NCBI GenBank assembly: GCA_023957995.1
Contig: JAMLGK010000004.1
Coordinates: forward strand, 1-64,000
Direction of reading: 5' to 3'
Length of the DNA stretch: 64,000 nt
Origin: Microthrixaceae bacterium
GTDB taxonomy: Bacteria > Actinomycetota > Acidimicrobiia > Acidimicrobiales > Microtrichaceae
The notes under the pieces: model-generated
The model's input: the letters and a program-made list of their open reading frames with translations, nothing else
Told to the model about the DNA's origin: nothing
Databases searched by the model: none
Shown here: positions 1 to 64,000 of the stretch, piece after piece
How positions within the stretch are numbered: the stretch's first letter is position 1
Layout: the number at the start of each line of letters is the position of its first letter
Translations under genes and position numbers: made by a program

Positions 1-1366
1 GCCAGTAGCCGGGGTGCGACACAGCGAGCCTGTCCCGCACTCCTGCTCGGACCGCTTCGACCAGAGCCGGCTCGCTCGGGTCGACCCGACGGTCGCGGAT
101 GGCCGAGGCGAGCGCTGCCTCGTCGGCCATGCCCAACGACTCCAGGCGCTGGCGATGCCGCAGCTCCAGTTCGTCGCCGAGTTCGACCTCACGCTGCACC
201 ATCAGCACCACGTTGCGGGCCACACGCATGTGGAATGCGTCCGATCCCTCGAGCGTGCCCCGGTGATCGTCGAGGTGCTCCGAAACGGCCTCCAGGAGTT
301 CCGACGCGGTCGGGCGACCCTGCGAGCCGACAGGATGCTCAGAGGTCGCTGTGGGTGGCTCCGATGGACTCGCACCCGACACGATCTGCAGGAGGTCCTC
401 CTCGCATTCCGCGACCCGACGCCCGATCGCGGCCAACTCCACCGAACGGTGGGCGCCCGAGAGGTGCACCGAGGCCTGCAGCACGCAGATCAGACCCCAA
501 CGCAGACACGCATAGGCCTCCCACCAGTCGAGTTCAGCGGGCTCCGGGCGTTCGCCACCGCCGCGTTCGTATCCCTCCAGCAACTGGGCGACGGATCCCA
601 CGCCCCCTGCCCGCTGGGGCGATCCGAAGCGCCAGGCCCGTGCGCAGAACCACCCGAGATCCTCGACCGGCGAGCCGAGATGTGCGAGTTCCCAGTCGAG
701 CACGCCGCGCAGACCCCCGGGGTCGATCAGGAGGTTCCCCATCCGCAGGTCTCCGTGCACGACAGCGGTCCTCCGGTCATCGGGACGGTTGTCGGCCAAC
801 CAGCACAGTCCCAGCTCGAGAGCCGGGTGGGGTTCGCCCAGAGCATCGAGGAGCCGCACCATCGATTCGAGAGGCTCGGGTGCGCTGCCGCCCGGCAGAG
901 CGCCCGGATCGATCGAGTGGATCCGTGCACAGGCCTCACCCACCTGACCCGCAAGCTGACCTCGCACTGCGTCGAAGGCCGGATCGGAGTGGATACGCCC
1001 GGGGAGCGATTCGCCGGGCAGTCGCGACAGCACCGCGAACCCGGCGCCATCCTCGGCACGACCCGAAGCGAGTACGCGGGGCACCGGCACGCCGGCCTCA
1101 CCGGCTGCTGCGACCAGGTTCGCCTGTTCCGTCATGGCGAGGTTCGCCCCGGCAGAACCCGGTCGTTCCTGTTGGAGCACGACCTCCGCCAGATCGTCGG
1201 CTCCCGGGGAACCGACCCGGAGCATCCAGGTCAGCCGCGACGCGCCACCCGACAAGCGCCGCCGGTCGATCACCGAGAGCTCTGTGACCGGCACCCCGGT
1301 CTCCGCCGCCACCGCTCTCAGCACCGCATCGGTTGCCTCCGCGCAAGGGCCTCCAGCACTGCTCAT
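1..1366 (-). CDS. APH-family small-molecule kinase fused to a DUF6285-like domain (3' end cut by window edge)
   Basis: The first 455 codons are present; the gene runs off the left edge. Residues ~25-300 have the aminoglycoside-phosphotransferase / choline-kinase-like fold: Brenner motif HGDLRMGN at ~204-211 and the metal-binding DWE at ~224-226. Proteins of this type in actinobacteria mostly resemble the kinase part of ACAD10/ACAD11 (hydroxyacyl-CoA phosphorylation) rather than drug-resistance enzymes; the true substrate is unknown. Residues ~370-455 resemble DUF6285, a small helical domain usually encoded as a separate protein beside such kinases; its conserved ending is reached at the edge, so few codons are missing. 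The ATG overlaps the TGA of the upstream CNNM gene by 4 nt (ATGA), which fixes the start and implies translational coupling. Fold confidence is high, substrate unknown. Confidence 0.85.
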   Translation of the reverse strand, partial: MSSAGGPCAEATDAVLRAVAAETGVPVTELSVIDRRRLSGGASRLTWMLRVGSPGADDLAEVVLQQERPGSAGANLAMTEQANLVAAAGEAGVPVPRVLASGRAEDGAGFAVLSRLPGESLPGRIHSDPAFDAVRGQLAGQVGEACARIHSIDPGALPGGSAPEPLESMVRLLDALGEPHPALELGLCWLADNRPDDRRTAVVHGDLRMGNLLIDPGGLRGVLDWELAHLGSPVEDLGWFCARAWRFGSPQRAGGVGSVAQLLEGYERGGGERPEPAELDWWEAYACLRWGLICVLQASVHLSGAHRSVELAAIGRRVAECEEDLLQIVSGASPSEPPTATSEHPVGSQGRPTASELLEAVSEHLDDHRGTLEGSDAFHMRVARNVVLMVQREVELGDELELRHRQRLESLGMADEAALASAIRDRRVDPSEPALVEAVRAGVRDRLAVSHPGYW

Positions 1367-2490
1367 GTATCGCTCCCGGTCACGGGTCCGCTCCCGTTGG
1401 CGGCGGTCACGTCCCCAACGGTTCCCTCACGGGAGCCGACCCTGTCGGACTCGTCGCGTATGTCACCGACGATGGCCTCGAGCAGGTCCTCCATGGTCAC
1501 CAGCCCGAGTATCTCCGCGGGACCATCGGCACCGTCGGGCGACCTCTGCACGACCGCCACGTGCCGACGGGCGCGCCGCATCTTGAAAAGCACGTCGGGC
1601 AACGACTCTCCGGGAGCGACCCTCAGCGCCACCCGGACCACCCCAGCGGGCAGCAGGTCATCCGATTCGAGCTCCTGGTGGGCCAGCAGATCCTTCACGT
1701 GGAGGAAGCCGACAACACCCCCGTCGTCGGTGACCAGCACCCTCGAGTGACCCGAGCGGGCCAGGAGGTCCTCGGCCTCGGCGATCGAAGCGGTCGCGGG
1801 GACCGTGACGAGATCGTCCGCGGCCGCCATCACGTCTGCCACAGAGAGTCTGCGGAACGACAGTGCCCCCGAGAGGCGACCCGCCTCGGTTGCATCCAGT
1901 TGGCCTCCGGCGGCCGCCTCGTCGAGCATCGCGCCGAGTTCCTCGGGCGTGTGCGCCTGGGTGAGTTCGTCGGCGGGCTCTATGCGCAACAGCCGCGTTC
2001 CCAGCACTCCGAGTCCGTTGAGCGCCCAGACCACCGGTCGCAACAGCAGTGTGACCGCCCGGTGGATCGGGGCCAGGGCCACCAGCGTTGCCTCGGGACT
2101 CGCCAGGGCAACCGACTTGGGGACCATCTCGCCGGCCACCATGTGAACGAAGGACAACAGGGTGAGGGCGATCGCGAGGCCGATCACCGCCGAGGCCCCT
2201 TCGGGCAGCGCGCTCTCGTGCAGCAACCCCTCGATGGCCCCTCCCAGCACTGGCTCCACGATCCAACCCAGCATCAGCGACATCGCGGTGATGCCCAACT
2301 GGCACGCTGCCAGCTGCACGTTGAGGGATCGCATGCCGGCGAGGGCCGACACGGCGCCCATCCGGCCGTCCTCCACCCACTGTTCGATCCTGCCGCGACG
2401 CGCTGCGAGCAGTGAGAACTCCACCGCCACGAAGAAGCCGTTCGCCGCGATGAGCACGAGTCCCACCAACACCAGCACCCAGCGGGTCAC
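1363..2490 (-). CDS. CNNM/CBS-domain membrane protein (HlyC/CorC family, short form)
   Basis: A 375-aa protein with the CNNM (DUF21) transmembrane domain at ~1-190 (about four hydrophobic helices, opening MTRWVLVLVGLVLIAANGFF) followed by a CBS pair at ~205-335. The family includes Mg2+/Co2+ efflux proteins (CorB/CorC, CNNM). It lacks the CorC_HlyC transporter-associated domain carried by its neighbour and ends in a polar Gly/Ser/Thr tail. The GTG start overlaps the TGA of the upstream paralogue by 4 nt (GTGA), and its own stop overlaps the next gene, so three minus-strand genes are translationally coupled. A heteromeric transporter with the neighbour is an inference. Confidence 0.88.
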   Translation of the reverse strand: MTRWVLVLVGLVLIAANGFFVAVEFSLLAARRGRIEQWVEDGRMGAVSALAGMRSLNVQLAACQLGITAMSLMLGWIVEPVLGGAIEGLLHESALPEGASAVIGLAIALTLLSFVHMVAGEMVPKSVALASPEATLVALAPIHRAVTLLLRPVVWALNGLGVLGTRLLRIEPADELTQAHTPEELGAMLDEAAAGGQLDATEAGRLSGALSFRRLSVADVMAAADDLVTVPATASIAEAEDLLARSGHSRVLVTDDGGVVGFLHVKDLLAHQELESDDLLPAGVVRVALRVAPGESLPDVLFKMRRARRHVAVVQRSPDGADGPAEILGLVTMEDLLEAIVGDIRDESDRVGSREGTVGDVTAANGSGPVTGSDT

Positions 2491-3809
2491 GACGGCTCAC
2501 TTCCGTCGTCGGGGACCGGGGCCGGCGCCACGAGGCGCAGGGTGGCGATCCGTTGGCGGTCCATCCGCACCACGTCGAAGTTCCAACCAGAGTCGCTGAA
2601 GGAGTCCCCCACCGCAGGAATGCGTCCCAGCCGATCCAGGGCGAACCCGGCGAGGGTCTCGTAGTCGCCCTCGGGAATCCGGAAGCCGCACGCCTCCTCG
2701 ACCTCGTCGGGGTGCAACCGACCCGAGAGGAGATGCGCTCCCCGCCAGTGCCTGACGGTGGGGGTTCCCACATCGAGGTCGTGCTCATCGGCGATGTCGC
2801 CGACGATCTCCTCCACCAGGTCCTCGACGGTGACGATTCCTGCTGTGCCGCCGTACTCGTCGAGCACGACGGCGAGGTGTGCCCCCTGCATCGAGAGCTC
2901 GTCGAGGAGATCGTCGAGCAGCTTCGACTCGGGCACCATGGGAACCGGTTTCACCAACACGGTCAGCGGCTGTTCGCGACGCTCACCGCGAGGCAGGGTG
3001 AGCACGTCCTTGACGTGTACGACCCCCTGGATCGAGTCGAGATCGCCGTCGTGGAGGGGAAAGCGCGAGATGCCCGACTCCGCCGAACGGTCCAGCAGGT
3101 CACCGACGGTGTCCTCGGTGGTGAGCGTCTTGAGCGCCACCCGAGGGGTGAGCGCATCGGCGGCGGTCTTGTCCCCGAAGCGGAAGGTCCTATCGAGCAA
3201 TCGCGCCGTCTGGGATCGGAGGGTGCCGCCCTCGCTGCTCGTGCGCACCAGGCGCCTCAGTTCTTCGCGGCTCCGAACCGTGGAGAGCTCCTCGGTCGGT
3301 TCCACCCCCACCGCACGCAGGATCGCGTTCGCGGTGGTGTTGCAGACCGCTATCACCGGACGGAACAGCGTTGCGTAGATCCGGAATCCCTGCGCCAACC
3401 CGAGCGTGGTCTCGAGCGGTCGCGCCACGGCGATCGACTTGGGGATCAGCTCCCCCACCACCATCTGGATGACCGTGGTGAGCGCCAGGGCGACCACCAC
3501 CGACACTGCGAGCGCTGCGGCATCGCCCACGATTCCGGCCATCAGCGGTTCCATGGCCACCGCGAACACGGGCTCGGCCAGCAGGCCGAGAGCCAGGCTC
3601 GTGATGGTGATTCCGAGCTGCGCACCGGAGAGGTTGAACGACAGTCGGGCCAGCAGACCCAGCGCAACCGTTGCACGCCGCCCACCGGCTTCGGCCGCCA
3701 GGTCCAGCCGTGTGCGGTCCACCGCCACCAGCGCGAACTCCGCCGCGACGAAGAAGGCGTTGGCGAGGACCAACACGAGCGCGGCCGCGAGTCCGAGACC
3801 AAGGCTCAC
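2487..3809 (-). CDS. CNNM/CBS/CorC_HlyC-domain membrane protein (hemolysin-like, full-length form)
   Basis: A 440-aa protein: CNNM transmembrane domain ~1-200, two CBS motifs ~210-335, then a transporter-associated CorC_HlyC domain ~350-430. This is the complete architecture of bacterial CorB-like divalent-cation exporters. The frame stays open 113 codons further upstream, but that part overlaps the divergent MarR gene and lacks membrane character. The GTG at 3809 begins immediately before the hydrophobic VSLGLGLAAALVLVLANAFF segment and has a GGTGA-like site about 8 nt upstream, so I place the start there. It is the first gene of a three-gene overlapping set and is divergent from marR with a ~100-nt shared promoter region. 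Confidence 0.88.
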   Translation of the reverse strand: MSLGLGLAAALVLVLANAFFVAAEFALVAVDRTRLDLAAEAGGRRATVALGLLARLSFNLSGAQLGITITSLALGLLAEPVFAVAMEPLMAGIVGDAAALAVSVVVALALTTVIQMVVGELIPKSIAVARPLETTLGLAQGFRIYATLFRPVIAVCNTTANAILRAVGVEPTEELSTVRSREELRRLVRTSSEGGTLRSQTARLLDRTFRFGDKTAADALTPRVALKTLTTEDTVGDLLDRSAESGISRFPLHDGDLDSIQGVVHVKDVLTLPRGERREQPLTVLVKPVPMVPESKLLDDLLDELSMQGAHLAVVLDEYGGTAGIVTVEDLVEEIVGDIADEHDLDVGTPTVRHWRGAHLLSGRLHPDEVEEACGFRIPEGDYETLAGFALDRLGRIPAVGDSFSDSGWNFDVVRMDRQRIATLRLVAPAPVPDDGSEPS

Positions 3810-3896
3810 AGTTGGTTCACCATCGGACTGCGTCGGGCACGACCCAGACACTAACGACCGGCGGAGGCCAACCGCTTCGCCCGCACGGACAGCCGG

Positions 3897-3902
3897 TACT
3901 CT
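3897..3902 (+). promoter_or_regulatory. Putative -10 element for a leaderless marR transcript
   Basis: TACTCT fits the actinobacterial TANNNT pattern and ends 7 nt before the GTG at 3910, which has no Shine-Dalgarno sequence. Transcription starting about 7 nt after the hexamer would begin at or next to the start codon. No convincing -35 is visible. Confidence 0.4.
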
Positions 3903-3909
3903 CTCGAAC

Positions 3910-4386
3910 GTGTCGACCGAAACACCAGGCAGGACCCCGGGCCGCCAGCGCCGTCGCGCGGATGCCGTGCGAGCCGCGGCCCGACTGGCGAAGGTGAGTG
4001 GTTCGGCTCTCGCCGATGTGGACCTCACCCTGGCGCAGTACCGCGTGCTGGTGTTCCTCGACGCGGGCCCACGACCGGCGTCCCACGTCGCACGGCTGTT
4101 GGATGTGGCTCCGTCCACCGTCACCTCGGTGGTGGACGGCCTGTGCAATCGAGGACTGGTTCACCGTGGCGAGGATGCCAAGGACCGCCGCCGCGTGGTG
4201 CTGTCGCTCACCGATCACGGATGCGAGATGGTCACCAGGGGCGACCAGGTGGTGGCGGATCGGCTGGGACGACTGCTGGAGAGGCTGCCGGCCGCCGACG
4301 CGGAGACGGCGCTGCGTGGACTCGAGAGCCTGAACGCTGCAATGGAGGACTACCTGACCGAGACCTTCGGAACACCGCACACCTGA
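3910..4386 (+). CDS. MarR-family transcriptional regulator
   Basis: A 158-aa winged-helix protein. The central region carries the MarR pattern: LTLAQYRVLVFLDA (helix 2), then LLDVAPSTVTSVVDGLCNRGLV (recognition helix) and the wing RGEDAKDRRRVVLSLTDHG with its DxRxxxLxLT-type motif. Such proteins usually repress a neighbouring gene and respond to small ligands. The next gene, an ABC ATPase, starts inside its stop codon (TGATG), so the two are co-transcribed and the ATPase is a likely target. GTG is chosen because family homology begins just after it and a -10-like hexamer sits 7 nt before it. It is divergent from the CNNM genes, which it might also control. Confidence 0.9.
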   Translation: MSTETPGRTPGRQRRRADAVRAAARLAKVSGSALADVDLTLAQYRVLVFLDAGPRPASHVARLLDVAPSTVTSVVDGLCNRGLVHRGEDAKDRRRVVLSLTDHGCEMVTRGDQVVADRLGRLLERLPAADAETALRGLESLNAAMEDYLTETFGTPHT

Positions 4387-5201
4387 TGTCCACCACGGAA
4401 CCGGCGCACCCGGTGCTCTCGCTGCGCGGGGTCGCCTTCGAGCGTGCCGGTCGCAGCATCCTGCGATCGGTCGACTGGGAGGTGGGCGAAGGGCAACGCT
4501 GGGTGGTGCTCGGGCCGAACGGTTGCGGTAAGACCACGCTGGCGCGCATCGCGACGATGTGGGAACACCCTTCGGGCGGCGAGATCGAACTGCTCGGCGA
4601 GCGCCTCGGCAACACAGATGTGCGCAGCCTCCGCCGGCGGGTCTCATTGGTGAGCGCTGCCATGGCCGACATGGTGAGGCCCGCGCTCACGGCGCTCGAG
4701 GTGGTGGTCTGCGCCCGCTTCGCCGCTCTTGAACCCTGGTGGCACAGCTACTCCGACGCCGACATGGAACGCGCAGCGGCGATGTTGGCCGACCAGGGAC
4801 TGGCAGATTTCAGCGGACGTGCATTCGGAACACTCTCATCGGGTGAACGACAACGGGTGCTGCTGGCCCGGGCGGTCATGTCCCGACCCGAGTTCCTGGT
4901 GCTGGACGAGCCGAGTGCCGGACTCGACCTCGCAGGACGCGAACAACTGCTGGAACGCCTCGATGTCCTGGCCTCGGACCCCGGGGCGGCCCCGACCGTG
5001 CTGGTCACACATCACGTCGAGGAGATCCCGCCCTCCTACACCCATGTCCTGGCATTGCGGGAGGGTCGGACGCTGGCCAGCGGACCACTGGACGACACAC
5101 TCTCGGACGAACTCCTCTCGGCGTGTTTCGGACTGTCCGTGCGCCTCGACCGCCATGACTCACCCAGCGGAGTGCGGTATTCCGCTCGACAGGACCGCTG
5201 A
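4386..5201 (+). CDS. Stand-alone ABC transporter ATP-binding protein
   Basis: A 271-aa ABC ATPase with Walker A GPNGCGKTT (~43-51), signature LSSGERQR, Walker B FLVLDEPSAGLD and switch histidine in VTHHVEEIP. The sequence is of the ModF/YlmA-like solo type (no fused membrane domain). No permease or binding protein lies next to it: upstream is marR (TGATG overlap), downstream a convergent SRPBCC gene. It could energise a transporter encoded elsewhere or act on its own as soluble ABC proteins do. It is the only complete ABC ATPase in the window, but nothing visible links it to the ATPase-less thiamine operon 2 kb away, which lies on the other strand. Confidence 0.88.
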   Translation: MSTTEPAHPVLSLRGVAFERAGRSILRSVDWEVGEGQRWVVLGPNGCGKTTLARIATMWEHPSGGEIELLGERLGNTDVRSLRRRVSLVSAAMADMVRPALTALEVVVCARFAALEPWWHSYSDADMERAAAMLADQGLADFSGRAFGTLSSGERQRVLLARAVMSRPEFLVLDEPSAGLDLAGREQLLERLDVLASDPGAAPTVLVTHHVEEIPPSYTHVLALREGRTLASGPLDDTLSDELLSACFGLSVRLDRHDSPSGVRYSARQDR

Positions 5202-5207
5202 CGGGAG

Positions 5208-5232
5208 GACGACCGCTGCAAAGGCGGTCGTC
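5208..5232. terminator. Hairpin between convergent genes, probable bidirectional terminator
   Basis: GACGACCGC and GCGGTCGTC form a perfect 9-bp stem with a 7-nt loop (5217-5223) in the 33-nt gap between the convergent ABC ATPase and SRPBCC genes. There is no U-tract, which is common for actinobacterial terminators. Confidence 0.6.
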
Positions 5233-5234
5233 GC

Positions 5235-5675
5235 TCAGGAAGCCAGTCGGGCGATCAACCTGGGTCTGCTCGCCTCGATCTCGTCCCTCAGCATCCGTTC
5301 CAGCATGGGCACCCAGAGGGATCCGCCGTAGTGCAGCGACATGTCCAGGTCGGCACCCTTGCCTGACGGTCGCACCTCTGCGGTGAGGGTCCAGGGGCTG
5401 TGGTCCCGGCCGTCGAGTTCGCGGCGGGCGAACCGGACCAGGCGAGGGGGCTCGTGGAGTTCCCGAACCATTCGCAGGCGTTTGGAGCGCCGGAGTGGAC
5501 CGAAGCTGGCGCGCAGGTCGACCATCCAGGCAGGACCCGGGTCATCAGCCACCGATGGGGCCGGTTGCACCCGTCCGACGATGTCGAGCCATTCGCCGTA
5601 GCCGTCGAGGGAGTCCACCTCCGCGAACAGTGCACCGGGCGGTGAGTCGGTACAGAGTTCCGCAGCGATGTTCAC
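5235..5675 (-). CDS. SRPBCC (START/Bet v1-like) family protein
   Basis: A 146-aa protein with the polyketide-cyclase/START-like pattern: an N-terminal strand and helix (LFAEVDSLDGYGEWLDIVG), central beta strands with RMVRELHEPPRLVRFARRELDG, and a C-terminal amphipathic helix (MLERMLRDEIEASRPRLIARL). These domains bind hydrophobic ligands in a deep cavity; the ligand cannot be inferred. The start is an ATG giving the usual family length. It lies 29 nt downstream of the secreted M23 peptidase on the same strand, so co-transcription is possible. Confidence 0.8.
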   Translation of the reverse strand: MNIAAELCTDSPPGALFAEVDSLDGYGEWLDIVGRVQPAPSVADDPGPAWMVDLRASFGPLRRSKRLRMVRELHEPPRLVRFARRELDGRDHSPWTLTAEVRPSGKGADLDMSLHYGGSLWVPMLERMLRDEIEASRPRLIARLAS

Positions 5676-5704
5676 CGGACCATTGTCTCGCGTCGCGGTG
5701 GCGC

Positions 5705-7156
5705 TCAGCCACCTCCGCCGGAACCCGCCGGCTGGGTGGTGGTCGGAACGCTGCTCGGTGCGACGCCCGACGCGCCGGGAGCCGGCGCGGCCGGAGGTGA
5801 CGCCAGAGCGGCCAGCGCCTCGGCCGGGGTCGGCGCCTGCACGATCTGGACCATCGGCCGCGAGCCGTAGGTGGCCTTGAGCAACGGATAGGGGTTGACC
5901 GCCTCGCCGCCATCGGGATGGACCTCGAAGTGCAGATGCGGAGAGGTGCCCTTGGCATTGCCGGTGTCGCCGACGTAGCCGACGACATCGCCGGCGTTGA
6001 CCCTCACACCGTCGGTCATCCCCTCGGCGAACGCGATCAGGTGTGCGTAGTAGTAGTGCGTTCCGGAATCACCTTCGAGCCAGAGGCGCATGCCCCCGAG
6101 GCCGGCCACTCCCACCCGATCGAGCACTCCGCTCTCGGAGGCCACGAGCGGAGTTCCCATGGGTGCGAAGATGTCGGTTCCCTGATGCCAGTGGGCCGAG
6201 GTGGTGCCCGTCATCCGCGGATAGCCCCACGAGTCGATGAACTCGACCTCTCCCTGCACCGGGAACACGAAGCCCGCCACGTAGACCTGGGCGCCGGCCT
6301 CATAGGCCTTCAGTGCCCGGGCATCCTCGAGGGTCTGTTGGAGCGTCTCCACGAACAGCTCGTTGGCCGCAGCGTACTGACGGCGGAGCTTCGTCATCTT
6401 GGCGAGCAGCACCCGCTGATGGCCGTCGAGGTTCTCCTGCGCTGCCTCGTGGCGCTCGAGGAGGTCCTGGTCAGACTCGACGACACTGTCGAGCAACTCA
6501 CGCGCCACACCGAGGCGGACCGGGTCGCCGGTTCGCACCAGGGTCAGGCGATCGCCCGTGGAGCCGTTGACGAACGCGTCGACCGTGTGGTCGCGCAGTT
6601 CGAGCTCCACCTCGGCCGCCTTGGCAAGGTTTGCCCGGCTGACCGAGTCGAGCGCTCCGAGCTCCTCCTCGAGGAGATCGATCTGTGTCTGGATCTCCGA
6701 CATCTGTCCGCGCATCCCCTGGAGCAGGTCCATCCGGGATTCGAGCTGCGCCCTGATCTCGGCGACCTTGCTCTCGAGGATCTGGTTGGTGCCGGGATCG
6801 AACTCCCCCTGGAACACCGACAGCTCGCCACCATCACCGGGGCCCGGGTCGAACAGGATCGGTGCCCTCGGATCGTTCGCCAACTCCGGAGGGATCGTCA
6901 CCGGCGAAGGTGGCACCACCGGTGTGGGCGCGACGGTGGTCGTCGTGGCAGGAGGTGTGCTCCCGGGCACGGTCGTACTGCTCGACGAGGGCGTCGTGGT
7001 CGACGTGGTGGAGGGGTCGACGGTGGTCGTGGTGGTCGATTCGCCAGCGGGGCCATCGGCTGTGGAGTCGTCCTCCTGCGCGCCCACCGCCCCGATCGGA
7101 ACCAGTACGGCGACAGCCGTGAGCGCAGCGGTGAGAATCTGCGGTCGTTTGGACAA
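5705..7156 (-). CDS. Secreted coiled-coil M23 peptidase (murein hydrolase or activator)
   Basis: A 483-aa exported protein. Order: signal peptide ~1-27 ending AVGA-Q; Ser/Thr/Pro-rich linker to ~95; coiled coil ~125-310; LytM/M23 domain ~325-440; Pro/Ala/Gly-rich tail. The catalytic set is present: HQGTD (His and Asp ligands) and HLHFE (HxH), so it should be an active Zn endopeptidase, unlike the M23-like protein at 57205. The coiled coil plus LytM layout resembles EnvC or RipA-type division hydrolases. I choose the TTG at 7156 over a longer frame because the signal peptide begins there and an AAGAGG site lies 8 nt upstream. The tail end could be surface exposed. Confidence 0.85.
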
Positions 7157-7387
7157 AACCTCTACCTCTTGTGCGCAGCCGGGTGACTCAGCCTGATCGG
7201 GTCGCGACCCCACTCCCACAGCTCGCCCGAAGAGCGCTTGCTCCCCTGGGGAAACGCGGATCCCGCGGTGAAAATGTAGCGAAAGTCACTTGGAACAGCC
7301 ACATCGGCGCACCGGGCAGATTTCTGTAGCACGGGCCGAACGAATCATTTGCCCACAGCGGGCCACAACCCTGCGGAGGAGGTGTCC

Positions 7388-9070
7388 TCAGAGGGCCACG
7401 CCGTCGTCGCCCAGACGGTCGATCAACAGCAACAGGGCTCCGCAGAGAACCCCGAGCAGCACCGACAATGCCATCGCCTGACCCATACCGGACTGCCCGG
7501 GCCTGGACAGGAGTCGCTCGATGGCCACGGGCATGGTCGGGGTGCTGCGCCTGGCCACGAACACCGTCGCTCCGAACTCGCCGAGAGCAGCGATGAGCGC
7601 CAGGCCCGCCGCTGCCGCCACAGCAGGACGAACCAGCGGAAGTTCCACCCGCCACCACACCGACCGGTGCGATGCACCCGCCAACAGCGCGACCTCGCGG
7701 TACTCGGGCGGCAGGCCGCCCAGGGCCGGCGCGACGCCCCTGACCACCAACGGCAACGCCACCAGCGCCTGTGCGGCCACGACCAACCACATCGACCCGC
7801 GCAGCTCCAGGGGCAGGTGGCGGCCGACCAGCAGCAGACCCAGACCGATCGTGGTGGCCGATACGGCGAGGGGCAACAACAGCACCCTGGCGGCGAACCC
7901 CGACCGGTCCGCGACCACCGCCCTTGCCGCAGGAACTCCCAGCAAGACCGCGACCAACGCAGCCGGCACAGCGGCCAGCAGCGACGCTTTCACCGCGGAC
8001 AGAGGATCCACCGCTATCGAGGTTCCACTGACCGCCGACCCGAGGTCGACCCAGTTGGCGAACCCGAACCCGTCGCCGACGCGCATCGAGCGTTCGACCA
8101 GCGCCGCCAACGGAAGCACCGAAACGATGCCCACCGCAGCGACCACCCACAGCACCGAGAGGCGTTCGGCCGAGGTAGCTGCGCGCCTGGGAGCGATGCG
8201 CGCCCTTCCGGAGGCGCTCCCCGCGTAGCTCTGTCCGGTCCCCCACAACGCCAGGACCGCGAACACGGTGGCGGCCTGGATCCCCGCCAGTACCGCGGCG
8301 CCGGGAAGATCGAACTGCCTCGTGGCCCGGGTCCACATCTCGACCTCGATGGTGGTGACCCAACCACCGCCGAGCACCACGATCACCCCGAAGCTGGTGA
8401 GGCAGAAAAGGAACACGATCACCGACGCGGCGCGCAAGGAGGGAGCCACCAGCGGTAGCAGCACCGTTCGTTTCACCCGGCGAGGACTCAGCCCCGCCAG
8501 CCGCGCCGAGTCCTCGAGGTCCGCATCCACCGCCGCCATGGCAGTGCCGGTGATCCTCACCACCACAGCCAGGTTGAAGCAGACATGCGCGGCAATGATC
8601 GCCCACCATGTTCCCCGCAGGTCCACCGGGCCCGTCGGACCGAGCAGGGAGGCGAATGCAGCGGCCACCACGACCGATGGCAACACGAACGGAATGGTGG
8701 CCACCGTTCGCAGCAACCGTCGGCCCCTGAACTCCCTGCGGTAGAGCACGTAGGCCACGGGCAGTCCCACCACGACGGCCGCGATCGTGCTGGCCGCCGC
8801 CTGCCCGACGGTGAGAGCAACCAGCCGCCAGGTCCTCGACTGACCGAGAATCCGGCTCAGGGCCTCCAGGCTGAACTGACCGTCCACCCACACCGCTCGC
8901 AGCAGTACCGAGGCAAGCGGTGCGAGGACGGCCAACACGACCACCAGCACCGCTACCGCACCCGAGCGCTGCCCCGCCGGGGACCGCCGGGCGGACCGTG
9001 CGCCTCTCCAACGAGACCCCGAACGGTGCGTGGGGACTACTCCATCGTGGATCGCCACTGCTCGAGCCAT
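7388..9070 (-). CDS. thiP: Thiamine-type ABC transporter permease (fused double permease, ThiP-like)
   Basis: A 560-aa membrane protein with two tandem BPD_transp_1 modules and about twelve hydrophobic helices. Each half has an EAA-loop-like segment (LAGLSPRRVKRTVLLPLVAP near ~200; LLAGASHRSVWWRVELPLVR near ~470). This arrangement is typical of ThiP and FbpB-type permeases. It follows thiB, whose stop lies 34 nt inside it, and is the last gene of the riboswitch-controlled operon, so thiamine (or TPP) is the expected substrate. The ATG at 9070 has only a weak ribosome binding site; a slightly later start is possible. No ATPase gene follows: 231 nt without a gene separate it from the M23 peptidase. 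Confidence 0.85.
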   Translation of the reverse strand: MARAVAIHDGVVPTHRSGSRWRGARSARRSPAGQRSGAVAVLVVVLAVLAPLASVLLRAVWVDGQFSLEALSRILGQSRTWRLVALTVGQAAASTIAAVVVGLPVAYVLYRREFRGRRLLRTVATIPFVLPSVVVAAAFASLLGPTGPVDLRGTWWAIIAAHVCFNLAVVVRITGTAMAAVDADLEDSARLAGLSPRRVKRTVLLPLVAPSLRAASVIVFLFCLTSFGVIVVLGGGWVTTIEVEMWTRATRQFDLPGAAVLAGIQAATVFAVLALWGTGQSYAGSASGRARIAPRRAATSAERLSVLWVVAAVGIVSVLPLAALVERSMRVGDGFGFANWVDLGSAVSGTSIAVDPLSAVKASLLAAVPAALVAVLLGVPAARAVVADRSGFAARVLLLPLAVSATTIGLGLLLVGRHLPLELRGSMWLVVAAQALVALPLVVRGVAPALGGLPPEYREVALLAGASHRSVWWRVELPLVRPAVAAAAGLALIAALGEFGATVFVARRSTPTMPVAIERLLSRPGQSGMGQAMALSVLLGVLCGALLLLIDRLGDDGVAL

Positions 9071-10194
9071 TCATCTCGGTGATCGGCCACCGCTTCGGCG
9101 TCGACCACGATGGGATCCTCCGGCCGCGGAGCCCACTTCCGGAACTCCTCGGGCAGCTCCACGTCGGTGACGGGATACACGAAGTTCGCCAGTGGCAATG
9201 ATTGCTGCCACTGGTCGCTCAGCATGAAGTCCAGCAGTTCGCGGGCCAGTTCGGGGTTCTCCGCGCCGGCCAGGATGCCGGCGTACTCCACCTGGGAAAC
9301 GCAGGTCTGCTCCAACACGCCCGAGGACGGCTCATCCACCGCTCCCTCGCCGAAGACCACCTCGGCAGGCGGACTGCTCGCATAGGAGACGACGAGTGGG
9401 CGGTCTCCACCGCTGACGGTGTAGTCGTTGTAGTACGCGTCGTCCCAGCTCGGCGCCACCCGAGCGCCGTTGTCCCGGAGACGCTGCCAGTAGTCGATCC
9501 ACCCCTCGTCACCGAACAACTCGATCGAACCCAGCATGAACGCCATACCGGGGGACGAATTGACCGGATTCTCGACCACGAGGTGGTCACGGTACCGATC
9601 CAGGGTCAGGTCCTCGAAGGACTCCGGAGGAGCGATCCCCTCGCTCTCGTACCAGCCGCGGTCGACGTTCACGCACACCTCAGAGGTGTCGATCGGGGTG
9701 AGGGTGTCGACCACCTCAGCGGGAGGATCGAGGTCGTCGGAGAGTTCTCCGACGGCATCGGGCCGGTATGCGACCAGGAATCCATCCTCGGCAGCCTCCG
9801 CCGCGGTGGTGTTGTCGATCCCGAAGATGACGTCGGCCTCGGGAGATCCGGCGTTGAGCAACGCTCCCGCGAGCATGGCGCCGGAGTCGCCTGCCTGGAC
9901 CACCTCGATGCTCGCCCCGGTCTGTTCGCGGAACGCCTCAGCAGTCTCGTCTGCCAGGGCGAAGGAGTCGTAGGTGAGCAGTCGGACCACCCGGTCCTCC
10001 CCTGACCCCGTGCCCGATTCGGCTTCCCCGGAACCTGAACATCCCGCCGACAGAGCCACCAGGAGAAGTCCTGTCAGTGACAGCAGGGCGCGCTGCCCTG
10101 AGAGAGCCATCGCGCGGCGGGGGTTCCGTCTGCTCCGCCGATCGGACCCTGAATCGGTGGATTCCGTGGTATCGGTCGATGTCGTCGATGTCAC
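9037..10194 (-). CDS. thiB: Thiamine ABC transporter substrate-binding lipoprotein (ThiB/TbpA-like)
   Basis: A 385-aa periplasmic-type binding protein of the TbpA/ThiB family. The mature start contains the diagnostic LLTYDSF strand, followed by the AEDGFLVAYRP and EVCVNVDRGWYE segments seen in thiamine-binding proteins. A lipobox LSAG-C near residue 52 predicts attachment to the membrane by a lipid anchor. The GTG start overlaps the thiN TGA by 4 nt (GTGA) with GAGGAG 8 nt upstream; an ATG at 10110 directly before the signal peptide is an alternative, as the first 28 residues are only Ser/Thr/Arg-rich. Being under the TPP riboswitch supports thiamine uptake. Confidence 0.88.
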   Translation of the reverse strand: MTSTTSTDTTESTDSGSDRRSRRNPRRAMALSGQRALLSLTGLLLVALSAGCSGSGEAESGTGSGEDRVVRLLTYDSFALADETAEAFREQTGASIEVVQAGDSGAMLAGALLNAGSPEADVIFGIDNTTAAEAAEDGFLVAYRPDAVGELSDDLDPPAEVVDTLTPIDTSEVCVNVDRGWYESEGIAPPESFEDLTLDRYRDHLVVENPVNSSPGMAFMLGSIELFGDEGWIDYWQRLRDNGARVAPSWDDAYYNDYTVSGGDRPLVVSYASSPPAEVVFGEGAVDEPSSGVLEQTCVSQVEYAGILAGAENPELARELLDFMLSDQWQQSLPLANFVYPVTDVELPEEFRKWAPRPEDPIVVDAEAVADHRDEWLEQWRSTME

Positions 10195-10955
10195 TGTTCA
10201 CTCTCCTCGTGGGTCGCGGTCCCACCGTTGCGGATCGATCCTTCGGTTCGTCGGTCGGCGGCACTGCTGTCCTCGCCCGCCACGAGCACGGTCAGAACCC
10301 CCGTGGTCAGCGAGAACTCGGCCCTCGGGTCCTTGAACACGTTCGAGACTCCCAGCGTTGAGCCAGGTTCCAGGTGTGCCCGGTCGAGCGGCCAGCGCAT
10401 ACCGCTGACCGTCAACCCGTCCACCGGACCGTGAAGGGCCAACAACGTGGCGATGGCACCCACGGGAGCCGACAACTCGCGCGATCCGTGAACCGGAAAC
10501 ACCCGGGTGTCTCCGAGCACCGCTGTCACGCGCAGCGCGGAATACCGGGGCGAACAGATCACCGCCACGCTGGCCAACAGGTGATCCATGCGTCCGCCGT
10601 CGCTGCCGATGACGAGGAGGTCGGCCGGCGCGGCGGTGGGTCGTTGACCGGCCTGTTCGGGCCACACACCGCGGAGCCTCTCGAGTGCCCGGTCGAGCGC
10701 GATCTCCAGATCGGTGGCGTCCTTGTCGACATCGTGACGCTCAACGGTCGTTCCGGAGGCTCGGGCGCTCTCGAGCAGACCGGGCGCCACCGAGTCCATG
10801 TCCCCGACGACCAGGTCGCAGTGCAGCCCCGCAGCCGTGCAACCGGCGAGTCCGGAGTCGGCCGCGATCACGAAGTCGACGTCCACGCCTGTGAGCGCTT
10901 CACGGATCTGCTCCGTCGGGGTGGGACCCCCTCCGAAGACCACGGTCGTGGTCAA
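10191..10955 (-). CDS. thiN: Thiamine pyrophosphokinase
   Basis: A 254-aa enzyme that converts thiamine and ATP to thiamine pyrophosphate. Family motifs: FVIAADSGL, LVVGDMDSV, KDATDLEIAL in the catalytic N-domain and GGRMDH before the C-terminal thiamine-binding domain (SGMRWPL). It is first in the operon thiN-thiB-thiP, pairing uptake with activation. An in-frame ATG at 10976 lies inside the riboswitch core, so I prefer the TTG at 10955, which sits 7 nt after GGAGGG (10963-10968). Both the start codon choice and the position of the ribosome binding site at the 3' end of the aptamer point to translational control by TPP. Confidence 0.9.
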   Translation of the reverse strand: MTTTVVFGGGPTPTEQIREALTGVDVDFVIAADSGLAGCTAAGLHCDLVVGDMDSVAPGLLESARASGTTVERHDVDKDATDLEIALDRALERLRGVWPEQAGQRPTAAPADLLVIGSDGGRMDHLLASVAVICSPRYSALRVTAVLGDTRVFPVHGSRELSAPVGAIATLLALHGPVDGLTVSGMRWPLDRAHLEPGSTLGVSNVFKDPRAEFSLTTGVLTVLVAGEDSSAADRRTEGSIRNGGTATHEESEQ

Positions 10956-10961
10956 GACTTT

Positions 10962-11070
10962 TCCCTCCGCTGGCATTACCCAGATCAGGTTTCCGGAGGT
11001 GCCGTCAAGGGCACCTCACGAGGGTCGGTGGCGGCAGCCACCCTCTCAGCCCGGTTCCCCGAGCTCCCCT
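10962..11070 (-). promoter_or_regulatory. TPP riboswitch (THI element)
   Basis: The minus strand carries the conserved core: GGGCTGAGAGGG near 11041-11052, then ACCTGATCTGGGTAATGCC reading from 10990, and CAGCGGAGGGA at the 3' end. GAGGGT/ACCCTC and an 8-bp GAGGTGCC/GGCACCTC helix (11010-11017 with 10996-11003) form the variable P3/P3a arm. The thiN Shine-Dalgarno GGAGGG is the last part of the aptamer consensus, so ligand binding should hide it. There is no separate terminator hairpin between aptamer and start, which also favours translational control. It lies between kup and thiN. Confidence 0.93.
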
Positions 11071-11095
11071 TGCGGTCGTCGTGGACGTTAGCCGG

Positions 11096-13105
11096 TCAGA
11101 TCTCGACGTGGGAACCGACTTCCACCACCTGTCCCGGTGGTAGTCCGAAGAAGCGCGATGCCGGCGCGGCCGAACGCAGCTGGATCGCGAACAACCGCTC
11201 CCGCCAGGGTGCCATCGTGTGGCGCGGTGTCGGGATCACCGTTTCGCGCCCGATGAAGAACGTGACCGAGCCCACGTCCTGTGCGACACCGTCCACGACG
11301 AGCCCGTCGATCGAACCGACCACGTCGGGTTTCTCCATGTAGCCGTGGCTCAACACCACCTGGTGGACTCCGCGGCCGATGTGTTCGACCGAGACCGCAG
11401 GTCCTGTGCCGTATGCCTCGGCACCGACGTGGACCGCAACCAGCAGCACCGTCTCGTGCATCGTGTGGTTGTGCGCCGTGTTGGTCCGCAGGGCGGGCGG
11501 TGCCACCCTCTGGCGGCTGTAGAGGAACACCGCGGTGCCCGGCACACGGATCAGGTCCTCGGGCAGCTCGGCGAGGAACTCGCCGATCTCCGTGGCCCCG
11601 GCGTCGAGGCGCTCGCCCACGGCCCGGCGACCGGTTCGCCAGGTGGTCATCATCATGATGATCACCAGCGCCACCGCTATCGGGAACCAACCTCCGCTCG
11701 GGATCTTGAACACGTTGGCGCCGAAGAAGCCGAGGTCGAGCACCGCGAACGGTATGCAGACCCCCAGGGCCTTGGCCGTGCTCCAACCCCACTTGTTACG
11801 AGCCAGCACGAAGAACAGCAGGGTCGTGATACCCATCGTGGCTGTGACGGCGATCCCGTATGCAGCCGCCAGCGAGGCCGAGCTCCCGAACGCGATCACC
11901 AACCCGATGCAGCCGATCGCCAGCAGCCAGTTGACCGTCGGCAGATAGACCTGCCCTGAATGTGCTGCGGAGGTGTGCTTGACCGTGAGCCGTGGCAGGT
12001 AGTCGAGTTGGGCGGCCTGAACGGTCAGGGAGAAGGCACCCGAGATCAGCGCCTGTGATGCGATGACCGTGGCGAAGGTGGCGAGGATCACCATCGGCCA
12101 GCGACTCCAGTCCGGCCCCATGGTGAACAACGGATTGTGGATCGCCTCGGGTTGCGAGATCAGCAGGGCACCCTGGCCGAAGTAGTTGAGCACCAGGGCC
12201 GGGAAGGCAACCATGAACCAGCCACGTCTGATCGGGAGACGCCCGAAGTGACCGAGATCGGCATAGAGGGCCTCACCACCGGTGACGACGAGGAACACCG
12301 AACCCAGCGAGAGGAATCCGTCGAACCCGGTGCGGGCCAGGTACTGGATCGCGTGCACCGGGTTGATCGCCGACAGCACCGAGTACTCACCGGTGATCCT
12401 CGTCACCCCGAGAACCGCGAGTGTGCCGAACCAGACGCACATCACGGGGCCGAACAGGGCACCGACCGCTCCGGTGCCGCGGCGTTGCATCGCGAAGAGT
12501 CCGATCAGGATGCCGATCGAGAGCGGCACCACCCAGGTGTGCAGCGACGGGTTGACCACCTCGAGGCCCTCGACCGCCGAGAGCACGGAGATGGCAGGCG
12601 TGATCACGCCATCGCCGTACAACAGGGCCATCCCGAACAGGCCCACGACCAACAGCGCCCACATCCGCCCCTTGACCCGACCTCGACCGACCACCAGTTC
12701 GGTGAGCGCCAGGATCCCGCCCTCGCCGTGGTTGTCGGCCCGGAGGATGAACACGATGTACTTGATCGACACGACCAGGATCAGCGACCACAGGATCAAC
12801 GAACAGGCACCGACCACATTGGCTTCGGTGACCGCGATCCCGTGGCCCTCGAAGGTCTCACGGAATGCGTACAGAGGGCTGGTGCCGATGTCGCCGAACA
12901 CCACCCCGAGCGCTCCCACGGTGAGCGCTGCCGCTCCCACCTTGGCGCCGGTGTGCTTGCCCCCGGATGACTCGACACCGGGAGAGGACTCGACGACAAC
13001 ACCATCAGGCCCGCTGCCGTCCGGTACGGCGTCACCGGGCAACCCGACGGACGGGTCGGAATCGCCACTCGTCGGTTTGCCCGGACCGGCGGAGGACTCA
13101 GTCAC
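11096..13105 (-). CDS. kup: Kup-type potassium uptake transporter
   Basis: A 669-aa K+ transporter of the KUP/HAK/KT family. A polar, likely disordered N-terminus (~1-50) is followed by twelve hydrophobic helices beginning with LTVGALGVVFGDIGTSPLYA, the family hallmark, plus LYGDGVITPAISVLSAVEGL. A soluble C-terminal domain follows from ~500. KUP proteins drive K+ uptake with protons. The GTG overlaps the end of the acyl-CoA dehydrogenase gene by 8 nt; a start further in, closer to the first helix, cannot be excluded. The TPP riboswitch begins about 25 nt after its stop. No K+- or c-di-AMP-type leader is visible. Confidence 0.93.
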   Translation of the reverse strand: MTESSAGPGKPTSGDSDPSVGLPGDAVPDGSGPDGVVVESSPGVESSGGKHTGAKVGAAALTVGALGVVFGDIGTSPLYAFRETFEGHGIAVTEANVVGACSLILWSLILVVSIKYIVFILRADNHGEGGILALTELVVGRGRVKGRMWALLVVGLFGMALLYGDGVITPAISVLSAVEGLEVVNPSLHTWVVPLSIGILIGLFAMQRRGTGAVGALFGPVMCVWFGTLAVLGVTRITGEYSVLSAINPVHAIQYLARTGFDGFLSLGSVFLVVTGGEALYADLGHFGRLPIRRGWFMVAFPALVLNYFGQGALLISQPEAIHNPLFTMGPDWSRWPMVILATFATVIASQALISGAFSLTVQAAQLDYLPRLTVKHTSAAHSGQVYLPTVNWLLAIGCIGLVIAFGSSASLAAAYGIAVTATMGITTLLFFVLARNKWGWSTAKALGVCIPFAVLDLGFFGANVFKIPSGGWFPIAVALVIIMMMTTWRTGRRAVGERLDAGATEIGEFLAELPEDLIRVPGTAVFLYSRQRVAPPALRTNTAHNHTMHETVLLVAVHVGAEAYGTGPAVSVEHIGRGVHQVVLSHGYMEKPDVVGSIDGLVVDGVAQDVGSVTFFIGRETVIPTPRHTMAPWRERLFAIQLRSAAPASRFFGLPPGQVVEVGSHVEI

Positions 13106-14249
13106 CGATGATGCCGTTCATCCTCGCCAGCGTGCGCAGCATGACCTCATCGGCACCTCCCCCGATCGACCAGAGCCTCGCGTCCCGGAAGAAGCGGGCG
13201 GGCCACAGTTCCTCCACGTAGCCCATTCCACCGTGGTACTGCACCGCCAGGTCCGCCATGCGCCGGCCGAGGCGCGCCGCACAGAGCTTCGCCACGGTGG
13301 CCTCGCGGGTGAAGTCCTCACCGCGGTTGGCCTTGGCGACCGTCACCCAGTTGTGGTGACGGTTCAGATCCAGCTCGGCAGCCACCTCGGCCAGGGAGTA
13401 CTGGAGGTGCTGGTTGGCGAGCAGGGGGCTGCCGAAGGCCACCCGCTCCTTCAGGTACTCAACCGTTCGTTGGAGCGCCAGCTCGGTGGCGCCGACCATC
13501 TGGTAGGCCGCGATCATGCGTTCGTCCTGGAACTGGGCCATCTGCTGCTGGAACCCGCGACCGGGCTCCCCGATGGTGTTCGACACCGGCACCCGGCAGT
13601 CGTCGAAGGACAACTCTGCGGTGTCGGAGCCGCGCATACCCAACTTGTCGAGCTTGCGACTGACCGAGAACCCGGGGGTGTCGGTCGGGACGATGATCTG
13701 CGACATACCCCGGTAGCCGCCCTCGTCGGAGGTCCGGGCGAGCAGGCACAGCCAGTCCGACTGGGTACCGCTGGTGATCCACATCTTGGTGCCGTTGATG
13801 ACCCATTCGTCGCCATCCTGCACCGCCCGCGTGCGGATCCCCGCCACGTCGGATCCGGCATCGGGCTCCGAGACCGCAATGGAGGTCACCATCTCGCCTG
13901 CGATCGCGGGTCGCAGGTACTTCTCCCGCAACTCATCGCTGCCGTACCGGTGCAGCGCGGGGGTGGCCATGTCGGTCTGCACCGAGATCGCCATTGCCAC
14001 GCCGAGCGATGCGCAACGGCCCAACTCCTCGCCGAGGATCATCTTGTAGGTGGTGTCGGACCCGCCACCGCCCCACCGCTCGTCGTAGGTGAGTCCGAGC
14101 AGGCCCAGTTGGCCCATCTTGGAGAACAGTTCCCGTGCGGGAAAGCTCCCGGATTCCTCCCACGCATCGGCGTGGGGGTCGATCTCCTTGCCCACGAACT
14201 CCCGGACAGTGTTCCGGAACATCTCGTGGCCCTCGGTGAACTCCAGCAT
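13098..14249 (-). CDS. Acyl-CoA dehydrogenase
   Basis: A 383-aa FAD enzyme with all three ACAD domains: helical N-domain (EMFRNTVREFV), middle beta domain (ITSGTQSDWLCLLAR) and C-terminal helical domain ending GGGADEVMLRTLARM. The usual C-terminal catalytic Glu (YEG of MCAD) is replaced by Gly, as in isovaleryl-CoA and long-chain dehydrogenases. There the base lies in helix G, and a Glu is present in the matching segment (FQDERMIAAYQ). A branched- or long-chain substrate is therefore more likely, though this is inference. AGGAG 5 nt before the ATG supports the start. Two tandem palindromes lie 22-53 nt upstream. Confidence 0.9.
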   Translation of the reverse strand: MLEFTEGHEMFRNTVREFVGKEIDPHADAWEESGSFPARELFSKMGQLGLLGLTYDERWGGGGSDTTYKMILGEELGRCASLGVAMAISVQTDMATPALHRYGSDELREKYLRPAIAGEMVTSIAVSEPDAGSDVAGIRTRAVQDGDEWVINGTKMWITSGTQSDWLCLLARTSDEGGYRGMSQIIVPTDTPGFSVSRKLDKLGMRGSDTAELSFDDCRVPVSNTIGEPGRGFQQQMAQFQDERMIAAYQMVGATELALQRTVEYLKERVAFGSPLLANQHLQYSLAEVAAELDLNRHHNWVTVAKANRGEDFTREATVAKLCAARLGRRMADLAVQYHGGMGYVEELWPARFFRDARLWSIGGGADEVMLRTLARMNGIIGD

Positions 14250-14270
14250 CGTCGCTCCTGGTAGGTCGGT

Positions 14271-14302
14271 GGCTGCTCAAACAGCGGCTGCTCCAAACAG
14301 CG
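14271..14302. repeat. Tandem imperfect palindromes, possible operator of the acyl-CoA dehydrogenase gene
   Basis: Two adjacent near-identical copies, GGCTGCTCAAACAGCG (14271-14286) and GGCTGCTCCAAACAGCG (14286-14302). Each contains inverted arms GCTG...CAGC separated by 6 or 7 nt. They lie in the 212-nt divergent gap, 22-53 nt upstream of the ACAD start, where a repressor would block transcription. Confidence 0.5.
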
Positions 14303-14461
14303 ATGAGAACGCTAACGCGGGTCCCAGCCGCACACCCCAGTTGGGGGAACAGGAACTCGGCCCGGGGATTCGGTCGTTGGACCCGCTGCGGAAATCCAAT
14401 CCGGTCCTACATGCCGCTCCGAACAAGGTGCAGACTCGTGCCAGGACCTAGGAGACAAGTG

Positions 14462-15604
14462 ATGTGGAGCCTTTTGCTCGCGACCGCGGGCTGGATCGCC
14501 GGTTGGCTCACCTTCGGTGCGCCCCAGCGACTCCGCGCCCGGTCCATCGACCTGCGGGATCCCTCACCATCGCCAACGACGTCCGATGCCCCGGAGCCTG
14601 TGCTCTCGGTGGTGATCCCGGCGCGCAACGAGGAGCACTCGCTTCCGCTGCTGCTGGCGGATCTGGCCGAACACGCGCCACCCGGCACGGAGGTGATCGT
14701 CGTCGATGACGACTCCGTCGACCGCACCGCGGAGGTCGCGGCCGGCTTCGACGGCGTGCGGGTCCTGCAGGCGGGTGAGAAGCCGGCGGGATGGGTGGGC
14801 AAACCATGGGCCTGTCACACGGGTGAGCAGGCCGCCCGAGCAGACATCCTGTGCTTCGTCGATGCCGACGTGCGTATCCGACCCAACTCGCTCGAAGCGG
14901 TTCTCGACCAGCACCGACAACGCGGCGGGCTGTTGTCGGTCCAACCGTTCCACGAGACCGAGCAGTTCTACGAACAGGGCTCCGCGTTGTTCGGCGCGGT
15001 GGCATTGATGGGCACCGGCACAGGCGACCGGAGCGCGCGCCCCCTTGCGTTCGGTCCCCTGATGGTGAGTTCGCGTGCCGACTACGACCGTGTGGGAGGA
15101 CACGCAGCGGTCCGTTCCGAGGTGGTGGAGGACATCGCCCTGGCCCGCCGCTTCGGCGACGAAGGTCTCCCGGTGGCCGTGCTGACCGGCGGGGACCTGG
15201 TGGCGTTCCGGATGTACCCCGAAGGCCCGCGTTCCATGTTCGAGGGCTGGACCAAGAGCTTCGCCACCGGTGCCGCCAACACGAGCCTCTGGCGACTCGG
15301 GCTCATCGTGCTGTGGTTGGCGGCGATGGGCACGGCCTTCGGGTTGGGTTGGGATGCACTCGTGTCGGGTGAGTCGGTGCTGGCCGGCGCCGTCATCTAC
15401 GCCGCGTACGCGCTCCAGCTCCGTGTGATGTTCGTCCAGGTGGGTCGCTTCGGACTGGTCACCGCGCTCGCATTCCCCCTGCTCCTCGGCTGCTTCTTCG
15501 TCGTGTTCTTCAGCTCCCTCTGGTACACGGTGGTGCGTCGCCAGGTTCGTTGGAGAGGTAGGTCGGTGCCCATCGTTGCGACGGGTTCCGCCCACGGAAA
15601 CTGA
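14462..15604 (+). CDS. CrtQ-like family 2 glycosyltransferase
   Basis: A 380-aa membrane-bound GT2 enzyme: N-terminal hydrophobic helix, GT-A domain with VIPARNEE (~51-58), VDDDS (~81-85) and FVDADV (~132-137), and C-terminal membrane helices (~275-365). Segments LLSVQPFH, AFGP, VAFRMYPEG and EGWTK match the S. aureus 4,4'-diaponeurosporenoate glucosyltransferase CrtQ, which transfers glucose to a carotenoid carboxylate. No carotenoid synthesis genes are in the window, so the acceptor here may be different. The ATG has TAGGAG 8 nt upstream. First gene of a three-gene plus-strand operon with the CrtO-like acyltransferase 2 nt downstream. Confidence 0.87.
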   Translation: MWSLLLATAGWIAGWLTFGAPQRLRARSIDLRDPSPSPTTSDAPEPVLSVVIPARNEEHSLPLLLADLAEHAPPGTEVIVVDDDSVDRTAEVAAGFDGVRVLQAGEKPAGWVGKPWACHTGEQAARADILCFVDADVRIRPNSLEAVLDQHRQRGGLLSVQPFHETEQFYEQGSALFGAVALMGTGTGDRSARPLAFGPLMVSSRADYDRVGGHAAVRSEVVEDIALARRFGDEGLPVAVLTGGDLVAFRMYPEGPRSMFEGWTKSFATGAANTSLWRLGLIVLWLAAMGTAFGLGWDALVSGESVLAGAVIYAAYALQLRVMFVQVGRFGLVTALAFPLLLGCFFVVFFSSLWYTVVRRQVRWRGRSVPIVATGSAHGN

Positions 15605-15606
15605 GC

Positions 15607-16116
15607 GTGCCGCGTCCACTCGCCGATGCGAGCCCACTGGTCGCCGTCGCAGCACTGGCCGCGGTCTGGCTGTTCATAGGCATCGCGTCGGGCCTCGGAG
15701 CCAGGGCGCTCACGGCTGCGTTCCTGGCCAGGGACACCTGGTTGAGCCGACCTCGCGCCTTCGAGGATGGTGGAAGGTTCTACCAACGCAGGCTGCGGAT
15801 CCGGGCGTGGAAGGACCTGCTGCCCGAAGCCGGCCGAACACTCGGTGGAGACCACTCCAAGGCCCAGTTGGGCAGTCCCGACACCGCATCGCTGGAGCGC
15901 TTCGTCGCCGAGACCCGCAGGGCTGAGTACGTCCACTGGGTGCACGTGGGTGCCGGGCCGTGGTTCTTCCTGGTGCTCCCGCCGTGGGGAGGATTGGTCA
16001 TGACCGCCTTCGGCGCCTTGGTGCACCTGCCGTTCGTCTGCATCCAGCGCTACAACCGCCCTAGGTTCCAACGGGTGATCGAACGAAGGTCCAGGCGGGG
16101 GAAGGCCGACTCATGA
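15607..16116 (+). CDS. CrtO-like glycosyl-carotenoid acyltransferase family protein
   Basis: A 169-aa protein with two or three hydrophobic helices (~10-32, ~112-145). It matches the small S. aureus CrtO acyltransferase at its diagnostic places: WKDLLPEAG (~68-76), RRAEYVHW (~104-111) and QRYNRPR (~147-153). CrtO esterifies the sugar of a glycosylated carotenoid with a fatty acid. Placed 2 nt after a CrtQ-like gene, it most likely acylates the glycoside made by that enzyme. Its own ATGA stop overlaps the start of the alkyl-DHAP-synthase-like gene. GTG start, confirmed by the tight spacing. Family assignment is strong; the lipid substrate is unknown. Confidence 0.82.
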   Translation: MPRPLADASPLVAVAALAAVWLFIGIASGLGARALTAAFLARDTWLSRPRAFEDGGRFYQRRLRIRAWKDLLPEAGRTLGGDHSKAQLGSPDTASLERFVAETRRAEYVHWVHVGAGPWFFLVLPPWGGLVMTAFGALVHLPFVCIQRYNRPRFQRVIERRSRRGKADS

Positions 16117-17762
16117 GTGCGGCGCAACGGTCCTGGTGGGGTTGGGGCCTCGCGGACCACGCCGTGCCAGCAGCCGAGGTGGAGGCGATGGCGCCGCTGG
16201 TTTCGCAGTCGCTCGGCTGTGAAGTGCAGCGGCGCGAGCCCGCGACCCTCGCCTCGCTGCAGCTGCGTGAACCACGGATCGCTGCACCACACTCGCTGTC
16301 GGAGATCTGCTCGGTCGAGGTGGAGGACCGCGCCGGGCACTCCTACGGCAAGTCGTTCCGCGACGTGGTGAGGGGATTCCGCGGCGAGTTCCCCAACCCA
16401 CCCGATGCGGTCGCCCGACCCCGCAACGAGGCCGAACTCGTTTCGCTGCTGGACTGGTGCGGCTCCGAGGGCATCGCTGCCATCCCCTACGGGGCGGGTT
16501 CCTCCGTGGTGGGTGGGGTGGAGTCCGGTGGTGAATGGGACGAGCAGTTCAACGGTGTCGTCTCGATCGACCTGGTCCACCTCGACCGGGTCGTCGAGGT
16601 GGACCACGAGTCACGAGCGGCCCTGATCCAGGCGGGGGCCACCGGCCCGCGCCTGGAGGATCAACTGCGCCCGCACGGACTGACCCTGCGCCACTACCCA
16701 CAGTCATTCGAGTTCTCGACGCTGGGGGGCTGGATCGCGACCCGCTCCGGCGGTCACTACGCCACCGGGCGGACCCACATCGAGGACTTCGTGGAGTCCA
16801 CCCGCATGATCACCCCGCGCGGACCCATGGAGTCCCGCCGGTTGCCCGGATCGGGAGCGGGACCGTCGCCGGACCGACTGGTCGCCGGTTCCGAGGGCAT
16901 TCTCGGGGTGATCAGCGAGGCCTGGATGCGTCTGCAGGACCGTCCGGCGCACAAGGCGACCGCAGCGATCCCCTTCGACTCCTTCGCGTCGGGCGTCGCG
17001 GCTGCGCGGCGACTGGCCCAGAGCAGCCTGTGGCCGACGAACTGCCGGCTGCTCGATCCGGGCGAGGCGGCGGCCAACGCAGGCGGAGCGGGCGAGGCGA
17101 TCCTGGTACTGGGATTCGAGTCCGCTCACGAGCCGGTCGACGCGGACATCCGCGCCGCACTCGAGATATGTGCTGACTCCGGCGGGGATGTATCCGCCGG
17201 CGCCCGGATCAGTGGTCCCCCCGGGAGCGGATCAGCCGGCGAGACCTCTGACGCACAGAGCGCCAGCGCACCGCACCCTGCTGAATCGTGGCGATCAGCA
17301 TTCCTGCGAGCGCCCTATCTCCGGGATGCGATGGTGTCCCTCGGATGCATCGCGGAGACCTTCGAGACAGCGGTCACCTGGGACCGCTTCGACGAGCTCC
17401 ATCAGGAAGTGACCAGAACGGCCGCGGATTCACTGGCCCGGGTGTGTGGAGGAGGCACCCTCACCTGCCGCTTCACCCACGTCTACCCGGACGGCGTCGC
17501 GCCGTACTTCACCGTTCTCGCACCGTCGCGCCACGGCGAACAGCTGGCCATGTGGGACGAGGTCAAAGCAGCGGTCAGTGAGGCCATCTTCGAGACCGGC
17601 GGCACGATCACCCACCACCATGCGGTCGGCCGCGACCACCGCGGTGTGTATGACCGCCAACGACCCGACCTGTTCGCCGAGGCGCTCGGTGCAGCCAAGT
17701 CGACCCTCGACCCCGACGGAATCCTCAACCCCGGGGTCCTGATCGATCCGCGCAGGCCCTGA
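16113..17762 (+). CDS. Alkyldihydroxyacetonephosphate-synthase-like FAD enzyme
   Basis: A 549-aa flavoprotein of the VAO/PCMH fold: FAD_binding_4 domain at ~85-270 with the pyrophosphate-binding AAIPYGAGSSVVGG, and a FAD-oxidase C domain to the end. The HHHAVGRDHR motif at ~501-510 corresponds to the active-site His stretch of eukaryotic alkyl-DHAP synthase (AGPS), which swaps the acyl chain of acyl-DHAP for a fatty alcohol to make ether lipids. A Gly/Ser/Ala-rich insertion (17187-17290) interrupts the C domain and is unusual. It overlaps the CrtO-like gene by 4 nt (ATGA). Ether-lipid synthesis is a likely but unproven role; other VAO-family oxidations remain possible. Confidence 0.85.
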   Translation: MSAAQRSWWGWGLADHAVPAAEVEAMAPLVSQSLGCEVQRREPATLASLQLREPRIAAPHSLSEICSVEVEDRAGHSYGKSFRDVVRGFRGEFPNPPDAVARPRNEAELVSLLDWCGSEGIAAIPYGAGSSVVGGVESGGEWDEQFNGVVSIDLVHLDRVVEVDHESRAALIQAGATGPRLEDQLRPHGLTLRHYPQSFEFSTLGGWIATRSGGHYATGRTHIEDFVESTRMITPRGPMESRRLPGSGAGPSPDRLVAGSEGILGVISEAWMRLQDRPAHKATAAIPFDSFASGVAAARRLAQSSLWPTNCRLLDPGEAAANAGGAGEAILVLGFESAHEPVDADIRAALEICADSGGDVSAGARISGPPGSGSAGETSDAQSASAPHPAESWRSAFLRAPYLRDAMVSLGCIAETFETAVTWDRFDELHQEVTRTAADSLARVCGGGTLTCRFTHVYPDGVAPYFTVLAPSRHGEQLAMWDEVKAAVSEAIFETGGTITHHHAVGRDHRGVYDRQRPDLFAEALGAAKSTLDPDGILNPGVLIDPRRP

Positions 17763-17811
17763 ACCTCCTACCGGGTCCGGGCGACCAACTCCGGAACGGA
17801 CCTCGAACCGG

Positions 17812-18639
17812 CTAGGCCCTGACCGGGCGGATCAACAACTGGCCCGAACCCGACGCCGCCAGAGCGCCCGACCGGGTCCAGACCTCGGAACGGAATCCGG
17901 CCAGGCCTCTCTGCGCCACGGGCGCGGAACCCGAACAGAGCAACCATTCCCCCAAGCCGTCGAGCCGGTGGAACTGGACCGCCAGGTCCAGGTTGGGAGC
18001 GATCCAGGTCATGGCGGAACCGCCCGGGTGGGCCCTGCTCGCAGCGGGGAACGACGGCAGGTCTGCCAGCACGAGCAGCCGACACGCCTCGAGCACGGGA
18101 TCGGTGAACGCGGGATCCGGGTCGAATCGCAACCATTGGTTCCAGACCGGCTCCCCGCCCGGGTAGGACTCCCAGTCCAGCACCGGATCCACCGGCCTGC
18201 TCTCGAAGTTGTCCCAGAACGGGAACGGCGACGGAGTGTCGCTGAGTTCGCTCATGTCCGCGTGGTCGTCGGGGTCGCCGTGAGCATGTCCCCCCGCGTG
18301 GTCGTGGACGATGTGCTCGTCCTCGACCGCGAACCACACCTGGCAATCGAGGATGTCAGCTCCCTGCTGGAGCATCCTGACCTGCAGTGCCGCGGTTCGC
18401 CGGCCGGCGCGGCGCGTCTCGACCGCCAACTCGACCGGGCCGAACTCCGCCGGCCGGAAGAACTGACAACTCAGCGACGCCGGTCGCAACCCGGGCTCGA
18501 CCTCGGCGGCGGCCGCTCGCAGCGCCAACGACGCCGCATATCCCCCCATGGGACCCCAGATCCGCCAGTCCTCCGAGAGCGTGGCGCGGTAGACCCCGTC
18601 GCTCGGGTGGACCTCGGTGTCGTGCGCCAGTGATCCCAT
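17812..18639 (-). CDS. Acyl-CoA thioesterase family protein (double hot-dog)
   Basis: A 275-aa protein with two hot-dog halves of the TesB/4HBT_3 type: the first includes WGPMGGYAASLALRAAAA and SLSCQFFRPAEFGPV, the second TWIAPNLDLAVQFHR and LAGFRSEVWTRSGALAASGS. Such enzymes hydrolyse acyl-CoA thioesters. The His/Asp-rich stretch HDHAGGHAHGDPDDHAD (~113-129) between the halves is unusual and could bind metal. It is read on the same strand 44 nt after the pilin-like genes but appears to have its own leaderless promoter, so it need not belong with them. Converges with the AGPS-like gene over 49 nt. Confidence 0.8.
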   Translation of the reverse strand: MGSLAHDTEVHPSDGVYRATLSEDWRIWGPMGGYAASLALRAAAAEVEPGLRPASLSCQFFRPAEFGPVELAVETRRAGRRTAALQVRMLQQGADILDCQVWFAVEDEHIVHDHAGGHAHGDPDDHADMSELSDTPSPFPFWDNFESRPVDPVLDWESYPGGEPVWNQWLRFDPDPAFTDPVLEACRLLVLADLPSFPAASRAHPGGSAMTWIAPNLDLAVQFHRLDGLGEWLLCSGSAPVAQRGLAGFRSEVWTRSGALAASGSGQLLIRPVRA

Positions 18640-18645
18640 CGGAGG

Positions 18646-18651
18646 ATCGTA
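18646..18651 (-). promoter_or_regulatory. Putative -10 element for a leaderless thioesterase transcript
   Basis: On the minus strand TACGAT (TANNNT) is followed by 6 nt and then the ATG at 18639, with no Shine-Dalgarno sequence. The spacing implies initiation at or beside the A of the start codon. Confidence 0.4.
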
Positions 18652-18683
18652 TTGCCCGCCTCACCCAGGTGAGGTCGCGGCGC

Positions 18684-19667
18684 TCAGGGGGCGTCGAGGT
18701 AGGCGTCCACCGCGAAGGCATCCGCAGCCCATGGAACTCCCGATGGCGCCTCGACAGAGCTGATGGTCAACCGGACCTCGATGACGGCAGTGCTGCCGGT
18801 GCGTTCGTAGCTCTTCGAGTGGATCGGGGCGGTTCCGTCCGAACCTGTGCGCGCCGTCGTGGACTTTTCGGAATGCCATCCGCTCGAGTCGCGGTACATC
18901 ACGGACACCGTCACCCGGACCTTCTCCACGGGCTCGCCCAGTTGGTCCGACACCTTCACCACGCCCGCCGCGCGCCACTTCTTGTTGCCGGAACGCAGCT
19001 CACTGCTCGCCTGTTGCCACCAGGACCGAACCATCGGCTCCGGGATGGTCGTGGATGTGGTCGAGGTGGTGCTCGTCGTGGTGGTGGTGACCGGAGCCGA
19101 GGTGGTCGTGGTGGATGCGGCCGGAATCGTCGTGGTCGTCGTGGTCACCACCGGAACCGAAGTGGTGGAGGTCGTCGCGGTCCCACACGGCACCGCGTCT
19201 GCGGGCAGAGGACCCTCGACACCGTTCGCCCACCTGGTCACGACCGCCGCACCCGAATCGTCACCGCTGGCCGGGATCACGACGGTCGCAGCGACGCTGG
19301 CCAGATCCTCTGAGCCGTCGTGGCTGCGAACCACGGCATTCAGGGCCACGAACCGGTCATCCTCTCGGCAGTTCCCCTGGGGAACCTCCTGTTCGGCGCA
19401 GTCGACCAGGACCGTCATCCCGTCCACGATCAACGAAGTGCGATCGCACTCGTTCGCTGCTCCGGAGTCCTCGCTGACGAGGAGGTGTGTCGCCGCCTCG
19501 ATGCCCGATGCGGCCGCATAGGACTCGCGGGCCTCTTCACTCGCCGAGGCCCTGACTGCGAGCCCGACCATTGCCATCGAGATGATCGCCGGCACCAGGA
19601 TCGACACGAACACCATGAAGGCCAGAACGACCACCAGTGATGCGCCTGACTGGCCACGCCCCCTCAT
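18684..19667 (-). CDS. PilX-like exported protein with Thr-rich linker
   Basis: A 327-aa protein. The N-terminus (RGRGQSGASLVVVLAFMVFVSILVPAII) is a short basic leader plus a long hydrophobic helix like PilX-type minor pilins. The middle (~60-155) contains several Cys and an Ala-rich helix; residues ~160-215 are almost only Thr/Ser with some Val/Pro (low complexity); the C-terminal ~110 residues look like a beta-sandwich domain of Ig or cadherin type (VKVSDQLGEPVEKVRVTVSVMY). Overlaps the preceding pilin-like gene by 4 nt (ATGA). Likely an extracellular pseudopilus component with a stalked adhesive or sensing domain; this is inference. Confidence 0.7.
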   Translation of the reverse strand: MRGRGQSGASLVVVLAFMVFVSILVPAIISMAMVGLAVRASASEEARESYAAASGIEAATHLLVSEDSGAANECDRTSLIVDGMTVLVDCAEQEVPQGNCREDDRFVALNAVVRSHDGSEDLASVAATVVIPASGDDSGAAVVTRWANGVEGPLPADAVPCGTATTSTTSVPVVTTTTTTIPAASTTTTSAPVTTTTTSTTSTTSTTIPEPMVRSWWQQASSELRSGNKKWRAAGVVKVSDQLGEPVEKVRVTVSVMYRDSSGWHSEKSTTARTGSDGTAPIHSKSYERTGSTAVIEVRLTISSVEAPSGVPWAADAFAVDAYLDAP

Positions 19668-20176
19668 GACCGCCGCTTTGTGATCTGCAGCGACTCGGTC
19701 GCACCCTCAGACGTTCGAACGCTGAGTTGGATGAGCTGCAGCCCTGGATCCTCGGCCGGACAGGCCGCCGATGTGGGATCGCTGAATTCGAGTGTGGCGG
19801 AATCCGATCCCGCCGCGCTCGGTTTCCAGAAGCCGATCCTTGCCGTGACCTCGCCCAACCCGGTACCACCGGGCAGATCGGTGTATCCGGCCTGGCCCCT
19901 GCAACCCGCAAGATCGATGTAGTCGGTGCTGGGATCCTGCAGGATCTCCGCTGCTGATCGCAGCAGGGTTCCCGCATTCGCACCCTCGTCGTTGCTGGCG
20001 GAGGCTCGTAGCGACACCTGCATCCCGCCGTAGGCGGCGACGACGATGCTCGTGAGGATGGCAATGGCCAGCAGCGACTCGATCAGTGTTTCACCGCCCT
20101 GACCCCGGCCGGATGATCGGGACCGACCAGCGCGGTGGTGGACGGGCGAACGGGTTGCGGGCATCGGAACCATCAC
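19664..20176 (-). CDS. Prepilin-like (type IV pilin / pseudopilin) protein
   Basis: A 170-aa protein with a prepilin N-terminal methylation motif: basic leader ending GQGG, cleavage site, then ETLIESLLAIAILTSIVVAA with the Glu at +5 relative to the cleaved Gly. The C-terminal globular part holds four Cys (GCRGQ, ACPAE). The leader of ~28 residues is long for class a pilins. Start ATG overlaps the stop of the upstream prepilin gene by 4 nt, and its stop overlaps the next, so three genes form one coupled unit. No peptidase PilD, ATPase or PilC gene is in the window, so the assembly machine must be elsewhere. Confidence 0.8.
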   Translation of the reverse strand: MMVPMPATRSPVHHRAGRSRSSGRGQGGETLIESLLAIAILTSIVVAAYGGMQVSLRASASNDEGANAGTLLRSAAEILQDPSTDYIDLAGCRGQAGYTDLPGGTGLGEVTARIGFWKPSAAGSDSATLEFSDPTSAACPAEDPGLQLIQLSVRTSEGATESLQITKRRS

Positions 20177-21516
20177 TGGTCTCCGATCGTTACCCGAGCG
20201 TTGCCCAGCGCCGCCATGCTCCGGGCGATCACCGATCCGACCCCTACCTCAGCGCTGTTGAGTACCTGGAGTTCGGCGCCCGGCAGGTGCAGCAAAGATC
20301 CCGGGCTGACCACGCGCGCATTGCCCGACACGATGACCGGGTTGGTGTTTTCGCTTGGCTGGTCGACCAGCACGCCGGCGACGTCACCGTGATCGGGTGG
20401 GGTCAGCTCGACGCGTGCGTCGCTCTGGATACGCAGGCTCGACCTGGGGTTGTGGAACAGCACACCGTCACCCTGCAATGTCCCGTGTCCCATGTTCATC
20501 CCGTCAGACAGCACGTAGGTGCCGGCCTCGAGCCAGTAGTCGCTCACAGCTCCGGCCTTGGGCGGGAAGGCCTGCGGGTACACGCCGGGACTGCAGATCC
20601 GGACCTTCCCTTCGATGGGACAGTCGGTTCTGGTGGCTAGGTCCGTGGAATCCGGAACCACGAGTTCTGCTAGCGGATCCAGGACCGCTTGCGCGAAGCC
20701 ACCCGGCATTTGATCAGCGAACCCGTCGCAGCCGGTGCAGGTGGATCCCTGCTGCATTGCGAAGGTTCGCGACACCTCCAACCTGGGGTTGCCGTTCAGC
20801 AGGATCGCCTCGGTTCCCCCGGCCGGGCGGTTGACCAGTGCGTCACCCGTCACGGCGACCTTCGAGGAGTTGGAAACGGTCAACGGACGAAGCCCTCCGA
20901 GCAGCAACAACTGACCGTCGCGGCTGACCTCGATGGGCGCCTCCCCGGGTGCGACGACGTCGCTGCGCCGCACGCCTTCGAGCGTGAACTGGGAGGAGCC
21001 TTCAGGGGTCACCTGCAGGATCACCGAACGCGGTGTGGATCCAGCTACACACTCGGATCCATCGCACTCGAAGCGCGGTGGGAGTTCCAGATCCTCGAGG
21101 ACCGCCCGCTGCGCCGGAGCCTGAGAGGTCCTGGCGGCCGCTGCGGTCTTGCTCGCGGAGCCGACGCACTCCGAGCGCAGCAGCGTGTACGGAGCGGATT
21201 CAGACCTCCGGTACTCGACCGGGAGCCGCTCTGGGTCGGTCTGGGCCAGGGTGAGCAGGTGCACGCCGCCGGCACCCTTCGCACACTCCGCCAGCAATCC
21301 GGAGGAGCCCTGCACGTCGCGAGCGAAGGTCATGGAGACCAGGTCGACCGCTACCGCCCCCTTGGTGGTCTCGCTCACCGAGTCCTTGATCGACACCACG
21401 CCACCGATGCTCAGGGCGGTTGCTCCCACACCGATGATCGCCAGGATGGCCAGCGAGACCAGCACCTCGATCAATGTGAAACCGCCGGAGGATCTGGGTC
21501 GTCCGGACGTTCTCAC
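20173..21516 (-). CDS. Large prepilin-like protein with beta-rich passenger domain
   Basis: A 447-aa protein opening with a textbook prepilin signal: short basic leader, GG, then FTLIEVLVSLAILAIIGVGA. Residues ~30-190 form a pilin-like domain with several Cys; residues ~195-447 carry repeated short strands such as VSNSSKVAVTGDALV, LLNGNPRLEVS, VIVSGNARVVSPGSLLHLPGAELQV and LGNARVTIGD, the pattern of a right-handed beta-helix seen in pilus-linked DUF7305-type proteins. It is first of the three-gene pilin operon and probably the tip or large minor pilin. Divergent from the flavin reductase gene with a 162-nt gap. Confidence 0.78.
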   Translation of the reverse strand: MRTSGRPRSSGGFTLIEVLVSLAILAIIGVGATALSIGGVVSIKDSVSETTKGAVAVDLVSMTFARDVQGSSGLLAECAKGAGGVHLLTLAQTDPERLPVEYRRSESAPYTLLRSECVGSASKTAAAARTSQAPAQRAVLEDLELPPRFECDGSECVAGSTPRSVILQVTPEGSSQFTLEGVRRSDVVAPGEAPIEVSRDGQLLLLGGLRPLTVSNSSKVAVTGDALVNRPAGGTEAILLNGNPRLEVSRTFAMQQGSTCTGCDGFADQMPGGFAQAVLDPLAELVVPDSTDLATRTDCPIEGKVRICSPGVYPQAFPPKAGAVSDYWLEAGTYVLSDGMNMGHGTLQGDGVLFHNPRSSLRIQSDARVELTPPDHGDVAGVLVDQPSENTNPVIVSGNARVVSPGSLLHLPGAELQVLNSAEVGVGSVIARSMAALGNARVTIGDQ

Positions 21517-21666
21517 CCTTAGACGCTACGAGCAGCGGCACGCACTTCCGCGGGAGCGACCTGTGACATGTGACCGGACCTGCGAGCTCGAAACTGCATC
21601 GGACACACCGATGGGGCGGGTCGCGCATTCCAGCCAACGCGACGCTCACCTTCGGTGCTCGCTGGC

Positions 21667-21672
21667 TACGGT
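21667..21672 (+). promoter_or_regulatory. Putative -10 element for a leaderless flavin reductase transcript
   Basis: TACGGT fits TANNNT and ends 6 nt before the ATG at 21679; there is no Shine-Dalgarno sequence. Confidence 0.38.
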
Positions 21673-21678
21673 GCGGCC

Positions 21679-22185
21679 ATGGATCTCGATGCCGACCTGG
21701 TGAACCGCGTGACCTGGAAGATCCCCAACGCGCTGGCGCTGGTGGGGTCCCGGTCCGCTGACGAGTACAACGCCATGACCACCAGTTGGATCACCCAGCT
21801 GTCGATGTCACCGGTGATCATCGGGGTCGGGGTCGACAACACCGCCGTGACCCATCGGCTCATCACCGAAGGCGGCGGTTTCACCGTGAACCTCTGGGAC
21901 GCGGCGGACACGAAGGTGTTCGTGAAGTTCTCCAAACCTGCGTCGTTCGAGGACGGTGCCCTGAACGGTCGTCCCGTGCGGGCCGAGGTGACGGGTGCGC
22001 CCGTGTTCGACGAGGCGATCGCATGGCTGGACTGTGAGGTGCGCCGTGCGGTCGACTTCGGGACCCACACCCTCTTCGCCGGCGAACTGGTGGCAGCGGG
22101 GATCAACGATGACGACGCGCGCGCTGCAGCGATGAGTGACACCAGGATGAAGTACGGCGGTGTGCCCCGGGGTGGCCACAAGTGA
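21679..22185 (+). CDS. Flavin reductase-like FMN-binding protein
   Basis: A 168-aa protein of the split-barrel flavin reductase family: RVTWKIPNALALVGSRSADEYNAMTTSW near the start and FTVNLWDAADTKVF, DEAIAWLDCEVRRAVDFGTHTLFAGEV-like strands follow the family order. Members bind FMN and either reduce free flavin with NAD(P)H for a partner monooxygenase or act as F420/FMN oxidoreductases. No monooxygenase is adjacent. The start at 21679 gives the family length and lies 6 nt after a -10-like hexamer; the frame is open 8 codons further up. A DUF488 gene follows 25 nt downstream and is probably co-transcribed. Confidence 0.83.
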   Translation: MDLDADLVNRVTWKIPNALALVGSRSADEYNAMTTSWITQLSMSPVIIGVGVDNTAVTHRLITEGGGFTVNLWDAADTKVFVKFSKPASFEDGALNGRPVRAEVTGAPVFDEAIAWLDCEVRRAVDFGTHTLFAGELVAAGINDDDARAAAMSDTRMKYGGVPRGGHK

Positions 22186-22210
22186 ATCGGTCGCCCAGGA
22201 GGGGCAGCCG

Positions 22211-22594
22211 ATGACCGCCCTGTCCGGGCGGGTCTGGATCCGCCGGGCCTACGACCAGCCGACCCGGAACGACGGTTACCGGATACTGGTGGACCGGCTC
22301 TGGCCGCGAGGGGTCTCCAAGGAGGATCTCGTGCTGGATGAGTGGGCCAGGGAGATCGCCCCCAGCGACGACCTACGCCGCTACTTCAACCACGACGAGG
22401 CGCGTTGGGAGAGCTTCGCGGAACGCTACGAACACGAACTCACCGACCATGGGGACAAGCTCGCAGAGCTCGTCGACAGAACCCGAGAGGGCCGGATCAC
22501 CCTCGTCTACGGCGCCCGCGACACCGAGCACAACAACGCTGTGGTGCTGGGCAATCTGATCACCCACCTCCGGGCCACGCGGGTCGGCGACTGA
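22211..22594 (+). CDS. DUF488 family protein
   Basis: A 127-aa member of DUF488 (YeaO-like): RVWIRRAYDQP near the start, YRILVDRLWPRGVSKEDL with the conserved RLWPRG, and LVYGARDTEHNNAVVL with the conserved ARD...HN. The biochemical role of this family is not settled. ATG with AGGAGGGG 7 nt upstream, which rules out the longer frame starting inside the flavin reductase gene. Probably an operon with the flavin reductase. Confidence 0.85.
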   Translation: MTALSGRVWIRRAYDQPTRNDGYRILVDRLWPRGVSKEDLVLDEWAREIAPSDDLRRYFNHDEARWESFAERYEHELTDHGDKLAELVDRTREGRITLVYGARDTEHNNAVVLGNLITHLRATRVGD

Positions 22595-22643
22595 CCCACC
22601 TGCGGGCAACGCATCGGAGGAGAAGACCCGGCACCGGGCCGTT

Positions 22644-22663
22644 ATGAGTAGGGGGGTACTCAT
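22644..22663. repeat. Inverted repeat ATGAGTA-N6-TACTCAT upstream of the LuxR-type regulator
   Basis: Perfect 7-bp arms around GGGGGG, about 190 nt before the LuxR-family gene and 50 nt after the DUF488 gene. The spaced dyad looks like a binding site for a dimeric regulator and may be an autoregulatory operator. No coding sense overlaps it. Confidence 0.5.
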
Positions 22664-22742
22664 GACAGCCGATCACGGCTCGATCAGACTTCCCCACAGG
22701 CATGACGGGAGCAGCCACTTCCGGCCGGATGCCGGTCGCGAT

Positions 22743-22781
22743 CGCCCCGGCACCACCATCGCCCCTGATGGTGCCGGGGCG
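22743..22781. terminator. Strong hairpin in the leader region of the LuxR-type regulator
   Basis: CGCCCCGGCACCA (22743-22755) pairs perfectly with TGGTGCCGGGGCG (22769-22781), a 13-bp GC-rich stem with a 13-nt loop. It may terminate the flavin reductase/DUF488 operon or act as an attenuator, as a -10-like TAGTGT follows at 22820-22825 and the gene starts at 22849. Confidence 0.5.
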
Positions 22782-22848
22782 GCGGTCGGTTCGGGCGGTC
22801 CGATGACACGGCCTCCCGGTAGTGTCTGCGAGCACATCGGGAGGGGCG

Positions 22849-25440
22849 ATGTCGGACAACGAGTACACGCTGGTCGGCCGCGGCGCCGAACTCAGGGCTC
22901 TCACGACCCTGCTGAGGGACGGCGGGCTCGGACTGCCGCGCTGCGCCGTCGTGCTCGGCGAGCCGGGAATCGGCAAGACCCGACTGCTGAGCGAGTTCGA
23001 GTCCGTGGCCCAGAGGCGAGGGTTCGAGGTTGTGGTCGCCCGTGCTCAGCCAGGCACCCACTCGGTACCGGCGGGAACCCTGCTGTCGGTCCTCCCATCG
23101 GCGCCACCTTCGGGCGACGAGGCATCGGTGCTGTGGTGGGTCCGCAACACGCTCCAGGGTCTGGCGGATGACCTGGTGCTGCTGGTCGACGACGCCCACC
23201 TCGCAGATGACCTGACACTCGCTGTGTGCAGCCTGCTCGCAGACTCGGGCCGGATCCCGGTTGTACTGGCAGGCCGGTCGACCGAACCCCACCCCGATGG
23301 GCTCGCGCACATCCGACGGAGTCCGGGCGTGAAGTCGGTCGACCTCGGTGTTCTCGACCGCGACGAGGTTGCTTCGCTGGTGTCGCAGATGGACGGTGCC
23401 GACGCCGAGGCGACTGCCATCGACGAGCTGTACCGATTGACCAGTGGAGTGCCTCTGGTGGTCCGCGAGTTGGTGCGTGCGGCCGAGGAATCCGGCGTGC
23501 CCCTGTCGATGGAGAAGTGGACGTGGGATCCGGCCATCGCCAGCGAGCCACGGCTCGCATCGCTGTTCGCCGGTCGCCTCAGACACCTGTCGACCGAGGC
23601 CCGTGAGGTGCTGTGGGTGACCGTCGCCGCTGACGGATCGGTCCCCGAACAAGCTGCGGTCAGCGCCGGCTCCAGGCGGGCTGTGGACGAGGCCCTCAGG
23701 CGCGGGCTGTTGACCGAGTCCGATGGTTGGCTCACGTGGTCGCACTCGCTGCTCGAACAGCTCGCGGTCGAGAGCCTGAGCCGAGCCCACGTGGACGAAG
23801 CGCGCCGCACGCTCCAGACGGGACTGAACCAGATCGACAAGGACGATCCGGAGGTGCTCCGTCTTTCCGCACGTGTGGACCTGCGCTCGGGCTCACCCGA
23901 CTACGTCCTCCAGGTCGCCGCAGCGAACAGGGCCTTCAGCGACGGACGCGATTCCGAAGCGCTCGACCACGCAGGAGCTGCGCTGTCGGTCGACCCCGAA
24001 GCCCACGAGGCGAATCTCGCCGCTGCCCTACCGGCGATCCGACTGGGAATCCCAGAGGCAGGCGACCTGATCACACGAGCGCTCGAGACCTGTGAGACCG
24101 ACGACCAGTACCTCGCCACGGCCGCCCAGTGCACACTCCTGTTGTTCGGAACCGGTGGCGATGCCGATGCCGCGATTGCGCTGATAGCGCAGGCGCACGC
24201 GAGAGCCGATGGAGCGGGACTTCGTCGGCGCCTCGAATACCTCCGCATCGTCGTCCAGATCACCTCGCTCCCGCCCGAGCGCTTCCTCGCCGAGGCAACG
24301 GCCTATCTGGCCGATGAGGACACCCACCCCCGGGACGCGATCGGGGTGGAGGGCATGCTCTCGATCATGCTGGCGGCACTCGGAGACGTCGATCGCGCAT
24401 CGAGAGCATCCCGCAGCCTGCGCACCGCTATCGGCGAGGCGAACCTGGGGTGGCTCGACTACGACCTGGAATCGGGCTTCTACGGCGGTGCCCTGGCGGC
24501 GCTGTTCAGCGGGGATGCGATCGAGGCGAGCCGCCTCGTCGAGCTGGGGAGCAGGATCCCGACCCCGGAGGGCGAAGCGGATGTCGGCAGGCGGAGCATG
24601 GCGTGCTCGATGGGCCAGGCACGCGGACACACCCACGTCGGAATGCCCGAGTTCGTGAGGGCCACCGATGAGGCCGCCATGCTCCGGTACTCCGTGATGA
24701 GCCGCATCTACTCGACCTGGGAACTCGCCCTGCGCCGCGACCCGAGGGCAGATGTCGTGTGGAACGAGCTTCAGCAGGCTCCGGCACATCTCCGCGCCGG
24801 CCCGGGATTTCTCGAGGCCATCGCGGGAGTCGCACTGCTGGCATCCAAGGGTGACACCGCAGCCGCTGGTGAGTCCGCGCTCCAACTGGCCGCAGCGATG
24901 GGTCCCGCTCGCAGCGCAGCAGCCTGGCTGCTCCACGATGCAGCACGCCACGGTCGCTCCGCAGAAGCCATAGCGGGCCTCGACGCCATCGCTGGAACGC
25001 AGTCCGGACGGTACCTACCGGCGATGTTCGCCGACTCGGCGCGGGCGATGTGCTCAGCCGACTGTGCGGCCCTGGCCGCTGTCGCTGCGGAGTTCCGCAC
25101 CGGTGGCTTCGACCTGTTCGCGGCCGAGCTGGACACTCTCGCGGCTCGAGTGCACAAGGACGCGGGAGAGACGGTTGCTGCGGGCGAGTGCACCGCCAGG
25201 GCACTGGTCGACCTGCAGCGGGCAGGCAATCCGTGGACCCCGATCGTCGACGTGTTGGGCGAGCGCGGCTCGCTCACCGACCGACAACGTGAGATCTGCG
25301 GATTGGTCGTGGCGGGCCTGACCAATGCCCAGATAGCGACAGAGCTCGGTATCTCGAAACGTACCGTCGAGAACCAGCTCCACCGCTCCTACACGACCCT
25401 CGGGGTGGACCGTGCCGGGCTGTCCGAGGTCGATCTCTGA
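22849..25440 (+). CDS. Large LuxR-family regulator with AAA-type ATPase domain (MalT/LAL type)
   Basis: An 863-aa regulator. N-terminal AAA_16-like ATPase: LVGRGAEL, Walker A GEPGIGKTR (~37-45), Walker B LVLLVDDAHLAD (~110-121). The middle ~300-780 is alpha-helical, probably TPR-like, and would sense a ligand. The C-terminus has a LuxR helix-turn-helix, LTDRQREICGLVVAGLTNAQ through ISKRTVENQLHR. LAL regulators activate nearby pathways on ligand and ATP binding. The ATG has GGGAGGGG just upstream. The neighbourhood offers no obvious regulon: DUF488 and flavin reductase upstream, a convergent TIGR03086 gene downstream. Confidence 0.9.
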   Translation: MSDNEYTLVGRGAELRALTTLLRDGGLGLPRCAVVLGEPGIGKTRLLSEFESVAQRRGFEVVVARAQPGTHSVPAGTLLSVLPSAPPSGDEASVLWWVRNTLQGLADDLVLLVDDAHLADDLTLAVCSLLADSGRIPVVLAGRSTEPHPDGLAHIRRSPGVKSVDLGVLDRDEVASLVSQMDGADAEATAIDELYRLTSGVPLVVRELVRAAEESGVPLSMEKWTWDPAIASEPRLASLFAGRLRHLSTEAREVLWVTVAADGSVPEQAAVSAGSRRAVDEALRRGLLTESDGWLTWSHSLLEQLAVESLSRAHVDEARRTLQTGLNQIDKDDPEVLRLSARVDLRSGSPDYVLQVAAANRAFSDGRDSEALDHAGAALSVDPEAHEANLAAALPAIRLGIPEAGDLITRALETCETDDQYLATAAQCTLLLFGTGGDADAAIALIAQAHARADGAGLRRRLEYLRIVVQITSLPPERFLAEATAYLADEDTHPRDAIGVEGMLSIMLAALGDVDRASRASRSLRTAIGEANLGWLDYDLESGFYGGALAALFSGDAIEASRLVELGSRIPTPEGEADVGRRSMACSMGQARGHTHVGMPEFVRATDEAAMLRYSVMSRIYSTWELALRRDPRADVVWNELQQAPAHLRAGPGFLEAIAGVALLASKGDTAAAGESALQLAAAMGPARSAAAWLLHDAARHGRSAEAIAGLDAIAGTQSGRYLPAMFADSARAMCSADCAALAAVAAEFRTGGFDLFAAELDTLAARVHKDAGETVAAGECTARALVDLQRAGNPWTPIVDVLGERGSLTDRQREICGLVVAGLTNAQIATELGISKRTVENQLHRSYTTLGVDRAGLSEVDL

Positions 25441-25457
25441 TCGAGCACCCCGAGCGC

Positions 25458-26036
25458 TCAGACAGCAGACACCGTCCGTTCGACGGTGCGACCGGTGAAG
25501 GCGATCAGCCCCTCCAACGGTGAGGCGTCCGCCGCAACGTCGCACTCGGGACCGAACGCTCCGCTGGCACGCAGATCGTCTGAAACGGCCTCGCGGGCGA
25601 AGGTGTCGACCTCGACCACGAGTTCCCGCGGCGGCAGCCACGGCTGCCCGGTGGAGCTGGCGAGATCCCAACCGTGCACGAGTCCGTCGAGGGCCACCAT
25701 TCGAGCGAACGCTGCACCCGGCATCGGGCCACCAGGGGTCTGGATGGTTCGGTCGAGCGCCCCCGGGCTGTTGACCGCGGCGAGCAGGTCGTCCATCACG
25801 GCCTGGAAGCGTTCGGTCCTGGGTGTCTCCGGGGCGTCTGCAGCGTCCAGCTCCGTCGGATCCTCGCCCCGGAACATCGGGGCGAACATCGATCCGAGAC
25901 CGATCATGTGCTCGAGAACACCAGCGACCGTCAGCTCGGTGCACGGCGTGGGGTTGGTGAGGTGTCGTTCCTCGATGCCGCGGGCGACCTCGTTCAACAT
26001 CGGGATGATGATCGTCAGTTGTTCCTTGCCGTCCAC
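25458..26036 (-). CDS. TIGR03086-family DinB-fold metal-binding protein
   Basis: A 192-aa protein of the DinB/mycothiol-dependent maleylpyruvate isomerase superfamily (TIGR03086). The four-helix pattern includes CTELTVAGVLEHMIGLG and VALDGLVHGWDLASSTGQP, giving the metal-binding His residues (LEH and HGWD). Relatives in actinobacteria often use mycothiol as a thiol cofactor, but the reaction is unknown. The GTG start has AAGGAGG 6 nt upstream. Two direct repeats of GGGGAATTT lie 15-46 nt upstream, likely within its promoter. Confidence 0.85.
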   Translation of the reverse strand: MDGKEQLTIIIPMLNEVARGIEERHLTNPTPCTELTVAGVLEHMIGLGSMFAPMFRGEDPTELDAADAPETPRTERFQAVMDDLLAAVNSPGALDRTIQTPGGPMPGAAFARMVALDGLVHGWDLASSTGQPWLPPRELVVEVDTFAREAVSDDLRASGAFGPECDVAADASPLEGLIAFTGRTVERTVSAV

Positions 26037-26050
26037 GAGGGACCTCCTTG

Positions 26051-26082
26051 ATTGGGGAATTTCGTGCTAGATCGGGGAATTT
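26051..26082. repeat. Direct repeat of ATYGGGGAATTT with 20-nt period
   Basis: ATTGGGGAATTT (26051-26062) and ATCGGGGAATTT (26071-26082) differ at one base and are spaced 20 nt apart, about two helix turns, so both faces match. They lie directly upstream of the minus-strand TIGR03086 gene start and may bind a regulator in tandem. Confidence 0.45.
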
Positions 26083-26100
26083 CCGTGATTCGCGGGCTGT

Positions 26101-26136
26101 GCCCGGGACCGGGCCTGCAGGCCTGCGGTACCGCAG
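26101..26136. terminator. Cluster of three adjacent palindromes downstream of the cupin gene
   Basis: GCCCGG-GA-CCGGGC (26101-26114), GGCCTGCAGGCC (26112-26123) and CTGCGGTACCGCAG (26123-26136) run head to tail in the 106-nt gap after the cupin stop. Together they can fold into GC-rich hairpins and probably end transcription of the cupin gene. Confidence 0.4.
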
Positions 26137-26142
26137 CTCCGC

Positions 26143-26529
26143 TCACGCGCCCATGCGGGCGATCATGTGATCCAGAACCGCGCCGTGTTCGGCCTGCGGG
26201 CTGAAGAGGATGACCTCGGCGTCCTCGACGGCCCGCACGCTGTGGCCCGGGGGCCAGTAGAAGAGATCGTCGACCGAGCAGGTCTCCTCGGAGCCGTCGG
26301 TGTAGCTGACGACGACACTTCCCGCCTGCATGTAGCCCCAGTGCGGCGCCTGACAGTGGTCGTCGTCGAGACCGACGAGCAGCGGAGCGATGTCGGTGCC
26401 CGCCCCGAGCGAAATGTGTTCGGCGCCGAGCGAACCGAAGCCCGACGCACTGCCGAAGTCGGGGGCCTGGCGCGCCACCGCACCCGGAGCGTCGATCCTT
26501 GCTGGGATGTCGACCTTGGAAATGCGCAT
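26143..26529 (-). CDS. Single-domain cupin protein
   Basis: A 128-aa single cupin barrel. Motif 1 is degenerate (HCQAPHWGYMQAGSVVVSYTDG) and motif 2 reads DLFYWPPGHSVRAVEDAEVILF with the PGH pattern typical of cupin_2. Some ligand positions of motif 1 (His...His...Glu) are altered, so metal binding is uncertain. It is divergent from the HxlR regulator across 120 nt, the usual arrangement for a regulator and its target. Function could be enzymatic or sensory. Confidence 0.8.
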   Translation of the reverse strand: MRISKVDIPARIDAPGAVARQAPDFGSASGFGSLGAEHISLGAGTDIAPLLVGLDDDHCQAPHWGYMQAGSVVVSYTDGSEETCSVDDLFYWPPGHSVRAVEDAEVILFSPQAEHGAVLDHMIARMGA

Positions 26530-26649
26530 TGATCCTCGCCTCTCATTCGATGAGCCGGGCGCGGGTTGATCTGCTCGGCTGGGGTACGTTCACTGTGGAC
26601 CTCCCATTCCGGGCCGGATAGTTCCAATACTGAACCGAGGCGCACTCCC

Positions 26650-27312
26650 TTGAAGTCCTACGGCCAGTACTGCCCGATCTCGCGCACCGCTGAGCTGCTC
26701 GGCGACCGCTGGACGATCCACATAATCCGGGACCTGCTGACCGGTACCACCAGGTTCAACGAGCTGGTTCGGGGCAACCCGGGGCTCTCCCGCGCACTCC
26801 TGAGCCGGCGGCTGACCCAGCTCCGGGCATCAGGCGTGGTCGAGCAACTCGACGACGGCACCTACCGGTTGACCGAATCCGGGCGCGATCTGCAGCCCGT
26901 GGTGTTCGGTCTTGCCACCTGGGGAGCGCGGTGGACCTTCGGTGAACCGATGGCCGATGAGCTCGACCCGGACCTGCTGCTGTGGTGGATGCACCGCCAG
27001 CTCGACACGACACAGCTGCCACGGCCGCGTTTCACGGTGTTCGTGCCCTTCACCGACCATCCGAAGCGCTACTGGATCGTGGTGGAGGACGAGGCCTCGC
27101 TCTGTCTGTCCGACCCGGGTTTCGAGGTCGACATAACCGTGCGCACCGACCGCTCCGAGCTGTACCGCACCTACCTCGGACGCACCTCTCTGCGCCAGGC
27201 CCACAACCAGGGCACCGTGGGGCTCGAAGGATCTCCGCAGGCGGTGCGCAGCTTCGTAGAGGCTTTCGGCCAGTCCCCTGTGGCGGAGATCGTGTCCAGC
27301 GAGACACCCTGA
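26650..27312 (+). CDS. HxlR-family regulator with C-terminal SCP2-like domain
   Basis: A 220-aa protein. Residues ~1-95 are an HxlR winged helix: YGQYCPISRTAELLGDRWTI with the single conserved Cys, then FNELVRGNPGLSRALLSRRL and a wing ending YRLTESGRDL. Residues ~100-220 resemble an SCP2-type lipid-binding fold (FEVDITVRTDRSELYRTYLG, LEGSPQAVRSFVEAFG). The TTG at 26650 is the only good start near the conserved sequence; a GAGG lies about 13 nt upstream. The extra domain suggests that a hydrophobic ligand, rather than only Cys oxidation, controls DNA binding. The divergent cupin is the likely target. Confidence 0.85.
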   Translation: MKSYGQYCPISRTAELLGDRWTIHIIRDLLTGTTRFNELVRGNPGLSRALLSRRLTQLRASGVVEQLDDGTYRLTESGRDLQPVVFGLATWGARWTFGEPMADELDPDLLLWWMHRQLDTTQLPRPRFTVFVPFTDHPKRYWIVVEDEASLCLSDPGFEVDITVRTDRSELYRTYLGRTSLRQAHNQGTVGLEGSPQAVRSFVEAFGQSPVAEIVSSETP

Positions 27313-27410
27313 CCCGATCCTGCTCCGATCCGGTTGGCCCGGGGGCTGATCATCGCAGTCGACTTCCAACCGGTTTGGCAGCAGAATCGGTACCAGAAGG
27401 AGGCGAGTCC

Positions 27411-27932
27411 GTGAAGGCGCTGGTCGTGTACGAGTCGATGTTCGGCAACACCCGCGAGGTGGCCGAACGCATCGCTCGAGGCCTCGGCAACACCTACGAG
27501 GTCACCGTCAGTTCAGTGGACGAGGCAACCCCCGCAGAGCTCACCGGACTGGATCTTCTCGTCGTCGGCGGTCCTACCCACACCCATGGAATGACCTCGT
27601 CCATGAGTCGCACCGCGGCCCTCGAACAGGCCGACCAGGACCCAGAGCTGAACCCCGATCCTCATGTGTCCGACAGCGGCCTACGTGAATGGCTGGCGGA
27701 TCTGCCGAAGCACTCACGTCTTCGCGCCGCAGCGTTCGACACACGGGCCGACGGCCCCGCGGCGCTCACCGGTCGGGCCTCGAAGTCGATCGGACGTCGG
27801 CTTCGGCACCACGGTTGTGATCTGATCGTCGATCCGGAGAGCTTCCTCGTCGACAAGGCCAACCGGTTGCTGCTCCCCGAGTTGACGAGAGCGCAGCGTT
27901 GGGGAGAGCTGCTCGCCTCGGCCGAGACGTGA
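27411..27932 (+). CDS. Flavodoxin-like protein
   Basis: A 173-aa flavodoxin fold. The phosphate-binding loop is ESMFGNTREVAERIARGL (~7-24) and the 60s loop is GGPTHTHGMTSSMSR; the C-terminal half follows the fold with AAAFDTRADGPAALTGRASKSI. It resembles long-chain flavodoxin/WrbA-like electron carriers of actinobacteria. The GTG start has AGAAGGAGG 7 nt upstream. Its stop overlaps the next gene by 4 nt (GTGA), so it is translationally coupled to the membrane protein at 27929. Redox partner not visible. Confidence 0.87.
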   Translation: MKALVVYESMFGNTREVAERIARGLGNTYEVTVSSVDEATPAELTGLDLLVVGGPTHTHGMTSSMSRTAALEQADQDPELNPDPHVSDSGLREWLADLPKHSRLRAAAFDTRADGPAALTGRASKSIGRRLRHHGCDLIVDPESFLVDKANRLLLPELTRAQRWGELLASAET

Positions 27933-28750
27933 GCGGCCGTTCGGAGCCTGCCGGGTTCAGATGGTGGATGCCGCTGGTGGCGGTTGCAGGGCTCGCCGTC
28001 GTCGGTGTCGGCGTCATGGTCGTGCTGTTCCTCACCCGCGAGGATCCGGGAGCGCGCCCGGTCGAGGAGGCCGTGGAGGACTTCCGGTCCTCCACCGACG
28101 ATGCGGCCGACGTGGGCCCCACGCCGGGCGTCTACGAACTCGAGGGCGAAGGAAGTGAGGCGATCTCGTTCCCCGCCACCGAGCAGACCGATGGATCGAT
28201 CATGCCGATGACCATCACGGTCAGCGGAGAAAGCTGCTGGAACATCCGGATCGACTACAACGAGGCACACTGGCAGCAATGGGATCTCTGTGCCGACGGA
28301 CGCACGGTGACCGAGAGCGGCGGAAGAACCTTCCAGCGATGGGACTTCGGCTCGGTGGCGATCGAGAACCTCTCGACTTTCGTCTGTGACCCCGAGATGC
28401 CCTTCGTCGTTCTCGATGCCGAGCCCGGAGACGTTGCCGAACGGTCCTGCACCGGAACGAACGACCAGTTGTCGGGTACGACGACCAGCTCCGGCACGGT
28501 GGAGGTGCTGGGTGTCGAGGCGATCGAGATCGGCGGGGAGAGCATCGAGGCGATGAACGTGCGGCACCGCAACGACCTGACCGGCTCGCAGCACGGGACC
28601 GACTCGCTCGAGTTGTGGGTCTCGACCGAGGACGGGCTCCCCCTCCGCGGGACCCGTTCGCTCAACGTGGAATCGGATTCTCCGATCGGCGCTGTCACCT
28701 ACACCGAGGAAGGATTCTGGGAACTCCTGTCGACGACTCCACGGAGCTGA
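27929..28750 (+). CDS. Membrane-anchored protein of unknown function
   Basis: A 273-aa protein that I do not recognise. A single hydrophobic helix at ~15-37 (MPLVAVAGLAVVGVGVMVVLF) anchors a large domain outside the cell. The extracellular part is beta-rich and acidic, with four Cys (SCWNIR, DLCADG, FVCDPE, RSCTGT) that could form two disulphides. The N-terminus is short and Arg/Ser-rich. The GTG overlaps the flavodoxin stop by 4 nt, so the genes are coupled although one product is cytoplasmic and the other external. It converges with the small gene at 28771 over 20 nt. Confidence 0.7.
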   Translation: MSGRSEPAGFRWWMPLVAVAGLAVVGVGVMVVLFLTREDPGARPVEEAVEDFRSSTDDAADVGPTPGVYELEGEGSEAISFPATEQTDGSIMPMTITVSGESCWNIRIDYNEAHWQQWDLCADGRTVTESGGRTFQRWDFGSVAIENLSTFVCDPEMPFVVLDAEPGDVAERSCTGTNDQLSGTTTSSGTVEVLGVEAIEIGGESIEAMNVRHRNDLTGSQHGTDSLELWVSTEDGLPLRGTRSLNVESDSPIGAVTYTEEGFWELLSTTPRS

Positions 28751-28770
28751 CCGGACACCACTTTCACGGG

Positions 28771-29082
28771 CTAACGCTCGAGCCGCTCCCGGAGACCGGA
28801 GGCGATCTCACCGAAGGTCACTCCCAGTGCCTCGCCGGTGGCAGTTGCCGCCTCCGCTATGTCGGAACGGATCCCCTCGTCGTGCGCAGCGTTCTCCACG
28901 GCCTCGAACACGTCTTCGAAGGCTTCGCCCAGGCGATCGAGCGCACCGACCAGCTCGCCGCGGTGATCGGCATCCTCCGCCTCGTGCTCCGAGGTCTCCT
29001 GGAGCAGGTGCAGCTTCGCCTTCAATGCCAGTGCCTCGAGTCGGTCACCGACCTGGTCCCATGCCTGTCTCGTATCGGTCAT
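28771..29082 (-). CDS. Small alpha-helical protein of unknown function
   Basis: A 103-aa, strongly acidic, mostly helical protein (LEALALKAKLHLLQETSEHEA; LGEAFEDVFEAVENAAHDEG). It resembles the short coiled-coil proteins annotated as hypothetical or YtxH-like in actinobacteria, with no catalytic motif. ATG at 29082 is chosen because the frame further up runs through the tRNA-Val gene; ATG at 29097 (MDDGP) is an alternative. It follows the tRNA by 86 nt and may share its transcript. Confidence 0.6.
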   Translation of the reverse strand: MTDTRQAWDQVGDRLEALALKAKLHLLQETSEHEAEDADHRGELVGALDRLGEAFEDVFEAVENAAHDEGIRSDIAEAATATGEALGVTFGEIASGLRERLER

Positions 29083-29168
29083 GGGTCCATCGTCCATGCC
29101 ACCGGCCCACGAGGCAAGGGCTGCTCGGGAAACACTGCGAGACCCCTGTTCGGAGGGGTCTCCTGAGT

Positions 29169-29241
29169 GGGCGTAACAGGAATCGAACCTGTGACCTCTG
29201 CCGTGTGAAGGCAGCGCTCTAGCCATCTGAGCCATACGCCC
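29169..29241 (-). tRNA. tRNA-Val (anticodon CAC)
   Basis: A 73-nt cloverleaf on the minus strand: acceptor GGGCGTA/TACGCCC, D arm GCTC...GAGC, anticodon arm CTGCC/GGCAG around TTCACAC (anticodon CAC), variable AGGTC, and T arm ACAGG-TTCGATT-CCTGT. CCA is not encoded. All stems pair. It reads GUG codons, which are frequent here. Confidence 0.95.
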
Positions 29242-29298
29242 GTGAGCAGGCGATCGTAGCAGCGAACCCCGATCCGCCGTGCAACCCGTGGTGTGGCG

Positions 29299-30072
29299 CT
29301 ATCCCGTGGCGGATTCCGAGATACAGAAGAACTCGGTGCCCACGCTGACATACCGAGATGCGCGATCGGGGCAGTCGAGTGCCGCCTGGACCTGTGCGAC
29401 GATCCGACCGTCATTGGGCACGTCGCAGGGCACGACGATGGCATTGCTGCCCTCATAGACCCGAGCGCAGCCCTCCAGCGGTGCCGGCTGGACCGGATCC
29501 GACTCCCCTTTCCCACCTGCGTAGGCGGTCACCACGAACAGTCCGACCACGACGATGATGATCACCGCGATCGGGCCCTTGCGCAGCAGGTGGGCAGTTC
29601 CCGCTCGTACCTGGATCCCGTCGTCCAGGGGGTCGGCATCGGTGGCGCCGGATGATGGACGCGCAGAGGCATGCCAATAGGCACCCTGCCCTGCGGTGGA
29701 CGATCCAGGGTGCGACCGCGAGGTCGAACCCTTCGGCCGCGTGCCCGCGGGTCGGGGCTGTGTGCGGGAGCGACTCGGAGCGGATTCGGAGCGCCCGGGA
29801 GAGGACGATCGTGTCCGCCCACCGGACCCGGGCTGGTCGGACCTCCGCTGGAGGTCATAGGAGCTGCGTCGTGAAGCATCCCGCAGGGTGTTCCATGCAT
29901 CGTTGATCTCGCGCATGCGCCGATCGGCCAGTGCTCGTTCGCCGGCGGAGGCCTGGGCATGGCGGTCGGGGTGCAGCACGCGCACGAGGCGTCGATGTGC
30001 CGCCCGGATCTCCTCGGCCGAGGCCGATGGGTCCACTCCCAGCACCTGGTAGTGGTCGCGGTCCTCGGTCAC
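29299..30072 (-). CDS. J-domain (DnaJ-like) membrane protein
   Basis: A 257-aa protein: J domain at ~5-75 with the HPD tripeptide in VRVLHPDRHAQ, which stimulates Hsp70; a Ser/Arg/Pro-rich disordered linker ~78-150; one transmembrane helix ~172-193 (PIAVIIIVVVGLFVVTAYA); and a ~60-residue external domain with three Cys (EGCARVYEG, VVPCDVP, LDCPDR). There is no DnaJ Gly/Phe or Zn-finger region. It presumably recruits DnaK to the membrane; the external domain is unknown. GTG start; -10-like TAGCAT lies 6 nt upstream. Confidence 0.82.
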   Translation of the reverse strand: MTEDRDHYQVLGVDPSASAEEIRAAHRRLVRVLHPDRHAQASAGERALADRRMREINDAWNTLRDASRRSSYDLQRRSDQPGSGGRTRSSSPGRSESAPSRSRTQPRPAGTRPKGSTSRSHPGSSTAGQGAYWHASARPSSGATDADPLDDGIQVRAGTAHLLRKGPIAVIIIVVVGLFVVTAYAGGKGESDPVQPAPLEGCARVYEGSNAIVVPCDVPNDGRIVAQVQAALDCPDRASRYVSVGTEFFCISESATG

Positions 30073-30078
30073 ATCCGA

Positions 30079-30084
30079 ATGCTA
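30079..30084 (-). promoter_or_regulatory. Putative -10 element for a leaderless J-domain gene transcript
   Basis: TAGCAT on the minus strand is followed by 6 nt and then GTG at 30072, without a Shine-Dalgarno sequence. Confidence 0.4.
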
Positions 30085-30252
30085 CGACCCTGAGCTGGCG
30101 CGCGAGCTTCGTGCAACTGCTTCGGAACCCCGCTGGACCCGCGGTAGAGTTCCTGCCACTTCATTCGATCCACGAAACATTCGGAGAACGTAATTTCTGC
30201 TCCTGCCGGTCCCCCACCGAAATCCGGCGCATCGCGTCATGCCCCGGGTTCG

Positions 30253-31494
30253 ATGGCCGCGGCGCTGTCCCACCAGCCGTTCAGGCGGGTGTTCGCAGGC
30301 ACCCTGAGCTCCAACATCGGCACGTGGATGCAGAACGTCATCCTGATCGCGCTCGCGTACGACCTGACCGACAGCTCCACCTTCATCGGGATCATCACCT
30401 TTGCCCAGTTGGGACCGATGCTGTTCCTGTCCCCGATCGGCGGGGCCGTGGCAGACCGGGTCAACCGACGCGTGCTCATGATCACGATCGCTGCGATCCA
30501 GGGCACGCTGTCAGCGGTACTGGCGGTCGTGGCCACCAGCGACCAGCCGAACAAGGCGGTGCTGGTGATGGTGGTGGCGGGAATCGGGATCGGCGCCTCC
30601 CTCAACGCCCCGGCCGCCAACGCGATCCTGCCCGAACTCGTGGGACGCCGCGACCTCCAGGGAGCCGTGGCGCTCAGCTCGGCGGCCATGAACGCGTCGA
30701 GGGTGGTCGGCCCGGTCCTGGGTGGCATAGCCGCAGCCATCGGTGGGGCCCCGTTCGTCTTCGGGGTCAACGCCGCCACCTACGGCTTCGTGATCCTGGC
30801 GGTCAGCACCGCCAAGGCTGATTTCTCGGCCAAGGGCCGTCGCGGGGAATCACCGTTGCGACAGATCTCCGGCGGGGTGCGAGAAGCGCGGCGCGACGCG
30901 GTTGTGGGCCGTGTCCTGATGACGATCGCCATCTACTCGGTGTTCTGCCTGGTGTTCATCTACCAGATGCCGCGCATCGCCGCTGAACAGTTCGGGTTGG
31001 AGGGCTGGCGCTACACCCTGTTGTTCTCCACCTTCGGTCTCGGAGCCTTCACCGGCGCCATCTCGATGGGCTCGGTGCTGTCCGGGCTCAGCCGCGCCCG
31101 AATGGTCCGTTTCGGACTCGTCGTGTTCGCCGCCGCTCTAGCGGTGTTCGCGCTCACCACCACGGTCGTCGTGGGCTATCCCGCCGTGTTCGTGGCCGGC
31201 GCCAGCTACTTCGTGGTCGTGACAGCACTGGTCACCACGCTGCAGCTGAGGGTCACCGACGAGGTGCGCGGTCGGGTGATGGGGCTGTGGATGATGGCCT
31301 GGGCTGGCCTGGTACCGGTGGGAGGCCTTCTCGGCGGCGCGATCATCGACCGGGTCGGGATGACACCCGTGCTCGTCGCCGGCGCGGCCGTGGCACTGCT
31401 GCTCGGGCTGACCACGAATCTGCGCGAGTCCGAGGTGCACTATCGAAGGCGCGGCGCCGGCGGATCGGCCGATGGCGCGCTCCAGGGCGGCTGA
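30253..31494 (+). CDS. MFS transporter (MFS_3/EntS-like exporter)
   Basis: A 413-aa major-facilitator protein with about twelve helices. The pattern GTLSSNIGTWMQNVILIALAY, GGAVADRVNRR, and ASLNAPAANAILPELVGRRDLQ is characteristic of the MFS_3 group that exports siderophores such as enterobactin or other hydrophobic compounds. The actual substrate is unknown. The ATG is the first in frame; no ATG, GTG or TTG occurs further up within ~95 nt of a -10-like TAGAGT at 30145-30150. It is divergent from the J-domain gene and stands 63 nt before serB. Confidence 0.87.
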   Translation: MAAALSHQPFRRVFAGTLSSNIGTWMQNVILIALAYDLTDSSTFIGIITFAQLGPMLFLSPIGGAVADRVNRRVLMITIAAIQGTLSAVLAVVATSDQPNKAVLVMVVAGIGIGASLNAPAANAILPELVGRRDLQGAVALSSAAMNASRVVGPVLGGIAAAIGGAPFVFGVNAATYGFVILAVSTAKADFSAKGRRGESPLRQISGGVREARRDAVVGRVLMTIAIYSVFCLVFIYQMPRIAAEQFGLEGWRYTLLFSTFGLGAFTGAISMGSVLSGLSRARMVRFGLVVFAAALAVFALTTTVVVGYPAVFVAGASYFVVVTALVTTLQLRVTDEVRGRVMGLWMMAWAGLVPVGGLLGGAIIDRVGMTPVLVAGAAVALLLGLTTNLRESEVHYRRRGAGGSADGALQGG

Positions 31495-31544
31495 ACCACG
31501 CCGGACCACTGCCTGCCGTGTCGCAGAATGTGCTGGAGTGCTCC

Positions 31545-31550
31545 TAGGGT
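31545..31550 (+). promoter_or_regulatory. Putative -10 element for a leaderless serB transcript
   Basis: TAGGGT lies 7 nt before the ATG at 31558. A weak GAGGG also precedes the start, so the case is less clean than for the other leaderless candidates. Confidence 0.35.
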
Positions 31551-31557
31551 TCGAGGG

Positions 31558-32757
31558 ATGTCGGCCGACCGAGATCGCTCCAGCGACGCCCTGCTGATCC
31601 GGGTCAGTGGCCAGGACCGACGTGGAATCACCGCGGACCTGATGACGCTGCTGGAGCTGACCGCGGTGTCGGTGCAGGACCTCGAACAGGTGCTGGTGCG
31701 GGGGCACCTCACGCTCGCGATCGCGATCGACCAGCCTCCCGGCGGGGTCGAGGAGCTTCGAGCGATGCTGGAGCACTTCGGCTCTCAGCGACACCTCGCG
31801 GTCAGTCTGGAAGCGGTCCCGCCACCGGGTGACGACATGGAACGACTCGACGCGGTGACCGTTCTCGGACACGGACTCGAGCGGGAGCTGTCACCGGGCG
31901 AACTGGGTGCCGTGGCAGGGTCGATCGTGGCCGCCGGAGCGAACATCGAACGGATCGTGCGACTCGCCCGCTACCCGGTCTTCGCGTACGAGTTCCTGGT
32001 CCGGGGCGCCGAGGGCCCTGAGCTGAGACGCATCCTGGCCCAGGCCTCAGCTGCCCACCGCCTCGACATCGCCGTGCAACCCGCGGGGCTGGAACGCCGC
32101 GCCAAGCGTCTGGTGGTGCTGGATGTGGATTCCACACTCATCCAGGACGAGGTGATCGAACTACTCGCCGAAGAGGCGGGTTGCCATCGCCAGGTCCGGG
32201 AGGTGACCGAGGCCGCGATGGCCGGCGAGCTGGACTTCGCCGAAGCGCTCAGAGCACGCGTCGCGCTCCTGGCGGGCCTCGATGTGGATGCGCTCGACCG
32301 GGCGCGGTCGCGGATGCGACTCACGCCCGGAGCCAGGACCTTCGTGCGGACGCTCAAACGGCTCGGCTACACCGTCGGGGTCGTGTCCGGTGGCTTCACG
32401 CACTTCACCGAGCAGCTCAGGACCGAGCTGGACCTCGACCACGCGGTCGCCAACACGCTCGTGGTACGCGACGGCCACCTCACCGGCGAGCTCGAGGGAC
32501 CCATCGTCGATCGTGCCCGCAAGGCAGAGCTTCTGGCCGAGTTCGCCGCTGCCGAAGGGATACCGCTGTCACAGACGGTCGCCGTCGGCGACGGTGCAAA
32601 CGATCTCGACATGCTGGCGGCCGCCGGACTCGGCGTGGCCTTCAACGCCAAGCCACTGGTGCAGCAGGTCGCCGACACCACGGTGAACGTTCCCTACCTC
32701 GACGCGGTGTTGTTCCTGCTCGGGGTACGTCGCGGCGAGGTCGAACCCGCCGAGTGA
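31558..32757 (+). CDS. serB: Phosphoserine phosphatase with tandem ACT domains
   Basis: A 399-aa SerB2-like enzyme, last step of serine synthesis (phosphoserine to serine). Two ACT domains occupy ~1-85 (LLIRVSGQDRRGITADLMTLL) and ~95-175 (VTVLGHGLERELSPGELGAV), sensing amino acids as in mycobacterial SerB2. The HAD domain (~180-399) contains DVDSTLIQDE (nucleophile Asp), motif II SGGFT, motif III Lys in RKAELLAEF, and motif IV VGDGANDLDML. ATG chosen at the beginning of the first ACT domain. A bidirectional hairpin follows the stop. Confidence 0.93.
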   Translation: MSADRDRSSDALLIRVSGQDRRGITADLMTLLELTAVSVQDLEQVLVRGHLTLAIAIDQPPGGVEELRAMLEHFGSQRHLAVSLEAVPPPGDDMERLDAVTVLGHGLERELSPGELGAVAGSIVAAGANIERIVRLARYPVFAYEFLVRGAEGPELRRILAQASAAHRLDIAVQPAGLERRAKRLVVLDVDSTLIQDEVIELLAEEAGCHRQVREVTEAAMAGELDFAEALRARVALLAGLDVDALDRARSRMRLTPGARTFVRTLKRLGYTVGVVSGGFTHFTEQLRTELDLDHAVANTLVVRDGHLTGELEGPIVDRARKAELLAEFAAAEGIPLSQTVAVGDGANDLDMLAAAGLGVAFNAKPLVQQVADTTVNVPYLDAVLFLLGVRRGEVEPAE

Positions 32758-32761
32758 GAAC

Positions 32762-32783
32762 GAGGTGCCTCACGGGGCACCTC
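32762..32783. terminator. Bidirectional hairpin between serB and the M16 gene
   Basis: GAGGTGCC and GGCACCTC form a perfect 8-bp stem with a 6-nt loop, directly after serB and overlapping the stop codon of the convergent M16 gene. It serves both transcripts. Confidence 0.65.
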
Positions 32784-34059
32784 AGCTGAAATCGGCCGGA
32801 CCGACGACCGACACCGCCCTGGGTGAGCCGAACAGGGTTGCAGCCACGCGTTCGACATCTGCGGTCGTAACCGCCTCGATGCGCTCCAGGTGCTCCTCGA
32901 CGGCTGTCACCTTGCCGATGATCGTCTCGCCGGCCGCGAGGCGTGTCATGCGCGACACGACGCTCTCGAAACCCATCACCATTCCACCGCGCATCGCACC
33001 TTTTGCGTGGGCGAGGGTTTCACCGTCGATGCCGTTGGAGGCCAGGCGACCGGCCAACTCCTCGATGAGAGCCAGGAGCTGGGGACCCTGCTGGGCGAGC
33101 GTGGCGCAATGGACGCTGAGCGCTCCGACGTCACGGTGTTGGGAAAGCTCCGACCCCACCGAATAGGTGAGTCCACGGGCCTCGCGGATCTCCTGGAACA
33201 GGATGCTCGACGGACCACCGCCGAAGACGTGGTTGAGCACGGCCAGGGCGTAGCGGTCCTCGCTGGTCGCACCGTTGGTCCGCCAACCCACAGCGAGGTG
33301 CGTGAGCTCCACCGGGCGTTCGAGGAACACGTGCGGTGTCACGATGCTGCTGGGTGACTCGCGCTGTGGCCGCTCACCGGTGGGTCGAGCACCGAAACGA
33401 CTCTGCACCTCGGCGAGCAACCGTGAATGATCGATGTTGCCGGCGCCGGCGACGACGAGGTTGGCCGGCTGGTACCAGTGCTCGAAGAAGCCGGCGACGT
33501 CCGCCCGTGTGATCGAACGGATCGACTCGGGGGTCCCGAGCGTCTCACGTCCCAGGGGATGACCGGGGAACAGCGCCTCGAAGAGCCCGACCGAGGCCTG
33601 GTCATCCGGATCCTCCTGAGCCGCTGCGAGCTCCTCGAGGATCACGTGACGTTCGGCTTCGAGCTCGGATTCGGCCAACAGCGGACGTTCGAGCACGTCG
33701 AGCAGAAGATCGATCGCCATGTCGGCGTCGCTGGCGGGCACGCTCGCGTAGAACGCGGTGTGCTCGTTGGCGGTGAAGGCGTTCATGTCGCCACCCACAC
33801 CGTCCACCGCCAGCGCTATGGCACGGGCGTCGCGCTCCGCGGTCCCCTTGAACAACAGATGTTCGAGGAAGTGCGAGGCGCCGGCCAGTTCATCTGACTC
33901 GTCGCGCGATCCGACACCCACCCAGGCGGCCAGGGACACGCTCGCTCGCTCCGGGGCCGAATCGGTGAGCACCCGTAGACCATTGTCGAGCACTGTGCGC
34001 TCGACGCGGTCCACCGGAGGGACGCGTGTCCCTCCGGTGGACCGGACGCCAGAGGTCAT
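32782..34059 (-). CDS. M16 family zinc peptidase
   Basis: A 425-aa insulinase-type peptidase. The inverted zinc motif HFLEH (HxxEH) is at ~63-67, with the third ligand Glu further on in SELEAERHVILEE. The N- and C-terminal M16 halves are both present, matching mitochondrial processing-peptidase-like bacterial proteins (PqqL/YmxG type), ~420 aa. The gene follows pnp, as in many actinobacteria and firmicutes. ATG overlaps the pnp stop by 4 nt. A 17-bp perfect inverted repeat (34007-34044) sits in codons ~6-18. Confidence 0.9.
   Translation of the reverse strand: MTSGVRSTGGTRVPPVDRVERTVLDNGLRVLTDSAPERASVSLAAWVGVGSRDESDELAGASHFLEHLLFKGTAERDARAIALAVDGVGGDMNAFTANEHTAFYASVPASDADMAIDLLLDVLERPLLAESELEAERHVILEELAAAQEDPDDQASVGLFEALFPGHPLGRETLGTPESIRSITRADVAGFFEHWYQPANLVVAGAGNIDHSRLLAEVQSRFGARPTGERPQRESPSSIVTPHVFLERPVELTHLAVGWRTNGATSEDRYALAVLNHVFGGGPSSILFQEIREARGLTYSVGSELSQHRDVGALSVHCATLAQQGPQLLALIEELAGRLASNGIDGETLAHAKGAMRGGMVMGFESVVSRMTRLAAGETIIGKVTAVEEHLERIEAVTTADVERVAATLFGSPRAVSVVGPADFS
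34007..34044. repeat. 17-bp perfect inverted repeat inside the M16 5' coding region
   Basis: CGGTCCACCGGAGGGAC (34007-34023) and its exact complement (34028-34044) are separated by GCGT. In the mRNA they make a very stable hairpin starting about 15 nt after the M16 start codon. Encodes STGGTRVPPVDR without disturbing the frame. The outer arms CGGTCCAC...GTGGACCG recur in the pnp leader at 36596-36612. Confidence 0.8.
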
Positions 34060-36581
34060 CGCCGTGAGCGACCCCGCGAACCACCACGACCACCGCCACC
34101 GCGGCCACCGCGGCCGCGGCTGCTGGCGGGACCGAGGTCGCCGTGCTTGGCGGCCATCACCTCGTCGTAGCTGTCCGAGAAGCTGGCCTCACGACGGCCA
34201 TCGGCGTCGTCGGAACCACGCCCGCCGCGACCGGAGCTCTCACCCCGGTCGGCCGAACGGGAACGACCTCCGCCGTTGCCCGATGAGCTGGCTGCGGCCT
34301 CGGTCGACTCCGACGACCTGTCGTCGGTGTCACCCTCGGTCGAGCCATTGGCGGCTGTAGCGCCGCCCTCACTCGCTTTTGGGTCTGCGTCCGATGTGGG
34401 GGTCAGGGAGATCTTTCCGTTGGGATCGATGTCGTCGACCGTCACCTCGAGATCCTGGCCCAACTCGAGCACGTCCTCGACCTTGTTGATGCGCCTGCCA
34501 CCTCCGAGCTTGGAGATGTGCACCAGGCCGTCACGACCCGGAAGGATGTTGACGAAGGCACCGAACTTGGTGATGTTGACCACCTTGCCCGGGTAGACCG
34601 CACCGACCTCTGCGGTCGGCGGATCGAGGATCAGCTTGATCTGACGCTCAGCCTCGTTGACGGCTCCCATGTCGACCGCGGCGATCGCAACGATTCCGTA
34701 CTCGCCGTCGTCGTCGACACTGATGTCGGCTCCGGTCTCGGCCTGGATCGCGTTGATCACCTTGCCCTTGGGCCCGATGACCTCACCGATCTTGTCGGCC
34801 GGGATCTGGATGCTGATGATCTTGGGCGCTGTCTCGGCGAGCTCGGGGCGTGGGCCGTCGAGTGCCTCGGCCATGACCCCGAGGATCTCCAGTCGGGCGT
34901 CACGGGCCTGATTCAGCGCCGCTGCCAGGACGTCGGCGGGGATGCCGTCGATCTTGGTGTCGAGCTGCAACGCCGTGACCACGTCGGAGGTACCGGCGAT
35001 CTTGAAGTCCATGTCGCCGAAGGCGTCCTCGGCTCCGAGGATGTCGGTGAGGGTGGTGTACTTGCCGTCCGCGTACACCAGGCCCATGGCGATTCCCGCA
35101 ACGGGCGCCTTGATGGGAACACCGGCGTCCATGAGCGAAAGACTCGAGGCACAGACCGACGCCATCGAGCTGGAACCGTTGGAGCTGAGCACCTCGGAGA
35201 CCAGGCGGATGGTGTAGGGGAAGTCCTCGAGAGAGGGCACCACGGGGAACACTGCACGCTCGGCGAGCGCACCGTGGCCGATCTCACGCCGCTTCGGTCC
35301 ACGCATGAACCCGGGTTCGCCGGTGGAGAAGGGCGGGAAGTTGTAGTGGTGCATGTAGCGCTTGCGGGTCTGGGGATCGATCCCGTCGACCATCTGGTCC
35401 ATCCTCTGCATCCCGAGGGTGCAGAAGTTGAGGACCTGGGTGTCGCCGCGCTGGAACAGCCCTGTGCCGTGTGCGGTCGGTATCACCGACACCTCCGCCG
35501 ACAGCGGGCGGATGTCTGTGGGACCACGACCGTCGATCCGCACGCCATCGTTGACGATCCGACTGCGGACCGTCGCCTTGGTGAGGCCGCGAACGGCACC
35601 CTTGACCTGCTTCGTGGCGGCTTCCTCGTCACGGTCGTCGGTGACGAGTCCGGGAACGAGTGATTCGATGAGCTCGGCCCGGAGGGCCTCCTCGGCCTCG
35701 ATGCGGTCCGACTTGTCGGCGATCGACTGGACCTCGACCATCTTGTCGGCGGCGGCCGCTTCGACAGCGGCGTACACGTCGTCGTCGTAGTCGGTGGTGA
35801 CCGAGTACGGCATGGCCTCGATTGCACCGTGCGTGGCCTCGTAGGTCTTCACCAGCTCCTTCTGGAGCTCGATGACGGCGGAGATGTGCGGCTTGCACTC
35901 CTCGAGCGCAGTCGCCAGCGCCGCCTCGTCGACCTTGGGGGCACCCTCTTCGAAGTAGCCCCAGGACTTCTCGGTCCCGCCGGCTTCGACCATCATCACG
36001 GCGATGTCGCCGCTGTCGAGCTGACGCCCGGCAACCACGATCTCGAAGGTGGCGGCATCACTCTCGGTGTAGGTGGGATGTGCGAGCCATTCACCGTCGG
36101 TTGTGTAGGCGAGGCGCACAGCACCGATGGGACCGTCGAACGCGATGCCCGAGAGCATCAGCGCAGCTGATGCACCGTTGATGGCGGCGACGTCGTAGGG
36201 GTTCTCCTGGTCAGCACCCATGACGGTGCCCACCACGTGTACCTCGTTGCGGAATCCGGCCGGGAAGGACGGACGCAGTGGCCTGTCGATCAGGCGACAG
36301 GTCAGGATCGCCTGTTCACCGGCGCGGGCCTCGCGGCGGAAGAACGAACCGGGGATCTTGCCCGCGGCGTACATGCGTTCCTCGATGTCGACGGTGAGCG
36401 GGAAGAAATCCGCTCCGGGACGGGGCTGGCGGGCAGCGGTGGCTGTTACCAGCACCCGCGTCTCGCCCAGTCCGACCATTACGGATCCGTCGGCGAGGCC
36501 GGCGTACTTACCGGCCTCGAATGAAAGGTGTTTGAATTCGTCGCCGGCAAGGTCTGCCTCGACGCGGATGGGTTCGGCCAT
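34056..36581 (-). CDS. pnp: Polyribonucleotide nucleotidyltransferase (PNPase)
   Basis: An 841-aa PNPase, phosphorolytic 3'-5' exoribonuclease. Two RNase PH cores (~10-230 and ~330-560; SNGSSSMASVCASSLSL in the second), an alpha domain, then KH (~590-650, IGPKGKVINAIQ) and S1 (~660-730, GDAV-like VYPGKVVNITKFGAFVNI). The last ~113 residues (34056-34397) are an acidic Ser/Gly stretch ending in RGG-type repeats, longer than usual. ATG with GGAGGG 6 nt upstream, preceded by an 8-1-8 palindrome. Its stop overlaps the M16 start. rpsO lies upstream, as in E. coli, but with a 304-nt gap. Confidence 0.95.
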   Translation of the reverse strand: MAEPIRVEADLAGDEFKHLSFEAGKYAGLADGSVMVGLGETRVLVTATAARQPRPGADFFPLTVDIEERMYAAGKIPGSFFRREARAGEQAILTCRLIDRPLRPSFPAGFRNEVHVVGTVMGADQENPYDVAAINGASAALMLSGIAFDGPIGAVRLAYTTDGEWLAHPTYTESDAATFEIVVAGRQLDSGDIAVMMVEAGGTEKSWGYFEEGAPKVDEAALATALEECKPHISAVIELQKELVKTYEATHGAIEAMPYSVTTDYDDDVYAAVEAAAADKMVEVQSIADKSDRIEAEEALRAELIESLVPGLVTDDRDEEAATKQVKGAVRGLTKATVRSRIVNDGVRIDGRGPTDIRPLSAEVSVIPTAHGTGLFQRGDTQVLNFCTLGMQRMDQMVDGIDPQTRKRYMHHYNFPPFSTGEPGFMRGPKRREIGHGALAERAVFPVVPSLEDFPYTIRLVSEVLSSNGSSSMASVCASSLSLMDAGVPIKAPVAGIAMGLVYADGKYTTLTDILGAEDAFGDMDFKIAGTSDVVTALQLDTKIDGIPADVLAAALNQARDARLEILGVMAEALDGPRPELAETAPKIISIQIPADKIGEVIGPKGKVINAIQAETGADISVDDDGEYGIVAIAAVDMGAVNEAERQIKLILDPPTAEVGAVYPGKVVNITKFGAFVNILPGRDGLVHISKLGGGRRINKVEDVLELGQDLEVTVDDIDPNGKISLTPTSDADPKASEGGATAANGSTEGDTDDRSSESTEAAASSSGNGGGRSRSADRGESSGRGGRGSDDADGRREASFSDSYDEVMAAKHGDLGPASSRGRGGRGGGGRGGSRGRSRR

Positions 36582-36885
36582 TGTTGGCCCTCCTTCGGTC
36601 CACGGTGGACCGTTCATGCGGCGGGCCAGTTGCCAGTGGTCGACCCCCGGTAGGAAGCGCTCGCGTACCTTGACCACCGAAAGGGTCGATCGGAATCGCA
36701 CAGACGGGGGTGGCCACGCAGCGGGACCGGACGTCGGCAACCGGTAACTGACCGGCTAGCCGCGGTTTGCGTTGGGCCAATGGTAGCCGAGATCGCGACC
36801 CAACACGCGAACACAGCGGACGGACCCCACCCATGGGGTCGGCACATCGGTTGACGGCCGGATCGGTTCCGGCCCCAGAGGTGCC
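36582..36885. other. Intergenic leader between rpsO and pnp with two secondary-structure elements
   Basis: This 304-nt stretch has no credible gene. GGCCGGA (36856-36862) pairs with TCCGGCC (36868-36874), a small hairpin about 12 nt beyond the rpsO stop that may end or protect the rpsO transcript. Near the other end is the 8-1-8 palindrome before pnp. The middle shows no clear structure. In E. coli the pnp leader is a site of autoregulation, so these elements deserve attention. Confidence 0.5.
36596..36612. repeat. Palindrome CGGTCCAC-N-GTGGACCG in the pnp leader
   Basis: Two 8-bp arms are separated by a single base and sit 2 nt before the pnp Shine-Dalgarno GGAGGG. The arms match the outer ends of the inverted repeat in the M16 gene. 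A one-base spacer suits a DNA-binding dimer or a hairpin with the innermost pair opened. Confidence 0.6.
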
Positions 36886-37167
36886 TCAGCGACGCAGGCC
36901 GAGCTCACCGATGAGGGAGCGGTATTCCTCGATGTCGTTGTCGCGCAGGTAGTCCAGGAAACGACGGCGCTTGCCGACCAGCATGAGCAGACCACGACGG
37001 CTGTGGTGGTCCTTGCGGTGGACCTTCAGGTGATCGGTGAGATGGTTGATCCGATCGGTCAACAGGGCGATCTGCACCCTCGTCGAACCGGTGTCGGTAT
37101 CGGCCGAACCGAACTTGGTGATGGTCGCCTGCTTGTCCGGCAGGTGGGTTGCCTTGCGGTTGCTCAT
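36886..37167 (-). CDS. rpsO: 30S ribosomal protein S15
   Basis: A 93-aa S15, a primary binder of the 16S rRNA central domain. The protein shows the standard pattern: [20 protein letters not shown] and [20 protein letters not shown], ending [24 protein letters not shown] has AGGAG 8 nt upstream. It is followed by pnp, the common bacterial order. A small hairpin follows the stop. Confidence 0.97.
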
Positions 37168-37343
37168 GGAATTCTCTCCTGGGTGTCTGACCCTGCCGCA
37201 GCGGACGAGTTGGTCGTTCCGCCGCAGCGACCGGCTTTTGCCGGAGCGCTGATCGTACTGCAGCACTCACTCAGGGCACCAGACGAGACCACGGGCCGGG
37301 CGACCCCTCGCCCGGAGTGGAACCTCCTCGGATCTGCCAGCCC

Positions 37344-38444
37344 CTAGGAGAGCTGCTCCAGGCGGGGTTCCTCGACCGTCCACCGGTACCGGGGCTTGCG
37401 GTGCCGGCCGACCACCTTTCGGGTGGGGTCGGCCGGTGCAAGGGAGAACACCCTGGCACCCGGCTTGTAGCAGACCTTCTCGACGTCGGCGAGGGTGGGC
37501 GACTTCCGCCGCACTCCCGCGGCGCGCAGCCCGTCGCGGATCGCTTCGCCGAGTGGTCCGGCCAGCAGTTGCGACATGATCCCCGGAAGCGACTCGGGAT
37601 CGCGCAGCAACCAGGAATGGCCACCGCGCTCGACGGTCACCAGAGTGCCCTCGGTGCGCTTCACGGTGTCGACGGCGGTGCGGTACGGCACGGCGAGGTC
37701 GTAGGAGCCGTGGATGGCGACCACAGGCACATCGTGGCGATGGAGTTCGTCGAGGGCATACCGGCTCGAGCGGGTGCGCAGGATCGACATCACGGGTCCG
37801 AGCAGTCGCCACGGCTGGCTGACGTGACCCAGCAGCGTCGGGGTCACCAGGCGCATCAGCTTCAGGGCCTGACGCGGGTCGGAGAACGCTGGTGCGATGC
37901 TCAGCGAGTCCACCAGGAGCACCAGACCGATGGTCGCCAGGAGCGGTGGATTCACCCGGAACAGGTAGACCATCCGATCCCAGGTGTCACCCACGATCGC
38001 GTCGATGAAGATGACTCCCAGGGTTCGTTCGGGCCAGCGCGCGGCCAGACGCGCCACCAGCTGGCCTCCCATCGAGTGCCCTGCGAGGAGGAAACGCTCG
38101 ATACCCAGCTCATCGATGGCGCGACCCAGCAGGTCCGCGTAGTCGTTGATGTTGTGGCCGGTGAGCGGCAGACCCTGGGTGGCGCCGTGTCCGGCGGTAT
38201 CGATGGCGATGACCCTGAAACCCATCTGAACGAGACGGGAGAGCGACTGTGCGTAGAGGAACCCCTCGGCGGAGAACCCGTGCACCACCACCAACGGGAC
38301 TCCCTCGCCTGCGACGGTGACTCCGACCGTGTGGCCATCGGACAGCGTCAGCTCATGGCGCGCCAGGCTCGGGACCTCGACCTCTCCCTCAGCGAGGGGT
38401 TGGTCGAGAACAGGGCCCTCGATCGGCTCCAGAACCTGCGACAT
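37344..38444 (-). CDS. Alpha/beta hydrolase
   Basis: A 366-aa alpha/beta hydrolase. Oxyanion HGF in LVVVHGFSAEGFLY, nucleophile elbow GHSMGG (Ser), acid Asp in the strand ending VVAIHGSYDLAVPY, and His in ERGGHSWLLRDP are all visible, so it should be catalytically competent. The Met- and Pro-rich lid (~170-230) suggests a hydrophobic substrate. The C-terminal ~75 residues (KSPTLADVEKVCYKPGARVF) are an extension. ATG 38444 follows a weak site. It stands between ribF and rpsO with gaps of 135 and 176 nt, an accessory gene inside the conserved block. Confidence 0.87.
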   Translation of the reverse strand: MSQVLEPIEGPVLDQPLAEGEVEVPSLARHELTLSDGHTVGVTVAGEGVPLVVVHGFSAEGFLYAQSLSRLVQMGFRVIAIDTAGHGATQGLPLTGHNINDYADLLGRAIDELGIERFLLAGHSMGGQLVARLAARWPERTLGVIFIDAIVGDTWDRMVYLFRVNPPLLATIGLVLLVDSLSIAPAFSDPRQALKLMRLVTPTLLGHVSQPWRLLGPVMSILRTRSSRYALDELHRHDVPVVAIHGSYDLAVPYRTAVDTVKRTEGTLVTVERGGHSWLLRDPESLPGIMSQLLAGPLGEAIRDGLRAAGVRRKSPTLADVEKVCYKPGARVFSLAPADPTRKVVGRHRKPRYRWTVEEPRLEQLS

Positions 38445-38579
38445 CGACGCCCTTTCCCAACGCAACCACCCGGGCGACAACTGGGTCGGGGGGTCGCCCG
38501 TCGGCCCCCGAACATGGCTTCAACGGTACCGGCTGCCCCGCCGCTGCGGCGACATCCGCTCCACGGGCCGCCCCTGGGC

Positions 38580-39560
38580 TCAGCCCAGCAACCTGCGTGC
38601 CTCGGCGCAATCCAGCGCCAGTTGGGCCGCCAATGCGTCCACGCCGTCGAACGCGATGTCGTCGCGGATCCGATGCTGCAGTCGCACCGCCACCCTCTGT
38701 CCGTAGAGGTCTCCCTCGAAGTCCAGGACGTGGACCTCGAGGAGCGTCGCTGCCCCTTCGTCGTAGAAGGTGGGGCGATGCCCCAGGTAGATGGCGCTGG
38801 GCAACGCTGCTCCGTCCGCCAGTCCCGAATCCGCATCCAGCGGCTGCAGATGGCCGGCGTAGATACCGTCGGCAGGCATCAGCATCTCATCTCCGATGGC
38901 GACGTTCGCGGTGGGAAACCCGATCGTTCGGCCCCGCCGATCACCTTCGATCACCGGTCCGCGCATCTCGTGGGCGCGCCCGAGCATCGCGTTGGCGTCC
39001 TCGAGGCGTCCCTCGTGCAGGGCGCGGCGGATTGCGGTCGAACTCACCTGGGCGTCATCGCGGGCCGGCTCTCCGTCGGGCCCGACCAGCCTCACCCCGG
39101 AGACCTCGAAACCGAGTTCGGCCCCCATGTCACTCAGCAACGCCACGTTGCCCGCCCGACGGTGACCGAAGTGGAAGTCCTCCCCCACGACCACCGACTT
39201 CGCATTGAGGCAGCCGACGAGAACCTCGCGGACGAACTCCTCGGCGGTCTCCGACGCCCGGTCCATGTCGAAGCGGACCACCACGGCGATGTCGATCCCG
39301 GTGTTCTCCAGCAGCTCGAGCTTCTGGTCGAGATCGGTCAACAACCGCGGAGCCGACTCCGGACGGATCACCTGGGCGGGGTGACGATCGAAGGTGACCA
39401 GAGCGCTGCGGTGGCCCGCCTCACGCGCACGCCGGCACACGTCGCCGATCACGCTGCGGTGACCCAGATGGAGTCCGTCATAGGCCCCGATGGTCACGAC
39501 CGAACCTTCGTCCGGGCTCGGGCACTCACTCGGGTCGCGCACGATCTGCACGCCGCGCAC
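38580..39560 (-). CDS. ribF: Bifunctional riboflavin kinase / FAD synthetase
   Basis: A 326-aa RibF, which makes FMN from riboflavin and FAD from FMN. The N-terminal FAD synthetase carries TIGAYDGLHLGHRSVI (nucleotide-binding HxGH) and SSTAIRRALHEG; the C-terminal riboflavin kinase domain (~185-326) carries GRTIGFPTANV and YLGHRPTFYDEG. GTG 39560 is 1 nt after the truB stop, typical of truB-ribF coupling; a second GTG 9 nt in is an alternative. Acts in the cytoplasm to supply flavins such as those used by the flavodoxin and ACAD here. Confidence 0.95.
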   Translation of the reverse strand: MRGVQIVRDPSECPSPDEGSVVTIGAYDGLHLGHRSVIGDVCRRAREAGHRSALVTFDRHPAQVIRPESAPRLLTDLDQKLELLENTGIDIAVVVRFDMDRASETAEEFVREVLVGCLNAKSVVVGEDFHFGHRRAGNVALLSDMGAELGFEVSGVRLVGPDGEPARDDAQVSSTAIRRALHEGRLEDANAMLGRAHEMRGPVIEGDRRGRTIGFPTANVAIGDEMLMPADGIYAGHLQPLDADSGLADGAALPSAIYLGHRPTFYDEGAATLLEVHVLDFEGDLYGQRVAVRLQHRIRDDIAFDGVDALAAQLALDCAEARRLLG

Positions 39561-39561
39561 C

Positions 39562-40476
39562 CTAGTGCTGGGCCGGGTCGGGGCCGGGATCGTCCTGCAC
39601 GCTCAACACGTAGGAGGGTTTGACCGTCGAGTTCCTGTGCTCCTGGTAGACCGCGATCAACCTGCCGGTCGGATCGAGCACGGCCCACGGGCCCTCAGCG
39701 GAATCGGTCAGACCCAGCCGGGTTCGCTCCAGCACCATCCCGTTGCGGACGACCTCGGCGGTAGCGGCATCGACGGTGACCGACTCCAGCACCCGTCCGA
39801 TCTCGGAGGGGTCGAGGATCGTGGCGTCCTCGATGCCGTGTGCCTCCTCGATGGTGAACGGTCCCACCGCGGTGCGTCGGAGCGCGCTCAGGTGGGCTCC
39901 TCCTCCGAGGGCACGACCGAGGTCCGCGGCCAGCACGCGCACGTAGGTGCCGCTCGAACACTCGACCGTTGCCCGCCAGACGAGTGGATCCCCGCCGGGT
40001 TCCACCTCGAACCTACGAACGGTCACCGGCCGGGCCTCGCGCTCGACCACCTTGCCCTCGCGTGCCAGCTGGTGGAGCCGACGGCCTCCCACCTTGACCG
40101 CTGAGACCATCGGTGGGACCTGCAGGATGTCGCCCGTGAGAGCCGCCGCTGCAGCCGTGACCGCTTCGATGGTGGGTGGGTCCATCTCGTGGGTGGCGGT
40201 CACCTCGCCGTCGGCATCGAGCGAATCGGTCTCCACCCCGAGACGGATCGTGGCCACGTAGGTCTTGTCGAGGCCCGAGAGGTTCGTGAGCAGCTTGGTG
40301 CAACGACCCACCCCGAGCACCAGTACTCCCGTCGCCATCGGATCCAGGGTGCCGCTGTGGCCCACCTTGCGGGTACCGAACACGCCACGGCACTTGGCGA
40401 CCACGTCGTGGCTGGTCCAGCCCGACGGTTTGTCCACGACCGACAGACCGGACGGGTTCTCACCCACCGGTTCCAC
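39562..40476 (-). CDS. truB: tRNA pseudouridine(55) synthase
   Basis: A 304-aa TruB. Motif I VDKPSGWTSHDVV and catalytic GTLDPMATGVLVLG (Asp) are followed by ATHEMDPPTIEAV and GTYVRVLAADLGRAL. It makes Psi55 in tRNA T loops. The start is uncertain: GTG 40476 gives a usual N-terminus with AGGAG about 12 nt before; TTG 40497 or GTG 40467 are alternatives, while the longer open frame overlaps rbfA and is unlikely. It follows rbfA by 43 nt and precedes ribF by 1 nt. Confidence 0.92.
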   Translation of the reverse strand: MEPVGENPSGLSVVDKPSGWTSHDVVAKCRGVFGTRKVGHSGTLDPMATGVLVLGVGRCTKLLTNLSGLDKTYVATIRLGVETDSLDADGEVTATHEMDPPTIEAVTAAAAALTGDILQVPPMVSAVKVGGRRLHQLAREGKVVEREARPVTVRRFEVEPGGDPLVWRATVECSSGTYVRVLAADLGRALGGGAHLSALRRTAVGPFTIEEAHGIEDATILDPSEIGRVLESVTVDAATAEVVRNGMVLERTRLGLTDSAEGPWAVLDPTGRLIAVYQEHRNSTVKPSYVLSVQDDPGPDPAQH

Positions 40477-40519
40477 CGGAGTGACCGACTCCTGCAATCG
40501 ATTCAGAACCCCACGCCAT

Positions 40520-40939
40520 TCAGTTCGCCTCGGGGTCGGGGGAGGCGTCGGCGTCGGGGACCGGACCCGGGTCGGAGTCCTTGATCTGCGAGAGCACGTC
40601 GTCGATGCGCATCGCTTCGCTGAGCACATCGTCGGGCAGGAACCGGATCTGGGGAGTACGCCTTGCCCTCACCTGTCGGTTGATCACCTGCTGGATCGGC
40701 CAACGGACGTCATCGAGGGCTTCTTCGACCTCGTCGAGGCGGCCATCCGCCTCCGCGAGCATCGCCGAATAGAACACCTCGGCACTGGCGAGGGACCTGT
40801 CCACACGAGCAGCGGTGACCGTCACCAACTCGAGTCGGTCATCACCGATCCGCTCCAGCTCCGAGGCGACTATCTCTCGTACCAGCTCGCCGATGCGATC
40901 GGTCCGCTTGAAGGGCTTCGGGTTTGATCGTCGCGCCAT
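40520..40939 (-). CDS. rbfA: Ribosome-binding factor A
   Basis: A 139-aa RbfA, needed for 16S rRNA 5' processing and 30S maturation. It has the KH-like fold: RIGELVREIVASELERIGDDRL, ASAEVFYSAMLAEADG, TPQIRFLPDD. The last ~20 residues are an acidic Asp/Pro tail. ATG has GGGAG 7 nt upstream. It follows infB, as in most bacteria, after a 123-nt gap that contains the hairpin at the infB end. Confidence 0.94.
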   Translation of the reverse strand: MARRSNPKPFKRTDRIGELVREIVASELERIGDDRLELVTVTAARVDRSLASAEVFYSAMLAEADGRLDEVEEALDDVRWPIQQVINRQVRARRTPQIRFLPDDVLSEAMRIDDVLSQIKDSDPGPVPDADASPDPEAN

Positions 40940-41049
40940 GGATTGCTCCCGGAAGTAGTGACGCCGGGTGGTCCGAACGGCGTCCCGGCCCAACGTAGGT
41001 GAACCGGATGTGTTGCGGCCCGGATGTGGTTCATCCGTGCGTGGCAGCT

Positions 41050-41067
41050 ACTGACCGAAGGGTCAGT
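41050..41067 (-). terminator. Hairpin at the 3' end of infB
   Basis: On the minus strand ACTGACC and GGTCAGT form a 7-bp stem with a CTTC tetraloop, covering the infB stop codon. No U-tract follows. It may attenuate rather than fully stop transcription into rbfA. Confidence 0.45.
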
Positions 41068-44050
41068 CGCGGGGGATCTCCTGCAGCTCGTAGGTCTCGA
41101 TGACGTCGCCGGCCTTGAGATCCTGGAAGTCTGACAGGCCGATACCGCATTCGTAACCGGCCGCAACTTCCTTGACGTCGTCCTTGAACCGGCGCAGCGA
41201 TGAGAGCTCGCCCTTCCAGATGACGGTGCCGTCGCGCAGGAAGCGCACCTTGGATCCCCTGGTGACCTGACCGTTGGTGACCATACAACCGGCCACCGCC
41301 CCGATCTTGGGAACACGGAAGATCTCCCGCACCTCGGCATCGCCGGTGACGACCTCGGTGTACTCGGGTTCGAGCATGCCGACCATCGCGGACTCGACGT
41401 CCTCGAGCAGCTTGTAGATGATCTCGTAGGTACGGATCTCGACATCCTCGGCGTCGGCCATCTCGCGGGCCTGACGGCTCGGACGAACGTTGAAGCCGAT
41501 GATCGTCGCGGACGACGTGGCGGCGAGCTGGATGTCGCTCTCGGTGATACCACCGACGCCGCGCAGGACGAACCCGACCTTCACCTCGTCGCGTTCGAGC
41601 TTCTTCAGCGATTCGGTCACCGCTTCGAGGGAACCCTGCACGTCGGCCTTGACGACGAGGTTGAGCATCGCCTGCTCCCCCGCCTGGATGGCTGCGAAGA
41701 TGTCCTCGAGTTTCGCTCCGGAACTCATCACCGAGGCGTCGCGTGCGCGGCCGGCCTCACGCTGCCAGTGCTCGCGGGTCTCTGCCACCGAACGGGCCTT
41801 GCGCTCGTCGGGGGCCACGGCGAAGGTGTCGCCGGCCTCTGCGACATCCGAGAGTCCGAGCACCTGGACCGGAGTGGCAGGTCCGGCGTGGCGGACCTGT
41901 TCCCCGTGGTCGTTGACCAGGGCGCGCACACGTCCCCAAGCGGGGCCCGCGACCATTGGATCACCGACGTTGAGGGTGCCGCGTTGCACCAGCACGGTGG
42001 CGACGGGGCCCCTGCCCACGTCGAGATGTGCCTCCAGGACCACGCCGGTGGCGCGGCCCTCGGGATTGGCCCGGAGGTCTTCGAGCTCCGAGACCAACAA
42101 CAGTTGGTCGAGCAACTCGTCGACACCGGTTCCCTCCAGGGCGGAGACCTCACAGGTGATCGTGTCGCCACCCCATGATTCGGGTACGAGATCGTGTTCG
42201 GAGAGCTGCTGCATCACACGGTTGGGATCAGCGTTCTCACGATCGATCTTGTTGATCGCAACCACGATCGGCACCTCGGCGGCCTTTGCGTGGGCGATGG
42301 CCTCCTCGGTCTGGGGCATCACGCCGTCGTCGGCGGCGACGACCAGGATCACGATGTCCGTGGCATCCGCACCGCGTGCGCGCATGGCGGTGAACGCTGC
42401 GTGGCCCGGGGTGTCGATGAACGTGAGGGCGTTGTCGCCCTTGATCACCTGGTAGGCACCGATGTGCTGGGTTATCCCACCGGCCTCGCCGGCGACCACA
42501 TTGGCTTCACGGATGTAGTCGAGCAGTTTCGTCTTGCCGTGATCGACGTGTCCCATGACGGTGATCACCGGAGGACGGTTGGGCAGGTCGCCCGCTTCGT
42601 CATCCTCATCGGGCAGGTCGAGAACCTTCTGGAGTTCGACCTCCTGCTCCTGGCCGGGATCGACCATGGAGACCTCGGCGCCGACCTCGGCCGCGAAGAG
42701 CTCGATCATGTCGTCGGTCAGCGACTGGGTGGCGGTGACCATCTCGCCCTGCTGCATGAGGAATCGCACCACATCTGCAGCGGTCCGGTTCAGCTTGGGT
42801 CCGAGATCCTGGGGTGACGAGGCGCGCTCGATCGTGATGACCCCATCGGGCACCGGCTCCTCGGCCGGGGTGTAGGTCGGAACATCCATCGGCTGGAGTT
42901 CTTCGCGATTGCGCCTGCGGCGTCCCTTGCGGCGAGGAGGTCGGGGACCTCCGCCGGGTCGGCCACGACCGCCGGGGCCACCGCCGGGCCGTCCGGCAGG
43001 ACCGCCGCCGGGGCCTCCCGGGGGACCTCCACCGAAACGTGGAGCGCCGGCACCGCCACCGCCACCACCGCCGGGGCGCGTCCCACGGCCGGGGCCACCG
43101 GAACTCGGCGCTGCGGCCTTGCGTCCGCCCAGACCCGGGGGCGGGGGAATGCGTTTGCCCGTGGCCGAACGAGGTGGGCCGGGAGGGGGTGGGATCGGCT
43201 TGCCGGTGTCCGAGGTGGGCACCGCACCAGCGGCGCTGTCGGACTTGGTGTCGCCGGCTGGCGTCGCCTCATCGGAGGAAGCCTCCGAGGGAGCCGCTGC
43301 TGCGGCGGGCTCACTGGCGGAAGGTTCTGCCACTGGCTGTGGGGCCGGAGCCGATGCCGCAGGGGCCTCGGCCGCTGCGGGTTCGGCAGCTGGCGGTTGT
43401 GGTTTCGGCGCAGGTGCCGCGGGAGGGCGCGGTGCGGCCGGCGCAGGCGCCGGGGCGGCCCGGGGCGGCTCGGCCGGGGGACGAACCGGTTTGCCCGAGG
43501 CCGGCTTGGAACTCACGACCTTGTGAGCAGAGCTGTCCTCGGGTGCAGCCGGAGTTGGGGGTTCGGCTGCCTCGGGCGCCGCTGGCGCAGCCGGGGCCTC
43601 CGGTGGACCGGCGTCGGGAGCAGTCCCCTCGCTGGGCGTCGAGGCCCCCGGGGTGTCGGCGGCGGTCCCGGAAACCTGGGTCGGTTCGGGCGCGCCGGCG
43701 TCGGCCGCGGTCCCACCCGGTTCGGCTCCACCGATCTGATCGGCGGATTCCGACTTCTCGGCAGCCTTCTTGGCGGGGGCCTTCTTGGCAGCAGCCTTCT
43801 TCTTGGCCGGGGCCTTCTTGGCAGCAGCCTTCTTCTTGGCCGGGGCCTTCTTGGGCTCCTCGGGCTGTTCGTCTCGAGTCAGCCCGTCTTTTTGTGCCTT
43901 ACGCCGGACCTGGTCCGCGTAGGCCTCATCCAACGATGAGGAGTGGCTCTTGACCGCATACCCCATCGAGAGGCAGAGGTCGAGACACTCCTTGTTGGTC
44001 ATGCCGAGCTCCTTTGCGAGCTCGTAGACGCGCTTCTTTCCCTTTGCCAA
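41063..44050 (-). CDS. infB: Translation initiation factor IF-2
   Basis: A 995-aa IF-2. N-terminal IF-2N domain (KRVYELAKELGMTNKECLDL), then a long low-complexity region (~50-400) with Lys/Ala repeats, Ala/Pro and Gly/Arg segments, then the GTPase core: GHVDHGKTKLLDYI (G1), DTPGH (G3), NKID (G4), followed by domains II to IV. TTG 44050 begins exactly at the IF-2N homology; the frame is open 16 codons further, also with a TTG start. A 33-nt perfect tandem repeat lies at 43778-43854. nusA is 152 nt upstream with no ylxR gene between. Confidence 0.94.
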   Translation of the reverse strand: MAKGKKRVYELAKELGMTNKECLDLCLSMGYAVKSHSSSLDEAYADQVRRKAQKDGLTRDEQPEEPKKAPAKKKAAAKKAPAKKKAAAKKAPAKKAAEKSESADQIGGAEPGGTAADAGAPEPTQVSGTAADTPGASTPSEGTAPDAGPPEAPAAPAAPEAAEPPTPAAPEDSSAHKVVSSKPASGKPVRPPAEPPRAAPAPAPAAPRPPAAPAPKPQPPAAEPAAAEAPAASAPAPQPVAEPSASEPAAAAAPSEASSDEATPAGDTKSDSAAGAVPTSDTGKPIPPPPGPPRSATGKRIPPPPGLGGRKAAAPSSGGPGRGTRPGGGGGGGAGAPRFGGGPPGGPGGGPAGRPGGGPGGRGRPGGGPRPPRRKGRRRRNREELQPMDVPTYTPAEEPVPDGVITIERASSPQDLGPKLNRTAADVVRFLMQQGEMVTATQSLTDDMIELFAAEVGAEVSMVDPGQEQEVELQKVLDLPDEDDEAGDLPNRPPVITVMGHVDHGKTKLLDYIREANVVAGEAGGITQHIGAYQVIKGDNALTFIDTPGHAAFTAMRARGADATDIVILVVAADDGVMPQTEEAIAHAKAAEVPIVVAINKIDRENADPNRVMQQLSEHDLVPESWGGDTITCEVSALEGTGVDELLDQLLLVSELEDLRANPEGRATGVVLEAHLDVGRGPVATVLVQRGTLNVGDPMVAGPAWGRVRALVNDHGEQVRHAGPATPVQVLGLSDVAEAGDTFAVAPDERKARSVAETREHWQREAGRARDASVMSSGAKLEDIFAAIQAGEQAMLNLVVKADVQGSLEAVTESLKKLERDEVKVGFVLRGVGGITESDIQLAATSSATIIGFNVRPSRQAREMADAEDVEIRTYEIIYKLLEDVESAMVGMLEPEYTEVVTGDAEVREIFRVPKIGAVAGCMVTNGQVTRGSKVRFLRDGTVIWKGELSSLRRFKDDVKEVAAGYECGIGLSDFQDLKAGDVIETYELQEIPRD
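43778..43854 (-). repeat. infB: Perfect 33-nt tandem repeat in infB
   Basis: Two identical 33-nt units (43778-43810 and 43811-43843) and an 11-nt partial third unit code for KAPAKKKAAAK-type repeats. Perfect identity at DNA level suggests recent copy-number change by slippage. Confidence 0.9.
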
Positions 44051-44202
44051 GGTCTTCCGTTCGTTGATTCTTCTCAGGGGGCGGGCACCGAGGCGCAAAC
44101 AGCACTCTCAGGGCCCAGCGGCCGTCCATCCTCGCATGTATCGCTGGATGATACGAACCGCGTTGTGAGCAACGGGGGCCAGAGGGCCGCCGTCGGGTTG
44201 GT

Positions 44203-45573
44203 TCAGCTGGCGTCGCCACCGGTGTCGGGGGCGACGGATTCGTCGGACTCCTCGTCGTCAGATCCGTCGGCTGCCGCATCTTCGGGCGCATCTTCGGCAG
44301 CGTCGTCGGGCGCATCGGAATCAGGGGCCTCCGAGTCATCGGGGGTCCCGGCGGCCTCTTCGGCCTCGGAACCCTCGCCCTGTTCGGGGTTGTCGGAGCC
44401 CTCAGCGTCCTCAGCCTCTTCAGCGCCCTCGGAAGCGTCGGACCCGGAGCTGTCGCCGCCCGACTCGGCCTCCCACTCGGCATAGGTCAGCGGAGGACTG
44501 CCGTCGGCCGGCTGCCACATCTGCTCGCCGCTCTCGGCGTCCACTATCCACTCGCCGTCGGCCCATGAATCGTCGCCGTAGGCCTTCTCATAGGCTTCCT
44601 GGGCCGCCATCTCGGCCTCCGAGCGGATGTCGATCCGCAGACCGCTCAGGCGGCTGGCCAATCGGGCGTTCTGGCCCTCCTTGCCGATGGCCAGCGACAG
44701 TTGCTGGTCGGGCACGATCACATCGGCGTGCGCCGCCTCCTCGTCGATGCGGACCTCTTTCACCCGTGCAGGCTGGAGGGCCTTCATGACGAAATCGTGG
44801 CGGTCCTCGGAGAAGGGAACGATGTCGATCTTCTCGCCGCGGAGTTCGTTCACGACCTGACGCACCCGGGCGCCCCGCGCCCCTACGCAGGCCCCCACGG
44901 GATCGATGTTGTTGTCGTTGGACCAGACGGCGATCTTCGTGCGTTGACCGGGTTCGCGGGCACACGCCCGCATCTCGACCACGCCGTCGGCGATCTCGGG
45001 CACCTCGAGTTCGAAGAGCCTCTTGACCAGTCCCGGGTGGGTCCTCGAGACCACGATCTGGGGACCCTTGATGGTCTTGCGGACCTCGACGATGTAGGCC
45101 TTGACGCGCTCACCCGGCTCGGGGCGTTCGAAGTTGACCTGTTCGGACTGGGGCAGGAGGGCCTCCACCCGACCGAGATCCAACAGGGTGTACCGCGCGT
45201 CGCTCTGCTGGATGATCCCGGTGACGATGTCGCCCTCGCGACCCGCGTACTCCTCGTACTTCAGCTCGCGTTCGGCCTCGCGGATCCGCTGGCTCATCAC
45301 CTGACGCACCGTCTGGGCCGCGATCCGCCCGAAATCGTCGGGGGTCACATCCATCTCGGGGCCGAACGGCTCGGCATCCTCGTCGAGCTCCTGTGCGAAC
45401 ACCCGCATCTCACCGGTCTCGGTGTCGATGTTCACCCACGAGAACTCATAGGCCCCCTGCTGCTTCTTGTAGGCGGCCTCCAGGGCCTCCGCCAGGGCAG
45501 CGAAAAGGGTATCGACCGACACGCCGCGCTCAGCGGCAACAGCGGTCAGGGCCTCCATCATCTCGGGATTCAT
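44203..45573 (-). CDS. nusA: Transcription termination/antitermination factor NusA
   Basis: A 456-aa NusA. N-terminal RNAP-binding domain (~1-125), S1 domain (~130-200; GDIVTGIIQQSDARYTLLDLG), KH1 and KH2 (~200-345; NIDPVGACVGARGARVRQVVNELRG and SLAIGKEGQNARLASRLSG). The last ~110 residues are different: a Trp-rich segment (DDSWADGEWIVDAESGEQMW) followed by an Asp/Glu/Ser/Ala tail. Acidic repeat domains of E. coli NusA are absent, as in actinobacteria. ATG has AGAGG 7 nt upstream and overlaps the rimP stop by 4 nt. Confidence 0.95.
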   Translation of the reverse strand: MNPEMMEALTAVAAERGVSVDTLFAALAEALEAAYKKQQGAYEFSWVNIDTETGEMRVFAQELDEDAEPFGPEMDVTPDDFGRIAAQTVRQVMSQRIREAERELKYEEYAGREGDIVTGIIQQSDARYTLLDLGRVEALLPQSEQVNFERPEPGERVKAYIVEVRKTIKGPQIVVSRTHPGLVKRLFELEVPEIADGVVEMRACAREPGQRTKIAVWSNDNNIDPVGACVGARGARVRQVVNELRGEKIDIVPFSEDRHDFVMKALQPARVKEVRIDEEAAHADVIVPDQQLSLAIGKEGQNARLASRLSGLRIDIRSEAEMAAQEAYEKAYGDDSWADGEWIVDAESGEQMWQPADGSPPLTYAEWEAESGGDSSGSDASEGAEEAEDAEGSDNPEQGEGSEAEEAAGTPDDSEAPDSDAPDDAAEDAPEDAAADGSDDEESDESVAPDTGGDAS

Positions 45574-46118
45574 CGGTTGTCCTCTTTGGATTCGGTTGTG
45601 GATTCTGTTGTATTTCCGGCGGATTCCGCATTGCCGGCGGTCTGCGGAGCGACGGCGCCCGCATCGGCACCGCCGTCCCATTCGAACACGGTGTGGGCCT
45701 TGGCGATCTGGGAGATCGTGACCCTTCGTTCGCCGTCGGTGGTGTCGAGAGTGACGGTGTCGCCGTCGACTCCCGACAGGGTCCCGTCCAACCGGCGGTC
45801 TCCCTCGCCTCCGGGGAAGAGTTTCACCTTCACCCGTCGGCCGAGTGCCGAACTGAAGTGCTCCGGTCGGCGAAGTGGCCTCTCGAGGCCCGGTGAGGAG
45901 ACCTCGAGGGTGTAGGAACCGGCGACCGGATCATGCTCGTCCAGCAGGGCAGACAACTCTCTGGTTACCTGGGCCAACTGGTCGACATCGACCCCGTCAC
46001 GCCCATCGACCATCACCCGCAGGGTGCCCCCGGGCTGGTCTATGTCGTAGAGATCGAGGCCCATTCGCTCCAGTACGGGTGTCACGAGACTGCCGACGCG
46101 GTCGGTTGTCGCACTCAC
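45570..46118 (-). CDS. rimP: Ribosome maturation factor RimP
   Basis: A 182-aa RimP, required for 30S assembly. The N-domain has ERMGLDLYDIDQPGGTLRVMVDG and VTRELSALLDEHD; the C-domain is SH3-like with SYTLEVSSPGLERPL, a RimP hallmark. The last ~30 residues are a Ser/Thr/Glu tail. GTG is preceded by GAGGAGG with only about 4 nt of spacing. It is first of the rimP-nusA pair, separated from proS by the terminator at 46182-46209. Confidence 0.93.
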   Translation of the reverse strand: MSATTDRVGSLVTPVLERMGLDLYDIDQPGGTLRVMVDGRDGVDVDQLAQVTRELSALLDEHDPVAGSYTLEVSSPGLERPLRRPEHFSSALGRRVKVKLFPGGEGDRRLDGTLSGVDGDTVTLDTTDGERRVTISQIAKAHTVFEWDGGADAGAVAPQTAGNAESAGNTTESTTESKEDNR

Positions 46119-46181
46119 ATCGCCTCCTCGCTATCTCGCTGCGGACCCTCTTGTGCCCGCGCGGCCGGACAAATACGGCCA

Positions 46182-46209
46182 GACAAAAGGCGTGGGCAAC
46201 GCCCACGCC
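46182..46209 (-). terminator. Intrinsic terminator of proS
   Basis: On the minus strand GGCGTGGGC and GCCCACGCC form a perfect 9-bp stem with a 3-nt loop, followed by TTTTGTC, a short U-tract. It lies between proS and rimP and is the most classical terminator in the window. Confidence 0.8.
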
Positions 46210-46336
46210 CTCCGGATCAGCCGAAAGGTCGAGTATAGGCGGTGACCCACTGCACCGCAGGTACGGGGCCGGCTGCCCGGCCTCCCGGCGGAGGACACCC
46301 AACCCGACCCGGTTGCTGCGGGCCCTCGTCAGCGGT

Positions 46337-47755
46337 TCAATACGCTCGCGCCACGATTGCTGTCACCCCGGGTGCATCCGGGTCGCTGGGGACCCCTCCG
46401 GCAGCGTCCTGCAGGCAACGGACCGTCACGGCATCCGAAGCCAGGCGCGCTTCACCCTCCACCCCGAGGTCGGCCCACGCGATTCGGGCGAAACCCGTCT
46501 CGGTGGCCTCGAGTGCCTCCTCGATTCCGGCCACGTCGAAGGTGTGGTCATCGCGCCGTTCTGTCGCATCCGCGAGCATCGAGGCCTGGATCTCATCGAG
46601 GAGGTCGGGCACCGACGCGGCCAACCCGTCGATGCCGACCGGTCCCTTGGTCGAGGTGTCACGCCTCGCCACCACGGCGGTGGACTCGGCCAGATCACGG
46701 GGGCCCAGTTCGACCCGTAGGGGAACGCCCTTGAGTTCCCAGTCGGTGGCGCGACGGCCGAACTGCACATCCACCCGGTCATCGAGGCGCGCCCGCACAC
46801 CCAGGTCGGCCATCCGCTGCACGAGCACCCGAGCAGCGTCGGAAACCTCGCCGTCGTCACCATCGCGCACGACCATCACCACGACCTGGACCTCGGCCAG
46901 CCGCGGTGGCACCCGCAGACCCGAGTCGTCGCCGTGGGCCATGATCAATCCGCCCATCATCCGGGTCGACACACCCCACGAGGTCGTCCAGCACAGCTGC
47001 TGGTTGCCATCGGAGTCGGAGAAACCGATGTCGAAGACCCGGGCGAAGTTCTGTCCGAGTTCGTGACTGGTACCCATCTGCAGCGCCTTGCCGTCACGCA
47101 TCATCGCCTCGCAGGCCAGCGTGTTGATGGCACCGGCAAAGCGCTCCGCGGCCGTCTTCACGCCGGTGTGCACGGGTATCGCCAGCACCTCGACCATGAA
47201 GTCCGCGTAGACCTCGTCGAGTATCCGGCGCGCATAGGAGCTGGCGTCGGCCGCGGTGGCGTGCGCCGTGTGGCCCTCCTGCCAGAGGAACTCCGATGTG
47301 CGCAGGAAGAGCCTCGGCCTCAGCTCCCAGCGGACCACGTTGGCCCACTGGTTCAACAGCAACGGCAGATCGCGGTAGGACTGGACCCACTTGGCCATGT
47401 ACTCCCCGATGACCGTCTCGGAGGTGGGTCGGACCACCGCCGGTTCCTCCAGTTCCTTGCCTCCCGCATGGGTCACCACGGCCAGCTCGGGCGAGAAACC
47501 CTCCACGTGTTCGGCCTCGCGGTGCAGGTAGCTCTCGGGGATCAGCAAGGGGAAGTATGCGTTCTCCGCACCTGTCGCCTTGATCCGGGCGTCGACCTCG
47601 GAAACCATCCGCTCCCACAACGCGTAGGCGTAGGGACGGATGACCATCGTGCCGCGCACCGGTCCGTTCTCGGCGAGCGACGCCTTGTTGAGAACGTCCT
47701 GGTACCAGCGCGGAAAGTCCTCGCTCTGGGGGGTGAGCACGGGAGCCTTGGCCAT
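46337..47755 (-). CDS. proS: Prolyl-tRNA synthetase, archaeal/eukaryal-type
   Basis: A 472-aa class II synthetase. Motif 2 region RPTSETVIGEYMAKW and LRTSEFLWQEGHTAH, and motif 3 TSWGVSTRMMGGLIMAHGDDSG identify ProRS. The absence of the ~180-residue editing insertion typical of bacterial ProRS, the length and the C-terminal domain ending in Tyr (IVARAY) mark the archaeal/eukaryal-type ProS found in some bacteria. The ATG lies 8 nt after a -10-like TACCAT, so the transcript is likely leaderless. Ends at a clear terminator. Confidence 0.93.
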   Translation of the reverse strand: MAKAPVLTPQSEDFPRWYQDVLNKASLAENGPVRGTMVIRPYAYALWERMVSEVDARIKATGAENAYFPLLIPESYLHREAEHVEGFSPELAVVTHAGGKELEEPAVVRPTSETVIGEYMAKWVQSYRDLPLLLNQWANVVRWELRPRLFLRTSEFLWQEGHTAHATAADASSYARRILDEVYADFMVEVLAIPVHTGVKTAAERFAGAINTLACEAMMRDGKALQMGTSHELGQNFARVFDIGFSDSDGNQQLCWTTSWGVSTRMMGGLIMAHGDDSGLRVPPRLAEVQVVVMVVRDGDDGEVSDAARVLVQRMADLGVRARLDDRVDVQFGRRATDWELKGVPLRVELGPRDLAESTAVVARRDTSTKGPVGIDGLAASVPDLLDEIQASMLADATERRDDHTFDVAGIEEALEATETGFARIAWADLGVEGEARLASDAVTVRCLQDAAGGVPSDPDAPGVTAIVARAY

Positions 47756-47763
47756 GGCGGGCG

Positions 47764-47769
47764 ATGGTA
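47764..47769 (-). promoter_or_regulatory. Putative -10 element for a leaderless proS transcript
   Basis: TACCAT on the minus strand is followed by 8 nt and the ATG at 47755. The gap to ispG is only 29 nt, and no Shine-Dalgarno sequence precedes proS. Confidence 0.42.
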
Positions 47770-47784
47770 GGCGTTCTGAGCGGC

Positions 47785-49017
47785 TCAGCCCGACAGGTGC
47801 CGCTGGATGATCTCCACCTTCTGGGCCGAGGCGTTCGCGTCCTCGCCCTGTTCACCCAGCAACGAGGCGCGGTCCTTCTCTGCTTCGCGGGCCGCCTTCG
47901 CGGTGTCGACGCGCGCCAGCGCGGCCTCGGTGCCGTGTTCGGAGATGTACTCGGCCCACTCGACGAGTTGCTCGACCATCTCGGACTCGGCCACGACCGC
48001 CACGTTCTGGCCCTTCACGAAGAGGTGGCCCCGCCCCCTGCCAGCGGCGATGCCCAGGTCTGCGTCACGAGCCTCACCGGGTCCGTTCACCACGCACCCC
48101 ATCACAGCCACCTGCAGGGGTAGATCCCGACCGGCCAGCGCTGCGCGGGCATCCTCGGCCACCTTGATCACGTCGACCTCGGCACGCCCGCAGGACGGGC
48201 AGGCGATCAGGTCGATGTCGGTGCGCTCGCGCAGACCCAGCGACTCGAGCAGCACCCGACCGGCGCGGGCCTCCTCGACCGGGTCAGCGGTGAGCGAGTA
48301 GCGGATCGTGTCGCCGATGCCCTCGGCGAGCAACGTGGCGATACCCGCGGTGGCCTTGATGTAGCCCTCGGGCAACGGGCCCGCTTCGGTCACACCCAGG
48401 TGCAGCGGCACGTCCGTGGCGTCCGCCAACTGCCGGTAGGCCTCGACCATCAGCGGCACGTTGGATGCCTTGACCGAGATCTTGACCAGGTCGAAGTCGA
48501 CCTGGGCGAAGTAGTCGAGTTCCATGAGCGCGGACTCGACCATCGCCTCGGGTGTGACCGTGTTGCCGTACTTCTCGTAGAGCGAGGGGTCCAGCGAGCC
48601 ACCGTTCACGCCGATGCGGATCGGGACCTGACGGTCCCGGGCCTCCGAAGCGACGGTCTTGATGTGTTCGGGGCGGCGGATGTTGCCCGGATTGAGCCGC
48701 AGACCCTGCACTCCTGCATCGAGTGCTGCAAGAGCCATCTTGTGGTTGTGGTGGATGTCGGCGATCACAGGCACCGGCGAGCGAGGAACGATGTGGGCCA
48801 GCCCCTCGGCCGCCTCCGCCTCGTTGCAGGTGCAGCGCACGATGTCACAACCCGCAGCGGCCAGGGCATAGATCTGCGCCAGGGTGCCCTCCACATCGGA
48901 GGTCTTGGTCGTCGTCATCGACTGCACCGTCACCGGTGCACCATCGCCCACGGGGACCGAACCCACCTCGATGCGCCTGGTGGGTCGTCGCGGGAAGCTC
49001 GCCGTTGAGGCATCCAT
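47785..49017 (-). CDS. ispG: 4-hydroxy-3-methylbut-2-enyl-diphosphate synthase (flavodoxin/ferredoxin)
   Basis: A 410-aa IspG/GcpE of the MEP isoprenoid pathway, a 4Fe-4S enzyme converting MEcPP to HMBPP. The TIM-barrel half carries TVQSMTTTKTSDVEGTLAQI and NPGNI; the Fe-S ligands are in ACPSCGR and MGCVVNGPGEA. Electrons are supplied by flavodoxin or ferredoxin. A C-terminal Lys/Glu-rich tail of ~40 residues extends beyond the usual end. The ATG has no Shine-Dalgarno sequence but a -10-like hexamer 7 nt upstream. Near dxr and rseP, the usual actinobacterial order. Confidence 0.95.
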   Translation of the reverse strand: MDASTASFPRRPTRRIEVGSVPVGDGAPVTVQSMTTTKTSDVEGTLAQIYALAAAGCDIVRCTCNEAEAAEGLAHIVPRSPVPVIADIHHNHKMALAALDAGVQGLRLNPGNIRRPEHIKTVASEARDRQVPIRIGVNGGSLDPSLYEKYGNTVTPEAMVESALMELDYFAQVDFDLVKISVKASNVPLMVEAYRQLADATDVPLHLGVTEAGPLPEGYIKATAGIATLLAEGIGDTIRYSLTADPVEEARAGRVLLESLGLRERTDIDLIACPSCGRAEVDVIKVAEDARAALAGRDLPLQVAVMGCVVNGPGEARDADLGIAAGRGRGHLFVKGQNVAVVAESEMVEQLVEWAEYISEHGTEAALARVDTAKAAREAEKDRASLLGEQGEDANASAQKVEIIQRHLSG

Positions 49018-49024
49018 CGCGCTC

Positions 49025-49030
49025 AGGCTA
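49025..49030 (-). promoter_or_regulatory. Putative -10 element for a leaderless ispG transcript
   Basis: TAGCCT on the minus strand is followed by 7 nt and then ATG at 49017. It lies in the 48-nt gap after rseP, so ispG can be transcribed on its own. Confidence 0.42.
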
Positions 49031-49065
49031 CCCGGGTGTGGCCCGAGCGCCGGGCAGCCGGGCCG

Positions 49066-50808
49066 CTAGGCACTCACACCACGGGTGAGGTCCAGATACA
49101 TGGCGAGGATCCCGACCACCGCCAGCACCATGACGACCCCGTAGGCAACCGGGATCATCCGGGTGATGTCCGCTATGTAGCGCTTGTCCGAGCGCCGCGC
49201 CACCTCTCGGCACTTCTCGTACACCGCGATGGATACGTGACCACCGTCGAACGGCAGCAGCGGGATCAGGTTGAACACACCGATGAAGATGTTGAGCGCT
49301 ATCAGGAATCCGATCAGGTTCGACAGGTTCTCGGCGGTCAGGTCGGCGCCGTACGCGACCGCGCCGATGATCGAGGTCGGTCGACCGGCGTCGGTGGACA
49401 CCGCCACCTGTTCAGCCGGTGTGGGTTCGTCGGTGACGTCCTGTTCGGACCCCGTGACGGTGTCGGAGAGGAAGCTCCACAGCCGTGGCGGATTGAACAC
49501 GGTTCCGATGCCGGTGACGCTCGCACCCACACCTCGGCCGAACTCGGCGAATGCGCTGCCGACAGCAACGGGTACCGATTCCCGTCGCAGCCCATGATCC
49601 ACCCCGACGCCCAGGAACGCCGTGGGTTCGGTGATGCCCACGGCACTGCCGAGGTCGACCGTCAGTTCCTCGGCACCCACCGCGGGGCCGTCCTGCACCT
49701 CGAGGGTCAGCTCCCCGCCCTCGACGGAGTCGACCGCCAGTGCGACGTCGTCCAGGTCGACCACGGGCTGGCCTGCGATCCCCACGACCCGCTGGCCGGT
49801 CTCGAGACCGGCCCGGTCGACCCGGGAGTTGTCCACCACAGGGCCCACGAACACACCGTCGGGGGTCTCGAGGATGTCGACATCGGTGCCCACGGTGCCG
49901 ATCACCTTCGATCGGCGGATCAGATCGACCGGCACCGCCACGGTCTCTCCGTCGCGGACCACGTCCACGACCACGGTCCCCGAAGCGCTCTTGATCTGGT
50001 CCCTGAACTCGTCGAAGGTGCCGACGGTCGCGCCGTCGAACCCGGTCACCTCGTCACCGCTCTGCAGGCCAGCGGCCTGGGCCGCACCGCCGTCGGTCAG
50101 GTCACCGACCTTCCACTGCTGTTCGTCCACGCGCCCGAAGGCACTGAACTGGACCACCAGCAGCACCAGTGCGAGCAGGAAGTGCATGGCTGATCCGGCC
50201 ACGGCGACGCCGAGCCTGGAGCGGAAGGGCGCCTGACGGTAGGTGCGTGCCTCGTCAGCAGGATCCACCTCCTCGAGGTTGTTCATCCCGAGGATCTTCA
50301 CGTAGGCGCCAGCCGGAATGGCCTTGATCCCGAACTCGGTCTCGCCCCGTTTGAACGACCAGAGCTTGGTGCCGAACCCGAGGAAGAACTCGGTTGCCTT
50401 CATCCCGGCACGGCGGGCCGCGACGTAGTGGCCCAACTCGTGCAGGAAGATCATCGCCACCACCGTGGCCACGACCAGGAGCATCGGTAGCCCGCCGGTG
50501 ATCGCCAGCCACACCACCAGTCCGCCCACGGCGGCCACGCGTGCCCAGGTGGACACCTTCTCAGCCCCCAGCTCCGCTGCGGTCATGGCCACCAGGACCG
50601 GCACGAGCACCAGCACGGTGAACCAGAGCCCCACGAAGCCGCTGACCGCTCCGACGACCACGAGCCCGGCAAACACGACCAACGCGCTCCAGCGAGCCGC
50701 TGGCGAACCGAGCATCCCGGTGCGCTGCGGATCCTCCGCTCCCGCCGGATCCCCGGTCCTCGGTGCCGGTTGTTGCGGTTCGTCCCGACGTTCCTGATCG
50801 GTGCTCAA
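49066..50808 (-). CDS. rseP: Site-2 protease family membrane metalloprotease (RseP/Rip1-like)
   Basis: A 580-aa intramembrane protease. HELGH zinc motif at ~123-127 (AMIFLHELGHYVAARRAG), a PDZ region (~235-430, seemingly two PDZ-like segments), and the third-ligand motif NLIPLLPFDGGH near ~505. These enzymes cut anti-sigma factors within the membrane. TTG 50808 overlaps the dxr stop (TTGA) and has AAGGA 8 nt upstream, so I prefer it to a longer frame. The hydrophilic N-terminus and four early helices precede the zinc motif, as in Rip1-type proteins. Confidence 0.93.
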   Translation of the reverse strand: MSTDQERRDEPQQPAPRTGDPAGAEDPQRTGMLGSPAARWSALVVFAGLVVVGAVSGFVGLWFTVLVLVPVLVAMTAAELGAEKVSTWARVAAVGGLVVWLAITGGLPMLLVVATVVAMIFLHELGHYVAARRAGMKATEFFLGFGTKLWSFKRGETEFGIKAIPAGAYVKILGMNNLEEVDPADEARTYRQAPFRSRLGVAVAGSAMHFLLALVLLVVQFSAFGRVDEQQWKVGDLTDGGAAQAAGLQSGDEVTGFDGATVGTFDEFRDQIKSASGTVVVDVVRDGETVAVPVDLIRRSKVIGTVGTDVDILETPDGVFVGPVVDNSRVDRAGLETGQRVVGIAGQPVVDLDDVALAVDSVEGGELTLEVQDGPAVGAEELTVDLGSAVGITEPTAFLGVGVDHGLRRESVPVAVGSAFAEFGRGVGASVTGIGTVFNPPRLWSFLSDTVTGSEQDVTDEPTPAEQVAVSTDAGRPTSIIGAVAYGADLTAENLSNLIGFLIALNIFIGVFNLIPLLPFDGGHVSIAVYEKCREVARRSDKRYIADITRMIPVAYGVVMVLAVVGILAMYLDLTRGVSA

Positions 50809-51962
50809 ATCGGTGTTCCTTGGCTCATCAGTTCCTTCGCGATGGCACGACCGGTGGCGTCGGCATCGAGGACCGACTCGACGCTCAGTGCGTCGGAGCC
50901 ATCCCAACGATCGAGCACGTCACACAACACTGCTGGAATGTCGACCCAACGAACCCTGCCGTCCAGGAAGGCCTCGACCACGGACTCGTTCGCAGCAGAG
51001 AGCAGCGCAGGAGCGGTGCCCCCGGCTCGGCCGGCTGCGAAGGCCAGGTCCAGACAGCGGAAGGCGTCCCGGTCGGGAGGCTCGAAGTCGAGCGAGAACG
51101 CCTCGTCGAAGTCCATCGCCCCGAACGGGGTACCCACACGGTCGGGGTACGCGAGTGCATAGGCGATGGGCAGGCGCATGTCGGGCAGTGACAGCTGCGC
51201 GATCGTGGCCCCGTCGGTGAACGAGGCCATCGAGTGGACGATCGACTGGGGATGAACCACCACATCGATGTCGTCGTAGTCCGCACCGAACAACTCGTGC
51301 GCCTCGATCACCTCGAGCCCCTTGTTCATCAACGTGGAGGAGTCGACGGTGATCTTGGGGCCCATCGACCAGGTCGGATGCTCCAGGGCCTCCTGCACCG
51401 TCACCGATTCCAGCTCGGATCGGCTGCGACCACGGAACGGCCCTCCCGATGCGGTCAACACCACCTTGCGCAACCGGCGCGTTCCCTCTCCTGCGCGCAG
51501 GCACATGTGGATCGCGCAGTGCTCACTGTCGACCGGGACCAGCTCGGCACCCGGGGTGTCGCGCAGCGGGGCAACCACCGGTCCCGCGGCGATGAGCGAT
51601 TCCTTGTTGGCCAGTGCGAGTCGCCGACCGGCACCGAGCACCGCGAGGGTCACCGGAAGTCCAGCGAAGCCCACCACCCCGTTGACAGCCACCTCGGCGC
51701 CGATAGCCGCCTCGGCCATGGCGTCGGGGCCCGCCAGGAGTTCCACTCCCTTCGGCAACAGCTCCCGGAGCTCCGCGGCTCGATCGCTGTCCGCGATGGC
51801 CACGACCTCGGGGTGGACCTGCCGGGCCTGCCGGGCGAGATCCTGCACCGATGAGTTGGCCCCGAGCGCGACTATCTCGAAGCGGTCCGGCTCGGCAGCC
51901 ACGACGTCGAGGGTCTGGGTGCCGATGGACCCGGTCGATCCCAACACGGCGACTGTGGTCAT
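50805..51962 (-). CDS. dxr: 1-deoxy-D-xylulose-5-phosphate reductoisomerase
   Basis: A 385-aa Dxr, second step of the MEP pathway, NADPH-dependent. N-terminal Rossmann GSTGSIGTQTLDVV, catalytic loop LANKESLIAAG, metal-binding VDSEHCAI, and the C-terminal domain. ATG 51962 follows TAGAAT by 9 nt, giving a leader of about 2 nt. Its stop is shared with the rseP TTG start. Same pathway as ispG downstream, with rseP between. Confidence 0.95.
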   Translation of the reverse strand: MTTVAVLGSTGSIGTQTLDVVAAEPDRFEIVALGANSSVQDLARQARQVHPEVVAIADSDRAAELRELLPKGVELLAGPDAMAEAAIGAEVAVNGVVGFAGLPVTLAVLGAGRRLALANKESLIAAGPVVAPLRDTPGAELVPVDSEHCAIHMCLRAGEGTRRLRKVVLTASGGPFRGRSRSELESVTVQEALEHPTWSMGPKITVDSSTLMNKGLEVIEAHELFGADYDDIDVVVHPQSIVHSMASFTDGATIAQLSLPDMRLPIAYALAYPDRVGTPFGAMDFDEAFSLDFEPPDRDAFRCLDLAFAAGRAGGTAPALLSAANESVVEAFLDGRVRWVDIPAVLCDVLDRWDGSDALSVESVLDADATGRAIAKELMSQGTPI

Positions 51963-51971
51963 GGTCAGGTG

Positions 51972-51977
51972 ATTCTA
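51972..51977 (-). promoter_or_regulatory. Putative -10 element for a near-leaderless dxr transcript
   Basis: TAGAAT on the minus strand, close to the TATAAT consensus, ends 9 nt before the dxr ATG. It follows the cdsA terminator hairpin, so dxr-rseP starts a new transcript. Confidence 0.5.
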
Positions 51978-52000
51978 CCGAAAGGACCCGGGATCGGAGC

Positions 52001-52032
52001 GCGGGCACCCGGCGGCACGATCGGGTGCCCGC
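52001..52032. terminator. Strong hairpin between cdsA and dxr
   Basis: GCGGGCACCCG (52001-52011) and CGGGTGCCCGC (52022-52032) pair perfectly over 11 bp with a 10-nt loop, 17 nt beyond the cdsA stop. No U-tract. Likely factor-assisted or structure-only termination. Confidence 0.65.
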
Positions 52033-52048
52033 AGGTGGTCCGTCGCGG

Positions 52049-53794
52049 TCAGATCGTCCAGATGCCCAACGGAATGGTGACGAAGTAGGCGACCGGCAAC
52101 ACGAACAACAGCGAGTCGAAGCGGTCGAGGACTCCACCGTGGCCCGGCAGTACCGACCCCATGTCCTTGACCCCGAGGTCACGCTTCACGAACGACTCAC
52201 ACAGGTCGCCGATCGGGGCGGAGATCGCCACGATCAGGGCGAACACGAAGGTCCTGAAGATCGTGTCGTCTCCTATGGGGGAGATGAACGAGACCGCGAT
52301 CGTCGTGGCCACCACCGAGACCAGAACGCCGCCGCCGAAGCCTTCCTGGGTCTTGTTGGGGCTCGCCGCCGAAAGCGGGGTGTGACCGAACTGCTTGCCC
52401 ACGAAGTAGCCGCCGACGTCATAGGAGACCGAGGCGATCACTGCTGCGAGCAGCACGCCGATACCAGGGTTGGTGTCGAGACCACCACGGTCCGCAACGA
52501 CCTCACCGAGTCCGAGGAACAGTCCCGCGAAGGAACCGAGCCCGCCGATCCAGACGACCCCGAGCAGGGTGATCCCCAGGTTGGCGACCGAACCCTCTCC
52601 GGGAGCGACCAACAGGTACCAGATCAGCGCGGAGACGACGGTGATCCCGAGCAGCACCGGGTATGCACCCAACCCGAACAGCGCCGGTCCGATTATGAAA
52701 CCGGCCATGGCCACCAGACCGAGCAGGCTGGCCGGGTTGTAACCGCCCTCCCGCACCGCGTTGTAGTACTCGGCGCCCGCCAGACACACCACCACGGTGG
52801 CCAGCAGGGCGGTGGGCACTGTTCCGAGCTTGAAGCAGATCAGTCCGAGTGCCGCCAACCCGACACCCACAGCCACCGCGACGGGCAGGTTTCGGTCGCC
52901 TCCGCCGGATCGCGGCGGACCGTCTCGGCTGTCACCTCCGTCGCCGTCTCCCCTGCCGCGTTCGCGAGGGGCTCGGCGCGGCCGCGGTGCGGATCGCACC
53001 GGTGGCTCGTCGAACGGTGCATCCATACCGCCGAAGCCGGCGAGGGGATCGTCGTCGTCGTCCGCCGGACCGTCGAAGAACGAGTAGTCGTCGTCCTCAT
53101 CGTCCTCGAAGGGATCCCGCTGACCCGACAGGGCACCCAGCCGGGGCCCGTCATCGAGGAGGTCGTCGAATCCCCCCTGGGTGTCCTCACTGGCATCGTC
53201 GCGCCAGCGCATCTGATCCCCGGGACCATCACCGACCGGCGGGCTGTCGGACACGACCTTGGGAACCTGACCGGTCGCAGGCTCGGTCCAATGGGGAAGA
53301 ACGAAGGTGTCGTCGTCAGCCGCACCGCTTCCCAGCGGTGACTCCTCGACGATCGGTAGATCGTCCATCGGCGCCTCGTCGGTCGGACCGGGTCCGTCGA
53401 AGCGGATCGGCTCGTCCACCGGCGCCGGTTCCTCGCCCGAGGGACCTGCCACACGTGCGTGTCCGACCGACTGGTCCGAGCGGGTCGAGACCGTCTCGGA
53501 CGGAACCACCGGAACCGCTCCGAAGCGATCACCGCGGGTCGGGTCCTCGGTGGACGAGATGGTGATCCTCGGAAGGTCCTCGGCCGGTTCGGGTGCGTCA
53601 GGCCTGTCGCCGAAGCGCTTGGACCGGTCACCCCGCCTCACGACGTCGTGACGGCCGGTGGCCTCGGCTGCTTCCTGTGCACCGAGAATCCGTACCCCCT
53701 CGCCCGCTTCGCGTGGCGGTTCGTCGCCACCCGCCGGCGGTGCGAGCGGGTCGTTGCTGTCGTCGTCGGATTCGAACGGTTCGTCGTCTGTCAT
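52049..53794 (-). CDS. cdsA: Phosphatidate cytidylyltransferase with ~300-residue acidic N-terminal extension
   Basis: A 581-aa protein. Residues ~302-581 are a normal CdsA: about eight membrane helices and the CDP-diglyceride synthase signature (SFVKRDLGVKDMG then PGHGGVLDRFDS), making CDP-diacylglycerol from phosphatidate and CTP. Residues 1-301 are hydrophilic, rich in Asp, Glu, Pro, Gly and Ser, with no recognised domain and acidic runs (DDEDDDY), ending in an Arg-rich part just before the first helix. The reading frame is continuous with no alternative start near the membrane domain that would give a typical CdsA. Located between frr and dxr as in other actinobacteria. Confidence 0.9.
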   Translation of the reverse strand: MTDDEPFESDDDSNDPLAPPAGGDEPPREAGEGVRILGAQEAAEATGRHDVVRRGDRSKRFGDRPDAPEPAEDLPRITISSTEDPTRGDRFGAVPVVPSETVSTRSDQSVGHARVAGPSGEEPAPVDEPIRFDGPGPTDEAPMDDLPIVEESPLGSGAADDDTFVLPHWTEPATGQVPKVVSDSPPVGDGPGDQMRWRDDASEDTQGGFDDLLDDGPRLGALSGQRDPFEDDEDDDYSFFDGPADDDDDPLAGFGGMDAPFDEPPVRSAPRPRRAPRERGRGDGDGGDSRDGPPRSGGGDRNLPVAVAVGVGLAALGLICFKLGTVPTALLATVVVCLAGAEYYNAVREGGYNPASLLGLVAMAGFIIGPALFGLGAYPVLLGITVVSALIWYLLVAPGEGSVANLGITLLGVVWIGGLGSFAGLFLGLGEVVADRGGLDTNPGIGVLLAAVIASVSYDVGGYFVGKQFGHTPLSAASPNKTQEGFGGGVLVSVVATTIAVSFISPIGDDTIFRTFVFALIVAISAPIGDLCESFVKRDLGVKDMGSVLPGHGGVLDRFDSLLFVLPVAYFVTIPLGIWTI

Positions 53795-53831
53795 ATCGTG
53801 CTGTGAGTGCTGGCGCTCGGCGGCGTCGCTC

Positions 53832-54401
53832 TCATGCCTCCATCAGCTCGGCGGTCTTCTGCTCAAGTGCGTCGTCGATCTCGGACTCGCTCACGCGGGT
53901 GCGGTCGTCGAGTTGCTTCTCGTAGCGGTGCAGCTCGTCCTCGGAGAGGTCGCCGTCGCGTTGCATCGACTCGAGATCCTTGCGCGCATCGCGCCGCGCT
54001 GAACGGACGGCGTTGCGACCCTCCTCGGCACGTGCCCGGGCGAGCTTCACGAACTCCTTGCGGCGCTCCTCGGTCAGCGGAGGAAACGCGATGCGGATGG
54101 CGGCGCCGTCGTTGGAGGGGTTCAGACCCAGGTTGGCATCGATGATCGAGCGTTCGATGGCGTTGATCGAGCTCTTGTCGAAGGGGTTGACCATGAGCAT
54201 GCGAGCGTCGGGCACGGAGAAGCCGGCCAGCTGTTGCATGGGGACCGTGGAGCCGTAGTACTCCACCGGTAGCTTCTCGAAGAGACCCGGGTTGGCCCGA
54301 CCGGTGCGAATGCCCGAGAACTCGGCGCGTGCGTGCACGACCGCCTTGCCCATCCGGTCCGCGGCGTCGGAGATGATGGCGTCTGCCAATTCGTCACTCA
54401 T
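53832..54401 (-). CDS. frr: Ribosome recycling factor
   Basis: A 189-aa RRF, which with EF-G splits post-termination ribosomes. Typical sequence: HARAEFSGIRTGRANPGLFE, VPMQQLAGFSVPDARMLMVN and DLSEDELHRYEKQLDDRT. The ATG follows a GAGAGG site at somewhat long distance. It follows pyrH by 72 nt, with a 6-bp hairpin (54450-54465) in the gap, and precedes cdsA. Confidence 0.96.
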   Translation of the reverse strand: MSDELADAIISDAADRMGKAVVHARAEFSGIRTGRANPGLFEKLPVEYYGSTVPMQQLAGFSVPDARMLMVNPFDKSSINAIERSIIDANLGLNPSNDGAAIRIAFPPLTEERRKEFVKLARARAEEGRNAVRSARRDARKDLESMQRDGDLSEDELHRYEKQLDDRTRVSESEIDDALEQKTAELMEA

Positions 54402-54473
54402 TGCGTCCAGCCTCTCACATAGCCAGCCCGGGCTTCAGCCATTCGGAGGTCGTGGCGGGCCACGAAACGCGGA

Positions 54474-55220
54474 CTACGAAACCACTGTGCCGACGTGCTC
54501 ACCGTCGAGCAGCGCCGCGATGTTGTTCCCCATCAGGTCGAACACACAGATCGGCAGGTTGTTGTCCATGCACAGCGACGTGGCGGTGGAGTCCATCACC
54601 TTGAGTCCGCGCTGCAGCACATCCATGAACGACACATCGGAGAGGAGCTCCGCATCCGGATCGGTGCGTGGGTCCGCGGTGTACACCCCATCGGTGCCGT
54701 GCTTTCCCATCAGGATCGCTTCGGCATCTATCTCGACAGCCCTCAGTGCGGCGGTCGTGTCGGTGGTGAAGAACGGGTTGCCGGTGCCACCGGCGAAGAT
54801 CACCACGCGACCCTTCTCGAGGTGACGGATGGCGCGCCTCCTGATGTAGGGCTCGGCCACCTGTGACATGTGGATCGCTGACTGCACACGCGTCGGTTGG
54901 CCCATCCGCTCGAGGGTCTCCTGGAGTGCCAGGGCATTGATCACCGTGGCCAGCATGCCCATGTAGTCGGCCTGGGCCCGGTCCATCCCGGCGCCCTCGC
55001 CGCTCAGCCCGCGCCAGATGTTGCCGCCGCCGACGACGACCGCGATGTCGACCTCGAAGGTCTGCTTGGCCTCCAGGATCTCCCTGGCGAGCGAGTTGAT
55101 GACCTCGCCGTCGAGGCCGTTTCCGGATCCTCCGGCGAACGCTTCGCCGGACAGCTTCAACATGATCCGCGACCACCGCGGAGTCCGCCGTTCGGGTACC
55201 TCGGAGCTGTCTTCGTCCAT
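54474..55220 (-). CDS. pyrH: Uridylate kinase
   Basis: A 248-aa PyrH (UMP kinase, hexamer, amino-acid-kinase fold), making UDP from UMP. Key places: [24 protein letters not shown], and the C-terminal [21 protein letters not shown] start at ATG 55220, giving the usual size. The frame extends to GTG 55271, directly next to the tsf stop; neither start has a strong ribosome binding site. Follows tsf, precedes frr. Confidence 0.93.
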
Positions 55221-55271
55221 GCTCGCCCGTCCCGCGTCGGTGTCTTCTGGCTGTGATCCGGTCAGTGGCAC

Positions 55272-56069
55272 TCAGGCGCCGATGTAGGCCTGGGCGAATC
55301 GGACGATCCGTCCGTCGCCGAGGCGCTCCGCAACGGTTTGCTTGTCGCCGAAGAGCCCCTGCTCGGGAAGCACGCGCTCGCCGTACCAGGAGTTGAGACG
55401 CCCCTCCACGATCTTCGGGACCGCCTGTTCGGGCTTGCCCTCCTTGATCGTGAGTGCGACGAAGCCCTCGCGGGCCTTCTCGACCAGTGCCGGATCGATC
55501 TCGTCACGGCTCAGGGCATCGGGCTTGGCAAAGGCGCAGTGCAGTGCGATCTCGTGGGCGGTCTCGTCGTCGGCGCCCTCGATCTCGATGATCACTCCGT
55601 TGGTGCCGCGTCCGTCCTGGACGTGGGCATAGGCGTCGAGCCCGTTCCCTTCGGCTCCTTCGAAGCGCACCACCTGGCCGAGTTCGATGTTCTCCTTCTT
55701 GGAGATCTTGATGTCGTCGACGGCCTTGGCCAGTTCTGCGGATTCCACAGCAGATTCTCCGTCGGCGAGCACTGCGTCGGCGAGACGCTGCACGAGGCTC
55801 ACGAAGTCATCGGCCTTGGCGGAGAAGTCGGTCTCGGACTTGAGCTCGACGAGTGCGACCGCGTTGCCGTCCCTGGCCACGGCCACCGCACCCTGGCTGT
55901 TGTCGCGGTCCTCCAGGGCTGCGACCTTGGACAGGCCCTTCTCGCGCAGGATCTGCGCCGCCCGGTCCATGTCTCCGTCGGACTCGGTGAGTGCCTTCTT
56001 CGAATCCATCATTCCGGCGCCTGTGGCATCGCGCAGCGCCTTGACGTCCTGGGCTGTGAACTCTGCCAT
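55272..56069 (-). CDS. tsf: Elongation factor Ts
   Basis: A 265-aa EF-Ts, nucleotide exchange factor for EF-Tu. N-terminal UBA domain (AQDVKALRDATGAGMMDSKKAL), core with LVELKSETDFSAKADDFVSL (family TDFVARN region with substitutions). Shorter than the ~280-residue E. coli form but typical for actinobacteria. ATG shares 1 nt with the rpsB stop (TGATG). Confidence 0.96.
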   Translation of the reverse strand: MAEFTAQDVKALRDATGAGMMDSKKALTESDGDMDRAAQILREKGLSKVAALEDRDNSQGAVAVARDGNAVALVELKSETDFSAKADDFVSLVQRLADAVLADGESAVESAELAKAVDDIKISKKENIELGQVVRFEGAEGNGLDAYAHVQDGRGTNGVIIEIEGADDETAHEIALHCAFAKPDALSRDEIDPALVEKAREGFVALTIKEGKPEQAVPKIVEGRLNSWYGERVLPEQGLFGDKQTVAERLGDGRIVRFAQAYIGA

Positions 56070-57043
56070 CAGTTGGCCTCCCCGGACGCGTCGCCTCCGT
56101 CGGCCTCGGCGGCAGGTGCAGCCGCTTCAGGTGCAGGCTCTGCAGCCGGCTCGGCCGGTGCCGGTTCAGCCGGGACCGCCTCAGCGGCCGCTGGCTCCGC
56201 AGCTGCAGGGGCCGCAGCTGCTGCGGCCACCCTCGCTTCGCGTTCGGCTGCAGCCGCTGCGGCCTGGGCACGTGCCTCGGCCTGACGCTGCTCGTGGGCG
56301 GCTTCTTCCTCGATCGTCCGCGGGCGCGTGTCCACGGCCTCGGGATGGATCTTCGAACGCATGAGCTTGCCCTCGATGACCGCGTCGGAGATCACGCGGC
56401 ACATGAGGTCGCCGGCGCGGATCGCGTCGTCGTTTCCGGGTATCACGTAGTCGACGACGTCCGGATCGCAGTTGGTGTCGACCACTGCGACCACCGAGAT
56501 CCCGAGCTTGTTGGCCTCGGTGACCGCGATGTCCTCCTTCTTGGTGTCGAGGATGAACACCGCATCGGGGAGACGCTCGAGATTGCGGATACCACCGAGG
56601 TTGCGCTCGAGCTTGGTGAGCTCACGACCCAACAACAGGGCTTCCTTCTTGGGCATCACCTCGAACTCTCCGGACGCACGCATGCGCTGGAGGTTCTTCA
56701 TCTTGGTCACGCGGCCCGAGATCGTCTCGAAGTTCGTGAGCATGCCGCCCAACCAGCGCTGGTTGATGTAGGGCATCCCACACTTCTCGGCAAAGCCCTG
56801 GATCGAGTCCTGGGCCTGCTTCTTGGTGCCGATGAACAGGATCGTCCCGCCCTCGGCGACCAGGTCCCGCACGTAGGTGTAGGAGGACTCGATCCCGCTC
56901 AGGGTCTGGTTGAGGTCGATCAGGTAGATACCGCCCCGGTCACCGTGGATGAATCGCTTCATCTTCGGATTCCACCGGCGGGTCTGGTGACCGAAGTGAA
57001 CTCCGGCCTCCAGAAGCTGTTTCATGGTCACTACTGCAGCCAT
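56069..57043 (-). CDS. rpsB: 30S ribosomal protein S2 with Ala/Glu-rich tail
   Basis: A 324-aa S2. The conserved part (~1-230) starts [20 protein letters not shown] and includes [17 protein letters not shown] and [20 protein letters not shown]. From ~245 on a Glu/Ala-rich helix ([20 protein letters not shown]) leads into an Ala/Pro/Glu tail, longer than in E. coli S2 (241 aa) but common in actinobacteria. ATG has AAGGAG 6 nt upstream. Forms the classic rpsB-tsf pair. Confidence 0.96.
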
Positions 57044-57204
57044 ATCTGGCTCCTTCCCTTCGGTTCTGCGAAACCCGTTCTGCTACGCCGACGAGCGGCG
57101 ACCGAAAGGTGCAAACGGGCGGTTTTTCAATGGTTCGGCCCGGGATCGGACCGACGGAGCAGTGTAGTCGCAGCAGGACCGGCCACCCCAGCCAGCGGCG
57201 GCTC

Positions 57205-57756
57205 TCAGTCGGGCAGGGCGACGAGCACCGCGTGAACCGCCACCTCCAGGAACAGGGCGGGGTCCACGTAGCGTCCCCCGAGGCGGAACCCGAGGTGCAG
57301 ACCGGGCGCTGCCAGCCCGACCCGCTCCCCTGCCCCGACCACCTGCCCCGGTGCGACGTCGATCCGCCCGAGACCGGTCAGGCTCGAGAGCAGCGCACCG
57401 CCGTGGTCGATGGTCACGACACCCCGCCCGGCGACCGGACCTGCGAATCGAACGACTCCGCCGCCCACCGCCCGCGCCACGTCGCCCTGGGAGGTGTCGA
57501 ACTCCCAACCCCGGTTGCCCGGCCCCCAGGGCGACCGAGGTGCTCGGAATCGGTCCGCCACCTCGGCCTCGACGGGCCAGACCCAGGTGGTGTCCCCGCT
57601 GGGGTTGCCGCGGGCCGCGGACTCCATCGCAGGTGCAGCCGCCCGGTCACCGGACGCAGGCGCAATCGAACCTGCCAGACAGAGGGCCGCGGCCAGAGCG
57701 ATGCGCACGGAGCCAGGCTTGCTCCTGCGCACCCAACCTGGAACGGGCCGGGTGAC
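57205..57756 (-). CDS. M23-like (LytM fold) exported protein lacking zinc ligands
   Basis: About 183 aa: N-terminal signal segment (VRIALAAALCLAGSIAPASG) and a LytM/M23 domain (~60-183). At the first zinc site the usual HRGxD reads NRGWEF, so His and Asp are replaced by Asn and Glu; at the second, HLGFRLGG keeps one His. Catalysis is doubtful, as in EnvC/NlpD-type activators. The domain otherwise fits (GGGVVRFAGPVAGRGVVTID). Start is uncertain: GTG 57756 precedes the signal segment; a longer frame reaches 57858. The M23 gene beside rpsB is conserved in actinobacteria. Confidence 0.8.
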   Translation of the reverse strand, partial: VTRPVPGWVRRSKPGSVRIALAAALCLAGSIAPASGDRAAAPAMESAARGNPSGDTTWVWPVEAEVADRFRAPRSPWGPGNRGWEFDTSQGDVARAVGGGVVRFAGPVAGRGVVTIDHGGALLSSLTGLGRIDVAPGQVVGAGERVGLAAPGLHLGFRLGGRYVDPALFLEVAVHAVLVALPD

Positions 57757-57876
57757 CCGCTCTCTGTCACGGGCTCCGCCCTGTCGGTGCAAAGATTCAC
57801 AGGCCGCGCCGGCCGACGCGCCGGCCGCAGGAAGCGCTATCAGAGAACCGGTGAGCACCCTCGCCCACCGACGCTG

Positions 57877-58695
57877 CTAACCGGGGATTCGCTCCGCCGC
57901 CTGGAGCCTGCTCCGCAGGTGCAGGACCGCCTTGGTGTGGATCTGGCACACACGCGACTCGGTGACTCCGAGTACCTGGCCGACCTCCTGCAGGGTCATG
58001 CTCTCGTAGTAGTAGAGCGTGAGCACCAGCTTCTCGCGCTCGGGAAGCTCGTTGATGGCCTGTCCCAGCAACTGTCTGGTCTCCGCCACCTCGAACGCAC
58101 CCATCGGACCGTGGACCGAGGTGTCGGCGATGGTGTCGCCGAGCGTTATCGCCTCACCCTTGTCGCCGGGCACGGCCAGGATCTCGTCCAGCGCCGCCAG
58201 GCCAACCTGGGAGATCTGGTTGAGCGCCGTCTGGAGCTGGTCGTCGGTCCATTCGAGTTCGGCCGAGAGTTCGGCGTCGGTGGCCGGACGGTGGTGCAGC
58301 GCCTCGAGCTTCGCGATGGCCTTCTCGATCTGACGCAACTTCGAACGCACCGAGCGCGGCACCCAGTCGATCGAACGCAGCTCGTCGAGGATCGCTCCCT
58401 TGATGCGGCTGATCGCGTAGGTCTCGAACTTGTATCCGCGCTCGGGTTCGAACTTGTCGATCGCATCGATCAGGCCGAACATCCCGTAACTCACCAGGTC
58501 GGCCTGTTCCACGTTCGGCGGGAGCCCGACCGCTACCCGGCCCGCGACGTACTTGACCAACGGCGAGAAGTGGACGATCAGCGCTTCTCGTGAGGAGGCG
58601 GAACCGTTCTCCTTGTAGGTCGCCCAGAGTTCGTTGAGCTCGTCGGTCCCCTTTCGGGGCGCGGAATTGCGACTGGCGCGCGAGGTGGTGCGCAT
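57877..58695 (-). CDS. whiG: FliA/WhiG-type RNA polymerase sigma factor
   Basis: A 272-aa sigma-70 family protein of the FliA/WhiG group: region 2 with DLVSYGMFGLIDAIDKFEPE and YKFETYAISRIKGAILDELR followed by DWVPRSVR, region 3, and region 4 (LPEREKLVLTLYYYESMTLQ, then VGQVLGVTESRVCQIHTKAV). In Streptomyces, whiG controls sporulation and sits at the same place between xerC/dprA and rpsB, which supports the symbol by synteny. No flagellar or sporulation genes are in the window, so the regulon is open. ATG shares 1 nt with the xerC stop. Confidence 0.9.
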   Translation of the reverse strand: MRTTSRASRNSAPRKGTDELNELWATYKENGSASSREALIVHFSPLVKYVAGRVAVGLPPNVEQADLVSYGMFGLIDAIDKFEPERGYKFETYAISRIKGAILDELRSIDWVPRSVRSKLRQIEKAIAKLEALHHRPATDAELSAELEWTDDQLQTALNQISQVGLAALDEILAVPGDKGEAITLGDTIADTSVHGPMGAFEVAETRQLLGQAINELPEREKLVLTLYYYESMTLQEVGQVLGVTESRVCQIHTKAVLHLRSRLQAAERIPG

Positions 58696-59684
58696 CAGTT
58701 CGCCCTCGGGTGGGCCTGTGTGTAGGCCGCGCGGAGACGTTCGCGACTCACGTGGGTGTAGATCTGTGTCGTCGCGACATCGGAATGCCCCAGGAGTTCC
58801 TGCACCACACGTAGATCGGCACCACCGTCGAGAAGATGAGTGGCGAAGGTGTGCCGCAGCGCGTGGGGATGTGTGGGCGAGGGCGCCCGACGGTCGAGGA
58901 TGCGCCTCACATCCCTGGGCGTGAGCGGATGACCCCGCAGGTTGTGGAACACCAGGTCAGCCGGATCCGCCGGTCTGGTGAGGTCGATCACACTGTCCTC
59001 GCTCGCAGCCACGTCGACCTGCTGGAGATGGCGGTCGCGCCCCCACTGGAGCCACTCCCGCATCGCGTCCACAGCGGGGTCGGACAGCGGAACCACGCGC
59101 TGCTTGGAACCCTTGCCCCAGACCGTCATCCGCGACCGACCCAGATCCACATCGCCGAGACGGAGACCACAGAGCTCCGACACACGCAACCCGGAGCCGT
59201 AGAGGATCTCCAGCACCAGGCGGTCGCGGAGTCGGCGTTCGGGTGGGTCCTCCGACACGCCGGCACGGCCGTCGGGAGAGTCGGGTTGGTCGTCCAGCAT
59301 GCGGTGCAACTCCTCCGCACGCAGCACGCGCGGGAGCTTCGAGGACCCGCTCGGGGCTCGCAGGGCGACGGTGGGATCGGTGACGACGAGGTCGTTGGCC
59401 TCGGCCCAGGCGAAGTAGCGACGCAGCGATGCGGCCACTCTCGCCATCGTCCGGGGCGCCCGGCCCAGAGATCTCAGATGCGCGAGGTAGCGCCGCAGCG
59501 TGGTGAGGTCCACCTCGGAGGGGGACTCCACCTCGCCGCCGAGCCATCCGGCAAGGCGATTCACGTCGCCGCAGTAGAGGTGGACCGTGTTCGAGGACAG
59601 AGCGAGTGACGCCGCGAACTCATCGACCTTCCAGGCCTCGTTGACCTCAAAGCCGATCTGTTCGGAGCCAACCTGCTTCGACAT
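58695..59684 (-). CDS. xerC: Tyrosine recombinase XerC/XerD-like
   Basis: A 329-aa tyrosine recombinase with N-terminal SAM-like domain (~25-115) and catalytic domain (~135-329). Active-site residues: Arg in GSGLRVSELCGL, Lys in GKGSKQR, His-x-x-Arg in HPHALRHTFATHLLDGG, His in LLGHSDVATTQ and Tyr in IYTHVSRERL. Probably resolves chromosome dimers at dif. ATG 59684 has AGGGGTG upstream; GTG 59693 is an alternative. In the conserved dprA-xerC-whiG order, so housekeeping rather than an integrase of a mobile element. Confidence 0.92.
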   Translation of the reverse strand: MSKQVGSEQIGFEVNEAWKVDEFAASLALSSNTVHLYCGDVNRLAGWLGGEVESPSEVDLTTLRRYLAHLRSLGRAPRTMARVAASLRRYFAWAEANDLVVTDPTVALRAPSGSSKLPRVLRAEELHRMLDDQPDSPDGRAGVSEDPPERRLRDRLVLEILYGSGLRVSELCGLRLGDVDLGRSRMTVWGKGSKQRVVPLSDPAVDAMREWLQWGRDRHLQQVDVAASEDSVIDLTRPADPADLVFHNLRGHPLTPRDVRRILDRRAPSPTHPHALRHTFATHLLDGGADLRVVQELLGHSDVATTQIYTHVSRERLRAAYTQAHPRAN

Positions 59685-59776
59685 TCGTGACACCCCTGAG
59701 TTTCCGCCAACCACCGGAGACGGACCCGCCAACGCTACCAACTACCGCTCGCGCGTGCACGACCGCTCAGAGTGAC

Positions 59777-61081
59777 CTAGATCCGCTCGATCCACCCGCT
59801 GCGGCGGGTGATCCGCGAAGCGGACTCCAGCCGCACCAGAGCAGCCGAGACCTCCATGATGTCGAGGCCCGCACGGTCAGCGAGCGTTCCCACGTCGCAA
59901 CTCTGGGCCGCCAGCAGGTCCAGCAGGGTGCTTTCGGCGCCGGAGCCGACGGGAGCACCCGCGCCCGACGCACCCCGGTGGATGGGCTGGGGACCCGTGG
60001 TCGTCTGGGCACCGAGCAGATCGAGCATCCCGATCACGTCGCCCGCGCCGGTGCAGATCTGTGCCCCATCGCGCAGGAGCCGGTGACATCCCTCGCTCGT
60101 GCTGCTGCCCAAGGGGCCGGGTACCGCCATGACCGGACGATCGCGACTGAGCGCTTCGGCGACGGTCGACATCGAGCCGCCCGACACCTCGGATTCGACC
60201 ACGACCACCACATCGGCCAACGCTGCGATCAGTCTGTTGCGAACCGGGTACCTCCACGGTGCCGAGACCGCCCCCGGGGGCACCTCACTGAGCATCGTCC
60301 CGGCACGGACCACGCTGCGTGCGAGGGACCGGTTGCGCGACGGACACGGTCGGTCGTGTCCGGCTCCGATGACGGCGGTTATCCCGGGACCGCCACCGGT
60401 TGCTGGATGCTCCCGCAGGGTCTCGAGCGCCCCCGCATGGGCCGCTGCGTCGATCCCGAGTGCGAGACCCGACACCACCTCCACGCCCGCCGCGGCCAAC
60501 TCACGTCCGAGCTGGTGTGCCACCCGCAACCCGTACTGCGACGCCTTGCGGGTGCCGACGATCGCCACCCGCGCATTCAAGGGCGGGAGCTCACGACCGC
60601 TGACGAAGAGTGCCGCTGGAGCATCCTCATCCGCAGCCAGCCTCTGCGGAACGAGGGCACCCGTGGCCACGCGGACCCCGAGTCGCCGGAGTCGCCCACC
60701 CATCACCTCGGGCAGCTCCGGGTTGGAGCGCGCCTGTCGGCCCCAACGGAGTGCGAGGCGCCCATCGATCGACGGGTCGAGCCCCTCAGCACCGGTGGGC
60801 ATCACCGGGCCCGCCCGGTCGAACAACTCCGGGGTCGCGCCGCTGCGCGGCAGCTCGCCATCCACCGGTAGGGCGCCATCCAACAGTGCGTTCCACACGC
60901 TCTGTGCGGAGGCGGCACGGAGAACCGCGCGCAATCGAGAAGGACCCATCAGGTCGAGAGCTGCCAGAGCCGCCACGTGCCCGGGCGCGCCACGATCGGC
61001 TTCGCCGTGCGCGCCAGGGCTGTGCAAGCCAGGAGGTGCCGACACGGACGATCCGGCTGGGCTCACATCGGCTGGGTTCAT
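59777..61081 (-). CDS. dprA: DNA-processing protein DprA
   Basis: A 434-aa DprA (Smf), which loads RecA on incoming single-stranded DNA. The Rossmann-like core (~165-360) shows ARVAIVGTRKASQYGLRVAH, VVSGLALGIDAAAHAGAL and RYPVRNRLIAALADVVVVVE, then SGGSMSTVAEAL. A winged-helix DML1-like C-domain (~375-434) and a long N-terminal region with a HhH-like part complete it. ATG overlaps the comM stop by 4 nt (ATGA). Gene order comM-dprA is conserved; no ComEA/EC genes are here. Confidence 0.93.
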   Translation of the reverse strand: MNPADVSPAGSSVSAPPGLHSPGAHGEADRGAPGHVAALAALDLMGPSRLRAVLRAASAQSVWNALLDGALPVDGELPRSGATPELFDRAGPVMPTGAEGLDPSIDGRLALRWGRQARSNPELPEVMGGRLRRLGVRVATGALVPQRLAADEDAPAALFVSGRELPPLNARVAIVGTRKASQYGLRVAHQLGRELAAAGVEVVSGLALGIDAAAHAGALETLREHPATGGGPGITAVIGAGHDRPCPSRNRSLARSVVRAGTMLSEVPPGAVSAPWRYPVRNRLIAALADVVVVVESEVSGGSMSTVAEALSRDRPVMAVPGPLGSSTSEGCHRLLRDGAQICTGAGDVIGMLDLLGAQTTTGPQPIHRGASGAGAPVGSGAESTLLDLLAAQSCDVGTLADRAGLDIMEVSAALVRLESASRITRRSGWIERI

Positions 61082-62580
61082 GCCGGCACCGCACACGCCG
61101 TTTCACCTCCCCTCAGCATGAGGGCTGCCCCGATGAGTTCCCTGTCGAGCGGCGCATCCTGCCCGCGCAGGTCGGCAAGGGTGAGCGCGAGCGACCGGCA
61201 TCGGTCGGCACCGCGCATGGTGAGCAGGCCCCGTTGCAGGTGGTCGCGCAGCAGTGACTCTGCCGCGGGGTCCAGCGGTGCCGCCCGGCGCAAAGCCTCA
61301 CCGCGGAGCGAACGGTTGGCGGTGACTCCCCGCTCCGACGCGCGGATCCGCGCCGCGAGCACCCGCTCGGAGACCGCTGCGGAACACTCCGCCCGTCGGG
61401 AACTGAAAGCCGTGTTCGGGTCGGGTGGCCCGACGCCGAGCCGAATGTCGAAACGGTCCATGAGAGGTCCGGACAGCCTCCGTCGGTAGCGCGCCAGCTG
61501 CGGCTCCGAACAGCTGCACCGGCCGAAGCCGAGCTGGCCACAGGGACAGGGATTGGTGGCTGCGACCAGCAGCACCCGGGCCGGAAGATCGACCGAGATG
61601 GCGGCTCGCGAGACTGCGATGCGACCCGACTCGAGCGGTTGGCGGAGTGCATCGAGATGAGCGGCGGGGAACTCGCCCAACTCATCGAGGAACAGCACCC
61701 CACCCGAGGCGAGGCTGACCTCGCCCGGACGCAACATCGTGCTGCCGCCGCCGACCATCGCGGTCATCGATGCCGTGTGGTGAGGCGCACGGAACGGCGG
61801 CAGGCGCACCAGCCCTGCACCCCGGCCCAGACGACCGGCCGCAGAATGGATCTTGGTCACCTCCATGGCGTCGTCGTCGCCCAGGAGCGGCATGATCCCC
61901 GGAAGCCGTTCGGCCAGCATGGTCTTGCCCGCGCCAGGTGGTCCGCTCATCAAGATGTGGTGCCCGCCGGCCGCGGCCACCTCGAGCGCGGCGCGGGCCA
62001 CCGCCTGGCCCAACACATCGGACAGGTCGGGCGGGACGACGCGATCTGCCTGCAGCGAAGGCTCGGGCACGACCGGCCAGGGTTGGTCACCCCGAAGTGC
62101 CGCGAGCACCTCGCCCAACGACGATGCCCCGAGTGCGTCCTCACGCACCAGGCGCGCCTCGGCGAGCACCGCCGCCGGAACCACCGGACGACCACCGCAT
62201 GCAGCCGCCAGCGGCACCATCCCCAACAACGGACGCAGGGAGCCGTCGAGACCCAGCTCCCCCAGGAAAGCCAGACCCTCCACCGACTCGACCGGGACGT
62301 GCTCCTCGGCTGCTGCCAGCGCCACCGCCATGGCGAGGTCGAGTCCGGCCCCCACCTTGCGCAGACCCGAAGGGGCGAGGTTGACCGTGGTCCGGCGGTT
62401 CGGCCAGGGACCGCCCGATGAGAGCAACGCCGAGCGGACCCGGTCGCGCGACTCCCGGCACGCGGTGTCGGGCAACCCGACGATCGTGTAGCCGGGCAGC
62501 CCGTTGCTGGTGTGGGCCTCCACGCGGACCGCGTGGCCCTCGACGCCCAGAAGACTTGCGGACTCGACGCTTGCGAGCAC
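61078..62580 (-). CDS. comM: YifB/ComM-family Mg-chelatase-like AAA+ ATPase
   Basis: A 500-aa protein: Lon-protease-S5-like N-domain (~1-170; GLPGYTIVGLPDTACRES), AAA+ module with Walker A SGPPGAGKTMLAE (~210), Walker B GVLFLDELGEF, arginine-finger region, the NPCPCGQLGFGRCSC Cys motif, and Mg_chelatase_C (~400-500). ComM is a hexameric helicase that promotes branch migration during transformation. GTG with GGAGG 6 nt upstream. Overlaps dprA by 4 nt. The Cys-rich motif is typical of the family. Confidence 0.93.
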   Translation of the reverse strand: MLASVESASLLGVEGHAVRVEAHTSNGLPGYTIVGLPDTACRESRDRVRSALLSSGGPWPNRRTTVNLAPSGLRKVGAGLDLAMAVALAAAEEHVPVESVEGLAFLGELGLDGSLRPLLGMVPLAAACGGRPVVPAAVLAEARLVREDALGASSLGEVLAALRGDQPWPVVPEPSLQADRVVPPDLSDVLGQAVARAALEVAAAGGHHILMSGPPGAGKTMLAERLPGIMPLLGDDDAMEVTKIHSAAGRLGRGAGLVRLPPFRAPHHTASMTAMVGGGSTMLRPGEVSLASGGVLFLDELGEFPAAHLDALRQPLESGRIAVSRAAISVDLPARVLLVAATNPCPCGQLGFGRCSCSEPQLARYRRRLSGPLMDRFDIRLGVGPPDPNTAFSSRRAECSAAVSERVLAARIRASERGVTANRSLRGEALRRAAPLDPAAESLLRDHLQRGLLTMRGADRCRSLALTLADLRGQDAPLDRELIGAALMLRGGETACAVPA

Positions 62581-62771
62581 CCCGTACCTCCAGTTCGACC
62601 ACCGGTTGCCCCGAGGGCACTCCGAGTGGTTGTTCGAGGTAGCCGGAGCTACGCGCCCGCCGTTCGCACACCCCGGACCCAGAGCCCGGAGCCGGGAGGA
62701 TCGGCCGGTAGGACAGAAGGTATCCGGAGGGTGCGACAGCCATGGTGGTCCCGAGGCCGCAGTGACCGATA

Positions 62772-62891
62772 ATGGACCCGATGGGCCTCAATCCTCACCG
62801 CCAACACCGACGCTCGGCAGCCGACATCGTCCTCGTGGTCGGTTGCCTGCTCGTGATCGCCGCGGTGACCACCTGGGCCATCCTGGGCTGA
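62772..62891 (+). CDS. Small membrane protein
   Basis: A 39-aa frame (or 36 aa from the second ATG at 62781) with one hydrophobic helix from about residue 17 to the end (ADIVLVVGCLLVIAAVTTWA) and a basic N-terminus (NPHRQHRRS). It is unrecognised, but codon use is like the neighbours and it is followed 6 nt later by the Zn-motif gene. Both are on the plus strand, opposite to the surrounding block, and share the divergent region with comM. Small size makes this tentative. Confidence 0.5.
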   Translation: MDPMGLNPHRQHRRSAADIVLVVGCLLVIAAVTTWAILG

Positions 62892-62897
62892 CGGCCG

Positions 62898-63116
62898 ATG
62901 CCCAGGTTCCTCGACCACACGGCCACCGCGGAGTGCGAGGTCCGGTTCGTGCAGCCCTACGAGGCCCACAAGGCCTACCTGTGTCCCGGCTGCAACCGCG
63001 ACATCCCGGAGCGCACGGGCCACGTGGTGGCGGTGCCGCTGGATGCCCCGGATCTGCGTCGCCACTGGCACCGGGGCTGTTGGACCCACCGCCTCCGCCG
63101 GGCTCCACGCGAGTAG
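62898..63116 (+). CDS. Small actinobacterial Cys/His-motif protein
   Basis: A 72-aa protein with YLCPGCNRDIPERTGHVVAV and a later RRHWHRGCW segment, giving a likely Zn-binding set (CxxC...H...C). It matches a conserved actinobacterial family often labelled ATP/GTP-binding protein without evidence for nucleotide binding. Function unknown. No strong ribosome binding site; 6 nt after the small membrane protein, so coupled translation is plausible. Converges with yraN over 58 nt. Confidence 0.75.
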   Translation: MPRFLDHTATAECEVRFVQPYEAHKAYLCPGCNRDIPERTGHVVAVPLDAPDLRRHWHRGCWTHRLRRAPRE

Positions 63117-63174
63117 TCCCTCGACGACGAGTATTCCCCCCGGGAACGAACGGTCCTCCAGGGCGAACGGCCCC

Positions 63175-63573
63175 TCAGAACGCGTCCTGGCGCACCTCCA
63201 CCGCGCTCCCGATCACACCTGCCACATCGAACCGCAGCGACCGAGCGCCCGCCGTCTCGCAGCGGAGGAACTCGAGTGCCGCCGAGCGAAGACGACCCTG
63301 TCGGCGCCGGTCCACGGCCTCGAAGGGACTTCCGAAACGCTCCGAGGTGCGGGTCTTCACCTCACAGAAGACCACGGTGGAACCCGTGCGCAACACGAGG
63401 TCGAGTTCTCCCGCGGGGCAACGCCAGTTGCGTGCGATCAGCTCGTAGCCACGTTCGAGGTACCAGGCCGCCGCCAGGTCCTCGCCATGGCGGCCCAACG
63501 CGAGGTGGGCGCCGCCGGAGTCCGGCCGCTCACGAGGTACTGGGCGGATGGACCTTGCTGGATCGACGGACAT
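63175..63573 (-). CDS. yraN: YraN family (UPF0102) putative nuclease
   Basis: A 132-aa YraN protein of the PD-(D/E)XK nuclease-like fold. Conserved [35 protein letters not shown] and [10 protein letters not shown] (GELD...EVK catalytic set) are present. Function unknown, often next to comM and rnhB. ATG 63573 follows GGAGAGG. The N-terminus before residue 25 is polar and may be extra. Confidence 0.9.
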
Positions 63574-63689
63574 TGTCCCACCTCTCCGACAACAGCTGTC
63601 GGCTCGCCCCGACGGAATGCGGAGCAATGAGGGGGAGGAGCTGGAACTGCGAGCGCGGTCTCTTGTCCGAGAACCCCGAACGGAGAGAG

Positions 63690-64000
63690 TCAGTCGCGCT
63701 TCTCGCGCACCTTGGCGGCCTTACCGATCCGGTCACGGAGGTAGTAGAGCTTCGCCCGACGCACATCTCCGCGGGTGAACACCTCGATGTGATCGATGAT
63801 CGGCGAGTGGAGGGGGAAGGTCCTCTCCACACCCACGCTGTTGGAGAGCTTGCGGACGGTGAAGCTCTCGTGGAGCCCACTCCCCCGCCTGGCGATGACC
63901 ACGCCCTGGAACATCTGGAGACGTTCCTTGTTGCCCTCGACGACCTTCACGTGCACCTTCAAGGTGTCGCCGGCCGCGAAATCGGGGATGTCGTCCCGCA
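63690..64000 (-). CDS. rplS: 50S ribosomal protein L19 (5' end cut by window edge)
   Basis: The last 103 codons of L19 reading in from the right edge, which cuts off the start. Typical segments: [57 protein letters not shown] and [20 protein letters not shown]19 lies at the 30S-50S interface. It is 117 nt upstream of yraN, with lepB and rnhB, which often lie between, missing. Confidence 0.95.

Follow-up and report, generated by a model that had tools for sequence, protein, structure and literature searches.

A CrtQ/CrtO-type gene pair beside an alkyl-DHAP synthase-like gene in a Microthrixaceae genome in which no squalene/phytoene synthase was found

Staphylococcal crtOPQMN operons encode a family-2 glycosyltransferase and a CrtO acyltransferase of Pfam family PF18927 together with crtM, crtN and crtP; the role of CrtO is to acylate the sugar on a glycosylated carotenoid. 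As the staphylococcal reference we used the crtOPQMN operon of the Staphylococcus pasteuri plasmid NZ_CP031281 instead of S. aureus; this operon encodes the CrtO acyltransferase, a crtI-family protein, the glycosyltransferase, a member of the phytoene/squalene synthase family and a second crtI-family protein. Alkyl-DHAP synthase (AGPS) replaces the acyl chain of acyl-DHAP with an alkyl chain, and we take R419, R515, Y578 and H615-617 of the guinea-pig enzyme to be the catalytic residues. The related mycobacterial protein is AgpS of the Rv3107c type, whose gene lies near fprA and prfB in M. tuberculosis. The M. xanthus homologue of AGPS, MXAN_1676, accounts for a minor share of ether lipids and is encoded in an operon (MXAN_1676-1674) with a FAR1/GNPAT-like protein (PMC9131029).

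The DNA analysed here (the window) comprises 64,000 nucleotides of contig JAMLGK010000004.1 from a Microthrixaceae bacterium, which we refer to as the host. The features under study, with one neighbouring gene, are as follows.

13098..14249, minus strand: acyl-CoA dehydrogenase gene, a conserved divergent neighbour that marks the ancestral site, included as context only (synteny with nine family genomes and both genus-mates)
14462..15604, plus strand: GT, a CrtQ-type family-2 glycosyltransferase of 380 aa (Pfam; similarity to S. pasteuri and Picosynechococcus PCC 7003)
15607..16116, plus strand: CrtO-family acyltransferase (glycosyl-4,4'-diaponeurosporenoate acyltransferase family) of 169 aa (Pfam PF18927; similarity to staphylococcal CrtO)
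16113..17762, plus strand: AgpS, an alkyl-DHAP synthase-like flavoprotein of 549 aa (phmmer to 2uuu and 4bby; residue alignment)

GT, CrtO and AgpS are real, coupled genes of the families first assigned to them. The original prediction described three coupled plus-strand genes, and the open reading frame coordinates bear this out, with GT and CrtO separated by 2 nt and CrtO and AgpS overlapping by 4 nt (ATGA). GT starts at the ATG at 14462 (14459 has a GTG in the same frame, and the mechanical open reading frame runs from 14303), CrtO at a GTG (15607) and AgpS at an ATG (16113). GC content by codon position shows the pattern of real genes in all three (0.81-0.83 at third and 0.51-0.55 at second positions) and is broadly like that of the adjoining acyl-CoA dehydrogenase gene. 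No promoter was found in a scan of the locus, and its single terminator-like site was at chance level.

The surroundings of the locus are partly common to the two genus-mates, G313 and G314. A kup-type potassium transporter gene (11096-13105), between the acyl-CoA dehydrogenase gene and a thiamine pyrophosphokinase-like gene, occupies this spot in the host, G313 and G314; no such gene turned up at this place in other family genomes, which have the rest of the block in common. On the other side, an acyl-CoA thioesterase (4HBT_3) gene adjoins AgpS in the host (17812-18639), while the stretch read in G313 had no thioesterase match and pilus-like genes directly after AgpS. Host and G313 have in common three minus-strand genes resembling a minor-pilin cluster (18684-21516), one of which (20173-21516) has an N_methyl match.

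The first gene encodes a CrtQ-like glycosyltransferase, as originally proposed. It matches Pfam Glycos_transf_2 (4.4e-20) and is similar end to end to the glycosyltransferase of the S. pasteuri plasmid operon (34% identity, 335 aa, 219 bits); identity to the CrtO-adjoining glycosyltransferase of Picosynechococcus PCC 7003 is 39%. A search of the plasmid collection placed glycosyltransferases of Staphylococcus and Cytobacillus closest to the window GT (195-227 bits), and the other family-2 matches listed reached at most 126 bits, except for the CrtO-linked Picosynechococcus protein (214). The residues DAD at 134-136 form the DxD motif, the C-terminal part is hydrophobic, and conserved residues are kept in an alignment of about 40 relatives. 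The gene is also linked to crtO, being adjacent to it in the host and in most loci of the class. Two other identities that we considered, the NCBIfam families HpnB and CruG, scored far below their cut-offs.

Assignment of the second gene to the CrtO-like acyltransferases also held, with a PF18927 match of 4.1e-28 and 98.6 bits (curated cut-off 27.3) and 29% identity (74 bits) to S. pasteuri CrtO. Residues W68, K69, P73, G76, R105, E107, H110, P142, R148, N150 and R151 are invariant among the relatives that cover these columns. The motifs quoted in support of both families are present, but against the S. pasteuri reference they are near-matches, not identities: for CrtO, QRYNRPR (QRYNRPK in S. 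pasteuri) and RRAEYVHW (RRAEVVHL); for CrtQ, LLSVQPFH (LLSIQPYH), VAFRMYPEG (VNFRMYAQG) and EGWTK (EGWSK). The GT-CrtO pair of the cyanobacterial strain Picosynechococcus PCC 7003 is carried on a plasmid (L235:6905-8490) and has no carotenoid gene annotated nearby; its CrtO is labelled only a hypothetical protein.

The third gene also proved to be of the predicted kind, an AGPS-like flavoenzyme. AgpS matches the FAD_binding_4 and FAD-oxidase_C domains, and its best solved relatives by phmmer are alkyl-DHAP synthases, from Dictyostelium (2uuu, 4.8e-65) and guinea pig (4bby, 1.9e-52). Its residues R312, R404, Y465 and H501-H503 align with guinea-pig R419, R515, Y578 and H615-617, and none of them varies among nine orthologues. 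The quoted motif HHHAVGRDHR does correspond to the HHHGVG of AGPS, but the third histidine is followed by alanine rather than glycine.

AgpS belongs to a widespread subfamily. Scanning named genomes, we obtained 80 loci at 51-62% identity, in Actinomycetota, Myxococcota, Binatia, Chloroflexota, a haloarchaeon and others, with genomes of Candidatus Microthrix and of Acidimicrobiales among the highest-ranked named matches. We considered the neighbourhood of AgpS as a functional clue and set it aside, as neighbours among the 80 loci were lineage-local only: a luciferase-like monooxygenase and an aminotransferase in Myxococcota, a TPP enzyme and a zinc ADH in Binatia, TetR in Streptomyces, and genes reading as fprA and prfB in mycobacteria. 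No neighbour was broadly shared, and no ether-lipid neighbour was conserved, among these loci. Neither GT nor CrtO lay within 6 kb of AgpS at any of the 80 loci across phyla, as far as the contigs reach.

Comparison with relatives indicates that AgpS and the GT-CrtO pair are separate units. AgpS was absent from the other CrtO loci of the class and family, in regions of up to 20 kb, so that as far as adjacency goes the trio was seen in the host only, an outcome that the original prediction, together with unrelated expression, had named as counting against it. In nine family genomes, the pair is divergent from the same acyl-CoA dehydrogenase gene with no AgpS. In G313 and G314, AgpS stands at the spot of the host pair after this gene, with no pair there; the G313 protein, encoded directly after the acyl-CoA dehydrogenase, is 72% identical to that of the host. 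No CrtO was found anywhere in the G313 genome, and no remnants of GT or CrtO were found between the acyl-CoA dehydrogenase gene and AgpS in either genus-mate. We rejected a CrtO remnant elsewhere in G314 as a syntenic pair, as it is a weak match with two stops in unrelated surroundings. Among 33 family genomes, a comparison that includes drafts, four have both AgpS and CrtO, eight AgpS only, 16 CrtO only and five neither, a mutual depletion (OR 0.16, Fisher p=0.027) that is not corrected for relatedness.

The original proposal was that the three enzymes form one pathway, either making an acylated glycolipid in which one chain is perhaps ether-linked or decorating a carotenoid made elsewhere. 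The genes lie on one strand at +2 and -4 nt, and ATGA coupling would normally hint at a common function of AgpS and CrtO. Furthermore, AgpS keeps the AGPS catalytic residues, and the host encodes a protein of the fatty acyl reductase type (NAD_binding_4), joined to a HAD domain, that could provide fatty alcohol. Against these points, the trio is adjacent in a single genome and does not recur in independent ones, each half is retained without the other, and the two co-occur less often than expected within the family. We regard a single pathway as very improbable, and the synteny of the genus-mates, the CrtO loci of class and family and the AgpS scan rule out a conserved three-gene operon. AgpS is probably not a step of the pair's pathway and probably acts separately. 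In the simplest history, the ancestor of the genus would have gained agpS by insertion after the pair, with translational coupling to CrtO by overlap, and G313 and G314 would then have lost the pair. The trio itself is a coincidental local arrangement of gene types that are both already known.

The GT-CrtO pair, on the other hand, recurs across the class. CrtO was present in 36 of 296 sampled genomes, and a homologous GT adjoins it in nearly all of the 30 loci fetched. Squalene/phytoene synthase (SQS_PSY) is encoded in 26 of these 36 genomes (22 of the 27 good ones), and in seven of the 26 it lies within about 6 kb of CrtO. Several genomes have the pair within a complete carotenoid cluster. 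In G157, a single cluster (L048) contains a lycopene-cyclase domain, a CrtZ-like FA_hydroxylase, CrtO, GT, SQS_PSY, a crtI_fam protein that scores 464 bits against a cut-off of 238, and a polyprenyl synthetase (GGPPS). Within the family, the synthase and CrtO are positively associated (OR 14.7, p=0.009). Judging from this carotenoid-cluster context, the acceptor that the pair glycosylates and then acylates in these relatives is most likely a hydroxylated carotenoid of the C40 type. DNA photolyase genes lie near GT-CrtO at two loci (L045:6681-8057 and L056:7026-8324), the second in a genome without SQS_PSY (G145).

The host departs from this pattern. Neither SQS_PSY nor a lycopene cyclase domain was found in its genome (96.8% complete, 36 contigs), and the best CrtI-like match, L031, reached 142 bits against a cut-off of 238 and was rejected as the host CrtI. 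The earlier observation that the window holds no carotenoid synthase or desaturase therefore extends to the whole genome, for SQS_PSY and for CrtI above its cut-off. SQS_PSY was likewise absent from G313 (94% complete) and G314, and from two genomes that keep the pair, G307 (97% complete) and G256 (95% complete). G307 contains two GT-CrtO pairs (L112 and L113), a sister lineage of the window GT. Carriers without the synthase, 14 of the 40 rows of the GT tree, occur at scattered positions in it (the host groups with G307, 100/98), and we rejected the idea of a single clade of such pairs. Since the host has no carotenoid synthase, the substrate of staphylococcal CrtO is unlikely to be present in it.

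An ordinary decorating pair, acting on xanthophyll glucosides, would be expected if the host made a carotenoid with a synthase missed in an assembly gap, or took one up from neighbours. The genome is incomplete and in 36 pieces, and relatives' pairs do sit in carotenoid clusters. Nevertheless, SQS_PSY is also absent from G313 and from the pair-keeping G307 and G256, and the host has only a sub-cut-off CrtI-like match and no lycopene cyclase domain that we could find, so we consider this explanation improbable.

The pair in the host also appears to be under selection. Synonymous divergence (dS) between host and G313 is 0.73-1.07 over five genes. With 0.3-0.5 changes per site on the host branch, neutral simulation gave a mean of 7.6-10.2 stops in GT plus CrtO, and no simulated case was free of stops; the actual frames are intact, with 0 stops in 550 codons. 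Absence of the synthase from all three genus genomes suggests that their common ancestor already lacked it, in which case selection has acted on the pair with no synthase present. Alternatively, each member of the genus could have undergone its own recent loss of the synthase.

These results bear on whether the pair is a relic that decorated an ancestral carotenoid, with the carotenoid genes lost recently and GT and CrtO not yet decayed. The association of synthase and CrtO in the family fits such a history, as does the lack of both synthase and lycopene cyclase in the host, and the absence of the pair from both genus-mates could signal its coming loss. However, the synthase is missing from G307 as well as from all three genus genomes, G307 keeps two pairs, and the host has preserved both frames and the conserved residues although roughly 7-10 stops would be expected under neutrality on its branch. 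We therefore think a relic rather unlikely and favour a non-carotenoid acceptor.

The explanation that we consider probable is that GT and CrtO are an inherited unit acting on a lipid other than an endogenous carotenoid, and that AgpS was inherited separately and belongs to another pathway. It builds on the observed families, adjacency and synteny of the genes, the missing synthase and the intact frames. By homology, which for CrtO amounts to 29% identity, GT would use a nucleotide sugar to glycosylate an acceptor, either a polyprenoid or another membrane lipid, and CrtO would then acylate the attached sugar. With no squalene/phytoene synthase found in the host, this acceptor is most likely a lipid other than an endogenous carotenoid. 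The acylated glycoside guessed at in the original prediction survives as the putative product of the first two genes.

More tentatively, pairs in carotenoid-less actinobacteria may represent a glycosylation-acylation module for a non-carotenoid membrane lipid, a repurposing of the last steps of staphyloxanthin synthesis in several lineages. The pairs are worth following, as they persist in well-assembled genomes without squalene/phytoene synthase, where annotation pipelines would label them "staphyloxanthin" genes. Either this label is misleading, or the bacteria in question have an acylated glycolipid that has yet to be described.

Compared with the known systems, the host has the family-2 glycosyltransferase and PF18927 acyltransferase of staphylococcal crtOPQMN (34% and 29% identity to S. 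pasteuri), but as an adjacent pair without crtM, crtN and crtP. Carotenoid clusters of the class (for example L048, L047, L049 and L055) contain orthologues of both genes, in most cases next to each other, beside genes for the synthase, CrtI, GGPPS and lycopene cyclase domains, whereas the host pair stands alone. The FAD fold and catalytic residues of AgpS are common to the guinea-pig (4bby) and Dictyostelium (2uuu) enzymes, with HHHAVG in the host against HHHGVG in alkylglycerone-phosphate synthase. Unlike MXAN_1676 in its operon, host AgpS has no FAR1/GNPAT-like neighbour. The mycobacterial AgpS resembles that of the host in sequence (about 55-57% identity), in its RSWWGWG N-terminus and in the THHHAVGR motif; it is, however, a stand-alone gene beside fprA and prfB, whereas the host agpS overlaps crtO.
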